A stretch of 64,000 nt of DNA from Pedobacter psychroterrae (lineage in GTDB: Bacteria; Bacteroidota; Bacteroidia; Sphingobacteriales; Sphingobacteriaceae): assembly GCF_004331695.1 (NCBI RefSeq), contig NZ_SJSL01000001.1, positions 1,488,001 to 1,552,000 on the forward strand. Direction: 5' to 3'. Shown here piece after piece: positions 1-64,000 of this stretch (positions are counted from its first letter, which is position 1; every line of letters starts with the position of its first letter). The translations under genes and the position numbers were made by a program. Under the pieces are notes generated by a model. The model was not told the origin of the DNA. It saw nothing but the letters and a program-made list of their open reading frames with translations, and made no database searches.

Positions 1-12
1 TAAAACCCTGTT

Positions 13-180
13 TTAGAATACTTTGCTTACCAGCCAGATAATCACGGCAATAACTAATACGACAACGATAATTCCGGTTACCATACCAGCTTTAAAGATG
101 TCACCAATTACTTCACAACTTGTTAAAGTTGTGCACAGGAAAGCAATAATTGCGAGTGGAAAGTATCTTTTAATTGTCAT
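13..180 (-). CDS. small lipoprotein with one membrane segment
   Basis: A 55-residue protein is read from the ATG at 180. A longer frame opening at 207 would put nine charged residues before the signal sequence, so 180 is preferred. Residues 1-21 form a lipoprotein signal with an LTSC lipobox, and residues about 30-53 are a continuous hydrophobic helix rich in Val and Ile. The mature protein would be a tiny lipidated membrane peptide. Similar 50-60 residue proteins occur widely in Bacteroidota without a proven function. A weak promoter-like CAAATATT (reverse strand AATATTTG) lies near 204-211. Confidence 0.6.
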   Translation of the reverse strand: MTIKRYFPLAIIAFLCTTLTSCEVIGDIFKAGMVTGIIVVVLVIAVIIWLVSKVF

Positions 181-231
181 AAACTTTGTTTTTTTAGTAC
201 CTAACAAATATTTATGATAATGGTTTTAAAT

Positions 232-966
232 TTACTTGCCATTTACCTTAAGCAATTCTATTTCGAATACCAAGGTGCTGTAAGGTGGAATTTCGCCCTG
301 ACCCCCCTCGCCATACGCCAGGTTGTAAGGGATAAAGAATTTGTATTTTGAACCGGTAGACATAAGTTGTACTCCTTCCGTCCATCCTGGGATCACATTG
401 TTTAATGGCAATGATAGTGGTTGATCTCTTTTGTAAGAGCTATCGAATTCGGTTCCGTTAAGTAAAGTTCCTTTATAGTGTACCAGTACCGTGTCGGATG
501 CTGCCGGCTTTATGCCCGTGCCTTTTGTAAGCACCAGGTACTGCAAGCCACTTGGGGTGGTCTGTACACCAGTCTGTGTTTTGTTTTTCTCTAAAAAGCT
601 TTTTCCTTCTGCGATTGCGGGAGCATATTTTTGTTGGGTCACTTTATTGAAAAGATCACCGATTGCCTGCTTAAATTTCTCCTCAGGGATAGAAAATGCC
701 GATCCTGCAAATGCGTCTTTAAAGCCTCTTACTAAAAGATCGTAGTTTAACAAGGTAAGTCCGTCTTGCTTCATGCCTGATGCCATCTTGGCGCCTAATG
801 CATAACTTGCAGAATCAAGATTTGATTTGAAAATAGGCTGTGTGCCCGCTTTTACTGCCGTCTTAACCGGAGTTACTTTTTTTGCTGCGGTTGTGGTTTT
901 CTTGGTTTGCGACATGGCCGTAAAAGCGCATAACGGCAATAAAAATGTGATAATGATCTTCTTCAT
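232..966 (-). CDS. FKBP-type peptidyl-prolyl cis-trans isomerase, exported
   Basis: The protein has 244 residues. Residues 1-19 are a Sec signal ending near AMSQ, followed by a Lys/Thr/Ala-rich linker (20-45). An FKBP amino-terminal dimerisation domain (about 47-130) starts with DSASYALGAKMASG. A canonical FKBP domain (about 140-244) carries VHYKGTLLNGTEFDSSY, VIPGWTEGVQLM and LAYGEGG. It should catalyse proline isomerisation during folding in the periplasm, like FkpA/Mip proteins. It lies downstream of ndk on the same strand, but a terminator between them argues for separate transcription. Confidence 0.93.
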   Translation of the reverse strand: MKKIIITFLLPLCAFTAMSQTKKTTTAAKKVTPVKTAVKAGTQPIFKSNLDSASYALGAKMASGMKQDGLTLLNYDLLVRGFKDAFAGSAFSIPEEKFKQAIGDLFNKVTQQKYAPAIAEGKSFLEKNKTQTGVQTTPSGLQYLVLTKGTGIKPAASDTVLVHYKGTLLNGTEFDSSYKRDQPLSLPLNNVIPGWTEGVQLMSTGSKYKFFIPYNLAYGEGGQGEIPPYSTLVFEIELLKVNGK

Positions 967-1000
967 CTTTATAAAATTGTGTGGAAAGATACAAAGTAAA

Positions 1001-1032
1001 TAAAAAAATAAGCACCTGTTGGGGTGCTTATT
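1001..1032 (-). terminator. intrinsic terminator of ndk
   Basis: A perfect 10-bp inverted repeat (1007-1016 with 1023-1032, AATAAGCACC and its complement) around a 6-base loop. On the minus strand it is followed by a T-run at 1002-1008. It lies just beyond the ndk stop codon and separates ndk from the FKBP gene. Confidence 0.88.
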
Positions 1033-1055
1033 GGCTAATTAACGTGTGTAATATC

Positions 1056-1475
1056 TTAAAAACGCTCGCCAGCTGTAAAGAAGAAGTCTCCTTCTGCAGC
1101 AGCATTTTCGTCAGAATCTGAACCGTGAACGGCATTTGCATCGATAGATTTTGCATATTTCTGACGAATGGTTCCTTCGGCTGCCTGAGCAGGATTGGTA
1201 GCACCTATTAAAGTCCTAAAATCTTCCACAGCATTGTCTTTTTCTAAGATAGCGGCAACGATGGGTCCTGAAGACATAAAGCTTACCAAGTCAGCATAGA
1301 ATGGACGATCTTTGTGTACTTCGTAAAACTGACCTGCTGTTTCAGCCGTAAGTTTGGTGTATTTTAATGCTACGATCTTAAATCCGGCTGTAGTAATGTC
1401 ATTGATAATCGCACCAATATGGCCGTTTGCTACTGCATCAGGCTTGATCATGGTAAAAGTTCTGTTTGTACTCAT
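1056..1475 (-). CDS. ndk: nucleoside diphosphate kinase
   Basis: The protein has 139 residues, the usual length. It moves the gamma phosphate of ATP onto NDPs through a phosphohistidine. The start [10 protein letters not shown] is the family signature, and the active-site histidine is His117 in NAVHGSDS. Arg and Lys residues of the nucleotide site (KPD, RPFY, RQKYAKS) are present. The gene has its own promoter (1498-1505) and terminator (1001-1032), so it is a single-gene unit divergent from the DHH phosphoesterase gene. Confidence 0.98.
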
Positions 1476-1497
1476 CTTTAAATTTTGATATTTTGTG

Positions 1498-1505
1498 CAA
1501 AAATA
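1498..1505 (-). promoter_or_regulatory. ndk promoter -7 element
   Basis: The reverse strand reads TATTTTTG, matching the Bacteroidota -7 consensus TAnnTTTG, 22 nt before the ndk start codon. Confidence 0.6.
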
Positions 1506-1579
1506 CGTTTTATAGTTATAATATTAAAGGTTGAAACCTACATAAAAATTTAATAGGCTTCAATTTATCATTAATTCAT

Positions 1580-1587
1580 TAGCTTTG
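1580..1587 (+). promoter_or_regulatory. promoter -7 element of the DHH phosphoesterase gene
   Basis: TAGCTTTG matches TAnnTTTG and ends 12 nt before the ATG at 1600, so the predicted leader is only about 9 nt. An in-frame TTG at 1585 falls inside this element and is therefore an unlikely start. Confidence 0.6.
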
Positions 1588-1599
1588 CGACCGAAAATT

Positions 1600-2610
1600 A
1601 TGTTGTCGATCTCAGAAATAAAAACATTGCTGGCTACGCCGCAGAAAATTGTGATTACTACGCACCATAAACCTGACGGTGATGCCATGGGCTCGTCTTT
1701 AGGTTTATATGCTTATTTAATACAATTAGGACATCATGTAAAGGTAATCACACCAACTGATTATCCGTATTTTTTGCATTGGCTGCCCAATAATTCTGAT
1801 GTAATTATCTATACAGAGCAGCTTGAAGAAGCTGCAAAACTGGTAGCTGAAGCGGCCCTGATATTTTGTCTCGATTTTAACAGTCTGACAAGAATCAATC
1901 AGCTTGGTGAACTGGTCAGGTCCTCAGATGCCTATAAGCTGATGATAGACCATCATCTGGAACCGGAAGATTTTGACGATTACCGCCACTGGAATATCAA
2001 TGCGTGTGCGGCTGCACAGCTGGTTTATGATTTTATTGTAAATGAACTGGGCGATGCAGCACGCATGAATAAAGACATCGCTACCTGCTTATATACAGGC
2101 ATCATGACGGATTCAGGTTCTTTCAGGTTTGCTTCTGCTAACTCTGCTGTTTACCGTATTGCTGCAGATTTGATAGATGCCGGTGCAGAGCACTGGAGAA
2201 TTCATCAGCTGGTATACGATAATGCAACAGAAAACCGTTTACGCTTTTTGGGTCATTGCATAAGCAATAAATTAGAAGTATTGAGAGAATTTAATACGGC
2301 AATTATATCGGTTACCAAAGAAGAATTGAACAGGTTTGATATCGTAACGGGTGATACTGAGGGAATAGTGAATTATGCGCTCTCTATTAATGGTATTAAA
2401 CTAGCTGCATTTATTATTGAAAGAACTGATAAAGTTAAATTATCTTTGCGCTCCACCGGAGATTTTCCGGCTAATGAAATTTGCAAGAAATTTTTTAGCG
2501 GAGGTGGTCACAGGAATGCTGCAGGAGGTGTTTCTGAAAAAAATCTGGAAGAAACAGTAGCTGAATTTAAATCAATACTGACAGAGTATAAAACCCAGTT
2601 ATTGCAATAG
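1600..2610 (+). CDS. DHH-family phosphoesterase, NrnA-like
   Basis: The protein has 336 residues from the ATG at 1600. The DHH core shows HHKPDGDAMGSSLG, LDFN, MIDHH and TDSGSFRF, which bind manganese. The DHHA1 domain ends in SGGGHRNAAGG, the nucleotide-binding GGGH motif. The family degrades short oligoribonucleotides and often also dephosphorylates pAp to AMP. It acts in the cytoplasm. The FKBP lipoprotein gene follows 49 nt downstream on the same strand, so the two may be co-transcribed up to the terminator at 3682-3727. Confidence 0.93.
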   Translation: MLSISEIKTLLATPQKIVITTHHKPDGDAMGSSLGLYAYLIQLGHHVKVITPTDYPYFLHWLPNNSDVIIYTEQLEEAAKLVAEAALIFCLDFNSLTRINQLGELVRSSDAYKLMIDHHLEPEDFDDYRHWNINACAAAQLVYDFIVNELGDAARMNKDIATCLYTGIMTDSGSFRFASANSAVYRIAADLIDAGAEHWRIHQLVYDNATENRLRFLGHCISNKLEVLREFNTAIISVTKEELNRFDIVTGDTEGIVNYALSINGIKLAAFIIERTDKVKLSLRSTGDFPANEICKKFFSGGGHRNAAGGVSEKNLEETVAEFKSILTEYKTQLLQ

Positions 2611-2659
2611 GAACGAGAACTTTAAAATATATATATAAACGAAAAATTAAAACAACCAC

Positions 2660-3652
2660 ATGAAGAAAGGTATAATTATTCTTTTCGCAGCTACACTTGG
2701 ATTGGCTGCTTGTAACAATTACAAAAAAGGACCGGGAGGTTTAGTGTATCAGATCCACAAAGATGGTGGTAATGAGAAAATTAAAGAAGGGGATGTAATC
2801 AAAGTGAACTTTATTCAGAAAAGTGAAAAAGATTCAGTGATGTTCAATACATATGATGTTGGCCAGGGCCAAATCTTTCCGGTTGGAAAAATGGCATATC
2901 CTGGTGACATGAATGACGTACTTTTCCTTTTTGGTGAAGGCGATAGTGCTACTTTCAAGTTGAACCTTGATACAATGGCAAAAAATACCGGTCAGCCAAA
3001 GCCACCGACGAATGCTAAAGATACCTACCTGATTTTTACAGTTAAAATTGAAAAGGTATTCAAGAAAGGAGCAAATGAAGCTGATTCTACATTCCAGAAA
3101 AGAGCTCAGGAATTTTTCCAGAAAGATTACCTTGCAGGTGTAGCTAAGATGAAAGATGCTGAAGCAGGAAAGATCAAGAAATTTGTGGGTGATAGTAACT
3201 TGAAACTGCAAACTTCTCCTTCAGGATTACAGTATGTGATTACCACACCGGGAGGTGCTGTAAAACCATTGCCTGGTGATACCATCAAATTAAAGTATAC
3301 TGGTAAATTGCTGACTAAAAAGTCTGACGGTAAAGATAATGTATTTGATACCACAGACGAGAAAGTAGCTAAAGACGCTGGTATTCACAATGCAATGGCC
3401 CAATATGCTCCTCGTGCATTTACAGTAGGAAATGCAATTCCTGGATTTGATGAAGGTGTACAATTATTGGGTAAAGGCGGAAAAGCAACTTTACTAATCC
3501 CTTCTTCACTTGCTTATGGTGAAGGTGGCCAGCCTCAGGCTAAGATCGGCCCTTATTCACCTTTGTATTTTGATGTTGAAGTAGTGGATATCATCAAACC
3601 GAAAGCAGGAGCTACTATAGCGCCGCCACCACCACCGGTAGTTAAGAAATAA
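2660..3652 (+). CDS. FKBP-type peptidyl-prolyl isomerase lipoprotein, two FKBP-like halves
   Basis: The protein has 330 residues. The signal ends in the lipobox LAAC with the lipidated cysteine at residue 18. Residues about 25-135 resemble a degenerate FKBP domain (GGLVYQIHKDGG, then DVIKVNFIQKSEKDS) that lacks the usual catalytic aromatic set. Residues about 175-315 form a full FKBP domain with SPSGLQYVITTPGG, IPGFDEGVQLL and SLAYGEGG. A Pro-rich end (APPPPPVVKK) closes it. It is anchored in a membrane and faces the periplasm. Its position after a DHH phosphoesterase recalls GldI-type isomerases of gliding bacteria, but no gliding genes are visible here, so no symbol is given. Confidence 0.88.
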   Translation: MKKGIIILFAATLGLAACNNYKKGPGGLVYQIHKDGGNEKIKEGDVIKVNFIQKSEKDSVMFNTYDVGQGQIFPVGKMAYPGDMNDVLFLFGEGDSATFKLNLDTMAKNTGQPKPPTNAKDTYLIFTVKIEKVFKKGANEADSTFQKRAQEFFQKDYLAGVAKMKDAEAGKIKKFVGDSNLKLQTSPSGLQYVITTPGGAVKPLPGDTIKLKYTGKLLTKKSDGKDNVFDTTDEKVAKDAGIHNAMAQYAPRAFTVGNAIPGFDEGVQLLGKGGKATLLIPSSLAYGEGGQPQAKIGPYSPLYFDVEVVDIIKPKAGATIAPPPPPVVKK

Positions 3653-3681
3653 TTGATAAAGGACAAGTTCCTGGATTAAAT

Positions 3682-3727
3682 AAATGAAAAACCCTGCCTG
3701 GTATAGTACCGGCAGGGTTTTTCATTT
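3682..3727. terminator. bidirectional intrinsic terminator after the FKBP lipoprotein gene
   Basis: Two 17-nt arms are perfect complements (3682-3698 and 3711-3727, core AAAAACCCTGCC and GGCAGGGTTTTT) around a 12-nt loop. A- and T-runs on the two sides allow use in either direction. Confidence 0.93.
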
Positions 3728-3752
3728 ATTGGTTCAGGGTAGGTTTTTTTAT

Positions 3753-3760
3753 TAACTTTG
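3753..3760 (+). promoter_or_regulatory. tatD promoter -7 element
   Basis: TAACTTTG ends 3 nt before the ATG at 3764. If the G sits at -4, transcription starts on the A of the start codon, giving a leaderless mRNA. An in-frame TTG at 3758 lies inside the element and was rejected as the start. Confidence 0.65.
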
Positions 3761-3763
3761 CTC

Positions 3764-4531
3764 ATGCTTTTAACGGATACCCATACGCACCTTTATTACG
3801 AAACAGATCAGGAAAAACAAGCTTTGCTCATGCAGCGTTGTTTTGATAATAAGGTAGAAAGACTATTCCTTCCTAATGTAGATATTGCATCAATTAGCAA
3901 AATTGATGATCTGGTAACTAAATATCCGAAAAACTGCTTTGCCATGGCCGGTCTGCACCCTTGTGATGTAAAGGAGGATTATGAGCTGGTTTTGGACGAG
4001 ATCTGTGGCCGCATTGCCGACAGGCAGGTGTATGCTATTGGAGAGATTGGAATAGACCTGCATTGGGACAAGACCACGCTTGAGTTTCAAAAAGCAGCAT
4101 TTAAGGAACAGATCAACTGGGCCAAAGATCTGGATCTGCCCATTGTAATTCATTGCCGTGAAGCTTTTGATGAGATATTTGAAGTGCTGGACGAAGAAAA
4201 GGATGAAAAGTTAAGAGGGATATTTCATTGTTTTACAGGTGATACTGAACAGGCAAAGCATGCAATTGACCTGGGTTTTTATCTTGGGATCGGTGGTGTG
4301 GTGACCTATAAGAATAGCGGACTGGCAGAGGTGCTGAAGGGTATTGACATAAAGCACATTGTTCTTGAAACAGACTCTCCTTACCTGGCGCCGGTACCAT
4401 TCAGAGGTAAGCCCAATGAGAGCAGCTACCTGCTGTATATTGCAGAAAAAGTGGCTGAGATTTACCAGATCAGTACAGAAGAAGTGGCTGAGATAACCAC
4501 TGCCAATTCTATCGCTGTCTTTAATATTTAG
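3764..4531 (+). CDS. TatD-family metal-dependent deoxyribonuclease
   Basis: The protein has 255 residues. It has the TatD amidohydrolase-type barrel with all metal ligands in view: TDTHTHLY at the start, GLHPCD, EIGIDLHWDKT, IVIHCREAFDE, IFHCFTGD and ETDSPYLAP. TatD proteins are cytoplasmic 3'-5' exonucleases or hydrolases acting on DNA or D-aminoacyl substrates. The asparaginase gene starts 2 nt after its stop codon, so the two are translationally close and very likely one operon. Confidence 0.95.
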   Translation: MLLTDTHTHLYYETDQEKQALLMQRCFDNKVERLFLPNVDIASISKIDDLVTKYPKNCFAMAGLHPCDVKEDYELVLDEICGRIADRQVYAIGEIGIDLHWDKTTLEFQKAAFKEQINWAKDLDLPIVIHCREAFDEIFEVLDEEKDEKLRGIFHCFTGDTEQAKHAIDLGFYLGIGGVVTYKNSGLAEVLKGIDIKHIVLETDSPYLAPVPFRGKPNESSYLLYIAEKVAEIYQISTEEVAEITTANSIAVFNI

Positions 4532-4533
4532 TA

Positions 4534-5550
4534 ATGACCAACATACTTATTATATACACGGGGGGGACGATCGGGATGGTTAACGATCCTAAAACAGGCG
4601 CGCTAATCCCTTTCGACTTTGCACAGATTCAGCAGAATGTACCTGAACTGGAGCGGCTAAACTACAACCTGGATGTACATTCATTTGATCCCATAATAGA
4701 TTCCTCTAATATGACACCGGTGATCTGGGCGGAGCTGGCGCAACTGATAGAGAAAAAATACGATGATTTTGATGGCTTTGTAATACTGCATGGTTCTGAT
4801 ACGATGGCTTTTACCGCAGCTGCCCTAAGCTTTATGCTCGAAAATTTGAGCAAGCCGGTAGTGCTTACAGGCTCTCAGCTGCCTATAGGGGAAATCCGGA
4901 CAGACGCTAAGGAGAACTTAATTACCGCACTGGAAATCGCTGCTACTAAGAATAACGGGAAAGCAATGATCCCTGAGGTTTGTATTTATTTTGACTATCA
5001 ATTGTTCAGAGGCAACAGGTCGATAAAATACAATTCAGAAAAATTTGAGGCATTTCTTTCTCCAAATTATCCCTTGCTGGCCGAGGCGGGAGTTACTTTA
5101 TCTTTCTTTCGTAACTATATTTTGCCTTACCCGGTCTGCCCATTAAAGGTTCATTTAAAGGTCAATTCAAACATAGGGGTACTCAAGTTGTATCCCGGAA
5201 TCACATCGCAGGCGGTAAAGGCAATTACACATTCCCCTGTGGATGCTATTGTTATGGAAAGTTTTGGGGCCGGAAATACTACTACTGCCAGCTGGTTCAT
5301 TGAATGTCTTCAGGAAGCGCTGGATGAGGGTAAGATCATCGTAGGGATTACCCAGTGTCAACAAGGCTCTGTGGAGCTTGGTATGTATGAGACGAGTAAA
5401 AAACTTCAGCAAATAGGTATTGTTAGCGGATACGACATGACTTTTGAAGCAGCTATTGCCAAATTAATGCACTTAATGGGACAAGGATTACCCCGGACTG
5501 AAGTAATGAGACTGATGGAGCAACCATTAAGGGGTGAATTAACTGCTTAA
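4534..5550 (+). CDS. ansA: type I asparaginase
   Basis: The protein has 338 residues and hydrolyses L-asparagine to aspartate and ammonia. YTGGTIGM near the start holds the first catalytic threonine. LHGSDTMAFTAAAL holds the second catalytic Thr-Asp pair. LTGSQLPIGEIRTDAKENL completes the site. No signal peptide is present, which fits the cytoplasmic type I enzyme. It directly follows tatD, probably in one transcript started from the leaderless tatD promoter. Confidence 0.95.
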   Translation: MTNILIIYTGGTIGMVNDPKTGALIPFDFAQIQQNVPELERLNYNLDVHSFDPIIDSSNMTPVIWAELAQLIEKKYDDFDGFVILHGSDTMAFTAAALSFMLENLSKPVVLTGSQLPIGEIRTDAKENLITALEIAATKNNGKAMIPEVCIYFDYQLFRGNRSIKYNSEKFEAFLSPNYPLLAEAGVTLSFFRNYILPYPVCPLKVHLKVNSNIGVLKLYPGITSQAVKAITHSPVDAIVMESFGAGNTTTASWFIECLQEALDEGKIIVGITQCQQGSVELGMYETSKKLQQIGIVSGYDMTFEAAIAKLMHLMGQGLPRTEVMRLMEQPLRGELTA

Positions 5551-5593
5551 AGTAAAACTTAAGTATTTGTTGTTCGCAGGGAAATTTTAATAT

Positions 5594-5601
5594 TAATTTT
5601 G
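5594..5601 (+). promoter_or_regulatory. promoter -7 element of the MBL-rhodanese gene
   Basis: TAATTTTG ends 4 nt before the ATG at 5606, predicting a 5' leader of about one nucleotide. Confidence 0.6.
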
Positions 5602-5605
5602 TTGT

Positions 5606-7021
5606 ATGATCATTGAGCAAATTTATACTGGATGTCTGGCCGAAGCCGCATACTATATTGAAAGCAATGGAGAAGCGGCCATAATTGATCCGCTACGTGA
5701 GGTTGAGCCTTATTTAAAAAGGGCAAGGAAAGCCAATGCACAAATAAAGTTTATTTTTGAGACCCATTTTCATGCTGATTTTGTATCTGGACATATTGAT
5801 CTTTCTGAAAAATCAGGAGCAGAAATCATATACGGGCCAACAGCTAAAACTTCTTTTAAGTCGCACATTGCAGCAGACGGCGAACAGTTTAACATTGGAG
5901 AATTAACCATTACTGTTTTACATACGCCAGGTCATACACCTGAATCAACTACTTATTTATTGCTGGACAAGCATGGTAAGCCTCATTGTATTTTTACCGG
6001 CGATACCCTGTTCATAGGAGATGTAGGAAGACCTGACCTTGCACAGCAGGGTTCGCTTACTATGGAAGATATGGCGGCAACTTTGTATGATTCTCTGCAT
6101 AATAAAATCATGACTTTGCCAGATGATGTGTTGGTATATCCCGCCCATGGCGCAGGCTCGGCTTGTGGTAAACACATGAGCAAGGAAACATTTGATACGC
6201 TTGGACATCAGAAGGAGGTCAATTATGCACTTAAAGCGGCTACAAAGGAGCAGTTTATTCGTGAAGTCACTTCCGATATATTGCCACCCCCCCAATACTT
6301 TGCCAAGAATGCAGCCATGAACAAACATGGTTATGAAAGTTTTGATGAAGTATATGAGAAAGGCCTGAATGGATTGTCTGCAGCAGCGTTTGAATTACTT
6401 GCGAATCAAACAGGCGCGTTGATATTAGATACGAGGCCACCTCAGATTTTTGCAAAAGGCTTTATTCCATCATCGGTAAATATTGGGCTGAACGGACAGT
6501 TTGCCCCTTGGGTAGGAGCGTTGATCACTGACCTTAAGCAGCCTTTGCTGCTGATTGTGGATGAGGGAAAAGAAGAGGAGGCAATCACCAGGCTGGCACG
6601 CGTTGGCTATGACAACACCATAGGTTATCTTGATGGCGGTATTGCGGCATGGGAAACTGCAGGAAAAGAGTTGGATAGCGTTACATCTGTGTCCCCTTCG
6701 GAATTTGAGGCAATCTTAAAAAAAGATGCAAACACCAATATCCTTGATGTGAGAAAGCCAGGTGAGTATGAGTCTGAGCATTTAGCATCTTCCCTTACAC
6801 GTCCTTTAGATTACATCAATGAATGGACTAATGAAATCGATCTAAAAGCAACTTACTACATCCATTGTGCCGGAGGGTATCGGTCTATGATAGCCGCTTC
6901 AATACTCAAGGCAAGGGGTGCTGAGCATGTAATAGACATTGCAGGGGGATATGAAGCCATTCAATCTACAGGGCTCGAACGAACCGATTTTGCCTGTTCC
7001 TCTAAGGCGATGAAATCTTAG
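5606..7021 (+). CDS. metallo-beta-lactamase fold hydrolase fused to two rhodanese domains
   Basis: The protein has 471 residues. Residues 1-250 are an ETHE1/persulfide-dioxygenase-like MBL domain: ETHFHADFVSGH, HTPGHTPES, FTGDTLFIGDVGRPDL and YPAHGAG supply the metal ligands. Residues about 255-350 form a rhodanese domain whose active loop has Asp (IVDEGKEEEA) where Cys is expected. Residues about 355-460 form a second rhodanese with the catalytic cysteine in YIHCAGGYRS. It probably oxidises glutathione-like persulfide to sulfite while the second rhodanese moves sulfur. No signal peptide is seen. Its 3' end overlaps the opposing hydrolase gene by 20 nt. Confidence 0.9.
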   Translation: MIIEQIYTGCLAEAAYYIESNGEAAIIDPLREVEPYLKRARKANAQIKFIFETHFHADFVSGHIDLSEKSGAEIIYGPTAKTSFKSHIAADGEQFNIGELTITVLHTPGHTPESTTYLLLDKHGKPHCIFTGDTLFIGDVGRPDLAQQGSLTMEDMAATLYDSLHNKIMTLPDDVLVYPAHGAGSACGKHMSKETFDTLGHQKEVNYALKAATKEQFIREVTSDILPPPQYFAKNAAMNKHGYESFDEVYEKGLNGLSAAAFELLANQTGALILDTRPPQIFAKGFIPSSVNIGLNGQFAPWVGALITDLKQPLLLIVDEGKEEEAITRLARVGYDNTIGYLDGGIAAWETAGKELDSVTSVSPSEFEAILKKDANTNILDVRKPGEYESEHLASSLTRPLDYINEWTNEIDLKATYYIHCAGGYRSMIAASILKARGAEHVIDIAGGYEAIQSTGLERTDFACSSKAMKS

Positions 7022-7988
7022 TCGCAAATATTTTAAGTTCCTGCGCTACGCTTTTAAGGTCTTTTGAGGTAATGTAAGATCCCATTACATGGTTTGCAGC
7101 ATTGGGTATTGCTTTCTTTGATTTCAGGTGTGAAGGCGTGCCGAGTTCATCATACATTTTTAGCATGGCATCCACCCTTACCACAGGGTCCTGCTCCTTT
7201 TCATTCTTGTAATAATAGAGCAACAGCACGGGCTGTTTAACTGCCTGAAATGTTTCTCTGGTCATGGTGGTCTCTAATAATTCCTGTAGCTGAACTACAG
7301 ACTCCAGACGGTATTTCGCATACCAGTATTTTTTGTAAGCTTCAGATCTCCAGTCGAGGGTTCTTTCCTTTCCTCCCATTACTATTCTGGAAATCTGCAG
7401 ACCCCAGGGATCGTTGAGCATAAAGGCGAGGGGGTCATTTATGGCGATGTTGGGGGATAACAAAATAAGGCTGTTAACCTCAGGATAAGTTGCCGCCAGT
7501 TTTAGCGCCAGTGTGCCACCAGTGGAAGTACTTGCAATAATTACTTTTTTGCCAAGTCTTTCTCCTATTTGAAGGGCTTGTTTTGCACTTTCCCAAAGAC
7601 GGTCGGCCGTCATATATTCCATTGCCGATGTGGTATCTATCCCATGGTCTGCCAGCCTGGCCAAATACAAATTGGCCTTTAGTGTTTTTGCCAGATACCT
7701 GTGGACCGGATTGCCTTCCTCTTTTGAGGCCGAGTATCCGTGCAGATAAACGACAGCATATTCTGTTTGGCGCTTAAGGATGCTGTCTGCCCAAACAATC
7801 TCTGCCTCATTATCCGGTCTTATTTTGTGCAGGCTTTCTATATGGTCAATGTATTCTTCCAATTGTCCAATTTCTGGTATAGGGAGCATTTTTGTTGCAT
7901 AGTGTGGATGGGAAGGTCTTGGGCCAAGTAGGTAGACCGTGGTTGCAACCAGCAGCAGCGAGAATAGTATTCCTAAAGTTATTTTCAC
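7002..7988 (-). CDS. alpha/beta hydrolase, membrane-anchored
   Basis: The protein has 328 residues. Residues 1-22 are an uncleaved anchor or signal. The oxyanion loop is YLHGYSASKEEGNP and the nucleophile is Ser155 in STSTGG. Later parts of the triad appear to be Asp in EQDPVVRVDAM and His in NAANHVMG. This resembles monoacylglycerol-lipase or carboxylesterase proteins; the substrate is unknown. It is convergent with the MBL-rhodanese gene and overlaps its last 20 nt, so their mRNA ends are antisense to each other. Confidence 0.87.
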   Translation of the reverse strand: MKITLGILFSLLLVATTVYLLGPRPSHPHYATKMLPIPEIGQLEEYIDHIESLHKIRPDNEAEIVWADSILKRQTEYAVVYLHGYSASKEEGNPVHRYLAKTLKANLYLARLADHGIDTTSAMEYMTADRLWESAKQALQIGERLGKKVIIASTSTGGTLALKLAATYPEVNSLILLSPNIAINDPLAFMLNDPWGLQISRIVMGGKERTLDWRSEAYKKYWYAKYRLESVVQLQELLETTMTRETFQAVKQPVLLLYYYKNEKEQDPVVRVDAMLKMYDELGTPSHLKSKKAIPNAANHVMGSYITSKDLKSVAQELKIFATKISSP

Positions 7989-8031
7989 CTTAAACTTTTT
8001 ACTAAAAGTACGCTTTTAAAGGAATTTAATT

Positions 8032-8039
8032 TATGTTTG
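8032..8039 (+). promoter_or_regulatory. promoter -7 element of the polyprenyl synthase gene
   Basis: TATGTTTG matches TAnnTTTG. The ATG at 8033 is part of this element, so translation more likely begins at 8060. Confidence 0.6.
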
Positions 8040-8059
8040 CACACACATTTTTTAGACGA

Positions 8060-9031
8060 ATGCCGGGAATAAATCAAATAAAACTGCCTATAGCCGCTGA
8101 CATTGATGTCTTTGAAGAAAAGTTTAAAGCTTCTATGCATAGTGACGCCCCTTTATTGGACCGGATTACTCATTATATTGTAAAAAGGAAGGGTAAACAG
8201 ATTCGTCCGATGTTTGTGTTCTTTGCCGCTAAACTGTGTGGCGGGATCATAGAATCTACACACCGGGGTGCTGCTTTGGTGGAGCTGTTACATACCGCCA
8301 CTTTGGTGCACGATGATGTAGTGGACAATGCCTACGAACGCAGGGGATTCTTTTCCATCAATGCTTTATGGAAGAATAAGATAGCTGTGCTGGTGGGAGA
8401 TTATCTGCTGGCAAAGGGCTTGCTGCTTTCGGTTAATAATGGTGAGTTCAGGTTGCTGCAGATTGTGTCGGAGGCTGTGAAACAAATGAGCGAAGGAGAA
8501 CTTCTGCAGATTGAAAAAGTAAGGCGGATGGACATTAGCGAAGCGTTGTACTTTGATGTGATCCGCCAGAAAACTGCTTCATTGATTGCTTCCTGTTGCG
8601 CATGTGGAGCTGCTTCTGCAGGTGCAGATGAACAGACAGTGGAGAAAATGAGGTTATTTGGTGAAAAAGTGGGAATTGCTTTTCAGATTAAAGATGATAC
8701 GTTTGACTTCGGGACAGATGATGTAGGCAAACCGCTTGGTATTGATATCAAGGAAAAGAAAGTGACGCTTCCGCTTATTTATGCATTAAACAGAGCAGAA
8801 AGATCAGAAAAGAAGAGAATAGTGAGTCTGGTAAAGAACCATCAGGATGATCCAAAAAAAATACAGGAGATCATAGATTTTGTGAATGCAAAAGATGGCG
8901 TTCATTATGCCAATCAGAAAATGCTTCAATACCAGCAAGAAGCTTTCGATATCCTGTATAGTTTTGAAGCAGGAGAAGCCAGAACCGGACTGGAGCAGTT
9001 GGTCCGCTATACAACTGAACGTAAAAAGTAA
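8060..9031 (+). CDS. polyprenyl diphosphate synthase
   Basis: The protein has 323 residues from the ATG at 8060; an upstream in-frame ATG at 8033 lies in the promoter. The first aspartate-rich motif is DDVVD (residues 85-89) and the second is DDTFD. KGKQIRP before the first motif binds isopentenyl diphosphate. It chain-elongates allylic diphosphates, probably making the side chain of menaquinone. Chain length cannot be read from the sequence. The M28 peptidase gene begins 6 nt downstream. Confidence 0.94.
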   Translation: MPGINQIKLPIAADIDVFEEKFKASMHSDAPLLDRITHYIVKRKGKQIRPMFVFFAAKLCGGIIESTHRGAALVELLHTATLVHDDVVDNAYERRGFFSINALWKNKIAVLVGDYLLAKGLLLSVNNGEFRLLQIVSEAVKQMSEGELLQIEKVRRMDISEALYFDVIRQKTASLIASCCACGAASAGADEQTVEKMRLFGEKVGIAFQIKDDTFDFGTDDVGKPLGIDIKEKKVTLPLIYALNRAERSEKKRIVSLVKNHQDDPKKIQEIIDFVNAKDGVHYANQKMLQYQQEAFDILYSFEAGEARTGLEQLVRYTTERKK

Positions 9032-9037
9032 ACCATT

Positions 9038-10483
9038 ATGAAAACCTTGCTGTCATTACTCATGTCCTGTATGGCAACATTCGCCTATGCACAGGACGAT
9101 TTTAATTCGGCTTTTAGTGCTATTTATAATGAAGTGCAACTCAATTCAAAGGCTTATATCAACTTAAAGAATGCTACAGAAACAATTGGTCATCGCCTCA
9201 CAGGTTCTGTAAATGGAGCTCAAGCGGAGGACTATGCATTTAAATTACTTAAATCATATGGCTACGAGGTGAAATTTCAGCCATTTGAAGTCGAAAGCTG
9301 GAGCAGACTTACGAATGAAACGAAAATTGGGAATGATATAAATAATCTGACAAAGATAACTTCAGTCACATTAGCGCATTCTCCTGTAAAGGCTAATGTA
9401 ACTGCCGAGATCAGAGATATGGGAAATGGATTGGAAGATGATTATCTCCTGGATTCAGGTAATGTAAAGGGTAAGATAGCACTGGTATATCTTGGCGTGC
9501 TTCCAGGCTCAGCTCCGGGTACACAAACCTTACACCGTTCGGAAAAAGCAGCTATTGCCACAAAGTACGGTGCAGTCGGCATCATCATTATAAATGGAGT
9601 AAAGGGTGGGGTCTTGCTGACAGGTACAGCCTCTGTGACAGGTAAATTGATTCCCATCCCGGCAGTCTGCATTGGCCTGGAGAACGGTATGCGTACCAAA
9701 GAAAAACTAAAAACACAAAATCAATACGGCAGTTTAGATATGACTAATTTTTCGGGGACTATTAAAGCACGGAATGTAATAGCTACTTTAAAAGGTTCGG
9801 AGTTGCCAGAAGAAAAGATCATAGTAGGAGGGCATCTTGACAGCTGGGATCTGGCAACGGGAGCAATTGATAATGGAATCGGTGCGTTTGCGATAATAGA
9901 TATGGCACGTACGTTTAAGAAATTACAGTTGGCCAATAAGCGGACAGTTGAGTTTGTCTTGTTTATGGGTGAAGAACAGGGCTTGCTTGGCTCTAAAGCA
10001 TATGTTGACGCTGCAAAGCATTCAAGTATCTTGGGAAAGATCAGGTTTATGCTCAACTATGACATGACAAATGACCCTAAGGGGTTTTCAACAAGTCGAA
10101 AGGAAATGCAGGGCTTGTTTGCCGATTGGGGGAATCAGATCGTAAAGCTGGATACAGGGTTTAAGAATACATTTGTTAGTGGAGCCTGGCTGCATAGTGA
10201 TCATCAGCCCTTTATGCTTCATGGAATTCCCATAGGCGGTGGTACAGGAGGAAGTTTGCCTAACAATTCAGGTCCATACTATCATTCTGACGGCGATGTC
10301 TTTAAGCTGGTTGACGAGCAGGGATTAAAGAATACAGTGCGCTACAGCGCTATGCTGGCCTATGCATTGGCGAATACGACTGTTATTCCTGTTGGCCGGC
10401 AAACTGAAGCCGATCTTAAAACATTCCTTCAGGAAAACAATTTAGAAGTCCCGTTAAAGATTGCCGGGGAATGGCGATGGTAG
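9038..10483 (+). CDS. M28 family zinc aminopeptidase, secreted
   Basis: The protein has 481 residues with a signal peptide of about 18 residues ending AYA-Q. A protease-associated insert (about 120-225) precedes the catalytic domain. Zinc ligands and catalytic residues are seen in VGGHLDSWDLATGAIDNG, FMGEEQGLLGS, NYDMTND and HSDHQPF. The C-terminal Tyr-His motif (GPYYHSDGD) gives the last ligand. It should remove amino-terminal residues from peptides in the periplasm or outside. It sits 6 nt after the polyprenyl synthase gene and converges on the DeoR gene with a 7-nt gap. Confidence 0.92.
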   Translation: MKTLLSLLMSCMATFAYAQDDFNSAFSAIYNEVQLNSKAYINLKNATETIGHRLTGSVNGAQAEDYAFKLLKSYGYEVKFQPFEVESWSRLTNETKIGNDINNLTKITSVTLAHSPVKANVTAEIRDMGNGLEDDYLLDSGNVKGKIALVYLGVLPGSAPGTQTLHRSEKAAIATKYGAVGIIIINGVKGGVLLTGTASVTGKLIPIPAVCIGLENGMRTKEKLKTQNQYGSLDMTNFSGTIKARNVIATLKGSELPEEKIIVGGHLDSWDLATGAIDNGIGAFAIIDMARTFKKLQLANKRTVEFVLFMGEEQGLLGSKAYVDAAKHSSILGKIRFMLNYDMTNDPKGFSTSRKEMQGLFADWGNQIVKLDTGFKNTFVSGAWLHSDHQPFMLHGIPIGGGTGGSLPNNSGPYYHSDGDVFKLVDEQGLKNTVRYSAMLAYALANTTVIPVGRQTEADLKTFLQENNLEVPLKIAGEWRW

Positions 10484-10490
10484 TGTGAAA

Positions 10491-11255
10491 CTAAATAACA
10501 GAGATTTTTATTCCCAGATTTTGCAGTGTTTTAACAGTGTGCTCAGTGACGCCTTTATCAGTAATAATATGGTCGACTTCCTCAATTCCACAAATTCTGC
10601 CAAAGCCACGCTTGCCAAATTTAGTAGAATCAGCCAGTACGATTATTTTTTGAGAAGAGTCAATCATCTGCCTGTTTAAATGCGCTTCAAAGGCATTGGT
10701 GGTAGTTAGCCCAAACTCAAGGTCTATGCCGTCTACTCCCAGAAACAGCTTGCTGCAGAATATATTACTCAGTACATTGTCTGAATAAGGGCCTGTGACA
10801 GAAGAAGAACTCTTTCTCAGCAGGCCTCCAAGCTGTATCACTTCGATATTGGTATTGTGTACCAGTTCGAGGGCTACATTCAGGGCTGAAGTGATGACTG
10901 TTAAGTTTCCTTTTGGCTTGATACATCTGGCGAGTGCCAGCACAGTTGTACCCGACGCAATGATGATAGAATCGTTGTCTTCTATCAGTTCTGCACCTAA
11001 ATTGCCGATCCTCATTTTTTCATCAGATTGAAGATGCTCCTTCTCGTTAACGGGCTTATCTACCGTGTATGGATTGTGTAAAGTAGCCCCACCATGAGTT
11101 CTGTATAGTAAATTTTTATCTTCGAGAAGTTTCAGGTCCTTACGGATTGTGACAGATGAAACATCCAGTTCTTTGCATAAGCCCTGTACATCAAGAGACC
11201 CGTTGGCTTGTATCTTATTTAAAATATATTGGTGTCTTTCGGCTATACTAATCAT
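10491..11255 (-). CDS. DeoR-family transcriptional repressor, probable glycerol-3-phosphate regulator
   Basis: The protein has 254 residues. Residues 1-56 are the DeoR winged helix-turn-helix (ERHQYILNKIQANGSL, SSVTIRKDLKLLE). Residues about 75-235 are the sugar-phosphate-binding sensor domain with IIASGTTVLALARCI and LADSTKFG. DeoR proteins bind phosphorylated ligands and release DNA. It is divergent from glpD and the SusC/SusD locus, so glycerol-3-phosphate or a related phosphate is the likely ligand, as for GlpR. This assignment is inference from context. Confidence 0.9.
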   Translation of the reverse strand: MISIAERHQYILNKIQANGSLDVQGLCKELDVSSVTIRKDLKLLEDKNLLYRTHGGATLHNPYTVDKPVNEKEHLQSDEKMRIGNLGAELIEDNDSIIIASGTTVLALARCIKPKGNLTVITSALNVALELVHNTNIEVIQLGGLLRKSSSSVTGPYSDNVLSNIFCSKLFLGVDGIDLEFGLTTTNAFEAHLNRQMIDSSQKIIVLADSTKFGKRGFGRICGIEEVDHIITDKGVTEHTVKTLQNLGIKISVI

Positions 11256-11378
11256 TTAGCGTAATTATTTTCAGATAGTAAGATAGTAAATATTTTATTC
11301 GCAGGGTTAATTTTGCTTTAAAAAAATCCACTATAAAAATATTAATTAATTTGTTTTTATTATATAAAATTATGTTTA

Positions 11379-11389
11379 GTTTCGTTTTG
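11379..11389. promoter_or_regulatory. candidate DeoR operator 1
   Basis: GTTTCGTTTTG, reverse complement CAAAACGAAAC, shares the AAACGAAA core with 11447-11457 and 13125-13135. It lies in the DeoR-glpD divergent spacer and is inverted relative to the other two. Confidence 0.35.
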
Positions 11390-11446
11390 TTATTTATTTG
11401 ATAATAAACGGAAGTTTGTGAAATTTAAAATAAAGTGCATTGAAAA

Positions 11447-11457
11447 CAAACGAAATG
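11447..11457. promoter_or_regulatory. candidate DeoR operator 2, overlapping the glpD start
   Basis: CAAACGAAATG overlaps the proposed glpD ATG and repeats the core found at 11379-11389 in the opposite direction. Binding here would block transcription or initiation. Confidence 0.35.
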
Positions 11458-13023
11458 ACATTTGACAGAACTATATTTATAAAGAAAATAGAAGCGCAAG
11501 CTGATTGGGACGTTATTGTCATAGGTGGCGGTGCTACTGGACTGGGTACAGCGGTGGACGCTGCGTCGCGTGGGTTTAAAACATTGCTTTTGGAGCAATC
11601 TGACTTTGCCAAGGGGACTTCAAGCAGAAGTACCAAGCTGGTGCATGGGGGAGTAAGGTATCTGGCACAGGGTGATATCAGTTTAGTATACAAAGCATTG
11701 CACGAGCGGGGGTTATTGCGGAAAAATGCGCCGCATCTGGTTAAGGATCAGGAATTCATTATTCCGTGTTATTCCTGGTTATCCAAGTACAAGTATTTGA
11801 TAGGATTAAAACTCTATGATCTTCTGGCTGGCCAGAGTGGATTTAAGAAATCTTCATTTCTTTCTGCAGATAAAGTTATGGTCGCCATTCCGGGATTGAA
11901 ACGGGGAAAATTGATAGGAGGTGTGAGCTATAGTGACGGGCAGTTTGACGATGCACGGCTGGCATTGAATTTAGCGCAGACAGCTGCCGAATACGGTGGT
12001 GTGCTGTTAAATTATATGAAAGTAACAGGGCTGACCAAAAAAGGTCAGGAGATTAACGGAGTGCAGGTAGTGGATCTGGAGACGGATAAAGCCTATCATT
12101 TAACTGCCAGCGTGGTTATAAATGCTACAGGGGTATTTGTGGATGATATCCTGAAAATGGATACACCATCAGGCAGGCCGATTGTAAGGCCAAGTCAGGG
12201 TGCACACATCGTGCTTGACAAATCATTTTTGCTAGGTGAAAGTGCCTTAATGATTCCAAAAACCTCTGATGGCAGGGTATTGTTTGCTGTGCCATGGCAT
12301 GGAAAGGTACTTGTGGGTACTACTGATACCCCGCTGGATCAGCATAGTCTCGAACCGAGGCCGCTGGACAAGGAAATTGATTTTATATTAAATACTGCAG
12401 GTAATTACCTGGTAAAGAAACCGTCTAGATCTGACGTCTTATCGGTATTTGCAGGGCTGCGGCCATTGGCAGCTCCAGATAAAAATACCAATAGTACCAA
12501 AGAAATCTCCAGAAGCCATAAGCTTATTGTCAGCAAGTCGGGATTGATTACGATAACTGGTGGTAAGTGGACTACCTATAGGAAGATGGCGCTGGACGTA
12601 ATTGACAAAGCCATTGAACTGGGTAAATTAGATCACAGGCAATGTTTAACTGCCAATATTAAGATTCACGGCTACACGAGGGAAATGCAGGATGGCCCCC
12701 TTGGCTTGTATGGTGCCGATGCCCAAGGCATTCAGAATCTGATCCATTTAGAGCCTGAACTGGGACAGAAGCTGCACCCAGAGCATGAGTATGTAAAGGC
12801 AGAGATTGTTTGGATGGTGAGACAGGAGATGGCCCGGGCTATTGAAGATGTGCTTTCAAGAAGGATGCGTCTTTTATTTCTTGACGCAAGAGCAACGATG
12901 GAACTTGCGCCGGCTGTGGCGGTTATCATGGCAAATGAACTTTGTAAGAGTGAGCAATGGGTTAATCAACAAATTGCTGAATTTACGGATCTTGCAAAAC
13001 AGTACCTGCTGCAAAACGAATGA
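11455..13023 (+). CDS. glpD: FAD-dependent glycerol-3-phosphate dehydrogenase
   Basis: The protein has 522 residues from the ATG at 11455; an in-frame TTG at 11440 would add five. It oxidises sn-glycerol 3-phosphate to dihydroxyacetone phosphate and passes electrons to the quinone pool. WDVIVIGGGATGLGTAVDA is the FAD-binding fold. SSRSTKLVHGGVRYL is the GlpD signature, and FAGLRPL and TITGGKWTTYRKMA lie in the substrate region. The C-terminal cap domain (about 390-510) is complete. It would be the catabolic end point of the downstream GDPD and phosphoesterase. Confidence 0.96.
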   Translation: MTFDRTIFIKKIEAQADWDVIVIGGGATGLGTAVDAASRGFKTLLLEQSDFAKGTSSRSTKLVHGGVRYLAQGDISLVYKALHERGLLRKNAPHLVKDQEFIIPCYSWLSKYKYLIGLKLYDLLAGQSGFKKSSFLSADKVMVAIPGLKRGKLIGGVSYSDGQFDDARLALNLAQTAAEYGGVLLNYMKVTGLTKKGQEINGVQVVDLETDKAYHLTASVVINATGVFVDDILKMDTPSGRPIVRPSQGAHIVLDKSFLLGESALMIPKTSDGRVLFAVPWHGKVLVGTTDTPLDQHSLEPRPLDKEIDFILNTAGNYLVKKPSRSDVLSVFAGLRPLAAPDKNTNSTKEISRSHKLIVSKSGLITITGGKWTTYRKMALDVIDKAIELGKLDHRQCLTANIKIHGYTREMQDGPLGLYGADAQGIQNLIHLEPELGQKLHPEHEYVKAEIVWMVRQEMARAIEDVLSRRMRLLFLDARATMELAPAVAVIMANELCKSEQWVNQQIAEFTDLAKQYLLQNE

Positions 13024-13094
13024 AACTGAATTGTCCTGAATTCTACGCAGATCAATTTAACGGAGACATAATGATAGCTTAATACTGCAAAACG

Positions 13095-13102
13095 GATATT
13101 TG
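13095..13102 (+). promoter_or_regulatory. probable susC promoter -7 element
   Basis: GATATTTG, one mismatch from TAnnTTTG, lies 75 nt before the susC ATG. The candidate operator at 13125-13135 would sit just downstream of the predicted transcription start. Confidence 0.4.
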
Positions 13103-13124
13103 CGCCAAATAAAAAAATCGAAAT

Positions 13125-13135
13125 GAAACGAAATG
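13125..13135. promoter_or_regulatory. candidate DeoR operator 3 in the susC leader
   Basis: GAAACGAAATG repeats the AACGAAATG core of the glpD site and lies about 20 nt after the predicted susC transcription start, a typical repressor position. A nearby TCGAAATG at 13118-13125 is a half-matching copy. Confidence 0.35.
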
Positions 13136-13177
13136 CCGCAAGAAACCCGAATGAACAAAATCAAATAATCAAGTAGT

Positions 13178-16100
13178 ATGAAGAGAAATTTTACCAATCA
13201 CATAAGATTTACCAAGCTCTCTAAGTACGTATTTTTTGCATGTGCCTTGACCTTGGCGCAGTCACTCCAACTACTTCAGGCTGAGCCTGTTGCAGTTATG
13301 GGCGATGGTGCTTTTCAGGAAAAGGTTACCATAAAGGGGACTGTAAAGGATGATGCTGACAATCAACCTTTACCTGGGGTTACCATTACAGACAACCAGC
13401 GGAAAGTGTTGGCTATTACCAATGCTGATGGCAACTTTACGGTTACCACTGAGAAAGGAACTGAACTTTCTTTTAACATGTTGGGCTACACCGTTGTAAA
13501 GCACATGGCGGCAGGTAATGAGAATAGTTTAAACATTAGAATGGCCACTTCAAGCAATGAACTAAATGAGGTCGTTGTAACTGCTTTAGGTATAAAACGT
13601 GAAGAGAAGTCGTTGGGTTATTCTACCACAACTGTTACGAGCGAGCAACTTACCGATGCGGCTTCAAGCAACTGGACAGATGCATTGTCTGGAAAAGTAG
13701 CGGGTTTGAACCTGATAAGGTCAGGCTCCGGGCCAACTGGTTCAAATAAGATCATCCTGCGGGGTGAAAACAACCTGACTGGGGAGAATGAAGCCCTGAT
13801 CGTATTGGACGGTGTGGTGATGAACAATGGTAGTGGCCGCCGTAGCGCCAATGCCGGAGAATCTGCTTATGGAACTAGCAGTGATAACATGCCTGCAGAT
13901 TATGGTAGCAGTATAAATGACATCAATCCGGAAGATATTGAGAGTGTAACAGTACTTAAGGGGCCTGGTGCTGCGGCCTTATACGGACAGCGTGGCGCAA
14001 ACGGTGCGATCATCATCACTACAAAGTCTGGCAGTGCCAAGAAAAAAGGAATAGGTATTTCCATCAATTCAAAGGCAGAAATGGAAACCATTAATCGTTT
14101 CCCGGACTTGCAGTTTGAATATGGACAAGGCCTTGATGGCGTTGCCTATTATTCTTATGGAGCAAGTTTAGACGGGGCAAGTACCAGTGGTACGAGTTCT
14201 GCTTATGGTCCTAAATTTGACGGGCAATACTTTTTTCAGTATAACCCTGACTTACAGGCTGTAGGCGCAGTGCGGACACCTTGGGTTGGATATGAAAATA
14301 AAGTCAATAAGTATTTCGAAACAGCCAATACAATAACCAATTCGGTAAGTATTGACGGTGGATCGGAAAAGAATACGGCACGTTTCTCTGTAACCAATGT
14401 GAAAAACCAATGGATCATGCCGAATACAGGATATGGAAGAAATTCTGTTTCGCTATCACTGAATTCTAAAGTGAGTGATAAACTGTCAATCACTTCAAAA
14501 ATACAATATCAGAACAGGTTTAGTGATAACCTGCCCGGAGCCGGCTACGGTAACCAGTCCATCATGTACTGGTACATCTTCTGGCAACCCAATGCCGATC
14601 TGGACTGGTTAAAAAATTACTGGGTAAACGGAGCTGAAGGAAAGACAATTAAGTATCCTTTTAGTAGCTTCCCTGAAAATCCTTATGCGATAGCCCATGA
14701 GTTTATCAACACACAATCCCGTAATGCAGTTACAGGTAATATTCAAGCTTCTTATAACATTACCAAAGATCTAAGCCTGCTTGTAAGGACCTCTGTTGAT
14801 TTGAGCTATACAAAAACTGCTCAGGAGCGTCCTTTTGATGCGGGCACCAAATTACCAAAAGGTTCCTACCGGGCACAAAACGTCTATTCTCAGGAAGCGA
14901 GCGGTGACTTTTTACTTCGATATTCTAAAAAAATAGGTAAAGATTTTAACTTCTCAGTAACCGGAGGTGGTAGCGTGCTGAAAAACTTCTATAACAGGGA
15001 TGAGATCAGGGCAGATTCATTGAATGCTCCAGGCATTTATACCGTAGCAAATGCTGCCGGACCGATCATATCTTCCCCGTATAAAAGTCAATATTCCTTA
15101 AATAGCTTTTACGGACTGTTCTCTGCGGCCTATAAAGAGTTCTTGTATTTAGACCTGACGGGAAGAAATGACTGGAACAGTGTTTTGGCTACGCCATTGC
15201 GTACAGAGAATGCCGGTTTCTTTTATCCTTCAGCGAGTGTCAGTTTCCTGATTTCCGAGACTTTCGAATTGCCAAGTCAAATTAGCTTTGCTAAAGTCAG
15301 GTTTTCTGCTTCAGAAGTTGGTAGTGGCGGAACCTCACCTTACCTGACTTCTTACAACTACGTTGTTGCAGGAAATGGTCAATTTGGTGGTGGTTTACAA
15401 AATCCCGGCTTACTGTCCAATCCTGATTTAAGACCTTTGAAAACCGTTACTTATGAAATAGGAACTGATGTGCGTTTCTTTAAAAGCAGGCTTGGGCTTG
15501 ATGTCGCTTATTATTTTGGAAAAACCAAAGATCAGCACTTGAGACGTATTGTCGATCGTTCAACAGGCTTTAGTCAGATCCTGATCAATGCCGGAGAAGT
15601 TCAGAATAAGGGAATAGAGATCGCGGTAAACGGATCTCCACTAAAGAGTGAACACGGGCTAAACTGGAATTTGTTCGCAACATTTGCGGCCAATAGCAAT
15701 AAAGTAACGCAGTTGTTGGACAGCAACGTGGTTTTAAGGACAGGGCCGGTCGCAGGTGGACAGATCGTTGCCAGAGTAGGCGGCAGCATGGGTGATATGT
15801 ATGGCCGTGGCTATGTGCGCTCGCCTGACGGGCAGATCGTTTATGACGAAAGAACCGGTTTTGCCAAGATCACGGATAACGTGGTTTACATTGGTAATAC
15901 CATTCCTAAATTCAAAACCAGCCTTGGAACAGACTTAAGGTACAAAGGGTTTAAATTGAGTGTATTGTTTGACGCCCAGGTTGGCGGGGTTGCCCACTCT
16001 CTGATGAACTATAAAATGGTGGAGCAGGGGAAATTAAAGAGCACCCTTCCCGGCAGGTACAACGGTATCATAGGTACAGGGGTAATCCAGAATGCAGATG

Positions 16101-16441
16101 GGTCTTACCGTCCTAACGATGTAATTACATTCGATATAGATAATTATTACCGCTCACACATGGGGGCTGATAATGCAGAAGGAAGCACTTTCAGTACTGA
16201 TTTCATTAAATTCAGAGAAGCCAGGTTTGACTATACCTTGCCAACCAAAATAACTGCCAGCTTGGGCTTACAAAAAACAACCTTAGGTGTGTATGGCCGA
16301 AACCTGTTCATCTGGTCGCCATGGCCGATGTTTGATCCGGAGTTTGGAACGCTTTCGGGAACCGATATTGTTCAGGGCTTTGAGACCGCTCAGTTCCCTT
16401 CCACACGTTCTTATGGTATCAATTTAATTGTAGGTTTTTAA
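13178..16441 (+). CDS. SusC/RagA-family TonB-dependent outer-membrane transporter
   Basis: The protein has 1087 residues. Residues 1-36 are a long signal. A carboxypeptidase-like regulatory domain (about 48-125, VTIKGTVKDDADNQPLPGV) leads to the TonB box region and plug (about 130-270, with ALSGKVAGLNL, ILRGENN, VLKGPGAAALYGQRGANG). The beta barrel fills the rest and ends in an aromatic residue (LIVGF). No STN domain is present, so direct coupling to an anti-sigma factor is unlikely. It imports a ligand delivered by the partner SusD protein encoded 10 nt downstream. Neighbours suggest a phosphorylated glycerol compound. Confidence 0.96.
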   Translation: MKRNFTNHIRFTKLSKYVFFACALTLAQSLQLLQAEPVAVMGDGAFQEKVTIKGTVKDDADNQPLPGVTITDNQRKVLAITNADGNFTVTTEKGTELSFNMLGYTVVKHMAAGNENSLNIRMATSSNELNEVVVTALGIKREEKSLGYSTTTVTSEQLTDAASSNWTDALSGKVAGLNLIRSGSGPTGSNKIILRGENNLTGENEALIVLDGVVMNNGSGRRSANAGESAYGTSSDNMPADYGSSINDINPEDIESVTVLKGPGAAALYGQRGANGAIIITTKSGSAKKKGIGISINSKAEMETINRFPDLQFEYGQGLDGVAYYSYGASLDGASTSGTSSAYGPKFDGQYFFQYNPDLQAVGAVRTPWVGYENKVNKYFETANTITNSVSIDGGSEKNTARFSVTNVKNQWIMPNTGYGRNSVSLSLNSKVSDKLSITSKIQYQNRFSDNLPGAGYGNQSIMYWYIFWQPNADLDWLKNYWVNGAEGKTIKYPFSSFPENPYAIAHEFINTQSRNAVTGNIQASYNITKDLSLLVRTSVDLSYTKTAQERPFDAGTKLPKGSYRAQNVYSQEASGDFLLRYSKKIGKDFNFSVTGGGSVLKNFYNRDEIRADSLNAPGIYTVANAAGPIISSPYKSQYSLNSFYGLFSAAYKEFLYLDLTGRNDWNSVLATPLRTENAGFFYPSASVSFLISETFELPSQISFAKVRFSASEVGSGGTSPYLTSYNYVVAGNGQFGGGLQNPGLLSNPDLRPLKTVTYEIGTDVRFFKSRLGLDVAYYFGKTKDQHLRRIVDRSTGFSQILINAGEVQNKGIEIAVNGSPLKSEHGLNWNLFATFAANSNKVTQLLDSNVVLRTGPVAGGQIVARVGGSMGDMYGRGYVRSPDGQIVYDERTGFAKITDNVVYIGNTIPKFKTSLGTDLRYKGFKLSVLFDAQVGGVAHSLMNYKMVEQGKLKSTLPGRYNGIIGTGVIQNADGSYRPNDVITFDIDNYYRSHMGADNAEGSTFSTDFIKFREARFDYTLPTKITASLGLQKTTLGVYGRNLFIWSPWPMFDPEFGTLSGTDIVQGFETAQFPSTRSYGINLIVGF

Positions 16442-16451
16442 TTCTATAAAA

Positions 16452-18035
16452 ATGAAAAATATAATATATAAAATTATAGGTGTGCTAATGGCATTCATTA
16501 TAATACTCCCGTCTTGTAAAGATGGTTTTGAAGATATCAATACAGATCCGAACGGAGCTCCGGATGCACTTCCGAGTCAGTTGTTAGCACCTGCGTTGGT
16601 GAGTCTTGTTGGAACAAACATGTCCCGCAACCGTAACTTTACCAATGAACTGATGCAGGTAACAGTAAGCCAGAATGATGATGAACAGGCGATCTTCAGG
16701 TATGACTTCAGAAGATCAACTTCTGATTATACCTGGAACAACTGGTACCTGCAGTTGACGAATTTGAAAGACATCTATACTAATTCGGAAAAACTGCCTG
16801 TAAATGAAGCTAAAACCTATAAAGCGGTATCTTTAATCCTTCAATCCTGGACTTATTCCTTATTGACGGATACTTATGGGGACGTTCCCTACTTTGAGTC
16901 CAATATGGCAAGAGATAGCGCAATTTATGAGCCTAAATTTGACAAACAGAAAGACATTTATACCGATATTTTTCTGAAACTGGAGGAAGCCAATGAATTG
17001 TTAAAAACGGGAGCGGCCATTAACGCTGCAAGTGACCCAATTTATGGGGGAGTAGCGGCCGCCTGGCGCAGGTTTTCTAATTCTCTGTATTTAAGATTAT
17101 TACTTAGGGTTTCCGGGAAAGCTGAAATTTCTGCAGATGTAATAGCCAAGATCAAGGATATTGTAGACATCAAATCGGCAGATTACCCAAGAATCACCAG
17201 TAATGCCCAATCAGCTATCCTGAAATGGAATGGTACAGGCCCTTATACTTCCCCTTTTATGATTAGTGTTAGGGCTCAGGATTTCAGGGCGCCGGCTATC
17301 GCCTCTTTCTTTATCGATCCACTAAGAAACTGGTTCTCTCCATTGATCAATCTCGGAACTTATGGGATCAACAGCACGCCAAGGCTGGGGATCAGCCCAA
17401 GTGCCAAAACCTTTACCGGAGTACCAAGTGGTTATCTGCCAGGACAGGGGGAGACTAAAAATGCTTATTTTTATTCTTATGAGCAATTAAATGCTTCCAA
17501 GCCGGTTACTTCTCTGCAAAATGATGCGATGACCGGAATGATCATGAATTTTTCAGAAGTACAGTTTATTCTTGCAGAATGTGCGGCCAAAGGCTGGATT
17601 GCAGGCAGTGCTGAAACCTTCTGGAAAACTGGGATGTTAAATTACATCACCCTCTGGTTGCCAAACTGGCCTAATGCGACCGCCTTAAATACAGCTCCAA
17701 GTCCGGCAATGACCATTACTTCTCAGCCATTTCTGGATTACTTAACTGGCGGGGATATTTTATTCGGGGCTAGTTTACCGGAACAAATGCAAGCTATACA
17801 TATGCAGAAATACTATGCCATGTTCATGGTCGATTTGCAGCAGTGGTTCGAGTACCGCCGTACTGGATACCCGGTATTGCCAAAAGGACCTGGTCTAAGG
17901 AATAACGGGATAATGCCTGCAAGAATGACCTACCCGGTATATGTGGAATCTGCTAATCCAACCAATTATAAAGCTGCGGTAGCTGCACAAGGGCCTGATC
18001 ATATTTCTACTCAGGTTTGGTGGCAGAAACCATAA
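16452..18035 (+). CDS. SusD/RagB-like outer-membrane binding lipoprotein (SusD-like_2 type)
   Basis: The protein has 527 residues. The lipobox LPSC puts the lipid on a cysteine near residue 22. FEDINTDPNGAP directly after it is the hallmark of the SusD-like_2 branch. The middle holds tetratricopeptide-like helices (SWTYSLLTDTYGDVPYFE). The C-terminal part includes NFSEVQFILAECAAKGW and QQWFEYRRTGYP. It forms the lid on the SusC barrel and binds the ligand. It belongs to the same operon as susC. Confidence 0.95.
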   Translation: MKNIIYKIIGVLMAFIIILPSCKDGFEDINTDPNGAPDALPSQLLAPALVSLVGTNMSRNRNFTNELMQVTVSQNDDEQAIFRYDFRRSTSDYTWNNWYLQLTNLKDIYTNSEKLPVNEAKTYKAVSLILQSWTYSLLTDTYGDVPYFESNMARDSAIYEPKFDKQKDIYTDIFLKLEEANELLKTGAAINAASDPIYGGVAAAWRRFSNSLYLRLLLRVSGKAEISADVIAKIKDIVDIKSADYPRITSNAQSAILKWNGTGPYTSPFMISVRAQDFRAPAIASFFIDPLRNWFSPLINLGTYGINSTPRLGISPSAKTFTGVPSGYLPGQGETKNAYFYSYEQLNASKPVTSLQNDAMTGMIMNFSEVQFILAECAAKGWIAGSAETFWKTGMLNYITLWLPNWPNATALNTAPSPAMTITSQPFLDYLTGGDILFGASLPEQMQAIHMQKYYAMFMVDLQQWFEYRRTGYPVLPKGPGLRNNGIMPARMTYPVYVESANPTNYKAAVAAQGPDHISTQVWWQKP

Positions 18036-18073
18036 ACTAAAGTTCTAAAGAATTTATATTTAATGATATTAAA

Positions 18074-19675
18074 ATGAAAAAAATATTTATTTACTCATTC
18101 TTTTTACTTGGTTTGGCATTTGCCATTGCTGGATGTAAAAAGAACAATTATCCAGGTGGTACAATCAGTGCTTTCATTCCGATGTACGATTTAAGGAATT
18201 TGTATAAGGGCGCTGACCTGACCCTAACGCAGGACAATATGTTTGGCTCCAACCAGATATCCGGAGTGGTGATATCTGATCATCCCGGAGGTAATTTGCC
18301 CGAAGGATACTTGATACTTCAGGACAAGCGTCGTTTAAACGAGTTGAGAGGTATTGCCATACCAATAGGTGCGGCGGCTAAAGATTATGTTTCAGGAGAT
18401 TCTATCCACGTGCATATTGTAGGTGGAGTATTGAAGCGCGAGAATGGTATGCTGCAGATTATCGGCATTACACCAGATAAGATCACAAAAATTTCCAGTG
18501 GAAATGTAATCCCGCCAAACAGAGTTCCTTCCAGTTTTATTTTACTAGATCCGGATAAATATGAAAGCACCCTGGTGGCTATTGCCAAAGGCACATTTGA
18601 TCCCCTTCCTTCACCTGCCGATACTTATTCGGGTGCGAAGCTTATAAATGATGGTTTCGCAGATATACCCTTAGTTACGCTTGGTGCTGCAACATTTGCC
18701 AACAGTGCCAATCTGCCAGTTGTAGGTAACTTTTATGGAATAGTAGTTAACAGGTCACTTCCTGAAGGCAAGCTGACCCCGGAAATCCGTATGCGTAAGT
18801 TAAGTGACGCTGTTGTACTTAGTAACAATATTGAGGTTGCCCCGGCGGTAATATCCGGATGGATCAACGATCCTCAGGGTACAGATGCTAATAATGAATA
18901 CATACAGTTCCTTGCCACTCAGGACATAGATTTTGCAACCACACCGATGTCTGTGGTAACCAGCAATAATGCAGGTACTGCTGAACCTACAGGAGCCCCG
19001 TTAAATGGCTGGGCTACCGGTGGTGTACGTACCTATAAGTTTAACATCACGACCGGAACTGCTAAAAAGGGAACGTATTTCTATGTAGGAGGTACCAACC
19101 AATTGATCAATAGTACCGGCTCTACGAATATTTCTACCACTGCAAATTTTGTGAAGACCAGAAACTATGGAAGTTCTGCCGGAGAAAGTTTTGGAAACAC
19201 AACGACCAATCTGTTGGCCAATAGTGGAAATGCCTATGGTATTGCCTTATTCAATGGAACTACAGTTACTGTTACCTCGGTGCCGGTAGATGTGGTTTGG
19301 GTGAGCACTGGAGGGGCTTTATACCAGGCTTCACCAGCTGCGGGGTTCCGTGTAGCTGCCAACGATTTCTACGACAGGATTAATCCACTGACACTTGCTG
19401 AGCAGCCCTTCTTTACCCAGGGCCTAAATACCTTGAACTTCATTTATGCGCCAACTTCAGATGCAGGATGGTTTTATAAGGTAAGCGGTGTGTATAACCC
19501 CGATCAGGGAAAATGGGTAAAAGCACGTTCACATTTTGTTTTCCAGTTGGAAAAAACATCTACCGTTGAAACGATTGAAGGGCCAACAGAGCGAATCTGG
19601 TATGACAGGGCTACAAATGAGGAAGTTAGAAGAGATACAGTTTACGCTACAAGTCTTAAAAAACCAAAGATTTAA
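18074..19675 (+). CDS. DUF5689-domain surface lipoprotein
   Basis: The protein has 533 residues. The signal ends AIAGC, giving a lipoprotein. Residues about 30-265 resemble DUF5689 (IPMYDLRNLYKGADLTL, ISGVVISDHPGGNLPEGYL, LQDKRRLNELRGIAIPIG), a domain often found beside SusC/SusD. The C-terminal half is Thr/Asn/Gly-rich and probably beta-structured; it was not recognised. It is likely an accessory surface binding protein for the same substrate. It is third in the susC operon, and a terminator-like hairpin follows. Confidence 0.82.
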   Translation: MKKIFIYSFFLLGLAFAIAGCKKNNYPGGTISAFIPMYDLRNLYKGADLTLTQDNMFGSNQISGVVISDHPGGNLPEGYLILQDKRRLNELRGIAIPIGAAAKDYVSGDSIHVHIVGGVLKRENGMLQIIGITPDKITKISSGNVIPPNRVPSSFILLDPDKYESTLVAIAKGTFDPLPSPADTYSGAKLINDGFADIPLVTLGAATFANSANLPVVGNFYGIVVNRSLPEGKLTPEIRMRKLSDAVVLSNNIEVAPAVISGWINDPQGTDANNEYIQFLATQDIDFATTPMSVVTSNNAGTAEPTGAPLNGWATGGVRTYKFNITTGTAKKGTYFYVGGTNQLINSTGSTNISTTANFVKTRNYGSSAGESFGNTTTNLLANSGNAYGIALFNGTTVTVTSVPVDVVWVSTGGALYQASPAAGFRVAANDFYDRINPLTLAEQPFFTQGLNTLNFIYAPTSDAGWFYKVSGVYNPDQGKWVKARSHFVFQLEKTSTVETIEGPTERIWYDRATNEEVRRDTVYATSLKKPKI

Positions 19676-19701
19676 TAGCTTTTTTATATTAATCACTAAA
19701 G

Positions 19702-19740
19702 AAATTAAGAAGGCCTGGATATCAGGCTTCCTTAATTTTT
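19702..19740 (+). terminator. terminator-like hairpin inside the phosphoesterase operon
   Basis: An imperfect stem of about 14 bp pairs AATTAAGAAGGCCTG with CAGGCTTCCTTAATT around a short loop and ends in a T-run. It stands 27 nt after the DUF5689 gene and 20 nt before the next start. Read-through would lower phosphoesterase and GDPD levels relative to the importer. Confidence 0.6.
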
Positions 19741-19760
19741 AAACTTAAAACCATACATCC

Positions 19761-21173
19761 ATGAACAGAAGATCCTTTTTACAAAGTGTCGGTTTTGTAA
19801 CCGGCAGTGCGTTTATTAGCCTCCATAGCAATGCTTTTAATAAGCTTGGCCGCGATAAAACCATAAAAGGAATAGTAAAAGATGGCAAGAGGGGAGTAGC
19901 TAATGTGGCCATTTCTGACGGTTATTCAGTTGTTTTAACAGATGCTAAGGGGAATTACAGTATTACTCCCGATGCAAAGGCAACAAATATCTTCATGAGC
20001 ACGCCTGCTGGCTATGAATTTAAAACCGATTACCATGTAGCAAAGCAATATGAAACATTGGGTAGCCGTAATGAATACGATTTTACAATTAAGGCCCTTA
20101 AAAGAAACGACAACAAGCATAACTTCATCATTTGGGCAGACCCGCAGGTACAAAACAAAAAGGATGTCAAAAAAATGATGGAGACCTCTGTACCTGATGT
20201 GCAGCAGCTAGTTAAATCGATGGGGCCGGATGCATTGATCCATGGTGTTGGCGTGGGCGACCTGGTTTGGGATAACCATGAGCTGTTCCCGGATTATAAC
20301 CGTGCCATCGCATTGATGGGTATTCCATTTTTCCAGGCACTGGGTAACCACGATCAGGATTACAGAATGGGTGGCGATGAAGCCTCCGATAAGACTTTTA
20401 AGGAAATATACGGCCCAACCTACTATTCTTTCAATCGGGGCAAAGCACACTACGTGGTACTCGATGATGTTCGGTACCTTGGTGTAGAGCGAACCTATGA
20501 CGGTTATATTCTGGAAAATCAGTTAACCTGGCTGACTCAGGACCTGAAACATGTAGCTAAAGATCAGCTGCTGATCATCTGCCTGCATATTCCGGTTCAC
20601 AATTCCGTAAAAAATAATGCTGCGCTTTACACCTTGCTGGATGGCTATAAAAACGTACACATCATGTCGGGCCATACGCACTATAACCTTAACAACATCA
20701 AAGACGGTATATACGAGCATAATCATGGAACTGTCTGTGGTGCCTGGTGGACCGGGCCGATCTGTGCGGACGGAACCCCCAGCGGATATGGCGTATATGA
20801 GGTTGATGGTAACCAGCTAAAATGGTATTACAAATCTACCGGACAAAATAGCGACCATCAGTTGCGCGTTTCAGTAGATACGCTTACCAATCAAAAAAGG
20901 GTAATTGCCAACGTCTGGAACTGGGATCCGGAATGGAAGGTAACCTATAGTCTGGATGGTAAAGAAATGGGTGAGCTGGCACAAGAAAAAGGGGTAGACC
21001 CGCTGGCTGTAAAATTGTTCAACACTCCGGTAGAACAAGGGGAAAGAAAATTTAAAGAACCGAAAAAGAACAATCACATATTTGTAGCCCATTTTAAACC
21101 AGAGGTTAAAGTAGTAACTGTGGTAGCAACAGACCGTTTTGGAAAAAAATATACGATAACAAAGGATGCTTAA
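19761..21173 (+). CDS. calcineurin-like metallophosphoesterase, exported
   Basis: The protein has 470 residues. MNRRSFLQSVGFVTGSAF looks like a Tat or Sec signal with an RRSFLQ motif. Residues about 35-110 form an Ig-like N-terminal domain (TIKGIVKDGKRGVANVAIS). The catalytic part shows IIWADPQVQN, GVGDLVWDNHE, QALGNHDQDYR, LHIPVHNS and MSGHTHYN, the full dimetal set. A C-terminal domain (about 330-470) completes the three-part architecture known in Bacteroidota. It should cleave phosphate esters in the periplasm. Its place before a GDPD suggests work on glycerophospho compounds; the exact substrate is unknown. Confidence 0.92.
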   Translation: MNRRSFLQSVGFVTGSAFISLHSNAFNKLGRDKTIKGIVKDGKRGVANVAISDGYSVVLTDAKGNYSITPDAKATNIFMSTPAGYEFKTDYHVAKQYETLGSRNEYDFTIKALKRNDNKHNFIIWADPQVQNKKDVKKMMETSVPDVQQLVKSMGPDALIHGVGVGDLVWDNHELFPDYNRAIALMGIPFFQALGNHDQDYRMGGDEASDKTFKEIYGPTYYSFNRGKAHYVVLDDVRYLGVERTYDGYILENQLTWLTQDLKHVAKDQLLIICLHIPVHNSVKNNAALYTLLDGYKNVHIMSGHTHYNLNNIKDGIYEHNHGTVCGAWWTGPICADGTPSGYGVYEVDGNQLKWYYKSTGQNSDHQLRVSVDTLTNQKRVIANVWNWDPEWKVTYSLDGKEMGELAQEKGVDPLAVKLFNTPVEQGERKFKEPKKNNHIFVAHFKPEVKVVTVVATDRFGKKYTITKDA

Positions 21174-21192
21174 TTACTAAATCCAGTAATAG

Positions 21193-22098
21193 ATGAAGAA
21201 TTTAATTGGTGTGGCCGCACTGGCCATGGTCGGATTATCTGCTTGTAAGACCATAAATAAAGCTAATCAGGATGCGGCTGCGAAATTCCCGGTATTTAGC
21301 ACTGAAGCACATCGTGGTGGAAGAGGGTTAATGCCGGAAAATACAATCATTGCCATGTTGGATGCAATGAGTTATGGCAACATTACCACCCTGGAAATGG
21401 ATACACATATTACCAAGGACAATCAGGTGGTGGTCACACATGACGACTACCTGAGCCCTGGTTTTATGCTAACCCCTGAGGGCAAAGAAATTCCTCCTGG
21501 TGATGCTAAGAAATATCCGGTCTATCAAATGAATTATGATCTGCTTAAAGCCTTTGACATCGGGACTAAAGTTAATGCAGGATTTACCCAGCAGAAAAAA
21601 GTTAAAACCTATATTCCATTGCTGGCAGATTTAATAGACAGTGTACAAACAGAGATTAAGGTTAAAAATAAAAAGCAGGTTTTCTACAACATTGAAACGA
21701 AGTGCGGCCCTGCAGGAGATGGAGTGGTTAACCCGGTACCGGAGGTATTTGTTAAGTTGCTAATGGATGTTATTGAGCAGAAGAAAATTACACCTTATGT
21801 TGTTATTCAGTCTTTTGACAAAAGAACAATTCAACTCATCAATCAAAAATACCCGAAGGTGAAAACCTCTTTTTTGATTTCTAACAAAAAGAGTTACGAC
21901 GAGAATATTGCAGATTTGGGATATAAACCATTTATTTACAGCCCTGAATGGAAACTGGTCAATGAAGAACTGGTTAGTAAGGCACATACTGACGGGGTCA
22001 AAATAGTTCCCTGGACACCAAATACAAAAGCAGATATTGATCGTTTAAAAGCTTTAAAGGTAGACGGCATTATCACTGACTATCCAAATCTCTTTTAA
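21193..22098 (+). CDS. glycerophosphodiester phosphodiesterase lipoprotein
   Basis: The protein has 301 residues. The lipobox LSAC (cysteine about residue 18) anchors it. Catalytic motifs are AHRGGRGLMPENT, TLEMDTHITKD and VVVTHDD, which give the two histidines and the Glu/Asp metal ligands. IETKCGP and the closing GIITDYPNLF are also typical. It hydrolyses glycerophosphodiesters to sn-glycerol 3-phosphate and an alcohol. The product is the substrate of GlpD encoded at the head of this locus. Its stop overlaps the stop of the convergent desaturase gene by 4 nt. Confidence 0.95.
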   Translation: MKNLIGVAALAMVGLSACKTINKANQDAAAKFPVFSTEAHRGGRGLMPENTIIAMLDAMSYGNITTLEMDTHITKDNQVVVTHDDYLSPGFMLTPEGKEIPPGDAKKYPVYQMNYDLLKAFDIGTKVNAGFTQQKKVKTYIPLLADLIDSVQTEIKVKNKKQVFYNIETKCGPAGDGVVNPVPEVFVKLLMDVIEQKKITPYVVIQSFDKRTIQLINQKYPKVKTSFLISNKKSYDENIADLGYKPFIYSPEWKLVNEELVSKAHTDGVKIVPWTPNTKADIDRLKALKVDGIITDYPNLF

Positions 22099-23243
22099 GA
22101 ATATATGGCAGATACCTTGCGGGTAAAGGTACAGGAGGCCTTGTTTACATACTTGTTTTCCGCATAAGCTTCTTTACCTAGTTTTCTCAGTGTTTTGTAA
22201 TGAGAAACCAACGCAGCACTAAACGTGGCGCTTTCTATATAAGGAAGACCAAATTCTTCGGCAGTTTGCTTAACAATATGGCCTATAGCAGGATAGTGTA
22301 TGTGACATATTTTAGGAAAAAGATGGTGTTCTATCTGTCTGTTCAGTCCCCCACAAAGAAATCCGGCTACTTTATTGTCTACCGCAAAATTGGCGGTAGT
22401 CCGCATTTGATGTTCAGCCCATGCTTCTTCAATATTTCCCTTTTCATCAGGGAAAGGAAAGCTGGTACCCTCTACTACATGTGCGAGTTGAAATACTAAG
22501 CCTAATACCAGGCCCTGGGAGAACTGCATAGCTAAAAAGCCTATCAGGAATTGCCACCAGGTTATATCAATGACAATCAGCGGAAGCACGATAAAAAGAA
22601 AATAATAAATCGATTTATAAAAAAACAACTTATAATATTCAATTTTAGGATGTACCAGTTCATGTTCACCAATTTTCTTTTGAAAGAACTTTTTATAATC
22701 CTTTCTAAATACCCAGGACAACATAGAGAAACTATAAAGAAAGAAAGCATAGAAATGCTGGTAACGTTGTAGTTTGTTCACCGTTTCAGACTCAGAAAAA
22801 CGGATCAGGCCGGGTGCTACATCAATGTCTTCATCATGTCCGGCTATATTGGTATAGGTGTGGTGAACAATGTTATGACAGATATTCCATACATAAGGGC
22901 TTGCCCCGATCAGGTTAAACACAAAACTAAATACATTATTTATTTGTTGGTTTTTGGAGAAGGATTTGTGAATGGCATCGTGACAGATGTTAAAGCCGAC
23001 AAATGCACCAATCATGCCCAACAAAATAGCCAGCCAAAACTTAAACGACAGACTGAAGTCTCCAACCAGGATCAGTAAATAGACGGTGACAAGACTGGTC
23101 AAAAAAAACAGTGCTTTGAACCACATTGCCGAATTGGCGTACGTTGAAATATTTCCCTCCGTAAAATAAGCCTCTACCCGCGCACGTACTGTACCATAGA
23201 ATGCCGATTTATTAGCATTTATAAATTTAAGCTTTTTCGCCAT
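22095..23243 (-). CDS. fatty acid desaturase, acyl-lipid or acyl-CoA type
   Basis: The protein has 382 residues from the ATG at 23243; an in-frame TTG at 23249 is less likely. The three histidine boxes are HDAIH (88-92), HNIVHH (123-128) and QIEHH near residue 300. Four or so hydrophobic segments place it in the inner membrane. It resembles delta-6/linoleoyl-type front-end desaturases but has no cytochrome b5 domain. It would add a double bond to membrane lipids, a common cold response. It is not part of the phosphodiester locus, being on the other strand. Confidence 0.92.
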   Translation of the reverse strand: MAKKLKFINANKSAFYGTVRARVEAYFTEGNISTYANSAMWFKALFFLTSLVTVYLLILVGDFSLSFKFWLAILLGMIGAFVGFNICHDAIHKSFSKNQQINNVFSFVFNLIGASPYVWNICHNIVHHTYTNIAGHDEDIDVAPGLIRFSESETVNKLQRYQHFYAFFLYSFSMLSWVFRKDYKKFFQKKIGEHELVHPKIEYYKLFFYKSIYYFLFIVLPLIVIDITWWQFLIGFLAMQFSQGLVLGLVFQLAHVVEGTSFPFPDEKGNIEEAWAEHQMRTTANFAVDNKVAGFLCGGLNRQIEHHLFPKICHIHYPAIGHIVKQTAEEFGLPYIESATFSAALVSHYKTLRKLGKEAYAENKYVNKASCTFTRKVSAIYS

Positions 23244-23385
23244 GAACAAATTTCCCTCGTATTGTATATATCCCTGAGATATTTAGCTAATGTACTATAA
23301 TTATTAAAAGAATACATCATTACCTACGTAAATTCGTTTACATCAGATTTTGACCGCGCTTCGGATTTTATATTAAAAAAATGTT

Positions 23386-23393
23386 TATTTTTA
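23386..23393 (+). promoter_or_regulatory. accA promoter -7 element (TATTTTTA variant)
   Basis: TATTTTTA differs from TAnnTTTG in the last base; the same variant precedes the VF530 gene at 43104-43111. It ends 11 nt before the accA ATG at 23405. Confidence 0.45.
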
Positions 23394-23404
23394 CAGCCCC
23401 GCTT

Positions 23405-24370
23405 ATGGAACAGATAAAAACATCATTTGATTTTGAAAAGCCTTTAGCTGAACTTATTCAGCAGATTGAAAAGGTTAAACAGGTTGCCGATAAAACAAAA
23501 GTAGATATGTCTGCTACGCTCATAGAGTTGGAAGAAAAAGTGGCTCAGACCCGCGAAACGCTTTATTCCAACCTTACGGGATGGCAAAAAGTTCAGATGT
23601 CCCGTCATGCTGAAAGGCCACAGACTTTGGACTACATCAGTATGATCTGCGATGATTTTATTGAAATGCATGGCGACAGGACTGTAAAAGATGATAAGGC
23701 GATCATAGGCGGCTTTGCCACCATTAATGGGCAGTCGGTAATGATCATTGGTCATCAGAAAGGGAAAAACACGAAAGAGCGGCAATACCGTAATTTTGGC
23801 ATGGCCAATCCTGAAGGCTATAGAAAGGCACTTCGCCTGATGAGGCTAGCCGAGAAATTTAATAAACCAGTTATTTCTTTTATTGATACCATGGGTGCTT
23901 ATCCTGGCCTGGAAGCAGAAGAACGCGGACAGGGCGAGGCCATTGCCAGAAACTTGTTGGAAATGTCCATATTGAGGGTGCCTATTCTTTGTTTTGTAGT
24001 AGGTGAAGGTGCTTCAGGCGGTGCATTGGGGATAGGGATAGGAGATAAGGTCTACATGCTGGAGCATACCTGGTATTCGGTCATATCACCTGAGTCCTGT
24101 TCTTCTATTTTATGGAGAAGCTGGGACTATAAAGAAAGGGCAGCGGAATGCCTCAAACTGACTTCTGATGATATGTACAATAACAAACTGATAGACGGAA
24201 TCATTAAAGAACCTCTTGGCGGTGCACATCAGAATCCTGAAGAAATGGCCCAGACCATTAAAGAGCAGATCATAAAAGACCTCGAAATACTTAAAAAAGA
24301 AAAGACCGACAAAATGATCGCAACCAGAATTGATAAGTTTTGTGCGATGGGGGTTGTTCAAGAAGGTTAA
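23405..24370 (+). CDS. accA: acetyl-CoA carboxylase carboxyltransferase subunit alpha
   Basis: The protein has 321 residues from the ATG at 23405; an in-frame ATG at 23381 overlaps the promoter. With AccD it transfers carboxyl from biotin to acetyl-CoA, the first step of fatty acid synthesis. [54 protein letters not shown] and [12 protein letters not shown] are family hallmarks. It stands alone on this strand and ends 4 nt before the inverted-repeat element at 24375-24759. Confidence 0.98.
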
Positions 24371-24453
24371 ACTATTCTCCGGCTGCATAATTTGGCTCTG
24401 AAGAAGAGCCAAAAGCCGCTAGGCCGGTTCATAGAACACTCGTTTATAGTAGC

Positions 24454-24493
24454 AAAAAAGGCCTGCAATTTTTCGAAATTGCAGGCCTTTTTT
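24454..24493. terminator. perfect UUCG-loop hairpin terminator, bidirectional
   Basis: An 18-bp perfect stem (24454-24471 with 24476-24493, core GGCCTGCAATTT) is capped by a TTCG tetraloop. A-run and T-run flanks suit termination of accA from the left and the DUF2723 gene from the right. Confidence 0.9.
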
Positions 24494-24495
24494 TT

Positions 24496-24584
24496 AGTAA
24501 TATCTGTATTAACGCTATGTATTTTAATACTGGTAATGCTTTTTTTTTGAGTAAAATCTGTATTATCGCTATATATTTTAATAC
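24496..24584. repeat. 35-nt direct repeat pair inside the inverted-repeat element
   Basis: Positions 24496-24530 and 24550-24584 match at 32 of 35 bases (shared core ATCTGTATTA, then CGCTAT and TATTTTAATAC). The offset between copies is 54 nt. Confidence 0.85.
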
Positions 24585-24772
24585 CTGTATTCTTTATTGT
24601 CATTGAATCAATCACTTCTTTAACTGTAATTCTTCAATCCCTCCATGCTTATCCTTTCATTTAATCTCCTTCGCTTGTCCGTTACAAAAATCGAGTGTTC
24701 TGTGAACCGGCATAGCGTCTTTTGGCTCTTTTTCAGAGCCAAATTATGCAGCCGGAGAACAGAATGCGAGAT

Positions 24773-27700
24773 TTATTGTGGGCCAAAGTACTGAGCAAAC
24801 CTGCCTTCCATCGCAGTAAATTTCTGAGTCAGCTTTTCAGCCAGCTTATCCTGTTTGTTTACAGCAGCTGTCTTGGCCATTTGATTTAAGAATGACCATC
24901 CCATCTGCACATTCTGTGAACCAATCAGCTTATTTTTACTTTTAGACAGATCTGCCAGGTAGATCAGTTCTTTCTCGATATAATCAGCAGATTTCTCCAT
25001 CAGGGCATTTGCCCTGCTGATGTCCTTCAACTGATAAAGATTTTCTGCCATGAAGTAGGTTCCCATTGTAGAACGCAGTCCAAAAAATCTATTAGGCATC
25101 ACTTTAAAATAGCGGTCTGCCACCTTTTTAGCTTCTGCCGTCTTTCCTTCTTTAAGCAGGCCTGTGATTGCATTGTTGAAAATATTTGTAAAGATCGACA
25201 CATCATCTGCAGATTGTGTATCCAGATAGCGGGCATTTTTTACATTTCCCCATACAAACTTGTTCATCAGGTTGTCATACAATGCAGGAGTATTGATGAG
25301 GTCTTGCTTCTCGGTACCAGTGGTATCAAGTTTCAATGGCATTAAGCGCATAGCCAGACCTTCTGTATATAAATAGTTATCCAGCCCATTATATTGTTCT
25401 GATGGGACGGTACTTGCAAAATAAATAGGTCGCTCCCAGTTATTGTGCACCAGGATGTCAAACATTGCCAAAGTACCTTTAGTTACATAATTTTTATTAA
25501 ATGTCCATTCCAGCTCAGGAACAATTTTTGCCGAATCAGCAGTGGCAACAACCTTGTTTTTAATTACATCTGCCTTGTTTACGGTCAGCTTAAAATGTTT
25601 GGTCGGTATTATATTAACCTTTCTGCCATCCTGCATAGTAAGCTTGTCTTCATCGTCGTTGGAAAGCAGGATGCCAAGTATATTGCTCAGTTCAACAGAA
25701 CCAGCCACTTTATAATCCTGGTAATACATCACATCCCTTACGCCTTGTACATAATCTGCTTCTTTCATAGATAGCGGTAATGGTGCAGATTCGTTTTGCT
25801 TGCGCCTCATACCATCAATGTACCAGTCAGTATCAAATAAGCTTAAATTCACCAGGCGGATATCCGGCCTGATATTTTCCACTTCCTGAGCATACCACAG
25901 CGGATAGGTGTCATTATCACCATATGTAAACAAGATGGCATTAGGGGCGCAGGATTGAAGATAATCTATGGCGATATCACGTGCCACCCATTTAGTCGAC
26001 CTGTCATGATCGTCCCAGCCCTGTGCAGCCATAATAATGGGAGCAGCAAATAAGCCAATTACAGTGGCACCAATGGCGCCGTTTAAAGGGGTAATCTTCT
26101 TTGACAGCCAGTCGCGTATGGCCAATACCCCAATACCGATCCATATTGCAAATGCATAGAATGATCCGGCATATGCATAATCACGTTCTCTTGGTTCCAG
26201 CGGCTTTTGATTGAGGTACAACACAATCGCGATCCCGGTAAAGAAGAATAACAGCGCTACGATCCCTGCATCTTTCTGATTGCGTTTAAAGTGCCAGTAT
26301 GCACCGATCAGCCCAATAATCAGTGGTAAGAAAAAGAACCTGTTGTAGGCTTTATTTTCAGTGATCGACGGAGGAAGATGGGATTGGTCGCCAAGACGTA
26401 TGGCATCAATAGGTTTGATTCCACTTAACCACTGCCCGTCATATATACTTCCCTGACCTTGTTCGTCATTTTGACGGCCAACAAAATTCCACATAAAATA
26501 CCTCATGTACATTTGTCCGGTCTGGTAGCTAAAGAAAAATCCAATATTATCAAAAAGAGTAGGGAAGTGGTCGTCACTGAGCCCCATCATGTCTTTATAA
26601 TAGCTTACATGTCTTGCATCATCGCTATACATCCTTGGAAACGGTGTAGTTTTATCATACTCAGCTTCTGATTTTTTACCAGCCTCTTCATACTTGTCAG
26701 CACCTTTTCTGTAGATGGTTTTACCATCTTCATAGTTCACTACTTCTGAATTATAATTAGGACCAAATAGCAGCGGTCTGTCGCCATATTGCTCCCTGTT
26801 TAAATAACCCAGAAAAGAAAATGCATTGTCCGGGTTACTATTGTTCAGGTTGGGGCTTGCCTTGGCACGGATGATGATCATGGCAAAAGAAGCATAACCG
26901 AAAATGATCAGTACGGTTGATAATAAAGCAAGATTAAGTATCTTTTTCTGATGCTTGATAGAATATCTGATACCCCATACCAAGCCACCAATCAATAAAA
27001 TAGCGAAGAATATTACACCAGTTCCGAAGCCCATACCTAGCGTATTGACAAAGAATAAGTCAAAATATGCCCCTAATGATACGATATACTGTATGATGCC
27101 GTATTGTATGACCGCTAGAATAAGCACGCCTATCACACCCGTTTTTACGACACCGGAAGTGGTAGCGTCCTTTGTTTTTCTGAAATAGTAAACAAATGCA
27201 ATTGCAGGTATGGTTAATAAGTTTAGCAAGTGGATACCGATAGATAAACCCATAATGTAGGCGATAAAGAGTAACCATCTGTCGGCCCGTGGATCATCTG
27301 CTACGGCTTCCCATTTTAATATGGCCCAGAAAACGATCGCTGTAAATAACGAAGACAATGCATAAACTTCAGATTCAACCGCTGAAAACCAGAAGCTATC
27401 TGAAAATGTATAGGCCAGTGCACCAACAATACCTGCCCCTATGATGGAAACTAAGTTTGCTTTGCTAAGCTCTTCTCCTTCTTTGAGCAGTACTTTTTTT
27501 GCGAGCGCAGTAATGGTCCAAAACAAAAATAATATCGTAGCACCACTTGCCACAGCCGAGCCAACGTTCATAAAGTAGGCCACTTTGCTAAGGTCTCCCA
27601 ATGCAAAAAGAGAAAAGAAATGTTGTATCATTAAAAACAAGGGAGCACCTGGTTGGTGTACTACCTGCATTTTAAGTGCTGAGGCAATAAATTCACCGCA

Positions 27701-27802
27701 GTCCCAAAAACTAACTGAGGGTTCAAGTGTTAAGATATAGGTTAATGTAGCAATTGCAAAACAAAACCAACCGGCGATGTTATTGATTTTTAAATAATTC
27801 AT
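24773..27802 (-). CDS. DUF2723 multi-spanning membrane protein, GT-C glycosyltransferase-like
   Basis: The protein has 1009 residues. The N-terminal DUF2723 region has EPSVSFWDCGEF (Asp34, Glu37), resembling the acidic catalytic loop of GT-C protein O-mannosyltransferases. About 11-13 hydrophobic helices lie within residues 10-330 and 490-600. A long soluble C-terminal part (about 610-1009) includes FTYGDNDTYPLWY and helical TPR-like repeats near 880-1000. It probably transfers a lipid-linked sugar to exported proteins or glycans at the inner membrane. The exact reaction is unproven. It is a single-gene unit on the minus strand. Confidence 0.85.
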   Translation of the reverse strand: MNYLKINNIAGWFCFAIATLTYILTLEPSVSFWDCGEFIASALKMQVVHQPGAPLFLMIQHFFSLFALGDLSKVAYFMNVGSAVASGATILFLFWTITALAKKVLLKEGEELSKANLVSIIGAGIVGALAYTFSDSFWFSAVESEVYALSSLFTAIVFWAILKWEAVADDPRADRWLLFIAYIMGLSIGIHLLNLLTIPAIAFVYYFRKTKDATTSGVVKTGVIGVLILAVIQYGIIQYIVSLGAYFDLFFVNTLGMGFGTGVIFFAILLIGGLVWGIRYSIKHQKKILNLALLSTVLIIFGYASFAMIIIRAKASPNLNNSNPDNAFSFLGYLNREQYGDRPLLFGPNYNSEVVNYEDGKTIYRKGADKYEEAGKKSEAEYDKTTPFPRMYSDDARHVSYYKDMMGLSDDHFPTLFDNIGFFFSYQTGQMYMRYFMWNFVGRQNDEQGQGSIYDGQWLSGIKPIDAIRLGDQSHLPPSITENKAYNRFFFLPLIIGLIGAYWHFKRNQKDAGIVALLFFFTGIAIVLYLNQKPLEPRERDYAYAGSFYAFAIWIGIGVLAIRDWLSKKITPLNGAIGATVIGLFAAPIIMAAQGWDDHDRSTKWVARDIAIDYLQSCAPNAILFTYGDNDTYPLWYAQEVENIRPDIRLVNLSLFDTDWYIDGMRRKQNESAPLPLSMKEADYVQGVRDVMYYQDYKVAGSVELSNILGILLSNDDEDKLTMQDGRKVNIIPTKHFKLTVNKADVIKNKVVATADSAKIVPELEWTFNKNYVTKGTLAMFDILVHNNWERPIYFASTVPSEQYNGLDNYLYTEGLAMRLMPLKLDTTGTEKQDLINTPALYDNLMNKFVWGNVKNARYLDTQSADDVSIFTNIFNNAITGLLKEGKTAEAKKVADRYFKVMPNRFFGLRSTMGTYFMAENLYQLKDISRANALMEKSADYIEKELIYLADLSKSKNKLIGSQNVQMGWSFLNQMAKTAAVNKQDKLAEKLTQKFTAMEGRFAQYFGPQ

Positions 27803-27975
27803 TTCTTGATCGAGTAGTTATTAATATATAAGGCTATTAATTGCAGCCGAAAATAAAGAATAAGATTGATAATCGTATAATCTAATAACGAGTTTAACAT
27901 ATCCCTTTTTATCCTGATCGTTCTACCATGTATAAATAGAATTTAACAATTGGGTTGGTTTGGTCAACCTTTTTA

Positions 27976-28167
27976 TAAAGCATTGGTGAAGAATTGTCTT
28001 AGCCCGATCTAATGCTTCTATTAATAAATCATTAGATCGTGTTTGATTCGTGTCTAAATTATGTTTACATCGCCAGGCATTCGAACCGAACATGTATCAA
28101 ATACGTTCCAAACATGTTCCAAACACGAAGCAATACAATGTTTAGGCTAAGCTAAGACAATGCTTTA
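27976..28167. repeat. nested inverted repeats in the DUF2723-tRNA spacer
   Basis: The 548-nt spacer 27803-28350 holds no gene. TAAAGCATTG (27976-27985) plus TTGTCTTAGC (27994-28003) together match the complement of 28151-28167, as if a short insertion split the left arm. Inside, CGATCTAATG (28005-28014) pairs perfectly with CATTAGATCG (28030-28039). An 11-bp tandem repeat follows at 28086-28140. Confidence 0.6.
28086..28140. repeat. degenerate 11-bp tandem repeat, five units
   Basis: In-phase units are CCGAACATGTA, TCAAATACGTT, CCAAACATGTT, CCAAACACGAA and GCAATACAATG. The consensus CCAAACATGTT is related to the CCGAACCTGAG unit at 39034-39088. Confidence 0.6.
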
Positions 28168-28309
28168 CCTGTGCTTTTTACCGGGCGTGGCAAATTCATT
28201 ACGCAATTTTAATCCGCTGGTATTCTGGGTGATGAATTCAGGCCAAAAAATCTTTTGTGTTTTTTTTACATTTTTTGCTTTCTGGTATTGCAGAAGTGAA
28301 AAATGTGCG

Positions 28310-28317
28310 TAAATTTG
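28310..28317 (+). promoter_or_regulatory. tRNA-Gln promoter -7 element
   Basis: TAAATTTG matches TAnnTTTG. A TTG at 28288-28290 lies 19 nt upstream in the -33 position. The predicted start is about 30 nt before the tRNA. Confidence 0.65.
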
Positions 28318-28350
28318 CATTCCATTTCAAAGCAACCTTTGATGGAAGAT

Positions 28351-28421
28351 TGCCCGATAGTATAAAGGTAGTACAACGGTTTTTGGTACCGTTTGTCTAG
28401 GTTCGAATCCTGGTCGGGCAA
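28351..28421 (+). tRNA. tRNA-Gln (anticodon TTG)
   Basis: The 71-nt cloverleaf has acceptor arms TGCCCGA and TCGGGCA, anticodon stem ACGGT/ACCGT and loop TTTTGGT with anticodon TTG. The T arm contains GGTTCGAATCC. CCA is not encoded. A terminator follows at 28432-28468, so it is a single transcription unit. Confidence 0.96.
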
Positions 28422-28431
28422 CTAATAATAT

Positions 28432-28468
28432 TCGGATTGTGAGTTTAAATGCACAATCCGATTTTTTT
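28432..28468 (+). terminator. intrinsic terminator after tRNA-Gln
   Basis: TCGGATTGTG pairs with CACAATCCGA around a 9-10 nt loop, followed by a run of eight T. Confidence 0.92.
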
Positions 28469-28493
28469 TAACCAGTATTGATCCATTTCAATA

Positions 28494-29435
28494 ATGCCAT
28501 TGCAATTTAACCCGGTTAAACTTTTTGCCGGAAGCGGTACAAAGGATTTAGCTCATGAAATTGCCGAAAGTTACGGCAAACCACTAGGGAGTGTAACCTT
28601 AAGTAGGTTTAGCGATGGTGAATTTCAGCCTTCATATGATGAAACTGTAAGGGGATGTGATGTATTCATTATACAGTCTACTTATCAGCCTTCTGACAAT
28701 CTAATGGAACTTTTATTGATGATTGATGCTGCTAAAAGGGCATCTGCCCATTATATTACAGCTGTTGTTCCCTATTATGGATTGGCCAGACAGGATAGAA
28801 AAGATAAGCCAAGGGTAGCGATAGGGGCCAAACTGGTAGCAAACCTGTTGAAATCTGCAGGCATACACAGGATCATGACCATGGACTTGCATGCTGCACA
28901 GATCCAGGGTTTTTTTGATATTCCGGTTGACCATCTTGATGGCTCAGTAATCTTTGTTCCATATATTAAAAGCCTCGGACTCGAAAATCTGACCATAGCC
29001 TCACCGGATATGGGTGGATCATACAGGGCGCGTACGTTTGCAAAGTTTTTTAATGCAGAGGTAGTAATCTGCGATAAACGCCGTAAACGCGCCAATGAAA
29101 TTGAGTCGATGTCGATAATAGGTGATGTGGCAGGCCTGGATGTAGTGCTGATGGATGATATTTGTGATACGGCAGGGACGCTGGCAAAAGCAGCGGCTTT
29201 GATCATGGAAAAAGGGGCAAAAAGTGTACGGGCAGTTTGTACGCACCCGGTATTATCGGGCAAAGCATACGAAACAATTGAAAACTCCATGCTTACCGAA
29301 CTGATCGTAACAGATACAATTCCTTTGAAACAGGAAAGCCCAAAAATAAAAGTATTGTCTACTGCTCCATTATTTGCAAAGGCAATAGCCAATGTAAATG
29401 AACATGGATCAATCAGCGATCTTTTTAACGTTTAA
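28494..29435 (+). CDS. prs: ribose-phosphate pyrophosphokinase
   Basis: The protein has 313 residues, the usual length. It makes PRPP from ribose 5-phosphate and ATP for nucleotide, histidine and tryptophan synthesis. Motifs are FSDGEFQPSYDETVRG, YYGLARQDRKDKPR, MDLHAAQIQGFFDIPVDHL and the PRPP loop VVLMDDICDTAGTLAKAA. It is followed 60 nt later by rplY, an arrangement (prs, rplY/ctc, pth) common in many bacteria. No clear promoter was seen between the tRNA terminator and the start codon. Confidence 0.98.
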   Translation: MPLQFNPVKLFAGSGTKDLAHEIAESYGKPLGSVTLSRFSDGEFQPSYDETVRGCDVFIIQSTYQPSDNLMELLLMIDAAKRASAHYITAVVPYYGLARQDRKDKPRVAIGAKLVANLLKSAGIHRIMTMDLHAAQIQGFFDIPVDHLDGSVIFVPYIKSLGLENLTIASPDMGGSYRARTFAKFFNAEVVICDKRRKRANEIESMSIIGDVAGLDVVLMDDICDTAGTLAKAAALIMEKGAKSVRAVCTHPVLSGKAYETIENSMLTELIVTDTIPLKQESPKIKVLSTAPLFAKAIANVNEHGSISDLFNV

Positions 29436-29495
29436 TATTAATAATTATATATACAGGAAGCTTAACAGCTCCAAAACAATTTAAAAAAACAAGAA

Positions 29496-30074
29496 ATGAA
29501 AACAATCGCAATTAGCGGTTCTCCAAGAGAGAACGTAGGGAAACGCGATGCTAAAGAGCTTCGCTATGAAGGCAAAGTTCCTGCAGTATTGTATGGTGGA
29601 AAAGAACAGGCACATTTTGCTGTAGTAATAACCGAATTAAAGGATGCTATTTATACACCAGAGGCTAACTTTATTGAGATCACATTAGGAACTCAGAAAA
29701 TCAAAGCCATTATTAAAGAATTACAATTTCACCCGCTTACAGATTTACTTTTACACGTAGATTTTCTTCAGTTATTTGATGACAAAGAAATCTTAATGGA
29801 AATCCCTGTAAAATTGACAGGTACTTCTCCAGGTGTTAAAATGGGTGGTAAAATGGTGCAAAAACTTCGTAAACTTCGTGTGAGGGCTTTCCCTAAAGAC
29901 ATGCCGCAAGCAGTTGAAGTGAGCATTGCAAAATTAGAAGTTGGTAACCTGTTCCGCGTGCGTGACCTTGCGAAAGGAAACTATGCAATAACTAACACTC
30001 CTGAAGATACTATCGTTTCTGTAGGTATGTCAAGAGCATTGAAACAAGCAGAGCAAGAAGCTAATAAAAAATAA
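29496..30074 (+). CDS. rplY: 50S ribosomal protein L25, general stress type (Ctc/TL5)
   Basis: The protein has 192 residues, the long form with a C-terminal TL5 domain. Residues 1-92 are the 5S rRNA-binding L25 domain (KRDAKELRYEGKVPAVLYGG, HPLTDLLLHVDFLQL). Residues about 98-185 are the beta-rich C-terminal domain (EIPVKLTGTSPGVKMGGKM). It is downstream of prs and upstream of a strong terminator at 30091-30125; pth then has its own promoter. Confidence 0.97.
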   Translation: MKTIAISGSPRENVGKRDAKELRYEGKVPAVLYGGKEQAHFAVVITELKDAIYTPEANFIEITLGTQKIKAIIKELQFHPLTDLLLHVDFLQLFDDKEILMEIPVKLTGTSPGVKMGGKMVQKLRKLRVRAFPKDMPQAVEVSIAKLEVGNLFRVRDLAKGNYAITNTPEDTIVSVGMSRALKQAEQEANKK

Positions 30075-30090
30075 TTTTAATTAGTATTAT

Positions 30091-30125
30091 AAAAAAGCAG
30101 TCCTGCAACCGGGACTGCTTTTTTT
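30091..30125 (+). terminator. intrinsic terminator after rplY
   Basis: A 13-bp stem (AAAAAAGCAGTCC and its complement) with an 8-nt loop, ending in a T-run. Confidence 0.92.
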
Positions 30126-30165
30126 ATGGGGAGAGATTTGGGTGTCCAAATTTCATTCAAACTAT

Positions 30166-30173
30166 TATATTTG
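30166..30173 (+). promoter_or_regulatory. pth promoter -7 element
   Basis: TATATTTG ends 7 nt before the ATG at 30181, predicting a leader of about 4 nt. An upstream in-frame start at 30142 precedes this promoter and was rejected. Confidence 0.65.
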
Positions 30174-30180
30174 CGCTGAA

Positions 30181-30741
30181 ATGAAATATCTAATTGTTGG
30201 TTTGGGAAATATAGGACCTGAGTATGCTCATACCAGGCACAATATCGGATTTGATATCGCTGATGAGTTGGTAAAACAGCTTGGTGGTACATTTTCCAAT
30301 CTAAGGCTGGCCTATTATTCAGAGCTTTCCCATAAGGGCAAAAAGCTGTACGTAATTAAGCCTACAACCTATATGAATTTGAGTGGGAGAGCGGTTAACT
30401 ACTGGATGCAGGAATTGAAGATCCCATTGTCAAATGTACTGGTGATAGTGGATGACCTGGCGATTCCGCTGGGTAAACTTAGACTTAAACTACAGGGCAG
30501 CAGCGCAGGACACAATGGTTTAAAAAGTATAGAAGGCCTTTGTGGCGGACAGGACTATCCGCGGTTGCGTTTTGGTATCGGTGATAATTTTGCTAAGGGA
30601 AGGCAGGTTGACTATGTTCTGGCACCTTTTGATAAGGACGAACTTCCGGAACTGCCTGCACTGATAGATAAAAGTGTAGCGCTGGTCAAAAGTTTTGTTA
30701 CCATTGGACCAGCACTAACGATGACTGCCTTTAATAAGTAG
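30181..30741 (+). CDS. pth: peptidyl-tRNA hydrolase
   Basis: The protein has 186 residues from the ATG at 30181. It releases tRNA from peptidyl-tRNA dropped by ribosomes. MKYLIVGLGNIGPEYAHTRHNIGF contains the first conserved Asn and the catalytic His of the family; the rest of the site is PTTYMNLSGRAV, VIVDDLAIPLGKLRLK and GSSAGHNGLKSIE. Its 3' end overlaps the convergent hybrid kinase gene by 11 nt. Confidence 0.97.
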   Translation: MKYLIVGLGNIGPEYAHTRHNIGFDIADELVKQLGGTFSNLRLAYYSELSHKGKKLYVIKPTTYMNLSGRAVNYWMQELKIPLSNVLVIVDDLAIPLGKLRLKLQGSSAGHNGLKSIEGLCGGQDYPRLRFGIGDNFAKGRQVDYVLAPFDKDELPELPALIDKSVALVKSFVTIGPALTMTAFNK

Positions 30742-32320
30742 CGGTATATTTTGTTATTTTCTCATGAAGGATCTCCAGGTCAAATGGTTTGCTGATCACA
30801 TCATTGGCACCTGCTTCTATAGCTACTTTTTTGTCGCTTTCCATTACTGCCGCGGAGAAAGTGATGACTGGCACCCGCTCTTTCCCTGGAGCATAACCTT
30901 CTCTGATCAATTTAATCGCTTCAAGTCCGTTCATTACGGGCATAAAAGTATCCATTAGGATGAGGTTGTAATCATTGTCTACCAATTTGTCGATGGCATC
31001 TTTACCATTTTCGACAACTTCGGTTTCAATGTTCCAATCTTTGAGGATCTTAACGATTAGAAATTTATTGATCGGGTTGTCTTCTGCCACCAAAATTTTG
31101 ATGTTATTGAACGGCCTAAGTATTCCTTTGGCTGGTTTTTCAATTTCTTTAACCTCTTTGACTACTTCATACCAGTTTGTAAAGCAGAATTCACTTCCTT
31201 TATTTTCCTCACTACTCACTTCCAGTTGACCGCCCTTCAGTTTAGCCAGATTTTTCACGATAGAAAGGCCCAGGCCTGTGCCGCCAAATTGAGCAGTGGT
31301 GTGTTCATCAGCCTGCTCAAAAGTTTCAAAGATCTTTTCCAGGTTCTGAGGTGCTATCCCTATTCCTGTATCACTTACGGTAAATTTGACCTGTATATTA
31401 TTGCCTTTTGTATTCAGGATTTCTACTTTTAAAGTAACGCTGCCATCATTTGTGAATTTGATGGCATTTCCAATTAGGTTCATCAGGATCTGGTTTAATC
31501 TGAGGGAGTCGGCCAGGATGTATTTTGGTAATTCGGGTGAAAGTACTGTGTTCAATTCCAGTTTTTTCTCTTTGGCCTTTATACGTAATAAATTGACTAC
31601 TGAATTGCATACATTAGCTATGTCAGTTTGACTACGGTTGATTTTGAATTTACCGGCTTCAATTTTTGAAAGGTCGAGGATGTCATTGATGACACCGAGC
31701 AGGGATGTTGAAGAGATTTCCAGTAATTTGACCATCTCTTTTTGATCTTCAGTTAAAGAAGTAGTCTCCAGGAGGTTTGAAAGCCCGATTATTCCGTTGA
31801 TGGGGGTCCGGATTTCATGGCTCATATTGGCCAGGAAATTTTCTTTGGCCCTTTTGCCTTGTTCAGCTTCTTCTTTTGCTTTGATAAGTTCTTTCTGATA
31901 GTTTTCTAGCTGTATATTCTTTTGCTTTATCTCACGCTGATTTCGGATAAATTGAATAAAAGAATCAACTTTGGCAGAAGTAACGAAGGGGTCAAGGGGC
32001 TTGTACAGGTAATCTACTGCCCCAGTATTCAATCCTTTTACTGCATACTTGGTTTCTTTTGAAATAGCAGTAACAAATATGACGAGAATGTCTTTAGTCC
32101 TGGGATTACTTTTTAATATTTCAACCAGTTCAAAGCCGTCCATTTCCGGCATTTGAACATCAACCAGCGCTATTGCAATATCCATCTCCCAGGAAAGTCT
32201 CAATGCTTCATTGGGGTTGGTGGTGCTTATTATGTTCACGTCATCCCTTTGCAGAAGGGCCTCTAATGCTATTATATTTTCAGGTCTGTCATCAACAATT
32301 AAAATGTTAATTTTTTCCAT
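30731..32320 (-). CDS. hybrid sensor kinase: receiver, HisKA, HATPase, receiver
   Basis: The protein has 529 residues and no membrane segment. Residues 1-118 are a receiver with phospho-acceptor Asp in ALVDVQMPEMDGF. A coiled coil (about 120-160) leads to HisKA with NMSHEIRTPINGI (His about 170). The ATPase shows LIGNAIKFTNDG, DTGIGIAPQNL and FGGTGLGLSIV. A second receiver (about 405-529) has LILMDTFMPVMNGLEA. It is the last gene of a minus-strand signalling cluster, 27 nt after cheR, and probably acts downstream of the big hybrid kinase. Confidence 0.94.
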   Translation of the reverse strand: MEKINILIVDDRPENIIALEALLQRDDVNIISTTNPNEALRLSWEMDIAIALVDVQMPEMDGFELVEILKSNPRTKDILVIFVTAISKETKYAVKGLNTGAVDYLYKPLDPFVTSAKVDSFIQFIRNQREIKQKNIQLENYQKELIKAKEEAEQGKRAKENFLANMSHEIRTPINGIIGLSNLLETTSLTEDQKEMVKLLEISSTSLLGVINDILDLSKIEAGKFKINRSQTDIANVCNSVVNLLRIKAKEKKLELNTVLSPELPKYILADSLRLNQILMNLIGNAIKFTNDGSVTLKVEILNTKGNNIQVKFTVSDTGIGIAPQNLEKIFETFEQADEHTTAQFGGTGLGLSIVKNLAKLKGGQLEVSSEENKGSEFCFTNWYEVVKEVKEIEKPAKGILRPFNNIKILVAEDNPINKFLIVKILKDWNIETEVVENGKDAIDKLVDNDYNLILMDTFMPVMNGLEAIKLIREGYAPGKERVPVITFSAAVMESDKKVAIEAGANDVISKPFDLEILHEKITKYTATY

Positions 32321-32347
32321 AGTTGGTGTTTTGGTTGTTTTATGGTT

Positions 32348-33175
32348 TTAGCCTATTTTTTGATAGATGTTATTTTTAATGTCTATTATTTTAAAGCGGC
32401 CTATTTCTGTATTTCTTAATGTTTCTTTAGAGCCAAGGCATAAAAAGCCGAAATTGGCCAGACTGTTATAGAATAGATCAATGATCTTTTTCTGTAGTTC
32501 CGAATTAAAATAAATCAATACATTACGGCATGATATTACCTGAAATTCATTGAATACTCCATCCGAGACAAGATTGTGGACAGAAAAAAGCACATTTTTC
32601 TTTAGTGAATGGTTGATCGTAGCGGCATCGTATTTGGCAGTATAATAATCTGAAAGGGTGTGTATCGTTCCGGTATTGTGAAAATTTTCTGAGTATTGTC
32701 TCATTTTTTGGAGATCATATATGCCATTTTTTGCATATTTTAATACGTCCGCATTGATGTCAGTTCCATAAAAGAAGGTTCTGTCATAGAGGTTTTCTTC
32801 AGAAAACAGGATGGTAAAGGAATATAACTCCTCACCTGTGGAGCATCCTGCGTTCCAAACCTTAATCCGCTGGTAAGACTTTAAATAAGGGATCACATTA
32901 CTGGAAAAAGATTTGTAAAACTTAGGGTCTCTGAACATTTCTGTCACGTTTACCGTGACTTCTATTAAAAAAGCCTCAAAGTAATCATGATCATTTGTAA
33001 GCAATGTACGTAAATCAAATAAAGTTAGTTTTTGCAGCTGCATAATTCTTGTAACCCTCCGCTTTAAAGACGCAGATGAATAACCGCCAAAATCAAAGCC
33101 GTGTATTTTTTTAATAAAATCGACTAGGTTTGCGAGTTCCTCGTAGGTAATTGTTTCAGCTGTTCTAGTATTCAT
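32348..33175 (-). CDS. CheR-type glutamate methyltransferase
   Basis: The protein has 275 residues. Residues about 10-75 are the CheR N-terminal helical domain. The SAM-binding fold shows VWNAGCSTGEELYS, FYGTDINADVLKYAK and ISCRNVLIYFN. CheR enzymes methylate glutamates on receptors. The start is 1 nt from the stop of the upstream hybrid kinase, so the two are translationally coupled. No CheB esterase or classic chemoreceptor is present in the window. The target may be the Glu/Gln-rich coiled coil of the neighbouring kinase (inference). Confidence 0.93.
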   Translation of the reverse strand: MNTRTAETITYEELANLVDFIKKIHGFDFGGYSSASLKRRVTRIMQLQKLTLFDLRTLLTNDHDYFEAFLIEVTVNVTEMFRDPKFYKSFSSNVIPYLKSYQRIKVWNAGCSTGEELYSFTILFSEENLYDRTFFYGTDINADVLKYAKNGIYDLQKMRQYSENFHNTGTIHTLSDYYTAKYDAATINHSLKKNVLFSVHNLVSDGVFNEFQVISCRNVLIYFNSELQKKIIDLFYNSLANFGFLCLGSKETLRNTEIGRFKIIDIKNNIYQKIG

Positions 33176-33176
33176 A

Positions 33177-36100
33177 TCAACTTAGCCAGACCCTCAGCAT
33201 TGATAAAAGTTTGTCTACATCTACCGGTTTGGATATGTAGTCATTGGCCCCTGCCTCTATACATTTTTCACGGTCATTTTTCATTGCTTTTGCGGTAAGG
33301 GCAATAATGGGGATTTTATTGAACTGTTTATCATTTCTAATTGCCCGCATGGCTTCATAACCATCCATTTCGGGCATCATGATGTCCATTAGTATCAGAT
33401 CAATATTTTCTGTGTCGGCTAGTCTTTCCAGGGCTTGCCTGCCATTATTTGCAATAACCATATTCATATCATATCCTTGAAGGGCACTTGACAGTGCAAA
33501 GATATTACGCATATCGTCATCGGTGATTAATATTTTTTTTCCTTTTAATGCCTTCTCGATAGTAGAAATGCCTCTGGACTTGGCGGCTACGGCCCATGGC
33601 TTAGGAGAATCATTTAGCCCTGTCTCTTTAAGTTTATTCATAAAAAGACTTACTTCGTCGATCAGCCGATCATTGGATTTATTTGATTTCAAGACCATTG
33701 CTTCGGTATATTTCAAAATATGCGCCATCTTGTCGTCATCAAGCTCCATAGCGGTATTAATGATTACTGGTATAGAAGTAAGTGAGGGCTTGGATTTGAT
33801 AATATCCAGTAAGTCAAAGCCTGATATGTCCGGAAGTCTGAGATCCAGGATTATACAGTCAAATGTATACTGATCTAATAATTCTAATGCTGCTTTGCCT
33901 GTAAAGGCTTGTTTTACTTCTACTCCCTTTTCAGTAAGCTGCTGGGTTAGTATCGTACTTTGAAGTTCCTGGTCTTCAATAACAAGCGCTTTGTTGAAAT
34001 TGTATTTTTCATGGACACCCATCAAAAGATCAAATGCCTGATCCAGTTGCTCTTTTTCCACTGGTTTTTTAAGGAATCCGATAGCCCCTTCTTTTTTGGC
34101 TTTGCTATCGTTTTCATTGCCGGCCGACATCATATGTACAGGTATATGCTTGGTCTTTGGATCAGCTTTTAGTTTTTTGAGAATAGTCCAACCGTCCATT
34201 ACCGGGAGCATAATGTCTAATACGATGGCGTCTGGCAGCTGGGATATAGCCATTTCAAGCCCTGTGTCGCCACGATGTGCAAGTATTGGCTGAAATCCCT
34301 TTTCAATGGCATAATCTTTTAATACATCAGCAAAGACCACATCGTCTTCGATAATCAACAGTGTTTGCTTTGCGGTGGATTTAACAGACTGCGGCTCCGG
34401 TGTCAGGCCTGCTTTTGGTTCTTTCTGAACAATTGGTTCCGGTTCTTTTATGGTACTGTCGGTGCTTACATTATTGTTCTTTACCGGAATAAATAAGGTA
34501 AAAGAGCTTCCTTCACCCGGTTCGCTTTCGACCTGGATTTCACCACCAAGGATGTAGGCGAGTTCTTTGCTTATAGAAAGGCCCAGGCCGGTACCTCCAT
34601 ATTTCCTGCTGGTAGAGCCATCTGCTTGCTGAAAGGCCTCGAATATTAATTTTTGTTTTTCTTTTGGAATACCGATCCCTGAATCGGTTACGGAAATAGC
34701 TATTACATTTTCTGAGGTTTTCTGCAGCTGTTCTGTATAAAATTTGGTGTTTTTTTCTGCATTCCTGATATTTATGGAAACTCCGCCATGTTCAGGTGTA
34801 AACTTAAAGGCATTAGACAAAAGGTTTTTGGTGATCTGCTCTATTCTAGCTTCGTCTGTACTCAAAGAAGCAGGCAGTTTGGGGTCAAGTATGGTCTGGA
34901 AATTAATCTTTTTGCTTTTTGCCAACTCACTAAACAATGATTGCATGTGTGTTGATATGGAAGATGGTGCAATATCTTCAATCTGCAGGTCGATTTTGCC
35001 CGATTCTATTTTGGAAAGGTCTAGGATATCATTGATCAGCGTCAGCAGATCTGTACCTGCGTTGTGGATCACCCCTGCGTATTTGATCTGTTCTTCATTT
35101 AGATTTTCAGGCCTGTTTTCCTTTAATATCCTTGCCAGTATCAGGATGCTGTTTAAAGGAGTTCTGAGTTCGTGGCTCATATTGGCTAAAAACTCAGATT
35201 TATATTTGCTGGAGATCTCCAGTTCCTCTGCTTTGAGGCTCATGGCCTCACGCGCCTGGTTTACGAGTATGTTTTGTTCTTCCAGTAATTGTGCTTTTTC
35301 TTCCAGTTCAGCATTGGTTTCCCTTAATTCTTCCTGCTGAACACGCAATTCTTCCTCCGAAGCCATCAATTGGTCGGATTTATAAACCAGTTCTTCATTG
35401 GTAGTCCGTAACTCTTCCTGCTGGCTTTCCAGTTCTTCAGCTTGTTGTTGTGTTTGCTCAAACAGTGCCCTCAACTTGATGCGTGCAATTGCGCTGTTCA
35501 ATCCCACGCCGATGCTTTCCGCTATGGTGTTTAAAAATAGCAGTAAAGCTGGATTAGGTTGGTCCGTTAATCCCAATTCAATTACAGCAAGGGTTGCATT
35601 TTTAAATGTAACCGGCAATAAAAATATAGCTGAAGGGTTTGTGTCTCCCAGGCCTGAGGATATTTTTATATAATCAGCGGGGATATCGGTTAGTAATTTT
35701 CCCTGCTTTTCCAAAGCAGCCTGTCCAACCAGACCCTCACCATAGTGGTATTCATTGGGGGTATTTTTTGTTTTTCTATAAGCATATCCACCCTGAAATC
35801 TGAAAGTTTTTCGGGCTTCGTCGAATAAATAAATTGCCCCTACGGAGGCTTGGACATAGTTGCTGATCACAGTGATCACACTGACTGCAAGGTCTTCTAT
35901 TTCCTGTTCGCCACGCATTGCTTCATTTACATTCGTCGCACCCGAAAGCAGCCAGTTCTTCTGCTCATTTTCTGCAGAGATGTGCTCAAGCTGGATGTTT
36001 GACTCCCTGATTTTTTCTTCAGTTTCTTTTTGCTGGTCAAATGTGCGTCTGATATAGGAGAATAGAAAGAGGATCAGGCAGAATATGATAAAAGCGCTGG

Positions 36101-36668
36101 CCAGGACTATAATTTCGCTCTGTTTGCTGCTTTTGAGGGTAGCGTTCTTTCTTGTTTTAAGCAAGCTTTTTTCTACTTCGATAATTTGCTCTGCTATCCT
36201 CAGGATCTTATTTTTATACGACTGGCCGGGACCGTTCATTACCCGGAAACCTGCGGCTTCTTGACCCTGTGTTTCGAATATGCTCAATGCTTTGAGCATT
36301 TCCTCAACCTTGGCATGTGCATAAAAATCCAGCGAATCAATTCTAATTATTTGCGCCGGATTATCACTTACCGTATTTTTCAGTTCTTGTATAGAGGGCA
36401 GGATTTTGACAGAGCTTTTAGTGTATGGCGCCAGAAAAAGTTTATTCCCGTCAGATAAGATAAAGCCCCTAACGCCTGTCTCTGAATTAAGCACCTGGGA
36501 CTCGATATCTTTCACCATATTAATTACGTCATAGGTATGCGTCTGCCATTTGGTGTCATTATTTAATTCATTTATACTAAGGTAGGAGGTGATAGCAGAT
36601 ATTAGAACGAAAAGCAGGGAGATTATAAATCCTGTTAATACCTGTTGTTTAAAAGTGAGTTTAAACAT
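33177..36668 (-). CDS. hybrid histidine kinase: CHASE3, GAF, coiled coil, HisKA, HATPase, three receivers
   Basis: The protein has 1163 residues. Two membrane helices (about 9-30 and 185-205) flank a CHASE3-like sensor (ESQVLNSETGVRGFILSDG). A GAF domain spans about 255-395. A Glu/Gln-rich coiled coil (about 400-490) precedes HisKA (NMSHELRTPLNSI) and the ATPase (LLSNAFKFTPEHGG, DSGIGIPKEK, YGGTGLGLSIS). Three receivers follow with acceptor sites VLDIMLPVMDGW, ILDLRLPDISGF and LMDIMMPEMDGYE. The sensor should detect a periplasmic signal. cheR follows after one nucleotide. Confidence 0.95.
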   Translation of the reverse strand: MFKLTFKQQVLTGFIISLLFVLISAITSYLSINELNNDTKWQTHTYDVINMVKDIESQVLNSETGVRGFILSDGNKLFLAPYTKSSVKILPSIQELKNTVSDNPAQIIRIDSLDFYAHAKVEEMLKALSIFETQGQEAAGFRVMNGPGQSYKNKILRIAEQIIEVEKSLLKTRKNATLKSSKQSEIIVLASAFIIFCLILFLFSYIRRTFDQQKETEEKIRESNIQLEHISAENEQKNWLLSGATNVNEAMRGEQEIEDLAVSVITVISNYVQASVGAIYLFDEARKTFRFQGGYAYRKTKNTPNEYHYGEGLVGQAALEKQGKLLTDIPADYIKISSGLGDTNPSAIFLLPVTFKNATLAVIELGLTDQPNPALLLFLNTIAESIGVGLNSAIARIKLRALFEQTQQQAEELESQQEELRTTNEELVYKSDQLMASEEELRVQQEELRETNAELEEKAQLLEEQNILVNQAREAMSLKAEELEISSKYKSEFLANMSHELRTPLNSILILARILKENRPENLNEEQIKYAGVIHNAGTDLLTLINDILDLSKIESGKIDLQIEDIAPSSISTHMQSLFSELAKSKKINFQTILDPKLPASLSTDEARIEQITKNLLSNAFKFTPEHGGVSINIRNAEKNTKFYTEQLQKTSENVIAISVTDSGIGIPKEKQKLIFEAFQQADGSTSRKYGGTGLGLSISKELAYILGGEIQVESEPGEGSSFTLFIPVKNNNVSTDSTIKEPEPIVQKEPKAGLTPEPQSVKSTAKQTLLIIEDDVVFADVLKDYAIEKGFQPILAHRGDTGLEMAISQLPDAIVLDIMLPVMDGWTILKKLKADPKTKHIPVHMMSAGNENDSKAKKEGAIGFLKKPVEKEQLDQAFDLLMGVHEKYNFNKALVIEDQELQSTILTQQLTEKGVEVKQAFTGKAALELLDQYTFDCIILDLRLPDISGFDLLDIIKSKPSLTSIPVIINTAMELDDDKMAHILKYTEAMVLKSNKSNDRLIDEVSLFMNKLKETGLNDSPKPWAVAAKSRGISTIEKALKGKKILITDDDMRNIFALSSALQGYDMNMVIANNGRQALERLADTENIDLILMDIMMPEMDGYEAMRAIRNDKQFNKIPIIALTAKAMKNDREKCIEAGANDYISKPVDVDKLLSMLRVWLS

Positions 36669-36762
36669 ATTTTATGTTATAAATGAGACAGAGACAATAA
36701 ACAATACAATATTAACGATAATATCTTACTAGCAAGTTTTTGTTTAATTTTTTGATACTGTT

Positions 36763-37446
36763 TTAGTAAAGATCCTGGAGGCAATTTGCGAAAGTAGCTC
36801 CTATTGGTATTAGATGGCTGCCGACGCATAGCTGTGTCCTGTCGAATTTAGTGATCTTATTTTTTGCAACGATAAAAGCACGATGGGTCCGGATAAATTT
36901 TTTGGCAGGCAATAACAGCAACATTTCATTGAGCGGGACCCGGGTGCTGAGTAATGTGCTGTTGCTAAGGTTTATCAGGGTATAATTGCCCGAAGCTTCG
37001 ATATACAAAATTTCTTCTACCAGTACTTTGATCTGTTCATAGCCGTCTTTGATGAATATAAAAGTGCTTTCCGGATTTTCATGTCTGTTCCTTAGATTAT
37101 GAAGTTCATGTGCCTTATTGCATGCTTTTAAAAAACGGGGCAAGGAAAAGGGTTTTAAGAGATAATCAATGGCATCCAGTTCAAAGCTTTTGACGGCATG
37201 TTCGGAATATGCCGTAGTAAACACGACCATTGGGGGACTACTGAGACTATTGAGAAAATCAATGCCACTTATATCAGGCATTTTTATGTCCAGGAAGATG
37301 AGGTCTATATTGTTCTCCTGAAGGTAAGTAAGTGCATCAAATGCATTGGTAAATACGGCTTTTAGTTCTATGAAAGGAACTTTGGATGCATGGGATTTCA
37401 CAACATCCAAAGCAATGGGTTCATCATCAATCGCTATTACAGTCAT
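36763..37446 (-). CDS. LytTR-family response regulator
   Basis: The protein has 227 residues. The receiver (1-118) has IAIDDEP and acceptor Asp53 in FLDIKMPDISG. Residues about 128-227 are a LytTR DNA-binding domain (KVLVEEILYIEASGNYTLI, RVPLNEMLLLLPAKKFIRTHRAFIV). It is encoded 9 nt after its partner LytS-type kinase and should bind direct repeats in target promoters. Confidence 0.95.
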   Translation of the reverse strand: MTVIAIDDEPIALDVVKSHASKVPFIELKAVFTNAFDALTYLQENNIDLIFLDIKMPDISGIDFLNSLSSPPMVVFTTAYSEHAVKSFELDAIDYLLKPFSLPRFLKACNKAHELHNLRNRHENPESTFIFIKDGYEQIKVLVEEILYIEASGNYTLINLSNSTLLSTRVPLNEMLLLLPAKKFIRTHRAFIVAKNKITKFDRTQLCVGSHLIPIGATFANCLQDLY

Positions 37447-37455
37447 GCATTAAAT

Positions 37456-38829
37456 TTAATGATTTTCTGTCAACTGAAGGGTTAAGTGAACAAAAAACTC
37501 TTTTGCATTTTCCCTGATGATGAGTTCATGACGGCCGGGATATATGAGCGCAAGCCTTTGCTTCACATTTTGAAGGCCTATGCCGCTTTGTAGTTTTTCC
37601 GGATCATTGTCTTGTTTTAAATGGATGCTATTGTGTACGTCAAAATATAGCGTACTGTTATTTATTTGAAGTGTGATTTTGATGTGAGAGGGGTACAGGA
37701 GGCTTATGCCGTGTTTAAATGCGTTTTCAACAAAAGGTATGAGTAGCATCGGTGTGATCTGCAGGTTGTTTAGCTGCTCTTCTATTTGGATTTCAATAGC
37801 TACCTGGGATGAGGTGGAAGTCCTTAGCTTTTGCAGGTCTATATAGTTGTTCAGATAATCTACATCACGGGACAATGGGATTTTATCTTCTATATTCTCC
37901 TGGAGCATGAAGCGCATCATGTCGCCAAGCTTTTGAATACCTTCTCCTGTTCGTTCTGCTTGCTCCTGAAGTGCTGTTCCGTATAGGGTATTTAGTGCAT
38001 TGAACAGAAAATGGGGATTGATCTGGGATTTTAGAAAGTTGAGATTGGCATCGGACTTACCCAGTTCTGTTTTGAGAGTCTGGATCTCTTCAGCTTTTCT
38101 TCTGTTTCTGAATTTAAATATATTCCAGGCCAAAATATGAACGATTAGTTGTACCGGGGCATTGAATGCGAGAAGTACTTCCGGTATGTTTTGGTTATTA
38201 TTGTTGGAGAAATAAAAAGCGAGTAATATTCCAAGCGGGATAAAGGAGACCGCAGTAAATAATAGTGAAGAGCCCAGATATCTTAAAAAATGACGGCTTT
38301 TGGTTATTAGATGTGGTAAAGCTGCATACATCAGGTACAAATAGAGAAATATAGATATCGGAGCAATAAAAGTAAAAAAGGCCTTTGATATGTTGATGGA
38401 GTTTGATAATACCAAGCATGCATGTATAAAAATGGAGCATGCAAATAGCAAGGTAGCTTCTGCATAAATCTGATTTTTAGGATTTTCTTTCTTGGCCCTG
38501 AAGTAGATGATTAGAATTTTTATTGCCAGAAGTGCTGTAAAGTAGGCATTAATGATTTCTATGACGAAGCAGATGTTTATAAGTATATATACAAATATTA
38601 CAGCAATGGATACTTCTTTGTCTGACTTTTTAAATTCCTGATCCACATACAAAACGAGTAACAGATAGCAAATGCATGTTACCATATAGTTAAATAACAG
38701 AGATATCCATGTTTGTCCCATGTATTGGGCGTTTATTGTCATTTCAGTAATAGAAAACAATAATGCAGCAGTGATGCACCCTGTGGCTGCCCAGAGTTCG
38801 ATTTTTGTAGATTCGTTTAGTTTTAGCAT
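37456..38829 (-). CDS. LytS-type membrane histidine kinase (His_kinase family)
   Basis: The protein has 457 residues from the ATG at 38829; an in-frame TTG at 38874 would add 15. The N-terminal half holds about eight membrane helices with no extracellular domain. The phospho-acceptor region is LKSQINPHFLFNALNTLYG and the ATPase has IPFVENAFKHGI and GIGLQNVKQRL. This is the YehU/LytS class paired with LytTR regulators, here the gene 9 nt downstream. It starts the minus-strand signalling cluster. Confidence 0.93.
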   Translation of the reverse strand: MLKLNESTKIELWAATGCITAALLFSITEMTINAQYMGQTWISLLFNYMVTCICYLLLVLYVDQEFKKSDKEVSIAVIFVYILINICFVIEIINAYFTALLAIKILIIYFRAKKENPKNQIYAEATLLFACSIFIHACLVLSNSINISKAFFTFIAPISIFLYLYLMYAALPHLITKSRHFLRYLGSSLLFTAVSFIPLGILLAFYFSNNNNQNIPEVLLAFNAPVQLIVHILAWNIFKFRNRRKAEEIQTLKTELGKSDANLNFLKSQINPHFLFNALNTLYGTALQEQAERTGEGIQKLGDMMRFMLQENIEDKIPLSRDVDYLNNYIDLQKLRTSTSSQVAIEIQIEEQLNNLQITPMLLIPFVENAFKHGISLLYPSHIKITLQINNSTLYFDVHNSIHLKQDNDPEKLQSGIGLQNVKQRLALIYPGRHELIIRENAKEFFVHLTLQLTENH

Positions 38830-39033
38830 TTGCCTTAATCGTTCGTGTTTAAATTTATTTAGGCAATAGTACAAACTGTTGTGCCGTCAAATCTTAAAAT
38901 GTGACGAAACTATAGAAAAATGTGATGAACGGTGGAAGGACAGGGTTCTATCCGTCCTTTATCTGTGTACGCCTTGCCGACGGATGGGCAACCAACAACC
39001 AACGGGCCAGCGACGGCTCACAGACGGGTTTGT

Positions 39034-39088
39034 CCGAACCTGAGCCGAACCTGAGCCGAACCTGGCCCGAACGTCAGCCGAAGCTGAA
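39034..39088. repeat. five-copy 11-bp tandem repeat
   Basis: In-phase units are CCGAACCTGAG, CCGAACCTGAG, CCGAACCTGGC, CCGAACGTCAG and CCGAAGCTGAA. Weaker 11-nt phasing seems to extend to about 38979 and 39187, with T-poor units such as GACGGCTCACA and TCAAACGCAGA. It fills the divergent spacer (38830-39226) between the LytS kinase and the ArsC-family gene, which otherwise holds no gene. Confidence 0.85.
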
Positions 39089-39214
39089 AAGGTGTCAGAT
39101 CAAACGAAGATCGAGTGAGAAAGCTGACAAGGCAAATCGAAATATCATATCAGCACAAATCAAAATCAAACGCAGACAAATTGAGCACTATACAGCAGAT
39201 TTATTATTTTTTTC

Positions 39215-39222
39215 TAAGTTTG
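39215..39222 (+). promoter_or_regulatory. promoter -7 element of the ArsC-family gene
   Basis: TAAGTTTG ends 4 nt before the ATG at 39227, predicting an essentially leaderless mRNA. Confidence 0.6.
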
Positions 39223-39226
39223 CTGC

Positions 39227-39583
39227 ATGATCGTATATGGGATACCAAATTGTAATACCGTAAAGAAGGCTATGACCTGGCTGAGTGAAAACGGGTTTAA
39301 AGCAGAATTTCATGATTTTAAAAAGAAAGGCATCACCCCAGAGAAATTAAATGAATGGTGTGAGTTTTTTGGATGGGAGAAGGTACTGAATAAGCAAGGG
39401 ACAACCTGGAAAAAGCTAGATCTGAAGGAACAGAAAGCAGTTGTCAATAAAGAAAGTGCGATATACGTGCTGTTAAATCATACCAGTGCCATTAAGCGCC
39501 CTGTAGTTGAAGTAAGTGGTAAAGCAGTGCTGATCGGATTTACTGAAACCGCCTACAGCGAACTTAAGTCGCATCTTTTATAA
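39227..39583 (+). CDS. ArsC/Spx-family thioredoxin-fold reductase
   Basis: The protein has 118 residues. YGIPNCNTVKKAMTWL is the ArsC/YffB active loop with one cysteine (Cys9) and no CXXC. LNKQGTTWKKLDL and IKRPVVEVSGKAVLIGF are conserved family segments. It probably uses glutathione or another thiol to reduce an unknown substrate. No arsenic genes are nearby, so an arsenate role is not supported. Confidence 0.9.
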   Translation: MIVYGIPNCNTVKKAMTWLSENGFKAEFHDFKKKGITPEKLNEWCEFFGWEKVLNKQGTTWKKLDLKEQKAVVNKESAIYVLLNHTSAIKRPVVEVSGKAVLIGFTETAYSELKSHLL

Positions 39584-39634
39584 CCTTTTGCTGTTAAAGT
39601 TTGTTAAATACTCATCCGCAGTTTAAAACTGCTT

Positions 39635-39642
39635 TACATTTG
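39635..39642 (+). promoter_or_regulatory. promoter -7 element of the carboxypeptidase-like-domain gene
   Basis: TACATTTG ends 4 nt before the ATG at 39647, again predicting a nearly leaderless mRNA. Confidence 0.6.
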
Positions 39643-39646
39643 GGCT

Positions 39647-40390
39647 ATGGCTAACAAATTACTGATTTTTACATTGCTTGTTTTACCCATAGAACTTTGG
39701 GCCCAGGGTTTTATCAGTGGTAAGTTATATGATTTTGAAAATCGGAAAATGCCATTGCAAAGCGTGTTGGTAAAGAATTTGACAAGTGACAAACTTACTT
39801 ATACCAAGGCTTCAGGCGAGTTTAAGCTGGCGGCCAAGACTGGAGACCTGCTGGAATTTTCTTTGAGCGGCTATCATATCGATACACTTTATTTGATTAA
39901 TCTCTCGCACAAGGTGATCTATCTTCCTGTGAATGCTACAGATCTAAAAGAGGTAAACATTGTGGGGGCAAAAGTTAATCCGGGTTTTTACACTCCTGAT
40001 AAGGATGTTAAAGAATTTAGGCGGGTTCAGACGGATGGATTGAGAGGTAAGGGTAATAATGACAGGGCAGGGGGCTTGAAGTTTAACCTGGGATATGGAA
40101 AATACCGGAAACAGCAGGAAAAAATTGAACTCCTGGAACAAAAAGACAAGTACGAAGCGGAGATTAATCGCATATTTACGGAAGCTTTTGTTTCAGATCG
40201 GACTAAGCTTAAAGGCCAGGAACTTAAAGATTTTATGTCCTTATATAGGCCAGACGTGGCTCTGGTAGATACTGATGAGCCGTTTGATTACTCAAGTTAC
40301 ACGGTTAGGGCTTATAGTAAATGGGTGAAATTGTCGTCGGTTGAAAAAAGTGTACCAGCTATGCCTAAATTGAAACGGAATAATAAATAA
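39647..40390 (+). CDS. exported protein with carboxypeptidase-like regulatory domain, function unknown
   Basis: The protein has 247 residues. A signal peptide (1-19) ends LWAQ. Residues about 20-105 resemble a CarboxypepD_reg-like beta sandwich ([50 protein letters not shown]), the module that usually opens SusC-type proteins. Residues about 105-247 are charged and helical ([19 protein letters not shown]) with no known domain. No barrel follows, so this is a stand-alone periplasmic protein. Function not recognised. Confidence 0.75.
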
Positions 40391-40424
40391 AGAATTTATT
40401 ATATGCTGAGTACAATGGTTTTTA

Positions 40425-40432
40425 TAACTTTA
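40425..40432 (+). promoter_or_regulatory. possible M1 peptidase promoter -7 element
   Basis: TAACTTTA, one mismatch from TAnnTTTG, lies 30 nt before the ATG at 40462. Confidence 0.35.
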
Positions 40433-40461
40433 TCTTCAAATTTTTTAATCAGCAATATTAT

Positions 40462-42426
40462 ATGTTTAATAAACCAGCCTTAGTACTGTTATTATTGTGC
40501 GCATTCAGTCTGTCCGGCTATGGACAGCAATCGGGGCAGATTGTCGGTAATTATGATCCCCATGCAGCATTTAGCCCTTTGTTTTATACTCAGAATGGTA
40601 ATGAATATCGCTCTGCAAATGGTTATCCTGGTCCCAGGTACTGGCAGAATAGAGTCGACTATACCATTTCAAGTAATTTGGATGAGGCAAATAATAAGGT
40701 AACAGGCAGTGTAACGATAACTTATAAAAATAATAGTCCGGATAAACTTCCTTATTTATGGCTTCAGCTGGACCAGAATTTATTTGCGCCAGAGTCAAGA
40801 GGTAATGCCCTGATTGCTGCTGGCAGCCGATATGGGGCAAGGGGGGAAAAGTTGGAGGGTGGTTATAAGATTGAAGGCTTGTCTGTATCACAAAAGGCAA
40901 AACCTGTAAAGTTTACTTCTTTAATAGAAGATACCAGGATGCAGATCCGTCTGGATCAGCCAATGGCAGCAGGAGGGGATATCGTAACGATTAAAATGAA
41001 TTTTTCATTCATTATCCCGATCAATGGTTCAGACCGCATGGGGCACCTGACTACAAAAAACGGAGAGATATTTTCCATCGCCCAATGGTTTCCAAGGATG
41101 TGTGTTTATGATGATGTATTGGGCTGGAATACTTTACCTTATTGGGGTGCAGGTGAGTTCTATTGTGAATTTGGCGATATAGATTTTAATGTAACAGCGC
41201 CAGCTAGTCACATCGTAATGGGTTCGGGAGAGTTGTTGAATCCCCAGGAGGTATTTACGGTAGAGCAGCTGTCGCGATGGAATGCTGCAAAATCAAGTGA
41301 TAAAATTGTAACAGTGCGTTCAGAAGCGGAGGTAAATGATCCAAAATCACGTCCGGCTAAGGATAAGCTTACCTGGAAATTCAAGATAAAGAATGCCCGT
41401 GATGCTGCATGGGGATCGTCAAAAGCATTTGTTTTGGATGCTGTCCGCATTAATCTGCCAAGTGGTAAGAAGTCGCTGGCTGTAGCGGTACATCCTGTAG
41501 AAAGTAATGGAAAAGACGGGTATGGCAGAGCTGCGGAATATATAAAGGCTTCGATAGAACATTATTCAAGTAAATGGTTTGAGTATCCTTATCCGATGGC
41601 TGTAAATGTGGCCAGTAATGTAGGAGGGATGGAATATCCTGGGATTGTTTTTTGTGGCTGGAATGCGAAGGGCGAAAGTGCCTGGGGAGTGATAGACCAT
41701 GAATTTGGGCATACCTGGTTTCCTATGATCGTAGGAAATAATGAGCGCAAGTATGGGTGGATGGATGAAGGGTTTAATACTTTTATCAACGGTCTGTCTA
41801 GTGCTGCCTTCAATAATGGGGAGTATAAAGCTGACGCTGAAGATATGCATGAGATTGGTAGGAATCTGCAAAATCCGGCGATAGAATATATTATGCTAAG
41901 TCCCGATGCGATGAGGGAGCGAAACATAGGCGTAAATCTGTATAGCAAGCCGGGATGGGGCCTTGATATTTTAAGAAACGAGATACTGGGTGCTGATCGT
42001 TTTGATTATGCTTTTAGAAATTACATTGAGCAATGGGCATTTAAGCATCCTACTCCACATGATTTTTTTCGCTCGATGGAAAATGGAGCAGGAGAAGACC
42101 TGTCCTGGTTTTGGAGAGGCTGGTTTATGGAAAACTGGAAGATGGACCAGGCGATTAATTCTGTAACTGAAACCAAAGCCGGTTCTGCGGTAAACGGATA
42201 TAATATAGTAGTGGCAAATTTGGAGCAAATGCCCATGCCGATCATTTTGGGGATCAAGACTAAAAGCGGTAAGACTGATATAGTAAAGGTACCTGTAGAT
42301 GTGTGGATGAGGAATAAAGTATGGACAGTTCACTACCCAACTACGGAAGAGGTAATTTCAGTAGTGCTGGATCCGAATCATGTGCTGCCGGATATAAATG
42401 ATTCGAATAATACCTGGAAGAAATAG
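40462..42426 (+). CDS. M1-family zinc metallopeptidase, secreted
   Basis: The protein has 654 residues. Residues 1-21 are a signal ending YGQ. A beta-rich N-terminal domain (about 45-290) precedes the gluzincin domain. His413-Glu414-Phe-Gly-His417 (HEFGH) with Glu436 gives the exact HEXXH-18-E spacing. [10 protein letters not shown] matches the M1 GXMEN exopeptidase loop but with Tyr in place of Asn (GMEYP), a common Bacteroidota variant. It should trim peptides in the periplasm. Its stop lies directly against that of the DUF2027 gene on the other strand. Confidence 0.93.
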
Positions 42427-43068
42427 TTAAGCGCCTCTGAAGAAGCTCTGCTTTAGTTTTTCGGCATCAATGATAGGTTCAGGGTCATCCAGACGGATGA
42501 GCCATCCATTTTGTTTTAAGACGGGGATTTCTTCTTTGGCAACCGAAAGGTCTTTGCCTTTAATGTACCTGTTAATAGCGACTGGAGCTTTTTGGACGGT
42601 ATTTGCAGGACTGTGAAACAATATTTCGAGATTGAATTTTGGCCAGACCTGTATGTCTCCGAGTTGATCCGAATAGATTTTCTTAGTTGACTGAGCAGGG
42701 ATTATATTTGCGAATTCTCCTTTAAAAGTCCCGTTTTTTTCAGTGGTGAGGCTGAGGAGCAATTGAAAGGATGTTTCATTTATTATATGAAAATGAGCAA
42801 CATAAGCAATGTGCTGATCTGTTGCAATACCCAGGAACACACCGTCATGGATGAATTTCATTTGAGGAGCAGGAACTGCAGGTCTGTTTGACACGATTTC
42901 ATTGTCAGGGATCTCACCATGGACGAGGGTCACTTTGGAAGCAAGAACAGGAATTTCAAAATCATTGCTGTCGGTAACCCCAATGGTTTCTTTATCGATA
43001 ATCCTGGTAATGTATCCCTCTAAGTTTTCATCTACAAAACGGACAAAGTCTCCTAATTTAAAATTCAT
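42427..43068 (-). CDS. DUF2027-like protein lacking an Smr domain
   Basis: The protein has 213 residues. Residues 1-50 ([39 protein letters not shown]) look like the SH3-like start of DUF2027 proteins. Residues about 70-165 form a beta-rich middle ([19 protein letters not shown]). Family members usually continue with a C-terminal Smr nuclease-like domain of about 80 residues; here the protein ends after [11 protein letters not shown] and no Smr motif is seen. It may be a naturally short form. Function unknown; cytoplasmic. Confidence 0.7.
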
Positions 43069-43103
43069 ATGCTGGATTTTTTTTAACGCATGTCAAATTT
43101 AGT

Positions 43104-43111
43104 TATTTTTA
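43104..43111 (+). promoter_or_regulatory. promoter -7 element of the VF530 gene (TATTTTTA variant)
   Basis: TATTTTTA, the same variant as before accA, ends 4 nt before the ATG at 43116. Confidence 0.45.
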
Positions 43112-43115
43112 CGGC

Positions 43116-43337
43116 ATGGCGGCAGAGGAGCAAAAAAACAATCCATTACATGGTAAAACTCTTGAATTTATATTAAAGCAGTTGGTATGGCATTATGGAT
43201 GGGAGGAGTTGGGCATGTTGGTTAAGATAGCGTGTTTTAACAACAACCCGACGATGAATTCAAGTTTGAAGTTTTTGAGGAAGACAGATTGGGCACGGAA
43301 AAAGGTGGAAAAGCTGTATTTAGACACTTTTCATTAA
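43116..43337 (+). CDS. VF530-family small DNA-binding protein
   Basis: The protein has 73 residues. [25 protein letters not shown] and [22 protein letters not shown] read as the VF530 (DUF2132) fold, a small all-helical domain named after a Vibrio protein and annotated as DNA-binding. C-terminal [14 protein letters not shown] is basic. It stands between the DUF2027 gene and the ribosomal rpsL promoter as a single gene. Confidence 0.85.
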
Positions 43338-43386
43338 GGTGCTATTTATTTTATGTTAACCCCTTGATTTATAAATTGTATTGTCT

Positions 43387-43394
43387 TACCTTTG
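43387..43394 (+). promoter_or_regulatory. rpsL operon promoter (-33 TTG, -7 TACCTTTG)
   Basis: TACCTTTG has a TTG at 43364-43366, 20 nt upstream. The predicted start is near 43398, so the RNA would begin TCCCTTA and fold a small CCCT/AGGG hairpin (43399-43411). Confidence 0.75.
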
Positions 43395-43450
43395 CAGTCC
43401 CTTATTGAGGGGTAAAGTTTTAAATATAAATAAGAAACAAAAAAGAAACA

Positions 43451-43864
43451 ATGCCAACCATTCAACAATTAGTTAGAAAAGGTAGAGTAGCACTGGAGTT
43501 CAAGAGTAAGTCTCCGGCGTTGGACAGCTGTCCACAGCGAAGAGGTGTATGTACACGTGTATATACTACTACCCCTAAAAAACCAAACTCAGCAATGCGT
43601 AAAGTAGCGCGTGTACGTTTAACCAATGGTAAAGAGGTTAATGCTTACATCCCTGGAGAAGGTCACAACCTGCAGGAGCACTCGATCGTATTGATCCGTG
43701 GTGGTCGTGTTAAAGATTTGCCAGGTGTACGTTATCACATCATCCGTGGAGCATTAGATACTTCAGGAGTAGCTGGTCGTAACCAACGTCGTTCGAAATA
43801 TGGTACTAAACGTCCTAAACCAGGACAAGTAGCTGCGGCACCAACAAAAGGTAAAAAGAAATAA
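43451..43864 (+). CDS. rpsL: 30S ribosomal protein S12
   Basis: The protein has 137 residues. It sits at the decoding centre. [18 protein letters not shown] and [16 protein letters not shown] carry lysines at the two classical streptomycin-sensitivity positions, so the wild-type (sensitive) residues are present. First gene of the str operon with a leader of about 50 nt that lacks a Shine-Dalgarno sequence. Confidence 0.99.
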
Positions 43865-43866
43865 TT

Positions 43867-43872
43867 AGGAGG
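43867..43872 (+). promoter_or_regulatory. Shine-Dalgarno site of rpsG
   Basis: AGGAGG with an 8-nt spacer to the rpsG ATG at 43881. Unusual here, because most genes in the window lack such a site. Confidence 0.75.
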
Positions 43873-43880
43873 AAAGAAAA

Positions 43881-44348
43881 ATGAGAAAGTCAAAACCAAA
43901 AAAGAGAATTATCCTTCCTGATCCAAAATTTAACGATGTTCAGGTGACAAGGTTTGTAAACAATATGATGTATGATGGAAAAAAATCTATTGCATATGAT
44001 ATTTTTTATGATGCAGTTGAATTAGCTGAGAAGAAAGCAGGCGAAAGCGGCCTGGAAGTATGGAAACGTGCTTTGGCTAATGTAATGCCTGCTGTAGAAG
44101 TAAAGTCACGCCGTGTAGGTGGTGCAAACTTCCAGGTTCCTACAGAAGTTAGACCTGACCGTAAGATTGCTTTAGGCATGAAATGGTTAATTTCTTATGC
44201 ACGCAGACGTGGAGAGAAAACGATGAAAGAAAAATTAGCAGGTGAAATTGTTTCAGCAGCTAAGGGTGAAGGTGCAGCAGTCAAGAAAAAAGAAGATACG
44301 CATAAAATGGCAGAAGCTAACAAAGCATTCTCTCATTTCCGTTTTTAA
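43881..44348 (+). CDS. rpsG: 30S ribosomal protein S7
   Basis: The protein has 155 residues. It organises the 3' major domain of 16S r[22 protein letters not shown] and [19 protein letters not shown] are typical. It has one of the few consensus Shine-Dalgarno sites in the window. Second gene of the str operon, 16 nt after rpsL. Confidence 0.99.
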
Positions 44349-44361
44349 TTGAAGCAATAAG

Positions 44362-46476
44362 ATGTCAAGAGATTTAAAATTTACAAGAAATATAGGGATT
44401 GCGGCTCACATTGATGCGGGTAAAACTACAACAACAGAGCGTATCCTTTATTATGCTGGTGTAAGCCATAAAATTGGTGAGGTACATGAAGGTGCTGCAA
44501 CGATGGATTGGATGGCCCAGGAGCAGGAACGTGGTATTACTATTACTTCTGCTGCCACTACAGTGAGCTGGAAATACAGAGGCCAAAGTTATCATGTGAA
44601 CGTTATTGATACCCCTGGTCACGTGGATTTTACCGTTGAGGTAAACCGTTCGTTACGTGTATTGGATGGATTGGTGTTCTTATTCTCGGCAGTTGACGGT
44701 GTTGAGCCTCAATCTGAAACGAACTGGCGTTTAGCTAACAACTACAATGTTCCCCGTATTGGTTTCGTTAATAAAATGGACCGTTCAGGAGCTGACTTTT
44801 TAAAAGTAGTTAAGCAGGTAAAAGATATGTTGGGCAGTAATGCTGTACCGCTACAATTGCCTATCGGTAGTGAAGATTCATTCAAAGGTGTAGTTGATCT
44901 GATCAACAACCGTGGTATCGTTTGGAATGAGCATGATAAAGGGATGACCTTTACTGAAGTGCCTATTCCGGAAGATATGATTGACGAGGTTGCTGAGTGG
45001 AGAGAGAAATTGCTGGAATCTGTAGCTGAGTATGATGAGTCATTGATGGAGAAATTCTTTGAAGCTCCTGAGACAATCACTGAGCGTGAAGTTTTAGATG
45101 CACTGCGTCAAGCCGTATTGGATGCTAAAATTGTACCTATGGTTTGTGGTTCATCTTTCAAAAACAAAGGTGTACAGACCATGCTTGATTATGTGATGGA
45201 ACTATTGCCTTCACCAATGGATGTAGAAGGTATTACTGGTACTAATCCAGACACTGGAGAAGAGATAATGCGTCAGCCATCTGAAAAAGAGCCGTTTGCA
45301 GCTTTAGCATTTAAAATTGCGACTGACCCTTTTGTAGGCCGTTTATGTTTTATCCGTGTTTATTCTGGTAATCTGGAAGCTGGATCTTACGTATACAATG
45401 CACGTTCGGAAAATAAAGAGCGTATTTCACGTATCTTCCAGATGCATGCAAATAAGCAAAACCCGATTCCTAATGTAGGTGCTGGTGATATTGCTGCTGT
45501 TGTAGGCTTTAAAGATATCAAAACAGGAGATACACTTTGTGATGAGAAAAATCCTATTATCCTTGAGTCAATGGATTTCCCTGAACCAGTTATTGGTTTG
45601 GCGATCGAGCCTAAAACTCAGGCTGATATCGACAAATTGGGTATGGGCTTAGCAAAACTGGCTGAGGAAGATCCTACATTTAGAGTTCAAACTGATCAGG
45701 AGACTGGACAGACTGTAATCTCGGGTATGGGTGAGCTTCACTTAGATATCCTAATTGATCGTTTGAAACGCGAATTTAAGGTAGAAGTAAACCAAGGAGC
45801 GCCACAAGTTGCTTACAAAGAAGCAATTAATGGAACTATTCAGCACCGTGAGGTCTATAAAAAACAATCTGGTGGCCGTGGTAAATTTGCGGACATTCAA
45901 GTTGTTATTTCTCCAATTGACGCGGATTATGAAAAAGGCGGTTTGCAGTTTGTAAACGAGATATCTGGTGGTTCAATTCCCCGTGAGTTTATTCCTTCTG
46001 TAGAGAAAGGATTTGCAGCATCGATGGCTAATGGAGTATTGGCGGGTTATCCGCTTCCAGATATGAAGGTTCGTTTAATAGATGGCTCGTTCCACGCAGT
46101 CGATTCAGATGCATTGTCTTTCGAGCTTGCGGCTAAAATGGCTTATCGTGAGGCAGTTCCAAAATGTAATCCTGTATTGATGGAGCCAATCATGAAAATC
46201 GAGATACTTACTCCTGAAGAAAACATGGGTGATGTAATGGGTGACATGAACCGTCGTCGTGGCCAACTGCAAGGTATGGACACAAGGGCGGGTGCTCAGG
46301 TAATCAAAGCTTTGGTGCCACTTTCTGAAATGTTTGGTTATGTAACTCAGTTGCGTACCATTACTTCAGGCCGTGCGACATCGACTATGGAGTTTGATCA
46401 TTATGAACCAGCTCCTAGAAACGTGATGGAAGAGGTGATTGCGAAATCAAAAGGGAAAGTTAAGTCAGTAGACTAG
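44362..46476 (+). CDS. fusA: elongation factor G
   Basis: The protein has 704 residues, full length. It drives ribosomal translocation with GTP. G motifs: [14 protein letters not shown] (P-loop), [13 protein letters not shown]. Domain II begins near residue 300, and the domain IV loop lies near 490-610. The C terminus has [16 protein letters not shown]. It is 13 nt after rpsG. A long hairpin separates it from rpsJ. Confidence 0.99.
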
Positions 46477-46486
46477 TAAATAAATC

Positions 46487-46519
46487 GGCAACCGGTTATT
46501 AATAGCTCTAACCGGTGCC
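46487..46519 (+). promoter_or_regulatory. fusA-rpsJ intercistronic hairpin
   Basis: ACCGGTTA (46491-46498) pairs perfectly with TAACCGGT (46509-46516), extended by GGC and GCC outside. There is no T-run, so it looks like an mRNA stability or translation-control structure and not a terminator. Confidence 0.6.
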
Positions 46520-46536
46520 TTAATTAAATAAATGAT

Positions 46537-46842
46537 ATGAGCCAAAGAATTAGGATCAAATTAAAATCATACGATTACAACCTGGTAGATAAATCTGCTG
46601 AGAAAATCGTAAAAACTGTTAAACCTACGGGTGCGGTAGTTAGCGGGCCAATTCCGTTGCCTACAGAAAAGAAAATCTTCACTGTTTTGCGTTCACCTCA
46701 CGTGAACAAAAAAGCACGTGAGCAGTTTCAGCTTTGTGCCTATAAGCGTTTGCTTGACATTTATAGCTCAAACTCTAAAACAGTTGATGCTTTGATGAAA
46801 CTGGAATTACCTAGTGGTGTTGAAGTCGAGATTAAAGTTTAA
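46537..46842 (+). CDS. rpsJ: 30S ribosomal protein S10
   Basis: The protein has 101 residues, standard length. It binds 16S rRNA and NusB/NusG in transcription antitermination. [21 protein letters not shown] opens it and [11 protein letters not shown] closes it. Normally rplC follows directly; here a strong terminator (46865-46900) ends the transcript and about 4 kb of other genes intervene. Confidence 0.99.
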
Positions 46843-46864
46843 CGATTTTAGTGAAAATTTTGGA

Positions 46865-46900
46865 AAAGAGAACCTATTATTAATAGGTTCTCTTTTTTTT
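46865..46900 (+). terminator. intrinsic terminator after rpsJ
   Basis: A perfect 14-bp stem (AAAGAGAACCTATT and complement) with a 3-nt loop, followed by a T-run to 46900. It separates the str-rpsJ transcript from everything to the right. Confidence 0.95.
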
Positions 46901-47145
46901 GAATTCAAAAATTTGATATTTTATATAATATTTTGATTAAATATGCCATATATAGGTGGATTAATCAAGATGTTGAGTCGTGTGATAGTGCTATATTTTT
47001 CATTATATTGATTTTTTTTTGAGTTTAATTTTTATTTTTTGTTTTTGATAATCAATTGGTTATGGCAATCCATCTAATGAATTTGATAAAAAAAAGCGGC
47101 AAATAAGATTATTTTAAAAAAAACTTGGAAGTAATAAAAATATAT

Positions 47146-47153
47146 TATATTTG
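47146..47153 (+). promoter_or_regulatory. promoter of the collagen-like lipoprotein gene
   Basis: TATATTTG with TTG at 47125-47127, 18 nt upstream, in an AT-rich 501-nt spacer (46843-47343) that holds no gene. The predicted leader is about 187 nt. A second TAAATTTG at 47252-47259 could be an alternative start. Confidence 0.6.
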
Positions 47154-47343
47154 GGCTTGAAAAGAAGAGTTTGAACGCTGTTGTCAAATTAACTTAAGGT
47201 ATTAATTTTAAAATAATTAAAATAAATTTTTTTTAATTACTATTTAAGCTTAAATTTGTGGCGTGGATCCATTTTTGATTCAACAGGGAAAGCTGAAAAC
47301 TGTTAAGAGTAAGCAAGAAATTAAATTTTATTAACTCTAGATT

Positions 47344-49251
47344 ATGAGAAAAGTTTTATTAAGTGTAATGACGGTGGGCTTTTTGCTAGCTTTTAATGCA
47401 TGTAAAAAAGGAGACCAAGGTCCAATAGGTCCTTCGGGTCCGACGGGTGCCGCTGGTGCTGCTGGCCAAGTAGGTCCTGCAGGTGCAGCTGGTGCTGACG
47501 GTTCAAAAATTTTAACTGGTGCTGGCGCTCCTGCTGCCGCTACTGGTGCAAACGGTGATTTTTATTTTGATAGTACTGCGAAATCTTTGTATGGTCCTAA
47601 AGCCGGTGGTGCTTGGCCTGCAACAGGTGTAGTACTTTCTGGTCCTGCTGGTGCTGCTGGTGCAAATGGTGCTACAGGTGCAACTGGAGCTACTGGAACT
47701 AACGGTTCAACTGGTGCAGCTGGAACTAAATTCCTTGCTGGTGCAGGTGCTCCAGGTGCTGCAATTGGTAGTGAAGGTGATTTCTATTTTGACACTACTA
47801 ATTCAGTATTTTATGGTCCTAAAGGAACAGGTGCTACTCCATGGGCTGCTTCTGCAGGTTCTAACGTAATGCCTATTGGTCGTGCTTATGCTGCTAAAAC
47901 TTTCTATTTAACTAGAGGTTTTGAAGGTGTAACAGAAGTAACTAAAACTTATGGTCAGGTAGCTAATGTGTCTTATGGTATGTTTGACATCATCACTACT
48001 TACACTATTAATTCTGATGATGAAGTTCGTATTGCTAACTATCCAGGTTGGTCAGATAACAGAGAGATGGCTTTTGAAAATACTGCTGGTTCAGGCGTGT
48101 TCGATAAAGTTCCTACTTCTGGAAATCAATTAAATCCTGCTAGTGGTGCTTTTGATGCTGATTTTAGCGTAGGTAGAAGGTTTATTTACACAAATAACAC
48201 CGCTAACCCAACAACTACTTTTGCATTAACTCAAATTGATATTGACAGGTTAACTGCTAATAATGGTGCTGCTTTTGGTTACTTAACTTATGCTAAAGTA
48301 ACTACTTCTCCATCGAACCCAGGTAATAGCTATATGCCGGCTAACCCTAGCTTGTTAACTCCAGGTGGTACTATGAACTTTGCTAGAACTAAAAATGTAG
48401 CGGTTACTAGTGAGTCAGGTGCAAGTGCTAACTACAATGCAACTTATACTGCTCAAACTAGACTTAACATCAATACGATTCCAGGTTTAGGTGCTAACAT
48501 TGAGAAATACAAGCAAGAAGGTAAAGTATTTGTAAAATACAAATATTTCACTAGCAATACTGCAGGTAACAATCCTGAGAATCACGCAGGAACTAACGCA
48601 GGTTGGGTTGACATCACTCCATATGCTAATTCTTATGTGAAAGCTGTTTCTTACGGTGTAGATAATTCTGATACTAACCCTACATTGTTCCCAGGTCCAT
48701 TTAATGCTCCTGCTTATACAAGTGGTATGGGTAATCCATTTGCAGGTGGTCCAAACTTTATGGGTACTGCTAACATCTTTGGTAATGCAGGTACGACTGT
48801 TACTTTGGCAACTAATCAAACTGCTGCTGCTGTAACTACTGCAAGTACTGTATACAATGATGGTGAGGTTGTAATCAACTGGAACATCAATAGCGGTACA
48901 AACTTTGGTAACGCTACAACTACTTACTCTTTTGGTCCTACAACTATTCCAAGTGTAACTGTAGTTGGTAACACAGGTACAAGAGCTCCAGCTGTTGCTC
49001 GTGGTTTTGAAGATGACTTCTATTCAGGAGCTCAGTTAACTTCTACTCCTGCTGGTCAGCTTGATGCTAATGGAGATGCTCAACTTGTTTTGAGAACCGG
49101 TGGTCGTCCAGCATCTTACTTCTCTGGAACTAAATTAGTTCAAGTACAAGTATTTGTTATCCCTGGAGATGTTATTAAAACGGCTAAAGCAAAAGGTGTT
49201 GATGTAAACAACGCTGCTGAGCTTGGTAAATACATCTCATTAAATAAATAA
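47344..49251 (+). CDS. collagen-like repeat lipoprotein, probably surface-exposed
   Basis: The protein has 635 residues. The lipobox puts the lipid on Cys20 (FNACKK). Residues 23-55 are eleven Gly-X-Y triplets and 100-129 are ten more. After each block comes a similar module of about 40 residues (ILTGAGAP, GDFYFDST, LYGPK; then FLAGAGAP, GDFYFDTT, FYGPK). Residues about 175-635 form a long Thr/Asn/Gly-rich region with no recognised domain, perhaps a beta fold. Codons are strongly biased to GCT, GGT and ACT, suggesting very high expression. It has its own promoter and terminator. Function unknown. Confidence 0.8.
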   Translation: MRKVLLSVMTVGFLLAFNACKKGDQGPIGPSGPTGAAGAAGQVGPAGAAGADGSKILTGAGAPAAATGANGDFYFDSTAKSLYGPKAGGAWPATGVVLSGPAGAAGANGATGATGATGTNGSTGAAGTKFLAGAGAPGAAIGSEGDFYFDTTNSVFYGPKGTGATPWAASAGSNVMPIGRAYAAKTFYLTRGFEGVTEVTKTYGQVANVSYGMFDIITTYTINSDDEVRIANYPGWSDNREMAFENTAGSGVFDKVPTSGNQLNPASGAFDADFSVGRRFIYTNNTANPTTTFALTQIDIDRLTANNGAAFGYLTYAKVTTSPSNPGNSYMPANPSLLTPGGTMNFARTKNVAVTSESGASANYNATYTAQTRLNINTIPGLGANIEKYKQEGKVFVKYKYFTSNTAGNNPENHAGTNAGWVDITPYANSYVKAVSYGVDNSDTNPTLFPGPFNAPAYTSGMGNPFAGGPNFMGTANIFGNAGTTVTLATNQTAAAVTTASTVYNDGEVVINWNINSGTNFGNATTTYSFGPTTIPSVTVVGNTGTRAPAVARGFEDDFYSGAQLTSTPAGQLDANGDAQLVLRTGGRPASYFSGTKLVQVQVFVIPGDVIKTAKAKGVDVNNAAELGKYISLNK

Positions 49252-49285
49252 TAATAATCAATAGAGTTATTTTTATATATAATGT

Positions 49286-49317
49286 AAGCAGCCCCCTTGA
49301 ACAGGGGCTGCTTTTTT
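49286..49317 (+). terminator. intrinsic terminator after the collagen-like gene
   Basis: AAGCAGCCCC (49286-49295) pairs with GGGGCTGCTT (49304-49313), followed by a T-run. Confidence 0.93.
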
Positions 49318-49427
49318 ATTTTAGCTCATTTCTGATCAAGATCTTTGCTAAGATGCATTTACATCTTCCATCTTAGTTATTATTTGATTAACGCTTTGTT
49401 ATTTAGTGTTCTAAGCTAACTTCCAAG

Positions 49428-49435
49428 TATATTTG
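49428..49435 (+). promoter_or_regulatory. TSUP operon promoter -7 element
   Basis: TATATTTG ends 5 nt before the ATG at 49441, predicting an almost leaderless mRNA. Confidence 0.6.
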
Positions 49436-49440
49436 CATAT

Positions 49441-50283
49441 ATGACGGTTTTACTGTTTACGATCATCGTGCTCCTCGGTGCATTCGCTGCCGGTCTACTT
49501 GGCTCATTAACTGGCCTTGGAGGCGGGGTAATAATAATCCCTTTGCTTACACTTGTCTTGGGTGTTGACATTCATTATGCAATAGGAGCATCTATCATTT
49601 CTGTGATAGCGACTTCAACCGGATCTGCAGCGGCGTACGTTAAGGAAGGAATTACGAATATAAGGATCGGAATGTTTCTTGAAGTAGCTACTACCATCAG
49701 CGCAGTAATAGGGGCTGTTGTAACAGTGTTTATTGATCCTGGATACATCGCGGTACTTTTTGGGCTAATTCTTCTTATGTCGGCCCTAATGATGTTAAAA
49801 AAGAAGGCTAATCATGTTGATCTAGAAACATCAGGTCATATTGCTAACTTTTTTAAATTGAACGGTAGTTATCCAACCGAAAGTGGAGAGATCAAAAGAT
49901 ATACTGTGCACAACGTTGCCGGCGGTTTTGCGATGATGTTTGTGGCAGGGACGATTTCCGGATTGTTAGGAATCGGATCTGGAGCCTTAAAAGTAATTGC
50001 AATGGATAATATCATGAAAATCCCGTTTAAGGTATCTACTACCACCAGTAATTTCATGATGGGTGTTACTGCAGCGGCCAGCGCAGTCGTATACCTCCAT
50101 AGAGGACAGATTGATCCGGGAATAGCGATGCCGGTAAGCCTGGGGGTATTACTTGGAGCCACAGTTGGCTCTAAGATTTTGGTCAGAACGAATTCTGACA
50201 GATTGAAGATCATATTTGCTGTAGTGGTTGCATTCCTTGCGGTACAGATGATATATAATGGTGTTTCTGGTAGATTCTCGTAA
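49441..50283 (+). CDS. TSUP (TauE/SafE) family membrane exporter
   Basis: The protein has 280 residues and about eight hydrophobic helices. Two inverted halves each carry the family loop (GSLTGLGGGVIIIPLLTL and GTISGLLGIGSGALKVIAMD). TSUP proteins move sulfite, sulfoacetate or other small anions. The DUF1634 gene begins at the base after its stop, a recurrent pair. Substrate cannot be told from sequence; the persulfide dioxygenase-like protein at 5.6 kb makes sulfite a reasonable guess only. Confidence 0.92.
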   Translation: MTVLLFTIIVLLGAFAAGLLGSLTGLGGGVIIIPLLTLVLGVDIHYAIGASIISVIATSTGSAAAYVKEGITNIRIGMFLEVATTISAVIGAVVTVFIDPGYIAVLFGLILLMSALMMLKKKANHVDLETSGHIANFFKLNGSYPTESGEIKRYTVHNVAGGFAMMFVAGTISGLLGIGSGALKVIAMDNIMKIPFKVSTTTSNFMMGVTAAASAVVYLHRGQIDPGIAMPVSLGVLLGATVGSKILVRTNSDRLKIIFAVVVAFLAVQMIYNGVSGRFS

Positions 50284-50682
50284 ATGATGAAAAGAGTAAC
50301 GAAGCATTTCTTTGCAGATAAGGATATTCAGGTTATTTTAGGCACCTTATTGAGGGTTGGAGTAATAGTATCGATGACAGTAATATTTGTTGGAGGATTG
50401 CTCTATTTGCTTCACCATGAAGAGCAGCTGGTCGATTATCATGTGTTTAATTCGCTACAGCAGGAGTATTCGTCGATAAGTTCAATTTTGTTAGGCCTTT
50501 CGAGATTTAATGCTAAGGCCATTATCCAATTTGGTATTTTACTACTGATATTTACACCGGTTGCACGTGTAGTGTTTTCTGTCTTTAGCTTCATTATTGA
50601 ACGGGATTATTTATATGTTATCATCGGGCTGCTGGTTTTTGGTATAATATTATTTAGTTTGAGTAATAGGCTAGTGCACTGA
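50284..50682 (+). CDS. DUF1634 membrane protein, TSUP partner
   Basis: The protein has 132 residues, with a second possible start at 50287. Three membrane helices lie near 22-44, 78-99 and 106-128. LGTLLRVGVIVSMTVIFVGG and FGILLLIFTPVARVVFSV are typical of DUF1634. It is encoded with zero spacing after the TSUP transporter and probably is its accessory subunit. Function unproven. Confidence 0.88.
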   Translation: MMKRVTKHFFADKDIQVILGTLLRVGVIVSMTVIFVGGLLYLLHHEEQLVDYHVFNSLQQEYSSISSILLGLSRFNAKAIIQFGILLLIFTPVARVVFSVFSFIIERDYLYVIIGLLVFGIILFSLSNRLVH

Positions 50683-50779
50683 CAGTAGTTTAACCGCGGG
50701 TTATCTAACCTTCGATAACTTTTTAGCATTTATTTACAAAAATAATTAGCTAACTATTTGAAAATTAAGATTTCTTTCT

Positions 50780-50837
50780 TATTTTTGCCCTCCCTTAACG
50801 GGAGTGTATCCACCTTGAACGAAGCCCTACTGCTTCG
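50780..50837 (+). promoter_or_regulatory. rplC (S10 operon) promoter and structured leader
   Basis: TATTTTTG at 50780-50787 predicts a start near 50791, where the RNA would begin TCCCTTA. CTCCC/GGGAG (50790-50804) and CGAAGC/GCTTCG (50820-50837) form two small hairpins before the rplC ATG at 50863. Confidence 0.7.
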
Positions 50838-50862
50838 ATGGGTGTTAAATTAAAATTAGAAA

Positions 50863-51480
50863 ATGTCAGGTATTATTGGAAAAAAAGTAGGAATGACCAG
50901 CATTTTCGACGCCGATGGAAAGAATATTCCATGTACGGTGATCGAAGCTGGACCTTGTGTAGTTACACAGGTAAAGACCGAAGAGAAAGACGGTTACGTT
51001 TCAGTTCAGTTAGGCTTCGGTGAAGCTAAAGAAAAGAACACAACTCAGCCCCTAAGAGGCCATTTTGCAAAAGCAAACACTACGCCAAAACGTAAGCTGG
51101 TTGAATTTGATCCTTTTGAAGAATCTTTAAATTTAGGTGATACCGTAACGGTTAGCATCTTTAATGAAGGTGATTTTGTAGATGTAGTTGGTACATCAAA
51201 AGGTAAGGGTTTCCAGGGTGTTGTTAAACGTCATGGTTTCGCTGGTGTTGGCGGTCAGACTCACGGACAGCATAACAGAATGCGTGCCCCAGGTTCATTG
51301 GGAGCTGCTTCTTATCCTGCACGTGTATTTAAAGGCATGCGTATGGCGGGAAGAATGGGTGGAGACAGAGTTAAAATTCAAAACTTACAGGTTTTGAAAG
51401 TTTATGCTGATCAAAATCTGGTTGTAGTTAGCGGTTCCGTACCAGGAGCTAAGGGTTCTTACGTAATCTTAGATAAGTAA
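50863..51480 (+). CDS. rplC: 50S ribosomal protein L3
   Basis: The protein has 205 residues. It is an early assembly protein near the peptidyl transferase centre. [14 protein letters not shown] opens it, and [19 protein letters not shown] is the conserved extended loop. It begins the interrupted S10 operon from its own promoter. Confidence 0.99.
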
Positions 51481-51484
51481 GCAG

Positions 51485-52114
51485 ATGGAAGTTAAAGTAT
51501 TAAACATTTCAGGAAAAGAGACAGGTGCCAAGGTGCAGCTTCCTGAGTCGGTATTTGGCATATCGCCTGTTGATCATGCAATCTATTTAGATGTAAAGCA
51601 GTATTTGGCTAATCAGCGTCAGGGTACTCACAAATCTAAACAACGTAACGAAATTGCAGGTTCAACCCGTAAGTTATATAAACAAAAAGGTACTGGTGGT
51701 GCTCGTGCCGGAAGTATTAAATCTCCATTGTTTAATGGTGGTGGTCGTGTGTTTGGTCCTCAGCCACGTGACTATAGTTTTAAATTGAATAAAAAATTGA
51801 AAGTGCTAGCACGTAAGTCTGCATTATCTTATAAAGCACAAGATTCAAATGTTGTTGTTTTGGAAGATTTCTCTTTTGATTCAATCAAAACTAAAAACTA
51901 CCTTAATTTAGTTAGCGCTTTGAATTTGGCTGGCGAAAAAACTTTATTGGTTTTGCCTTCACAAAATAACAATATCTATTTATCAAGTAGAAACATTCAG
52001 AAAGCGAAAGTTATCACTGCAGATCAGTTAAATACTTATGATGTATTAAACTGTAGCAAGCTTTTGTTGACTGCTGATTCTCTAAAAACATTGGAGGAGG
52101 CATTTGCCAAGTAA
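51485..52114 (+). CDS. rplD: 50S ribosomal protein L4
   Basis: The protein has 209 residues. The tunnel loop is [21 protein letters not shown]4 of other bacteria can regulate the S10 operon; whether it does so here via the hairpins at 50790-50837 is untested. It starts 4 nt after rplC. Confidence 0.98.
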
Positions 52115-52115
52115 T

Positions 52116-52406
52116 ATGGAATTTTTAAAGAAACCAATATTAACAGAAAAAGCTTCTGCACTGACAGAAAAATCTAACAGGTTTACTTTTAGGGTAGAGC
52201 ATAAAGCAAACAAGCTGCAAATCAAAACTGCTATTGAGAAGATGTACGGCGTGAACATTTTAGCCATTAATACAATGGTGGTAAATGGAAAAGTTAAGTC
52301 TAGAAATACTAAAGGCGGATTGGTTACAGGACGTAGCCCGAAATATAAAAAAGCTATTGTTACCTTGAAAGATGGTGAGACAATAGATTATTACGCGAAC
52401 ATTTAA
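52116..52406 (+). CDS. rplW: 50S ribosomal protein L23
   Basis: The protein has 96 residues from the ATG at 52116; an in-frame TTG at 52104 overlaps rplD. It lies at the exit tunnel and docks trigger factor and SRP. FLKKPILTEKASALTEKSN and IEKMYGVNILAINTMVVNGK are typical. Confidence 0.98.
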   Translation: MEFLKKPILTEKASALTEKSNRFTFRVEHKANKLQIKTAIEKMYGVNILAINTMVVNGKVKSRNTKGGLVTGRSPKYKKAIVTLKDGETIDYYANI

Positions 52407-52429
52407 TAAGAATTGAATATTTATAAACT

Positions 52430-53254
52430 ATGGGCTTAAGAAAATTTAAACCAGTCACTCCGGGAACCCGCTTTAGAGTAGGTGCCAGTTTTACGGAGAT
52501 TACAGCAACCAAGCCCGAAAAATCATTGGTTGTATCTTCTAAGAAATCGGGAGGTCGTAACAATACAGGAAAGATGACTATGCGCTACATGGGTGGTGGT
52601 CACAAAAAATCTTACCGTTTAATAGATTTTAAACGTGATAAGTTTGACATTCCTGCAACAGTAGCTACTGTTGAATACGATCCAAACCGTACAGCACGCA
52701 TCGCATTATTACATTATGCAGATGGTGAGAAGCGTTATATTATTGCACCTGAAGGGTTGCAAGTAGGACAAGCAGTATTATCGGGAGATAGAGCTACACC
52801 TGAAGTGGGGAATGCTTTAAAATTAGCAAATATTCCTTTGGGTTCTATCGTTCACAATGTGGAGATTCATCCAGGACGTGGAGCTCAATTGGCACGTAGC
52901 GCTGGTGCGTATGCACAGTTAGCGGCCCGTGATGGCAAGTATGCGACATTAAAAATGCCTTCTGGCGAGACAAGATTGATTTTGACTACTTGTCTGGCTA
53001 CAATAGGAGCAGTTTCTAACTCAGATCATGCAAATGAAGTATTAGGTAAAGCAGGCCGTAAACGCTGGTTGGGACGTCGTCCAAGAACACGTCCGGTAGC
53101 GATGAACCCAGTCGATCACCCAATGGGTGGTGGTGAGGGTCGCTCATCAGGAGGTCAGCCGAGGTCAAGAAATGGCATGTATGCTAAAGGCTTCAAGACC
53201 CGTACGCTTAAAAAATACTCAAATCGTTTCATCATAGAGAAAAGGAAGAAATAA
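52430..53254 (+). CDS. rplB: 50S ribosomal protein L2
   Basis: The protein has 274 residues. It is needed for subunit joining and peptidyl transfer. [19 protein letters not shown] and [20 protein letters not shown] hold the conserved histidine region. Its stop shares one base with the rpsS start (TAATG). Confidence 0.99.
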
Positions 53255-53520
53255 TGGCTCGTTCGATAAAAAAAGGACCTTATATTGACCATAACGTAGA
53301 GAAAAAAGTTGTCTCTATGAATGATTCAGGCAAGAAGTCTGTAATTAAAACTTGGTCTCGCAGATCGATGATCTCACCAGATTTTGTGGGTCATACATTT
53401 GCAGTACACAACGGTAATAAATTTATACCGGTATACGTAACAGAAAACATGGTTGGTCACAAGCTGGGAGAGTTTGCTCCAACCAGAACATTTAGGGGTC
53501 ACTCTGAAAAGAAAAAATAA
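53254..53520 (+). CDS. rpsS: 30S ribosomal protein S19
   Basis: The protein has 88 residues. It contacts S13 in the 30S head. [17 protein letters not shown] and [15 protein letters not shown] are signatures. Overlaps rplB by one base, implying translational coupling. Confidence 0.99.
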
Positions 53521-53527
53521 TTAAGAG

Positions 53528-53890
53528 ATGGAAGCAGTAGCGAAATTAAACAATTGTCCAACCTCACCACGTAAGATGCGTTTGGTTGTAGATCTTATCA
53601 GAGGTGAGCGTGTTGAGAAAGCTTTACATATTTTAAAGTTTACCAATAAAGATGCAGCAATAAGAGTTGAGAAACTATTATTATCAGCTATCAAGAACTG
53701 GGAAACTAAGAATGAAGGTTCTCGCCCTGAAGAAAACCAGTTATACGTGAAAACGATAATGGTAGGCGGTGGTCGTCAACTGAAAAGACTAAGACCAGCA
53801 CCTCAAGGACGCGGTTACAGAATACGTAAACGTTCAAACCACGTAACTTTGATAGTAGATAGTAAAAACGTTGAAACTCAAACTAATTAA
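53528..53890 (+). CDS. rplV: 50S ribosomal protein L22
   Basis: The protein has 120 residues. It lines the exit tunnel, and its beta hairpin ([20 protein letters not shown]) is intact, with no change suggesting macrolide resistance. It is 7 nt after rpsS. Confidence 0.98.
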
Positions 53891-53895
53891 CAGAA

Positions 53896-54762
53896 ATGGG
53901 ACAAAAAGCACATCCAATAGGTAACAGGTTAGGAATCATCAAGGGTTGGGATTCTAACTGGTTCGGTGGCAACAACTATGCTGATAAATTAGTTGAGGAC
54001 GAAAAGATAAGAAAGTACCTTTCTGCACGTATCGCAAAAGGCGGCGTAGCTAAAGTGGTAATTGAACGTACGTTAAAGCGTATTACTGTTACGATACACA
54101 CAGCTAGACCAGGTATTGTGATAGGTAAAGCAGGTGCTGAGGTTGATAAGATCAAAGAAGAGTTGAAGAAATTGACTAAAAAAGAAATTCAGATCAACAT
54201 CTTTGAAATTAAACGCCCGGAACTTGATGCACAATTAGTAGCAGAAGGTGTTGCAAAACAATTAGAGGCAAGGATCTCATTCCGTAGGGCAATGAAGTCT
54301 ACAATCGCATCAACAATGCGCATGGGTGCTGAAGGTATCAAGATAATGACTTCTGGTCGTTTAGGTGGTGCTGAGATGGCTCGTAGCGAGCAGTATAAAG
54401 AAGGAAGAATTCCTTTGCATACTTTCCGTGCAGATATTGACTATGCATTGGCTGAAGCTTTGACTACTTATGGGAAAATAGGTGTTAAAGTTTGGATCTG
54501 TAAAGGTGAGGTTTACGGTAAACGTGATCTTTCCCCTAACATCGGTGCTGTGAGCAATGCTCCAGGTAAAGGTGGCAGACCAGAAGGTGCATTTGCTGGT
54601 GGCAGAGACAGAGATAACCGTGGCGGTGGCGACAGAAGAAACGATAACCGCGGTGGTGGTAATCGTGGTGGAAGAGGCCCTGGTCAAGGTGGTCCCGGTC
54701 AAGGTGGTCCAGGAAGAGATAACAGAGGCGGAAACACTCCTAACAGAGGTCCTCGTAAATAA
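53896..54762 (+). CDS. rpsC: 30S ribosomal protein S3 with RGG-rich C-terminal extension
   Basis: The protein has 288 residues. Residues 1-215 are normal S3: KH domain with GIVIGKAG (73-80) and the C-terminal fold through [14 protein letters not shown]3 forms part of the mRNA entry tunnel and helicase. Residues about 222-288 are an added low-complexity tail of Gly, Arg, Asn, Asp and Pro with RGG and PGQGG repeats. S3 in other bacteria is about 210-240 residues. The tail would sit at the solvent side near incoming mRNA. No frameshift explains it; the frame ends normally. Confidence 0.97.
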
Positions 54763-54800
54763 TTAGTTAACAGATCGTTTTACGATAATATTAGAATAAA

Positions 54801-55223
54801 ATGTTACAGCCAAAAAGAACGAAGTTCAGAAAGATGCAAAAGGGCAGAATGAAAGGTTTAGCAACACGTGGTGCTGAATTGTCATTCGGGTCTTTCGGGA
54901 TTAAATCTTTAGAGTCGACTTGGATCACCAGTCGTCAGATAGAGGCAGCCCGTATTGCGGTAACTCGTTTCATGAAACGTGAAGGCCAGGTGTGGATTAG
55001 AATATTTCCGGATAAACCGGTAACTAAGAAGCCAGCTGAGGTACGTATGGGTAAAGGTAAAGGTGCGCCTGAGTATTGGGTAGCCGTTGTTAGACCCGGA
55101 CGTATTATTTTTGAAGCCGAAGGTGTTTCTTTAGAAATAGCAAAAGAAGCGATGAGATTGGCCGCTCAGAAATTGCCAATCCAAACAAAATTTGTAGTAC
55201 GTAGAGATTACGTAGAGGCATAA
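54801..55223 (+). CDS. rplP: 50S ribosomal protein L16
   Basis: The protein has 140 residues. It helps place tRNA at the A and P sites. [18 protein letters not shown] opens it, and the arginine-bearing loop lies in [18 protein letters not shown]. It follows rpsC by 38 nt. Confidence 0.99.
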
Positions 55224-55295
55224 TAAGTGATGGATTGAATGTTGTAAGTAACTTGTTATTATAACCGCTAGATCCAGAACATAAAAATTAATAAA

Positions 55296-55505
55296 ATGAA
55301 GAACTCAGAAATCACAGGGCTTTCAAAAGAAGAACTAGTAGCCAGGATTGCAGAAGAAAAAGAAAACTTAGTTAAGTTAAAATTTGCTCATACAATTTCG
55401 GCTATAGAAAATCCTTCGCGCATTCAAAAAGTAAGAAGAGATATAGCCCGATTAAATACTGAAGTGACTAAGCGTAAAGCTGAGTCTGCTACTGAAACTA
55501 AATAA
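55296..55505 (+). CDS. rpmC: 50S ribosomal protein L29
   Basis: The protein has 69 residues, two long helices ([40 protein letters not shown]). It binds at the tunnel exit beside L23. The 72-nt gap before it holds GGATTGAATGT, repeated before rpsM. Confidence 0.97.
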
Positions 55506-55518
55506 CTTTAGAGTCGAA

Positions 55519-55773
55519 ATGGAAAGACAATTAAGAAAAACAAGAACCGGGTTGGTGGTAAGCAACAAAATGGAAAAATCTATTGTTGTGGCGGTAGAAC
55601 GTAAAGTGAAACACCCGATCTATGGTAAGTTTGTTAAGAAAACTACCAAATTTATGGCTCATGACGAGAAAAACGATTGCGGTATTGGAGATACAGTACT
55701 GATCATGGAGACTCGTCCGCTGAGTAAAAACAAGAACTGGAGATTAGTGGAAATTTTAGAAAGGGCTAAATAA
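55519..55773 (+). CDS. rpsQ: 30S ribosomal protein S17
   Basis: The protein has 84 residues, an OB fold binding 16S r[40 protein letters not shown] and [16 protein letters not shown] are conserved. Last gene of the S10 block; rplN starts one base after its stop. Confidence 0.98.
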
Positions 55774-55774
55774 C

Positions 55775-56143
55775 ATGGTACAACAGGAATCAAGATTAAA
55801 CGTAGCCGACAATAGCGGCGCAAAAGAAGTATTGGTTATCCGTGTACTTGGTGGTACTGGAAAGAGATATGCTTCTATTGGTGACAAAATCGTTGTTACC
55901 GTTAAAAGTGCATTGCCTTCTGGTAACATTAAGAAAGGAACAGTTTCTAAAGCAGTTGTTGTAAGGACGAAGAAAGAGATCAGACGCAAAGATGGTTCTT
56001 ACATCCGTTTCGACGACAATGCAGCAGTATTATTAAATGCACAAGATGAGCCACGCGGTACACGTATTTTTGGCCCGGTAGCAAGAGAACTGCGTGAAAA
56101 ACAATTCATGAAAATTGTGTCATTAGCACCGGAGGTATTATAA
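55775..56143 (+). CDS. rplN: 50S ribosomal protein L14
   Basis: The protein has 122 residues. It bridges the subunits. [19 protein letters not shown] opens it and [19 protein letters not shown] lies near the end. First spc-type gene, here fused transcriptionally to the S10 block since no promoter or terminator is seen. Confidence 0.99.
56131..56136 (+). promoter_or_regulatory. Shine-Dalgarno site of rplX
   Basis: GGAGGT inside the last rplN codons, 8 nt before the rplX ATG. Confidence 0.6.
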
Positions 56144-56144
56144 A

Positions 56145-56483
56145 ATGAAAAATAAAATAACTACACCAAAAGTAAAAATCCGTAAAGGTGATTTAGTAAA
56201 GGTTATAGCCGGCGATTCAAAAGGCCAGCAAGGTAAAGTGCTTTCGGTATTGATTACCAAAAGCAGGATACTTGTAGAAGGTGTGAACCTTGTATCAAAA
56301 CATACAAAACCAAATGCTGCTACACCAAATGGTGGTATCATAAAAAAAGAAGCTGCTCTTCATATTTCTAATGTGGCGTTAATAGATCCTAAATCAGGTG
56401 AGATTACACGCGTTGGCAGAAAGCTTAATGCTGATGGGAAATTAGTTAGGGTTAGTAAAAAATCAGGAGAGGAGATCAAATAA
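56145..56483 (+). CDS. rplX: 50S ribosomal protein L24
   Basis: The protein has 112 residues. Assembly-initiator protein with a KOW motif ([20 protein letters not shown]). It starts one base after rplN and shares one base with rplE, with a Shine-Dalgarno site inside rplN. Confidence 0.99.
56470..56474 (+). promoter_or_regulatory. Shine-Dalgarno site of rplE
   Basis: AGGAG inside the last rplX codons, 8 nt before the rplE ATG at 56483. Confidence 0.55.
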
Positions 56484-57055
56484 TGGCTTACGTACCAAGA
56501 TTAAAAAGTAAATATAAAGAGGAGATTGTAACTGCCCTTAAGGATAAGTTCGCTTACAAAAGCGTTATGCAGGTTCCTAAGTTAGAGAAAATAGCAATCA
56601 ACCAGGGTGTTGGTCGTTTCTCCGTAACCGACAAGAAGATTATGGACAGCTCTATTTTAGAAATGAGCACGATTTCAGGTCAACAAGCTGTGGGTGCAAA
56701 ATCTAAAAAGGATATCTCAAACTTTAAATTGCGTAAAGGTATGCCGGTTGGTGTACGTGTAACATTGCGTGATAACAATATGTATGAGTTTCTGGATCGT
56801 TTAATTTCCGTAGCTTTGCCTCGTATCCGTGATTTCAAAGGTATCAATGATAAAGGTTTTGATGGAAAAGGTAACTACACTTTGGGTATTACTGAGCAGA
56901 TCATATTTCCTGAGATTAATATTGATAAGATCAGTAAGATTTTAGGAATGGACATCACTTTTGTGACTACCGCTACTACTGATGTTGAAGCATTGGAACT
57001 TTTAAAGCAATTTGGATTACCGTTTAAAAACCAAACACCTAAAACAGAGCAATAA
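56483..57055 (+). CDS. rplE: 50S ribosomal protein L5
   Basis: The protein has 190 residues. It binds 5S rRNA and the P-site t[23 protein letters not shown] opens it; [14 protein letters not shown] and [17 protein letters not shown] are signatures. One-base overlaps with rplX and rpsN imply coupled translation. Confidence 0.99.
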
Positions 57056-57324
57056 TGGCAAAAGAAGGAGTAAAAGCTCGCGAAGTTAAGCGCCAAAAAT
57101 TGGTGGCTAAATATGCAGATAAACGTGCAGAATTGAAAGCTGCAGGTGATTATGAAGGATTAGATAAGTTACCTAAGAACTCATCACCAGTACGTTTACA
57201 CAACCGTTGTAAATTAACTGGTCGTCCTCGTGGTTATATGCGTACTTTTGGTATATCAAGGGTTACATTTCGCGATATGGCTTTGGCAGGTAAAATACCT
57301 GGAGTTAGAAAAGCAAGCTGGTAA
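57055..57324 (+). CDS. rpsN: 30S ribosomal protein S14, zinc-free form
   Basis: The protein has 89 residues, the long form without the two CXXC zinc motifs of the short form. [20 protein letters not shown] and [19 protein letters not shown] are typical. Zinc-free S14 does not depend on zinc supply. Confidence 0.98.
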
Positions 57325-57387
57325 TACAGCTTCTTTGCACTTAAGTAAAGTCTTAAGTAACAATTATAATTAACCGATGGAAGGTCG

Positions 57388-57404
57388 TCCCGAATGGGTC
57401 GGGA
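57388..57404 (+). promoter_or_regulatory. hairpin in the rpsH leader
   Basis: TCCCGA (57388-57393) pairs perfectly with TCGGGA (57399-57404) around a 5-nt loop, 28 nt before the rpsH ATG in the 108-nt rpsN-rpsH gap. A second inverted repeat, ACTTAAG/CTTAAGT, lies near 57339-57358. In many bacteria S8 controls the spc operon in this region; that is only a possible parallel. Confidence 0.55.
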
Positions 57405-57432
57405 AGGAAACCACTATCACAACTATATAAAA

Positions 57433-57831
57433 ATGAATACAGATCCAATAGCAGATTATCTTACAAGAGTAAGAAATGCCATCAAGGCAAATCATAGAAT
57501 TGTAGAGATTCCTGCATCAAACCTTAAAAAGGAAATTACTAAAGTACTTTTCGATAAAGGTTACATTGCTAACTACAAATTTGAAGATACTACAACTCAG
57601 GGTATTATTAAAATTGCATTGAAATATAATGCAATTACTAAGATTCCTGCAATTCGCACGTTAGTACGTATTAGCAAACCAGGTTTAAGGCAATATGCCG
57701 GCGTAGAAAATATGCCAAGAGTATTAAATGGTTTAGGTATTGCAATCCTGTCTACATCGAAAGGTGTAATGACTGACAAGGAAGCAGCCAGACTGAACAT
57801 TGGTGGCGAAGTTTTGTGTCACGTTTATTAA
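57433..57831 (+). CDS. rpsH: 30S ribosomal protein S8
   Basis: The protein has 132 residues from the ATG at 57433; an in-frame ATG at 57394 would add 13 residues unlike any S8. DPIADYLTRVRNAIKANHR opens it, and ISTSKGVMTDKEAARLNIGG near the end is diagnostic. S8 binds 16S rRNA and in E. coli its own operon mRNA. Confidence 0.97.
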   Translation: MNTDPIADYLTRVRNAIKANHRIVEIPASNLKKEITKVLFDKGYIANYKFEDTTTQGIIKIALKYNAITKIPAIRTLVRISKPGLRQYAGVENMPRVLNGLGIAILSTSKGVMTDKEAARLNIGGEVLCHVY

Positions 57832-57835
57832 TTAA

Positions 57836-57841
57836 AGGAGG
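57836..57841 (+). promoter_or_regulatory. Shine-Dalgarno site of rplF
   Basis: AGGAGG with an 8-nt spacer to the rplF ATG at 57850. Confidence 0.75.
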
Positions 57842-57849
57842 ATAACAAA

Positions 57850-58407
57850 ATGTCAAGAATAGGAAAAGCCCCAATTAATGTTCCTGCTGGTGTAACAATT
57901 ACAGTTTCTAAAGATAATATAGTAACAGTAAAAGGACCAAAAGGAGAATTAACTCAAGCAGTGGATTCAGATATCACTGTAAGTCAGGAAGACAGCGTAT
58001 TAAGTGTACAACGTCCATCTGAACAAAAAAGACACAAGGCATTGCACGGTTTGTACCGTTCTTTGTTGAATAATATGGTTATTGGTGTAACAGAAGGTTA
58101 CAAAATTCAGCAGGAATTAGTAGGTGTGGGTTATCGCGCTACTAATCAGGGAAATACCCTGGATCTTGTATTGGGTTATTCACACCACTATGTGTTCCAA
58201 TTGCCGGAAGAGATTAAAGTAACAACAACTTCAGAAAAAGGTCAGACTCCTAAGATTATCTTGGAAAGTATAGACAAACAACTGATCGGTCAGGTAGCGG
58301 CAAAAATACGCTCATTACGTGCTCCGGAGCCATATAAAGGTAAAGGTATTAAGTTTGTAGGCGAAGTGTTAAGAAGAAAAGCAGGTAAATCAGCTTCTAA
58401 AAAATAA
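57850..58407 (+). CDS. rplF: 50S ribosomal protein L6
   Basis: The protein has 185 residues with two repeated alpha/beta domains. [19 protein letters not shown] opens it and [20 protein letters not shown] is the C-terminal signature. It has a consensus Shine-Dalgarno site like rpsG. Confidence 0.99.
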
Positions 58408-58412
58408 TCATC

Positions 58413-58766
58413 ATGGCAGGGAAAAAATTATCTCGTAGAGATCGTATAAAAAAAGGAATCAGAAAAAGATTGACGGGTTCCGAAAGCCGTCCACGTTTAT
58501 CGGTTTATAGAAGCAATAAAGGTATTTATGCTCAAATCATTAACGATGTAACCGGTAGTACAATTGTATCAGCTTCATCTTTATCAAAGGATTTTTCAGG
58601 TACAGGCAACAAATCTGAGCAATCGGTAGCTGTTGGAAAGCTTGTTGCTGAAAAAGCAATTGCGGCTGGTGTTAAAGAAGTTGTTTTCGATAGAAATGGC
58701 TATTTATACCATGGACGTGTTAAATCGTTGGCAGAAGGTGCTCGCGAGGCTGGTTTAGTATTTTAA
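58413..58766 (+). CDS. rplR: 50S ribosomal protein L18
   Basis: The protein has 117 residues. It binds 5S rRNA with L5 and L25. [20 protein letters not shown] and [20 protein letters not shown] are signatures. It is 5 nt after rplF. Confidence 0.99.
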
Positions 58767-58784
58767 TCTGAAAATAGGATAAGA

Positions 58785-59303
58785 ATGTCAACTATCAATA
58801 TAAAAAGAGTTAAGACTAGCGAAATCGAATTAAAAGATCGTTTAGTTAGTATACAACGTGTAGCTAAAGTAACCAAGGGTGGTCGTACTTTCAGCTTCTC
58901 AGCAATCGTTGTTGTTGGGGATGAAAACGGAATCGTAGGTTACGGCTTAGGTAAAGCGAAAGAAGTAACAGAAGCAATTGCGAAAGGGATTGATGATGCA
59001 AAGAAAAATTTGGTTAAAGTTCCTTTATTGAATGGAACTGTACCACATGAGCAAATCGGTAAATTTTCAGGTGGTTTTGTTTTAATCAAGCCAGCTGCAG
59101 TAGGTACCGGTGTTATTGCCGGTGGTGCGATGCGTGCTGTATTGGAAAGTGCAGGTGTGCATAATGTATTGGCAAAATCAAAAGGTTCATCAAATCCACA
59201 CAATGTGGTGAAGGCAACTGTGGATGCTTTAACTAAAATGCGTGATGCCTATACCATCGCTCAACAGCGTGGTGTAGATTTAAATAAAGTTTTTAACGGA
59301 TAA
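58785..59303 (+). CDS. rpsE: 30S ribosomal protein S5
   Basis: The protein has 172 residues. [36 protein letters not shown] and [18 protein letters not shown] are conserved. It helps accuracy and lines the mRNA entry with S3, so the S3 tail lies close by. Confidence 0.99.
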
Positions 59304-59307
59304 TATT

Positions 59308-59487
59308 ATGGCGAAGATCAAAATAACTCAGATAAAAAGTATTATCGATAGAAGCGAGCGCCAAAAGAGAACTATGCAGGCTTTAGGTTTAACTAAAATG
59401 AACCAGAGTGTTGAAGTAGAAGCAAATGCCGCAATTATCGGAATGGTAAGAAAAGTGAATCACTTAATTGCCATCGAGAGTATATAA
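59308..59487 (+). CDS. rpmD: 50S ribosomal protein L30
   Basis: A 59-residue protein starts at ATG 59308, 4 nt after rpsE. It reads MAKIKITQIKSIIDRSERQ, then TMQALGLTKMNQSVEVEA, ending HLIAIESI, the usual L30 pattern and length. Confidence 0.97.
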   Translation: MAKIKITQIKSIIDRSERQKRTMQALGLTKMNQSVEVEANAAIIGMVRKVNHLIAIESI

Positions 59488-59524
59488 TTATTATAGTAAG
59501 GGTTGTAAATGTAAGTTATATGAC

Positions 59525-59584
59525 TACATTTGCAGCCTTTATAAATTGTTTAACCGTTACCCTGATTAGTGAAAGCGAAGGGTA
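59525..59584 (+). promoter_or_regulatory. internal rplO promoter with leader hairpin
   Basis: TACATTTG at 59525-59532 matches the -7 consensus in the 116-nt rpmD-rplO gap. TACCCT/AGGGTA (59558-59584) forms a hairpin downstream. A five-codon frame (59590-59607) then overlaps the rplO start. Confidence 0.5.
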
Positions 59585-59603
59585 GCACAATGAGTTTCAA
59601 AAA

Positions 59604-60050
59604 ATGAACTTAAGTAATCTAAAACCTGCAACAGGTTCTACTAAGAATAGTAAAAGAATTGGTCGTGGTACTGGTTCTGGTCGTGGCGGTACTTCTACGC
59701 GTGGCCATAAAGGTGCTGGATCCCGTTCAGGACATTCTACAAAGATTGGATTTGAAGGTGGTCAAATGCCTTTACAGCGTCGTGTGCCTAAAGTAGGTTT
59801 TAAGCCGATCAACAGGGTTGAGTATGTTGGTGTTAATTTAGACGTATTACAAGGTTTAGCGGAGAAATTTAGCTTAACAAGTATAGATTTCGCTACTTTA
59901 CAACAACATGGTTTGGCATCAAAGAACGATCTGATTAAGATTTTGGGTCGTGGTGAAGTTAAATCTAAATTAGAAGTTAAAGCACATGCTTTTTCTGCAA
60001 CCGCACAAAAAGCTATTGAGGCTGTTGGAGGCTCAATCGAAAAATTGTAA
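59604..60050 (+). CDS. rplO: 50S ribosomal protein L15
   Basis: The protein has 148 residues. [20 protein letters not shown] and [19 protein letters not shown] are diagnostic of the RNA-binding N-terminal half. A possible internal promoter and five-codon leader frame precede it. Confidence 0.99.
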
Positions 60051-60053
60051 TTA

Positions 60054-61388
60054 ATGAAGAAGCTGTTTACTACTTTAAGTAATATTTGGAAAATTCAAGA
60101 ATTGAAAGAGCGTATAGTATATACGCTTATGATTCTTTTAGTATATAGATTCGTATCGCACATAGTTTTACCTGGTGTTGATGCAAATCTGTTGGGTGAT
60201 AATCAAAAGTCGGGCCTTTTAGGGCTTTTGGATATGTTTGCCGGAGGGTCTTTCTCAAGGGTTTCTATATTGGCTTTGGGGGTTATGCCTTATATTTCAG
60301 CATCAATTGTAGTGCAGCTATTGGGTATTGCAGTTCCTTCGTTTCAGAAAATGCAAAAGGAAGGTGAAAGCGGAAGGAATAAACTGAATCAAATTACGAG
60401 ATACCTAACAGTAGCGATTACAGCAGTTCAGGCAGTAGGATATGTTAAAACTCAGGTGCCGCAAGAAGCAATTATAATCGATCACACATTATTCTTTGTG
60501 TTATCTACGTTTGTACTTTCAGCGGGAACGTTATTCGTAATGTGGTTAGGTGAGAAAATAACAGACAAAGGTATTGGTAATGGTATTTCTTTGATCATTA
60601 TGGTCGGCATTATTGCTCGTTTACCTGTCGCTGGATATCAGGAAATTACTTCTAGATTTGGTGGGGAAGGCGGGCCTTTAGCACTACTGATTGAAATAGT
60701 AGCTTTATTTGCAGTAGTGATGTTTACTATTATGATTGTACAGGGTGTACGTAAAGTGCCTGTACAATATGCAAAAAGAATTGTAGGCAACAGACAGTTT
60801 GGCGGAGTAAGACAGTATATTCCTTTAAAGGTGAATGCTGCAGGTGTAATGCCTATCATTTTTGCACAAGCATTGATGTTTATCCCAGCTACGCTCACCC
60901 AATTTTTCCCATCTTTACAAAACACCTGGTTAATTCAGTTTAGTGATTATACTTCTCTGGCTTATAGTTTGACGTTTGCATTTTTAATTATAGCATTTAC
61001 ATTTTTCTATACTGCTATTACTGTAAATCCGACACAGATGTCTGATGACATGAAAAAGAACGGAGGCTTTATTCCGGGGATTAAGCCAGGCTTGTCTACC
61101 TCTTCTTTTATAGATGATGTGATTTCTAAGATTACCTTTCCTGGGGCTGTCTTTTTAGCTATCATAGCGATTCTTCCTTCTATTGCCGTGAAATTTGGTA
61201 TTAAGTCAGAATTTGCACAGTTTTATGGAGGTACTTCCCTGTTAATTTTGGTAGGTGTAGTTTTAGACACATTGCAACAGATCGAAAGTTATTTGTTAAT
61301 GCGTCATTATGATGGATTGATGAAAACCGGCAGAGTAACTGGCAGAACAGGAATTCCTGCTACTAGTGGTAGCAATGCAGTTATTTAA
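60054..61388 (+). CDS. secY: preprotein translocase subunit SecY
   Basis: The protein has 444 residues and ten membrane helices. It forms the protein-conducting channel with SecE and SecG. Signatures are ILALGVMPYISASIVVQLL in helix 2, QKMQKEGESGRNKLNQITRY after it and FTFFYTAITVNPTQMSDDMK near the C-terminal loop. It is 3 nt after rplO, as in most spc operons. Confidence 0.99.
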   Translation: MKKLFTTLSNIWKIQELKERIVYTLMILLVYRFVSHIVLPGVDANLLGDNQKSGLLGLLDMFAGGSFSRVSILALGVMPYISASIVVQLLGIAVPSFQKMQKEGESGRNKLNQITRYLTVAITAVQAVGYVKTQVPQEAIIIDHTLFFVLSTFVLSAGTLFVMWLGEKITDKGIGNGISLIIMVGIIARLPVAGYQEITSRFGGEGGPLALLIEIVALFAVVMFTIMIVQGVRKVPVQYAKRIVGNRQFGGVRQYIPLKVNAAGVMPIIFAQALMFIPATLTQFFPSLQNTWLIQFSDYTSLAYSLTFAFLIIAFTFFYTAITVNPTQMSDDMKKNGGFIPGIKPGLSTSSFIDDVISKITFPGAVFLAIIAILPSIAVKFGIKSEFAQFYGGTSLLILVGVVLDTLQQIESYLLMRHYDGLMKTGRVTGRTGIPATSGSNAVI

Positions 61389-61393
61389 TTTAG

Positions 61394-62179
61394 ATGTCAA
61401 AAATCTATTACAAGTCTTTAGAAGAGATTGAGTTAATAAGGGAGAGTTCGTTGTTGGTTTCAAGAACTTTAGCTGAGATAGCTAAAGTAATCGAGCCAGG
61501 AATGACTACAAAGAAATTGGATGAACTTGCCTATGTTTTTATAAAAGACAATGGCGCAATGCCAGCTTTCTTAAACTATAATGGATTTCCTTATTCTCTG
61601 TGTATATCACCTAATGAAAAAGTAGTCCATGGTTTTCCTGGAGAATATGTGATACGGGAAGGAGATCTGATCTCTGTAGATTGTGGTGTTATTAAAAATG
61701 ACTATTATGGTGATTCTGCTTACACGTTTTCTATAGGTGAAGTTGATCCGGAAAAGGCAAAGCTGGTTGATATAACAAAAAAGTGTTTGCAGTTAGCAAT
61801 AGAGAAAGCGGTAGTAGGATCTCGAATAGGAGATATTGGATTTGCTGTTCAAAATTTGGCAGAGCTTAATGGATTTGGGGTTGTACGGGAACTAGTGGGA
61901 CATGGAGTTGGAATTAAATTACATGAAAAGCCTGAGGTCCCAAATTATGGCAAACGAGGTAGTGGTGTCAAGCTAGAGGAGGGAATGGTGATAGCGATAG
62001 AGCCAATGATAAATGCCGGGGTTGCAGGAGTTAAGTTTTGGTCTGACGGTTGGACAGTAACGACAAAGGATAATAAACCGTCAGCACATTTTGAACACAC
62101 GGTTGCTATAAAAAAGGGGAAGGCAGATGTTTTATCAACCTTTTCATTAATTGAAGAAGTTTTAACAGAAAAAAGGTAA
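61394..62179 (+). CDS. map: type I methionine aminopeptidase
   Basis: The protein has 261 residues. It removes the initiator methionine. Metal ligands: Asp in SVDCGVIKNDYYGDSAYT (two Asp), His in ELVGHGVGIKLHEKPEVP, and Glu in AIEPMINAG and HFEHTVAI. It follows secY by 5 nt. Confidence 0.98.
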   Translation: MSKIYYKSLEEIELIRESSLLVSRTLAEIAKVIEPGMTTKKLDELAYVFIKDNGAMPAFLNYNGFPYSLCISPNEKVVHGFPGEYVIREGDLISVDCGVIKNDYYGDSAYTFSIGEVDPEKAKLVDITKKCLQLAIEKAVVGSRIGDIGFAVQNLAELNGFGVVRELVGHGVGIKLHEKPEVPNYGKRGSGVKLEEGMVIAIEPMINAGVAGVKFWSDGWTVTTKDNKPSAHFEHTVAIKKGKADVLSTFSLIEEVLTEKR

Positions 62180-62198
62180 ATAATTAAAATTTTTTATT

Positions 62199-62206
62199 TA
62201 ATTTTG
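62199..62206 (+). promoter_or_regulatory. infA promoter -7 element
   Basis: TAATTTTG ends 44 nt before the infA ATG. Predicted RNA would begin near 62210 with CCCTG. Confidence 0.55.
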
Positions 62207-62250
62207 CGTCCCTGTTTAATAGCAGCTAATTAAGTAAAAATCAATATTAT

Positions 62251-62469
62251 ATGGCTAAACAAGCCTCAATTGAACAAGACGGTGTAATAAAGGAAGCGTT
62301 ATCAAATGCTATGTTTCGGGTCGAACTGGAGAATGGACATGAGATTATCGCTCACATTTCGGGAAAAATGAGGATGCACTACATCAAAATTTTGCCCGGA
62401 GATAAAGTAAAATTAGAGATGTCGCCTTACGATTTATCAAAAGGCAGGATTACTTATAGATATAAATAA
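62251..62469 (+). CDS. infA: translation initiation factor IF-1
   Basis: The protein has 72 residues, an S1-like OB fold binding the 30S A site. [20 protein letters not shown] and [20 protein letters not shown] are conserved. It has a likely promoter of its own. Confidence 0.99.
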
Positions 62470-62470
62470 A

Positions 62471-62587
62471 ATGAAAGTTAGGTCATCAATTAAAAAGCGC
62501 AGTGCTGATTGTAAGGTTATTCGTCGTAAAGGTAAACTTTACGTAATCAACAAGAAGAACCCTAAATTTAAGCAACGTCAAGGTTAA
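62471..62587 (+). CDS. rpmJ: 50S ribosomal protein L36, zinc-free form
   Basis: A 38-residue protein starts at ATG 62471, one base after the infA stop. It reads [20 protein letters not shown] and ends NPKFKQRQG. Only one of the four usual Cys/Cys/Cys/His zinc ligands remains (Cys14), so this is the C-minus form. Together with zinc-free S14 it suggests low zinc dependence of these ribosomal proteins. Confidence 0.97.
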
Positions 62588-62669
62588 GAAATTATTGAAG
62601 TATGATTGGATTGAATGTACAGGTTACTCAATCTGTCGTTTAATCAAATAATCAACATTTAGTATAAAT

Positions 62670-63047
62670 ATGGCAAGGATATCAGGTATTGATTTACCAA
62701 GAAACAAAAGAGGCGAAATTGGATTGACTTATATCTTCGGAATAGGCAGATCAACTGCACAACGTATATTAACAGAGGCAGGTATCGATTTAAGCAAAAA
62801 AGTACAGGACTGGTCTGACGATGAATTATCGGCTATCCGTACAATTATCAACGACGGCGTAAAAGTGGAAGGCGCTTTGCGGTCGGAAGTTCAGTTAAAC
62901 ATAAAGCGTTTAATGGACATCGGTTGTTACCGTGGTTTACGTCACAGGAAAGGTTTGCCAGTACGTGGTCAGCGCACTAAGAACAATTCTCGTACTCGTA
63001 AAGGCAAGAGAAAAACAGTTGCTAACAAGAAAAAAGCTACTAAATAA
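62670..63047 (+). CDS. rpsM: 30S ribosomal protein S13
   Basis: The protein has 125 residues. [20 protein letters not shown] opens it and [19 protein letters not shown] holds the tRNA-contacting basic end. The 82-nt gap before it includes a GATTGA/TCAATC hairpin (62609-62633). First alpha-operon gene. Confidence 0.99.
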
Positions 63048-63069
63048 AATTTAGTACTGAATAATAATT

Positions 63070-63459
63070 ATGGCTAAGAGTAAAAAAGTTACCAAAAAGC
63101 GTATTGTTGTTATTGAGTCTGTAGGTCAGGCTCACATCAATGCTACTTTTAACAATATCATTGTTACCTTAACAAACAACAATGGTCAAACTATTTCATG
63201 GTCTTCTGCAGGTAAAATGGGATTTAAGGGTTCTAAAAAGAACACTCCTTATGCTGCAGGCCAAGCTGCATCTGATTGTGGTAAAGTAGCATTTGACTTA
63301 GGGCTACGTAAAGTAGAAGTTTTTGTAAAAGGTCCGGGTTCAGGCCGTGAGTCTGCAATTAGAACATTGCAGGTTTCGGGTATTGAAGTTACCTCAATCA
63401 AAGATATTACACCGCTTCCACATAATGGATGTCGTCCTCCTAAGAAGAGAAGAGTTTAA
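63070..63459 (+). CDS. rpsK: 30S ribosomal protein S11
   Basis: The protein has 129 residues. [20 protein letters not shown] and [19 protein letters not shown] and [11 protein letters not shown] are diagnostic. Part of the platform of the 30S subunit. Confidence 0.99.
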
Positions 63460-63524
63460 TTTATTAATTTTTAAAGCTAAGAGTCTACAGCTTTAGGTTG
63501 TAAGATACTTTAAAACAAAAAACA

Positions 63525-64000
63525 ATGGCAAGATACACAGGACCAAAATCCAAAATCGCGCGTAAGTTCAGAGAGCCAATTTTCGGCCCTGACAAGGTCT
63601 TAGACAGAAAGAACTATCCTCCTGGACAACATGGGGCTTCAAAAAGAAGAGGTAAGCAATCTGAATACGCTGTTCAGTTGATGGAAAAGCAGAAGGTTAA
63701 ATATACATACGGTGTATTGGAGCGCCAGTTCCGTAACTTATTTACTAAAGCTTCTTCTCGTGAAGGCATTACCGGTGATAACTTATTGCAATTATTGGAA
63801 GCTCGTTTAGATAATACTGTTTACAGATTAGGTATCGCTACCACACGTTCGGCTGCCCGTCAGTTAGTTAGCCATAAACACGTAACAGTTAACGGTGAGG
63901 TAGTAAATATTCCTTCATATCAATTAAAGGCTGGTGATGTGGTTGCAGTTCGTGAGAAGTCTAAAACTTTGGAGGCAATCACAAATTCAGTAGCAGGAAG
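63525..64000 (+). CDS. rpsD: 30S ribosomal protein S4, cut by the window end
   Basis: The first 158 codons are present. [20 protein letters not shown] opens it, and [20 protein letters not shown] begins the S4 RNA-binding fold. No CXXC motif in the N-terminal part. rpoA would be expected next beyond the window. Confidence 0.97.

Follow-up and report, generated by a model that had tools for sequence, protein, structure and literature searches.

Between accA and a gene that converges on it, the genome of Pedobacter psychroterrae carries a 385-bp noncoding stretch that is nearly palindromic, which raises the question of what kind of element this is and why it should sit exactly between two gene ends. 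The stretch lies in the window studied here, by which we mean the whole 64,000 nt of DNA analysed. Direct comparison of positions 24375–24442 with the reverse complement of 24692–24759 gave 4 mismatches in 68 nt, exactly as the preliminary description had reported, and a repeat finder stretched the arms to 24372–24460 and 24674–24762 (89 nt, 87% complementary). With up to 3 mismatches allowed, a 25-nt probe from the arm ends matched only the two arms within the window and had 0 matches across 100 dinucleotide-preserving shuffles. The 395-base region folded with z = -20.4 on the plus strand and -13.9 on the minus strand, 0 of 100 shuffles being as good, and folds of the arm sequences bore out the earlier remark that each arm folds on itself. 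As accA ends at 24370 and the stop codon of the convergent gene ends at 24773, the gaps of 4 and 13 nt given previously agree with the ORF coordinates. The convergent gene, labelled DUF2723 earlier, matches Pfam PF11028, which bears the name TMEM260-like. The features of the locus are as follows.

23381–24370, plus strand: accA, acetyl-CoA carboxylase carboxyltransferase subunit alpha, upstream of copy A (ORF; Pfam PF03255, E 4.8e-147)
24365–24443, plus strand: hairpin repeat copy A, sense to accA and overlapping the accA stop codon (model R1, 86.7 bits, whole-genome E 1.2e-22; fold)
24454–24493, no strand assigned: 18-bp hairpin without mismatches, bearing A and T runs and interpreted as an ordinary two-way terminator (inverted repeat; similar short hairpins at this junction in repeat-free relatives)
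24488–24595, no strand assigned: 54-nt tandem duplication (83%) in the inter-arm spacer (repeat finder)
24691–24769, minus strand: hairpin repeat copy B, sense to the convergent TMEM260-like gene (model R1, 102 bits, whole-genome E 1.8e-27; fold)
24773–27802, minus strand: convergent TMEM260-like gene (earlier DUF2723), upstream of copy B (ORF; Pfam PF11028)

Copies A and B were both in the seed alignment of model R1. The 5ʹ side of the outermost stem of copy A looks eroded. The 18-bp spacer hairpin looks like an ordinary two-way terminator; a terminator scan called 0 sites in the palindrome region, this hairpin included. Elsewhere in the window, at 47446–47744, overlapping GGTGCTGCT-type repeats resemble a putative collagen-like Gly-X-Y coding stretch.

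The 385-bp palindrome had been taken as the element, which is not what the searches returned: the repeating unit is one arm together with its outer stem (model matches 24365–24443 and 24691–24769). We read the palindrome as two independent copies of a dispersed hairpin repeat of the Pedobacter clade, one at the 3ʹ end of each convergent gene, around a plain terminator hairpin; taken jointly with the two-way role at gene ends and the rewriting of copies proposed below, this reading has in our judgement about an even chance of being correct. The unit is an imperfect hairpin of ~77 nt plus outer A/T runs, and its model-matched length is 64–123 nt with a median of 77. When the 395 bases were used for a DNA search, the own genome held one further convincing partial copy (C1:518541-518613, 78%), and 12 of 99 genomes matched (one genome per species was compared throughout). 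In six of these 12 (G010, G017, G025, G042, G051, and G056) only the spacer matched, in four of them at its terminator hairpin, while arm-like copies were found in G000, G002, G012, G018, G026, and G032. Covariance model R1, built from 11 arm-like copies in a MAFFT alignment, detected 23 copies in the own genome with a limit of E ≤ 1 and 20 with E ≤ 0.01, the window accounting for just two, so the check proposed earlier for arm copies elsewhere in this and other Pedobacter genomes came out positive. Over 59 genomes, 14 of 36 from the same genus carried copies, a single copy in three of the 14, and none was found in the 23 genomes of other families. With a wider covariance model, copies appeared in 7 of 251 genomes of the family, all within one of 25 genera; both scans used stricter Infernal filters, the second scoring 18 candidates per genome, and the models were built from members that they afterwards find. 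A strict pattern over named genomes matched 15 stretches, 14 from Pedobacter and one on a short contig of a Saccharibacteria bin; this 4-kb contig (L145, DBCV01000041.1) is perhaps a misplaced Pedobacter contig.

For the analyses below, 193 model matches were reduced to 188 after removal of overlaps and to 186 after removal of duplicates, in 14 genomes; the loci had been chosen for fetching with clustered and high-scoring ones favoured. Some loci held local arrays. Three hairpin copies stand in tandem at a spacing of 98 nt in L087 (G032:C16:22265-22538) and three at 152 nt in L244 (G035, 1096-1476), and in L088 (G018:C7, approximately 158945-159308) an array of short repeats of ~13–14 nt lies between two direct hairpin copies.

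The position of the copies relative to genes was strongly biased. Genes were called as longest ORFs by a simple script. In a search of up to 150 nt for the nearest stop codon facing each copy, 141 of the 186 copies had it on the sense side and 17 on the antisense side, and 28 had none; the 141 of 158 in sense give a binomial p of 2e-25, uncorrected for shared ancestry. Sense copies lay a median of 11 nt past the stop codon, 125 of the 141 within 40 nt. For 133 copies a sense gene lay no more than 60 nt away and the neighbouring gene was visible; 91 of them faced a convergent gene, 48 of these with a partner copy, and 42 a codirectional one. Among the remaining 155 gene ends of these loci, which serve as background and include operon-internal ones, 34 were convergent. 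Inverted pairs are therefore mostly one copy per convergent gene, and the giant palindrome arises because convergent genes often carry one copy each. The upstream genes span enzymes, transporters, translation and replication factors, and others. A regulon reading was rejected, as no common functional theme emerged from the Pfam assignments, which covered 25 of 26 upstream genes in the own genome and 15 in other genomes.

Read from sequences and folds, the hairpin consists in order of an outer stem between an A run and a T run, a bulge, a stem of 5–6 bp, a 3x3 pyrimidine loop, a stem of 4–6 bp, an asymmetric U/UAK loop, a short stem (GCAUU/AACGC or GGAA/UUCC), and an apical stem-loop; individual copies deviate from this layout. 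In the first alignment (11 sequences, MAFFT), 23 cells changed on both sides compared with 7.4 in shuffles. Alignment A3, with 92 distinct rows, had 341 two-sided changed cells against a shuffle mean of 88, and 11 one-sided ones; 89% of its cells were paired compared with 38.6–53.2% when slid, in an alignment that was fitted to the structure. The hairpin is thus conserved and its stems covary. In 152 of 185 copies the hairpin has an A run before it and a T run after it, each of 4 or more.

These runs bring the repeat close to ordinary intrinsic (Rho-independent) two-way terminators, with which it shares the order of A run, hairpin and T run just past the stop codon. In 161 of 185 copies, window copy A not among them, the stable hairpin leads into a T run of 4 or more. 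The repeat differs from such terminators in being longer, in having conserved internal loops and a sequence common between loci, and in that some copies (the accA type) lack a good T run and stand beside a separate terminator-like hairpin. Against a two-way terminator role count the 24 of 185 copies with a T run below 4 and the 23 of 185 with neither run; the conserved internal loops, which a terminator does not need, also count against it and point to another constraint, and the 17 antisense and 28 unplaced copies either misfit or were missed by the simple ORF caller.

Internal loops that are conserved and strong covariation, together with the mostly sense placement past stop codons, would suit an element of the sense-strand 3ʹ untranslated RNA whose loops are read by a protein, for instance in mRNA stabilisation. 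Selection on the sense RNA would be expected to leave more G-U pairs than A-C mismatches, and the repeats show the reverse. In 15 stem columns that were more than 85% paired, G-U was counted 23 times and A-C 59 times, and in the strictly inner columns 13 and 21 times, with A-C ahead in 9 of the 14 genomes, behind in 3, and tied in 2. As a control, terminators were taken from the same 130 model-scanned loci with all repeat matches masked, their direction being judged by the T run and not by genes: 31 one-way terminators gave 350 Watson–Crick pairs, 18 G-U and 5 A-C, and 36 two-way terminators gave 435, 11 and 6, respectively. By Fisher tests, whose p values are rough because the copies are related, the repeats differed from one-way terminators (p 2e-5 over all columns and 0.003 over the inner ones) and from two-way terminators over all columns (p 0.01), whereas the contrast of the inner columns with two-way terminators was not significant (p 0.14). 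Folding without an alignment made the antisense strand the more stable in 148 of 185 copies, probably in part through pyrimidine loops turning into purine loops. What matters thus seems to be both strands or the DNA itself, and the case for the sense RNA as the selected molecule is weakened by the G-U and A-C counts. The carriers are, moreover, functionally unrelated genes. A known RNA family was rejected: Rfam gave 17 hits on the window stretch under permissive thresholds, all below the gathering score, and over 17 loci the only hit above it was a tRNA in L043, outside the repeat. We consider a sense-strand RNA element rather improbable.

Among known repeats, the closest are the REP, BIME, and REPIN sequences associated with RAYT transposases, which according to PMC3733652 comprise GTAG and CGTC families. 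They are imperfect palindromes in dispersed positions, found chiefly downstream of genes, where the neighbouring genes are unidirectional or convergent, often in inverted pairs and of species-specific types. The Pedobacter repeat likewise is a palindromic repeat in many intergenic copies (20 in the own genome, 186 in 14 genomes). It differs in its median length of 77 nt, compared with 20–40 bp for REP, and also in standing mostly in one orientation relative to the gene, in its conserved internal loops, and in lacking a GTAG or CGTC tag, GTAG lying near either end in 21 of 185 copies and CGTC in 4. In a search of 59 genomes, Y1_Tnp (PF01797; RAYT/IS200) had 0 matches in 11 of the 14 carriers, the own genome included, and one match in each of the remaining three, and RAYT/REP mobilisation was rejected on these grounds. 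Of the 22 non-carriers of the same genus, 19 had at least one match (Fisher p 2e-4 against carriers, confounded by ancestry). The repeat is best read as REP/BIME-like and outside the known REP classes.

Mobility could have another source: a REP- or MITE-like hairpin of single-stranded DNA, copied by some nuclease or transposase that prefers gene ends, with termination as a by-product. The dispersed copies with their lineage-specific subfamilies, the tandem triplets at 98 bp in G032 and 152 bp in G035, the scarcity of G-U pairs with the more stable antisense strand, and the relatives whose corresponding gene end lacks the repeat would all fit such a hairpin. What speaks against it, besides the distribution of Y1_Tnp, is that many positions are common to several species, that target duplications and exact junctions were not seen, and that a strict pattern had 0 matches in viral contigs; a phage origin was rejected on that last result, with a pattern that also misses many real copies. 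Empty sites, which had been named earlier as a sign of a MITE-like repeat, do exist at the level of genes, 27 of 30 accA loci having no model match. No transposase, target duplication or exact empty-site junction was identified for the repeat; its ends are A/T runs, and the relatives looked too diverged for exact junctions. A mobile hairpin is to our mind possible and on balance unlikely.

Integron attC sites also are imperfect hairpins with bulges after reading frames, and carry the core boxes RYYYAAC and GTTRRRY at their two ends. An attC-like recombination site would thus match the placement past stop codons and the bulged fold. The Pedobacter repeat differs in having no visible cassettes, in its identified carrier genes, which are mostly dispersed chromosomal genes, and in the boxes: RYYYAAC occurred near the left end in 0 and GTTRRRY near the right end in 1 of 185 copies. 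The integron integrase model TIGR02249 had 0 matches above its cut-off in 59 genomes and sub-threshold matches in all 59, most likely Xer-type recombinases. On the missing integrase and boxes the attC reading was rejected, and we find it scarcely credible. Inverted pairs of uptake sequences (DUS/USS) reportedly double as terminators, and share with our repeat that a sequence repeated genome-wide does so; the uptake motif is short and exact, whereas the Pedobacter repeat is a structured unit of ~80 nt. A passage of PMC2267715 touches on uptake-sequence terminators.

The history of the copies separates position from sequence. Copies stood after homologous upstream genes in different species in 87 pairs from 35 gene groups, orthologs being BLASTP pairs with at least 66% amino-acid identity, not reciprocal best hits. 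The recent insertion considered in the preliminary description does not agree with the accA locus, where copies follow both accA and the TMEM260-like gene in G000, G258, G012, and G026, and where G002 has kept the accA copy beside a deleted-looking remnant of the other. We read 30 accA loci of the 60 genomes with accA and found a model match in three (G000, G012, and G026) and none in 27, most of which by eye had one or two short terminator hairpins; G018 had a long different hairpin, in L113, L134, and L136 additional sequence or genes intervened, and no convergent partner was visible in L117 and L121. Past the elongation-factor-like GTPase gene of L033, a copy lay just beyond the stop codon in seven clear loci and one weak locus of 30 read from 57 genomes with that gene, three copies being in tandem in G035. 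In relatives that lack the repeat, a plain terminator often occupies the gene end in question. Long near-perfect terminator-like hairpins with no model match were seen in L127 (G018, past accA) and L249 (G024, past the L033-type GTPase gene), possibly as ancestral or eroded forms. A single-gene tree of 31 accA sequences, with weak deep support, did not distinguish gain from loss at accA; its G002 sequence was excised manually, the gene being split at that locus. There (G002:C32:227842-228818) accA falls into two matches and L014 over the region shows some N bases, for which an assembly flaw or masking is likely.

The sequences themselves follow the genome. Mean identity was 0.73 between ortholog copies and 0.67 between non-orthologs, compared with 0.80 for the best copy within a genome, and 106 of 186 copies had a nearest relative from the same genome (shuffled mean 21, maximum 38 in 1000 shuffles). 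Positions are common to several species, yet sequences are homogenised within genomes, with which the idea of a palindrome maintained by recombination accords. At the accA locus, the accA-side copy of G026 had an identity of 0.84 to the opposite arm of G012 and 0.77 to its own side, one arm's apical sequence in G026 being similar to the apex of the opposing G012 arm. Within G000 the two arms have the same apical sequence save for single changes, and so do the two arms of G258. Two junctions of the own genome 3.2 kb apart have a common spacer in inverted orientation (score 63 versus 25 forward, maximum 35 in 300 shuffles). These likenesses and the inverted spacer are compatible with hairpins undergoing exchange with one another, inversion, or template switching. 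Among 595 spacer pairs compared, this case, which had prompted the search, was the one clear homology; the whole pair as a mobile unit was rejected, and the single hairpin is therefore the usual unit.

For the two-copy reading, we suggest that most copies would act as two-way gene-end hairpins, ending or blocking transcription from both sides, the A run before and the T run after the hairpin allowing action in both directions. Because the window copies have weak or absent T runs, they may more likely be barriers, or leftovers, beside the 18-bp hairpin as the likelier terminator. Copies would be rewritten from each other by recombination or replication template switching, which would alter the two sides of a stem together and leave pairing intact; template switching is proposed as a route to perfect stems in PMC8794818. 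An unlikely but distinct variant, tentatively put forward, is a new class of gene-end repeat kept by copying at the DNA level, with positions long inherited, sequences rewritten by a hairpin-specific machinery other than Y1 or by template switching, and possibly the bottom DNA strand as the folded one.

Under the two-copy reading, the Pedobacter repeat probably marks and insulates gene ends. We found no account of such a repeat in the openly licensed literature, where this family in a soil genus is apparently undescribed. It separates the inheritance of position from the copying of sequence, which are usually confounded in palindromic repeats. Standing at the same gene ends in several species, sometimes with unlike stems, it gives a testable natural case of concerted hairpin evolution without RAYT, and it also offers a natural case of gene-end insulation between convergent genes.
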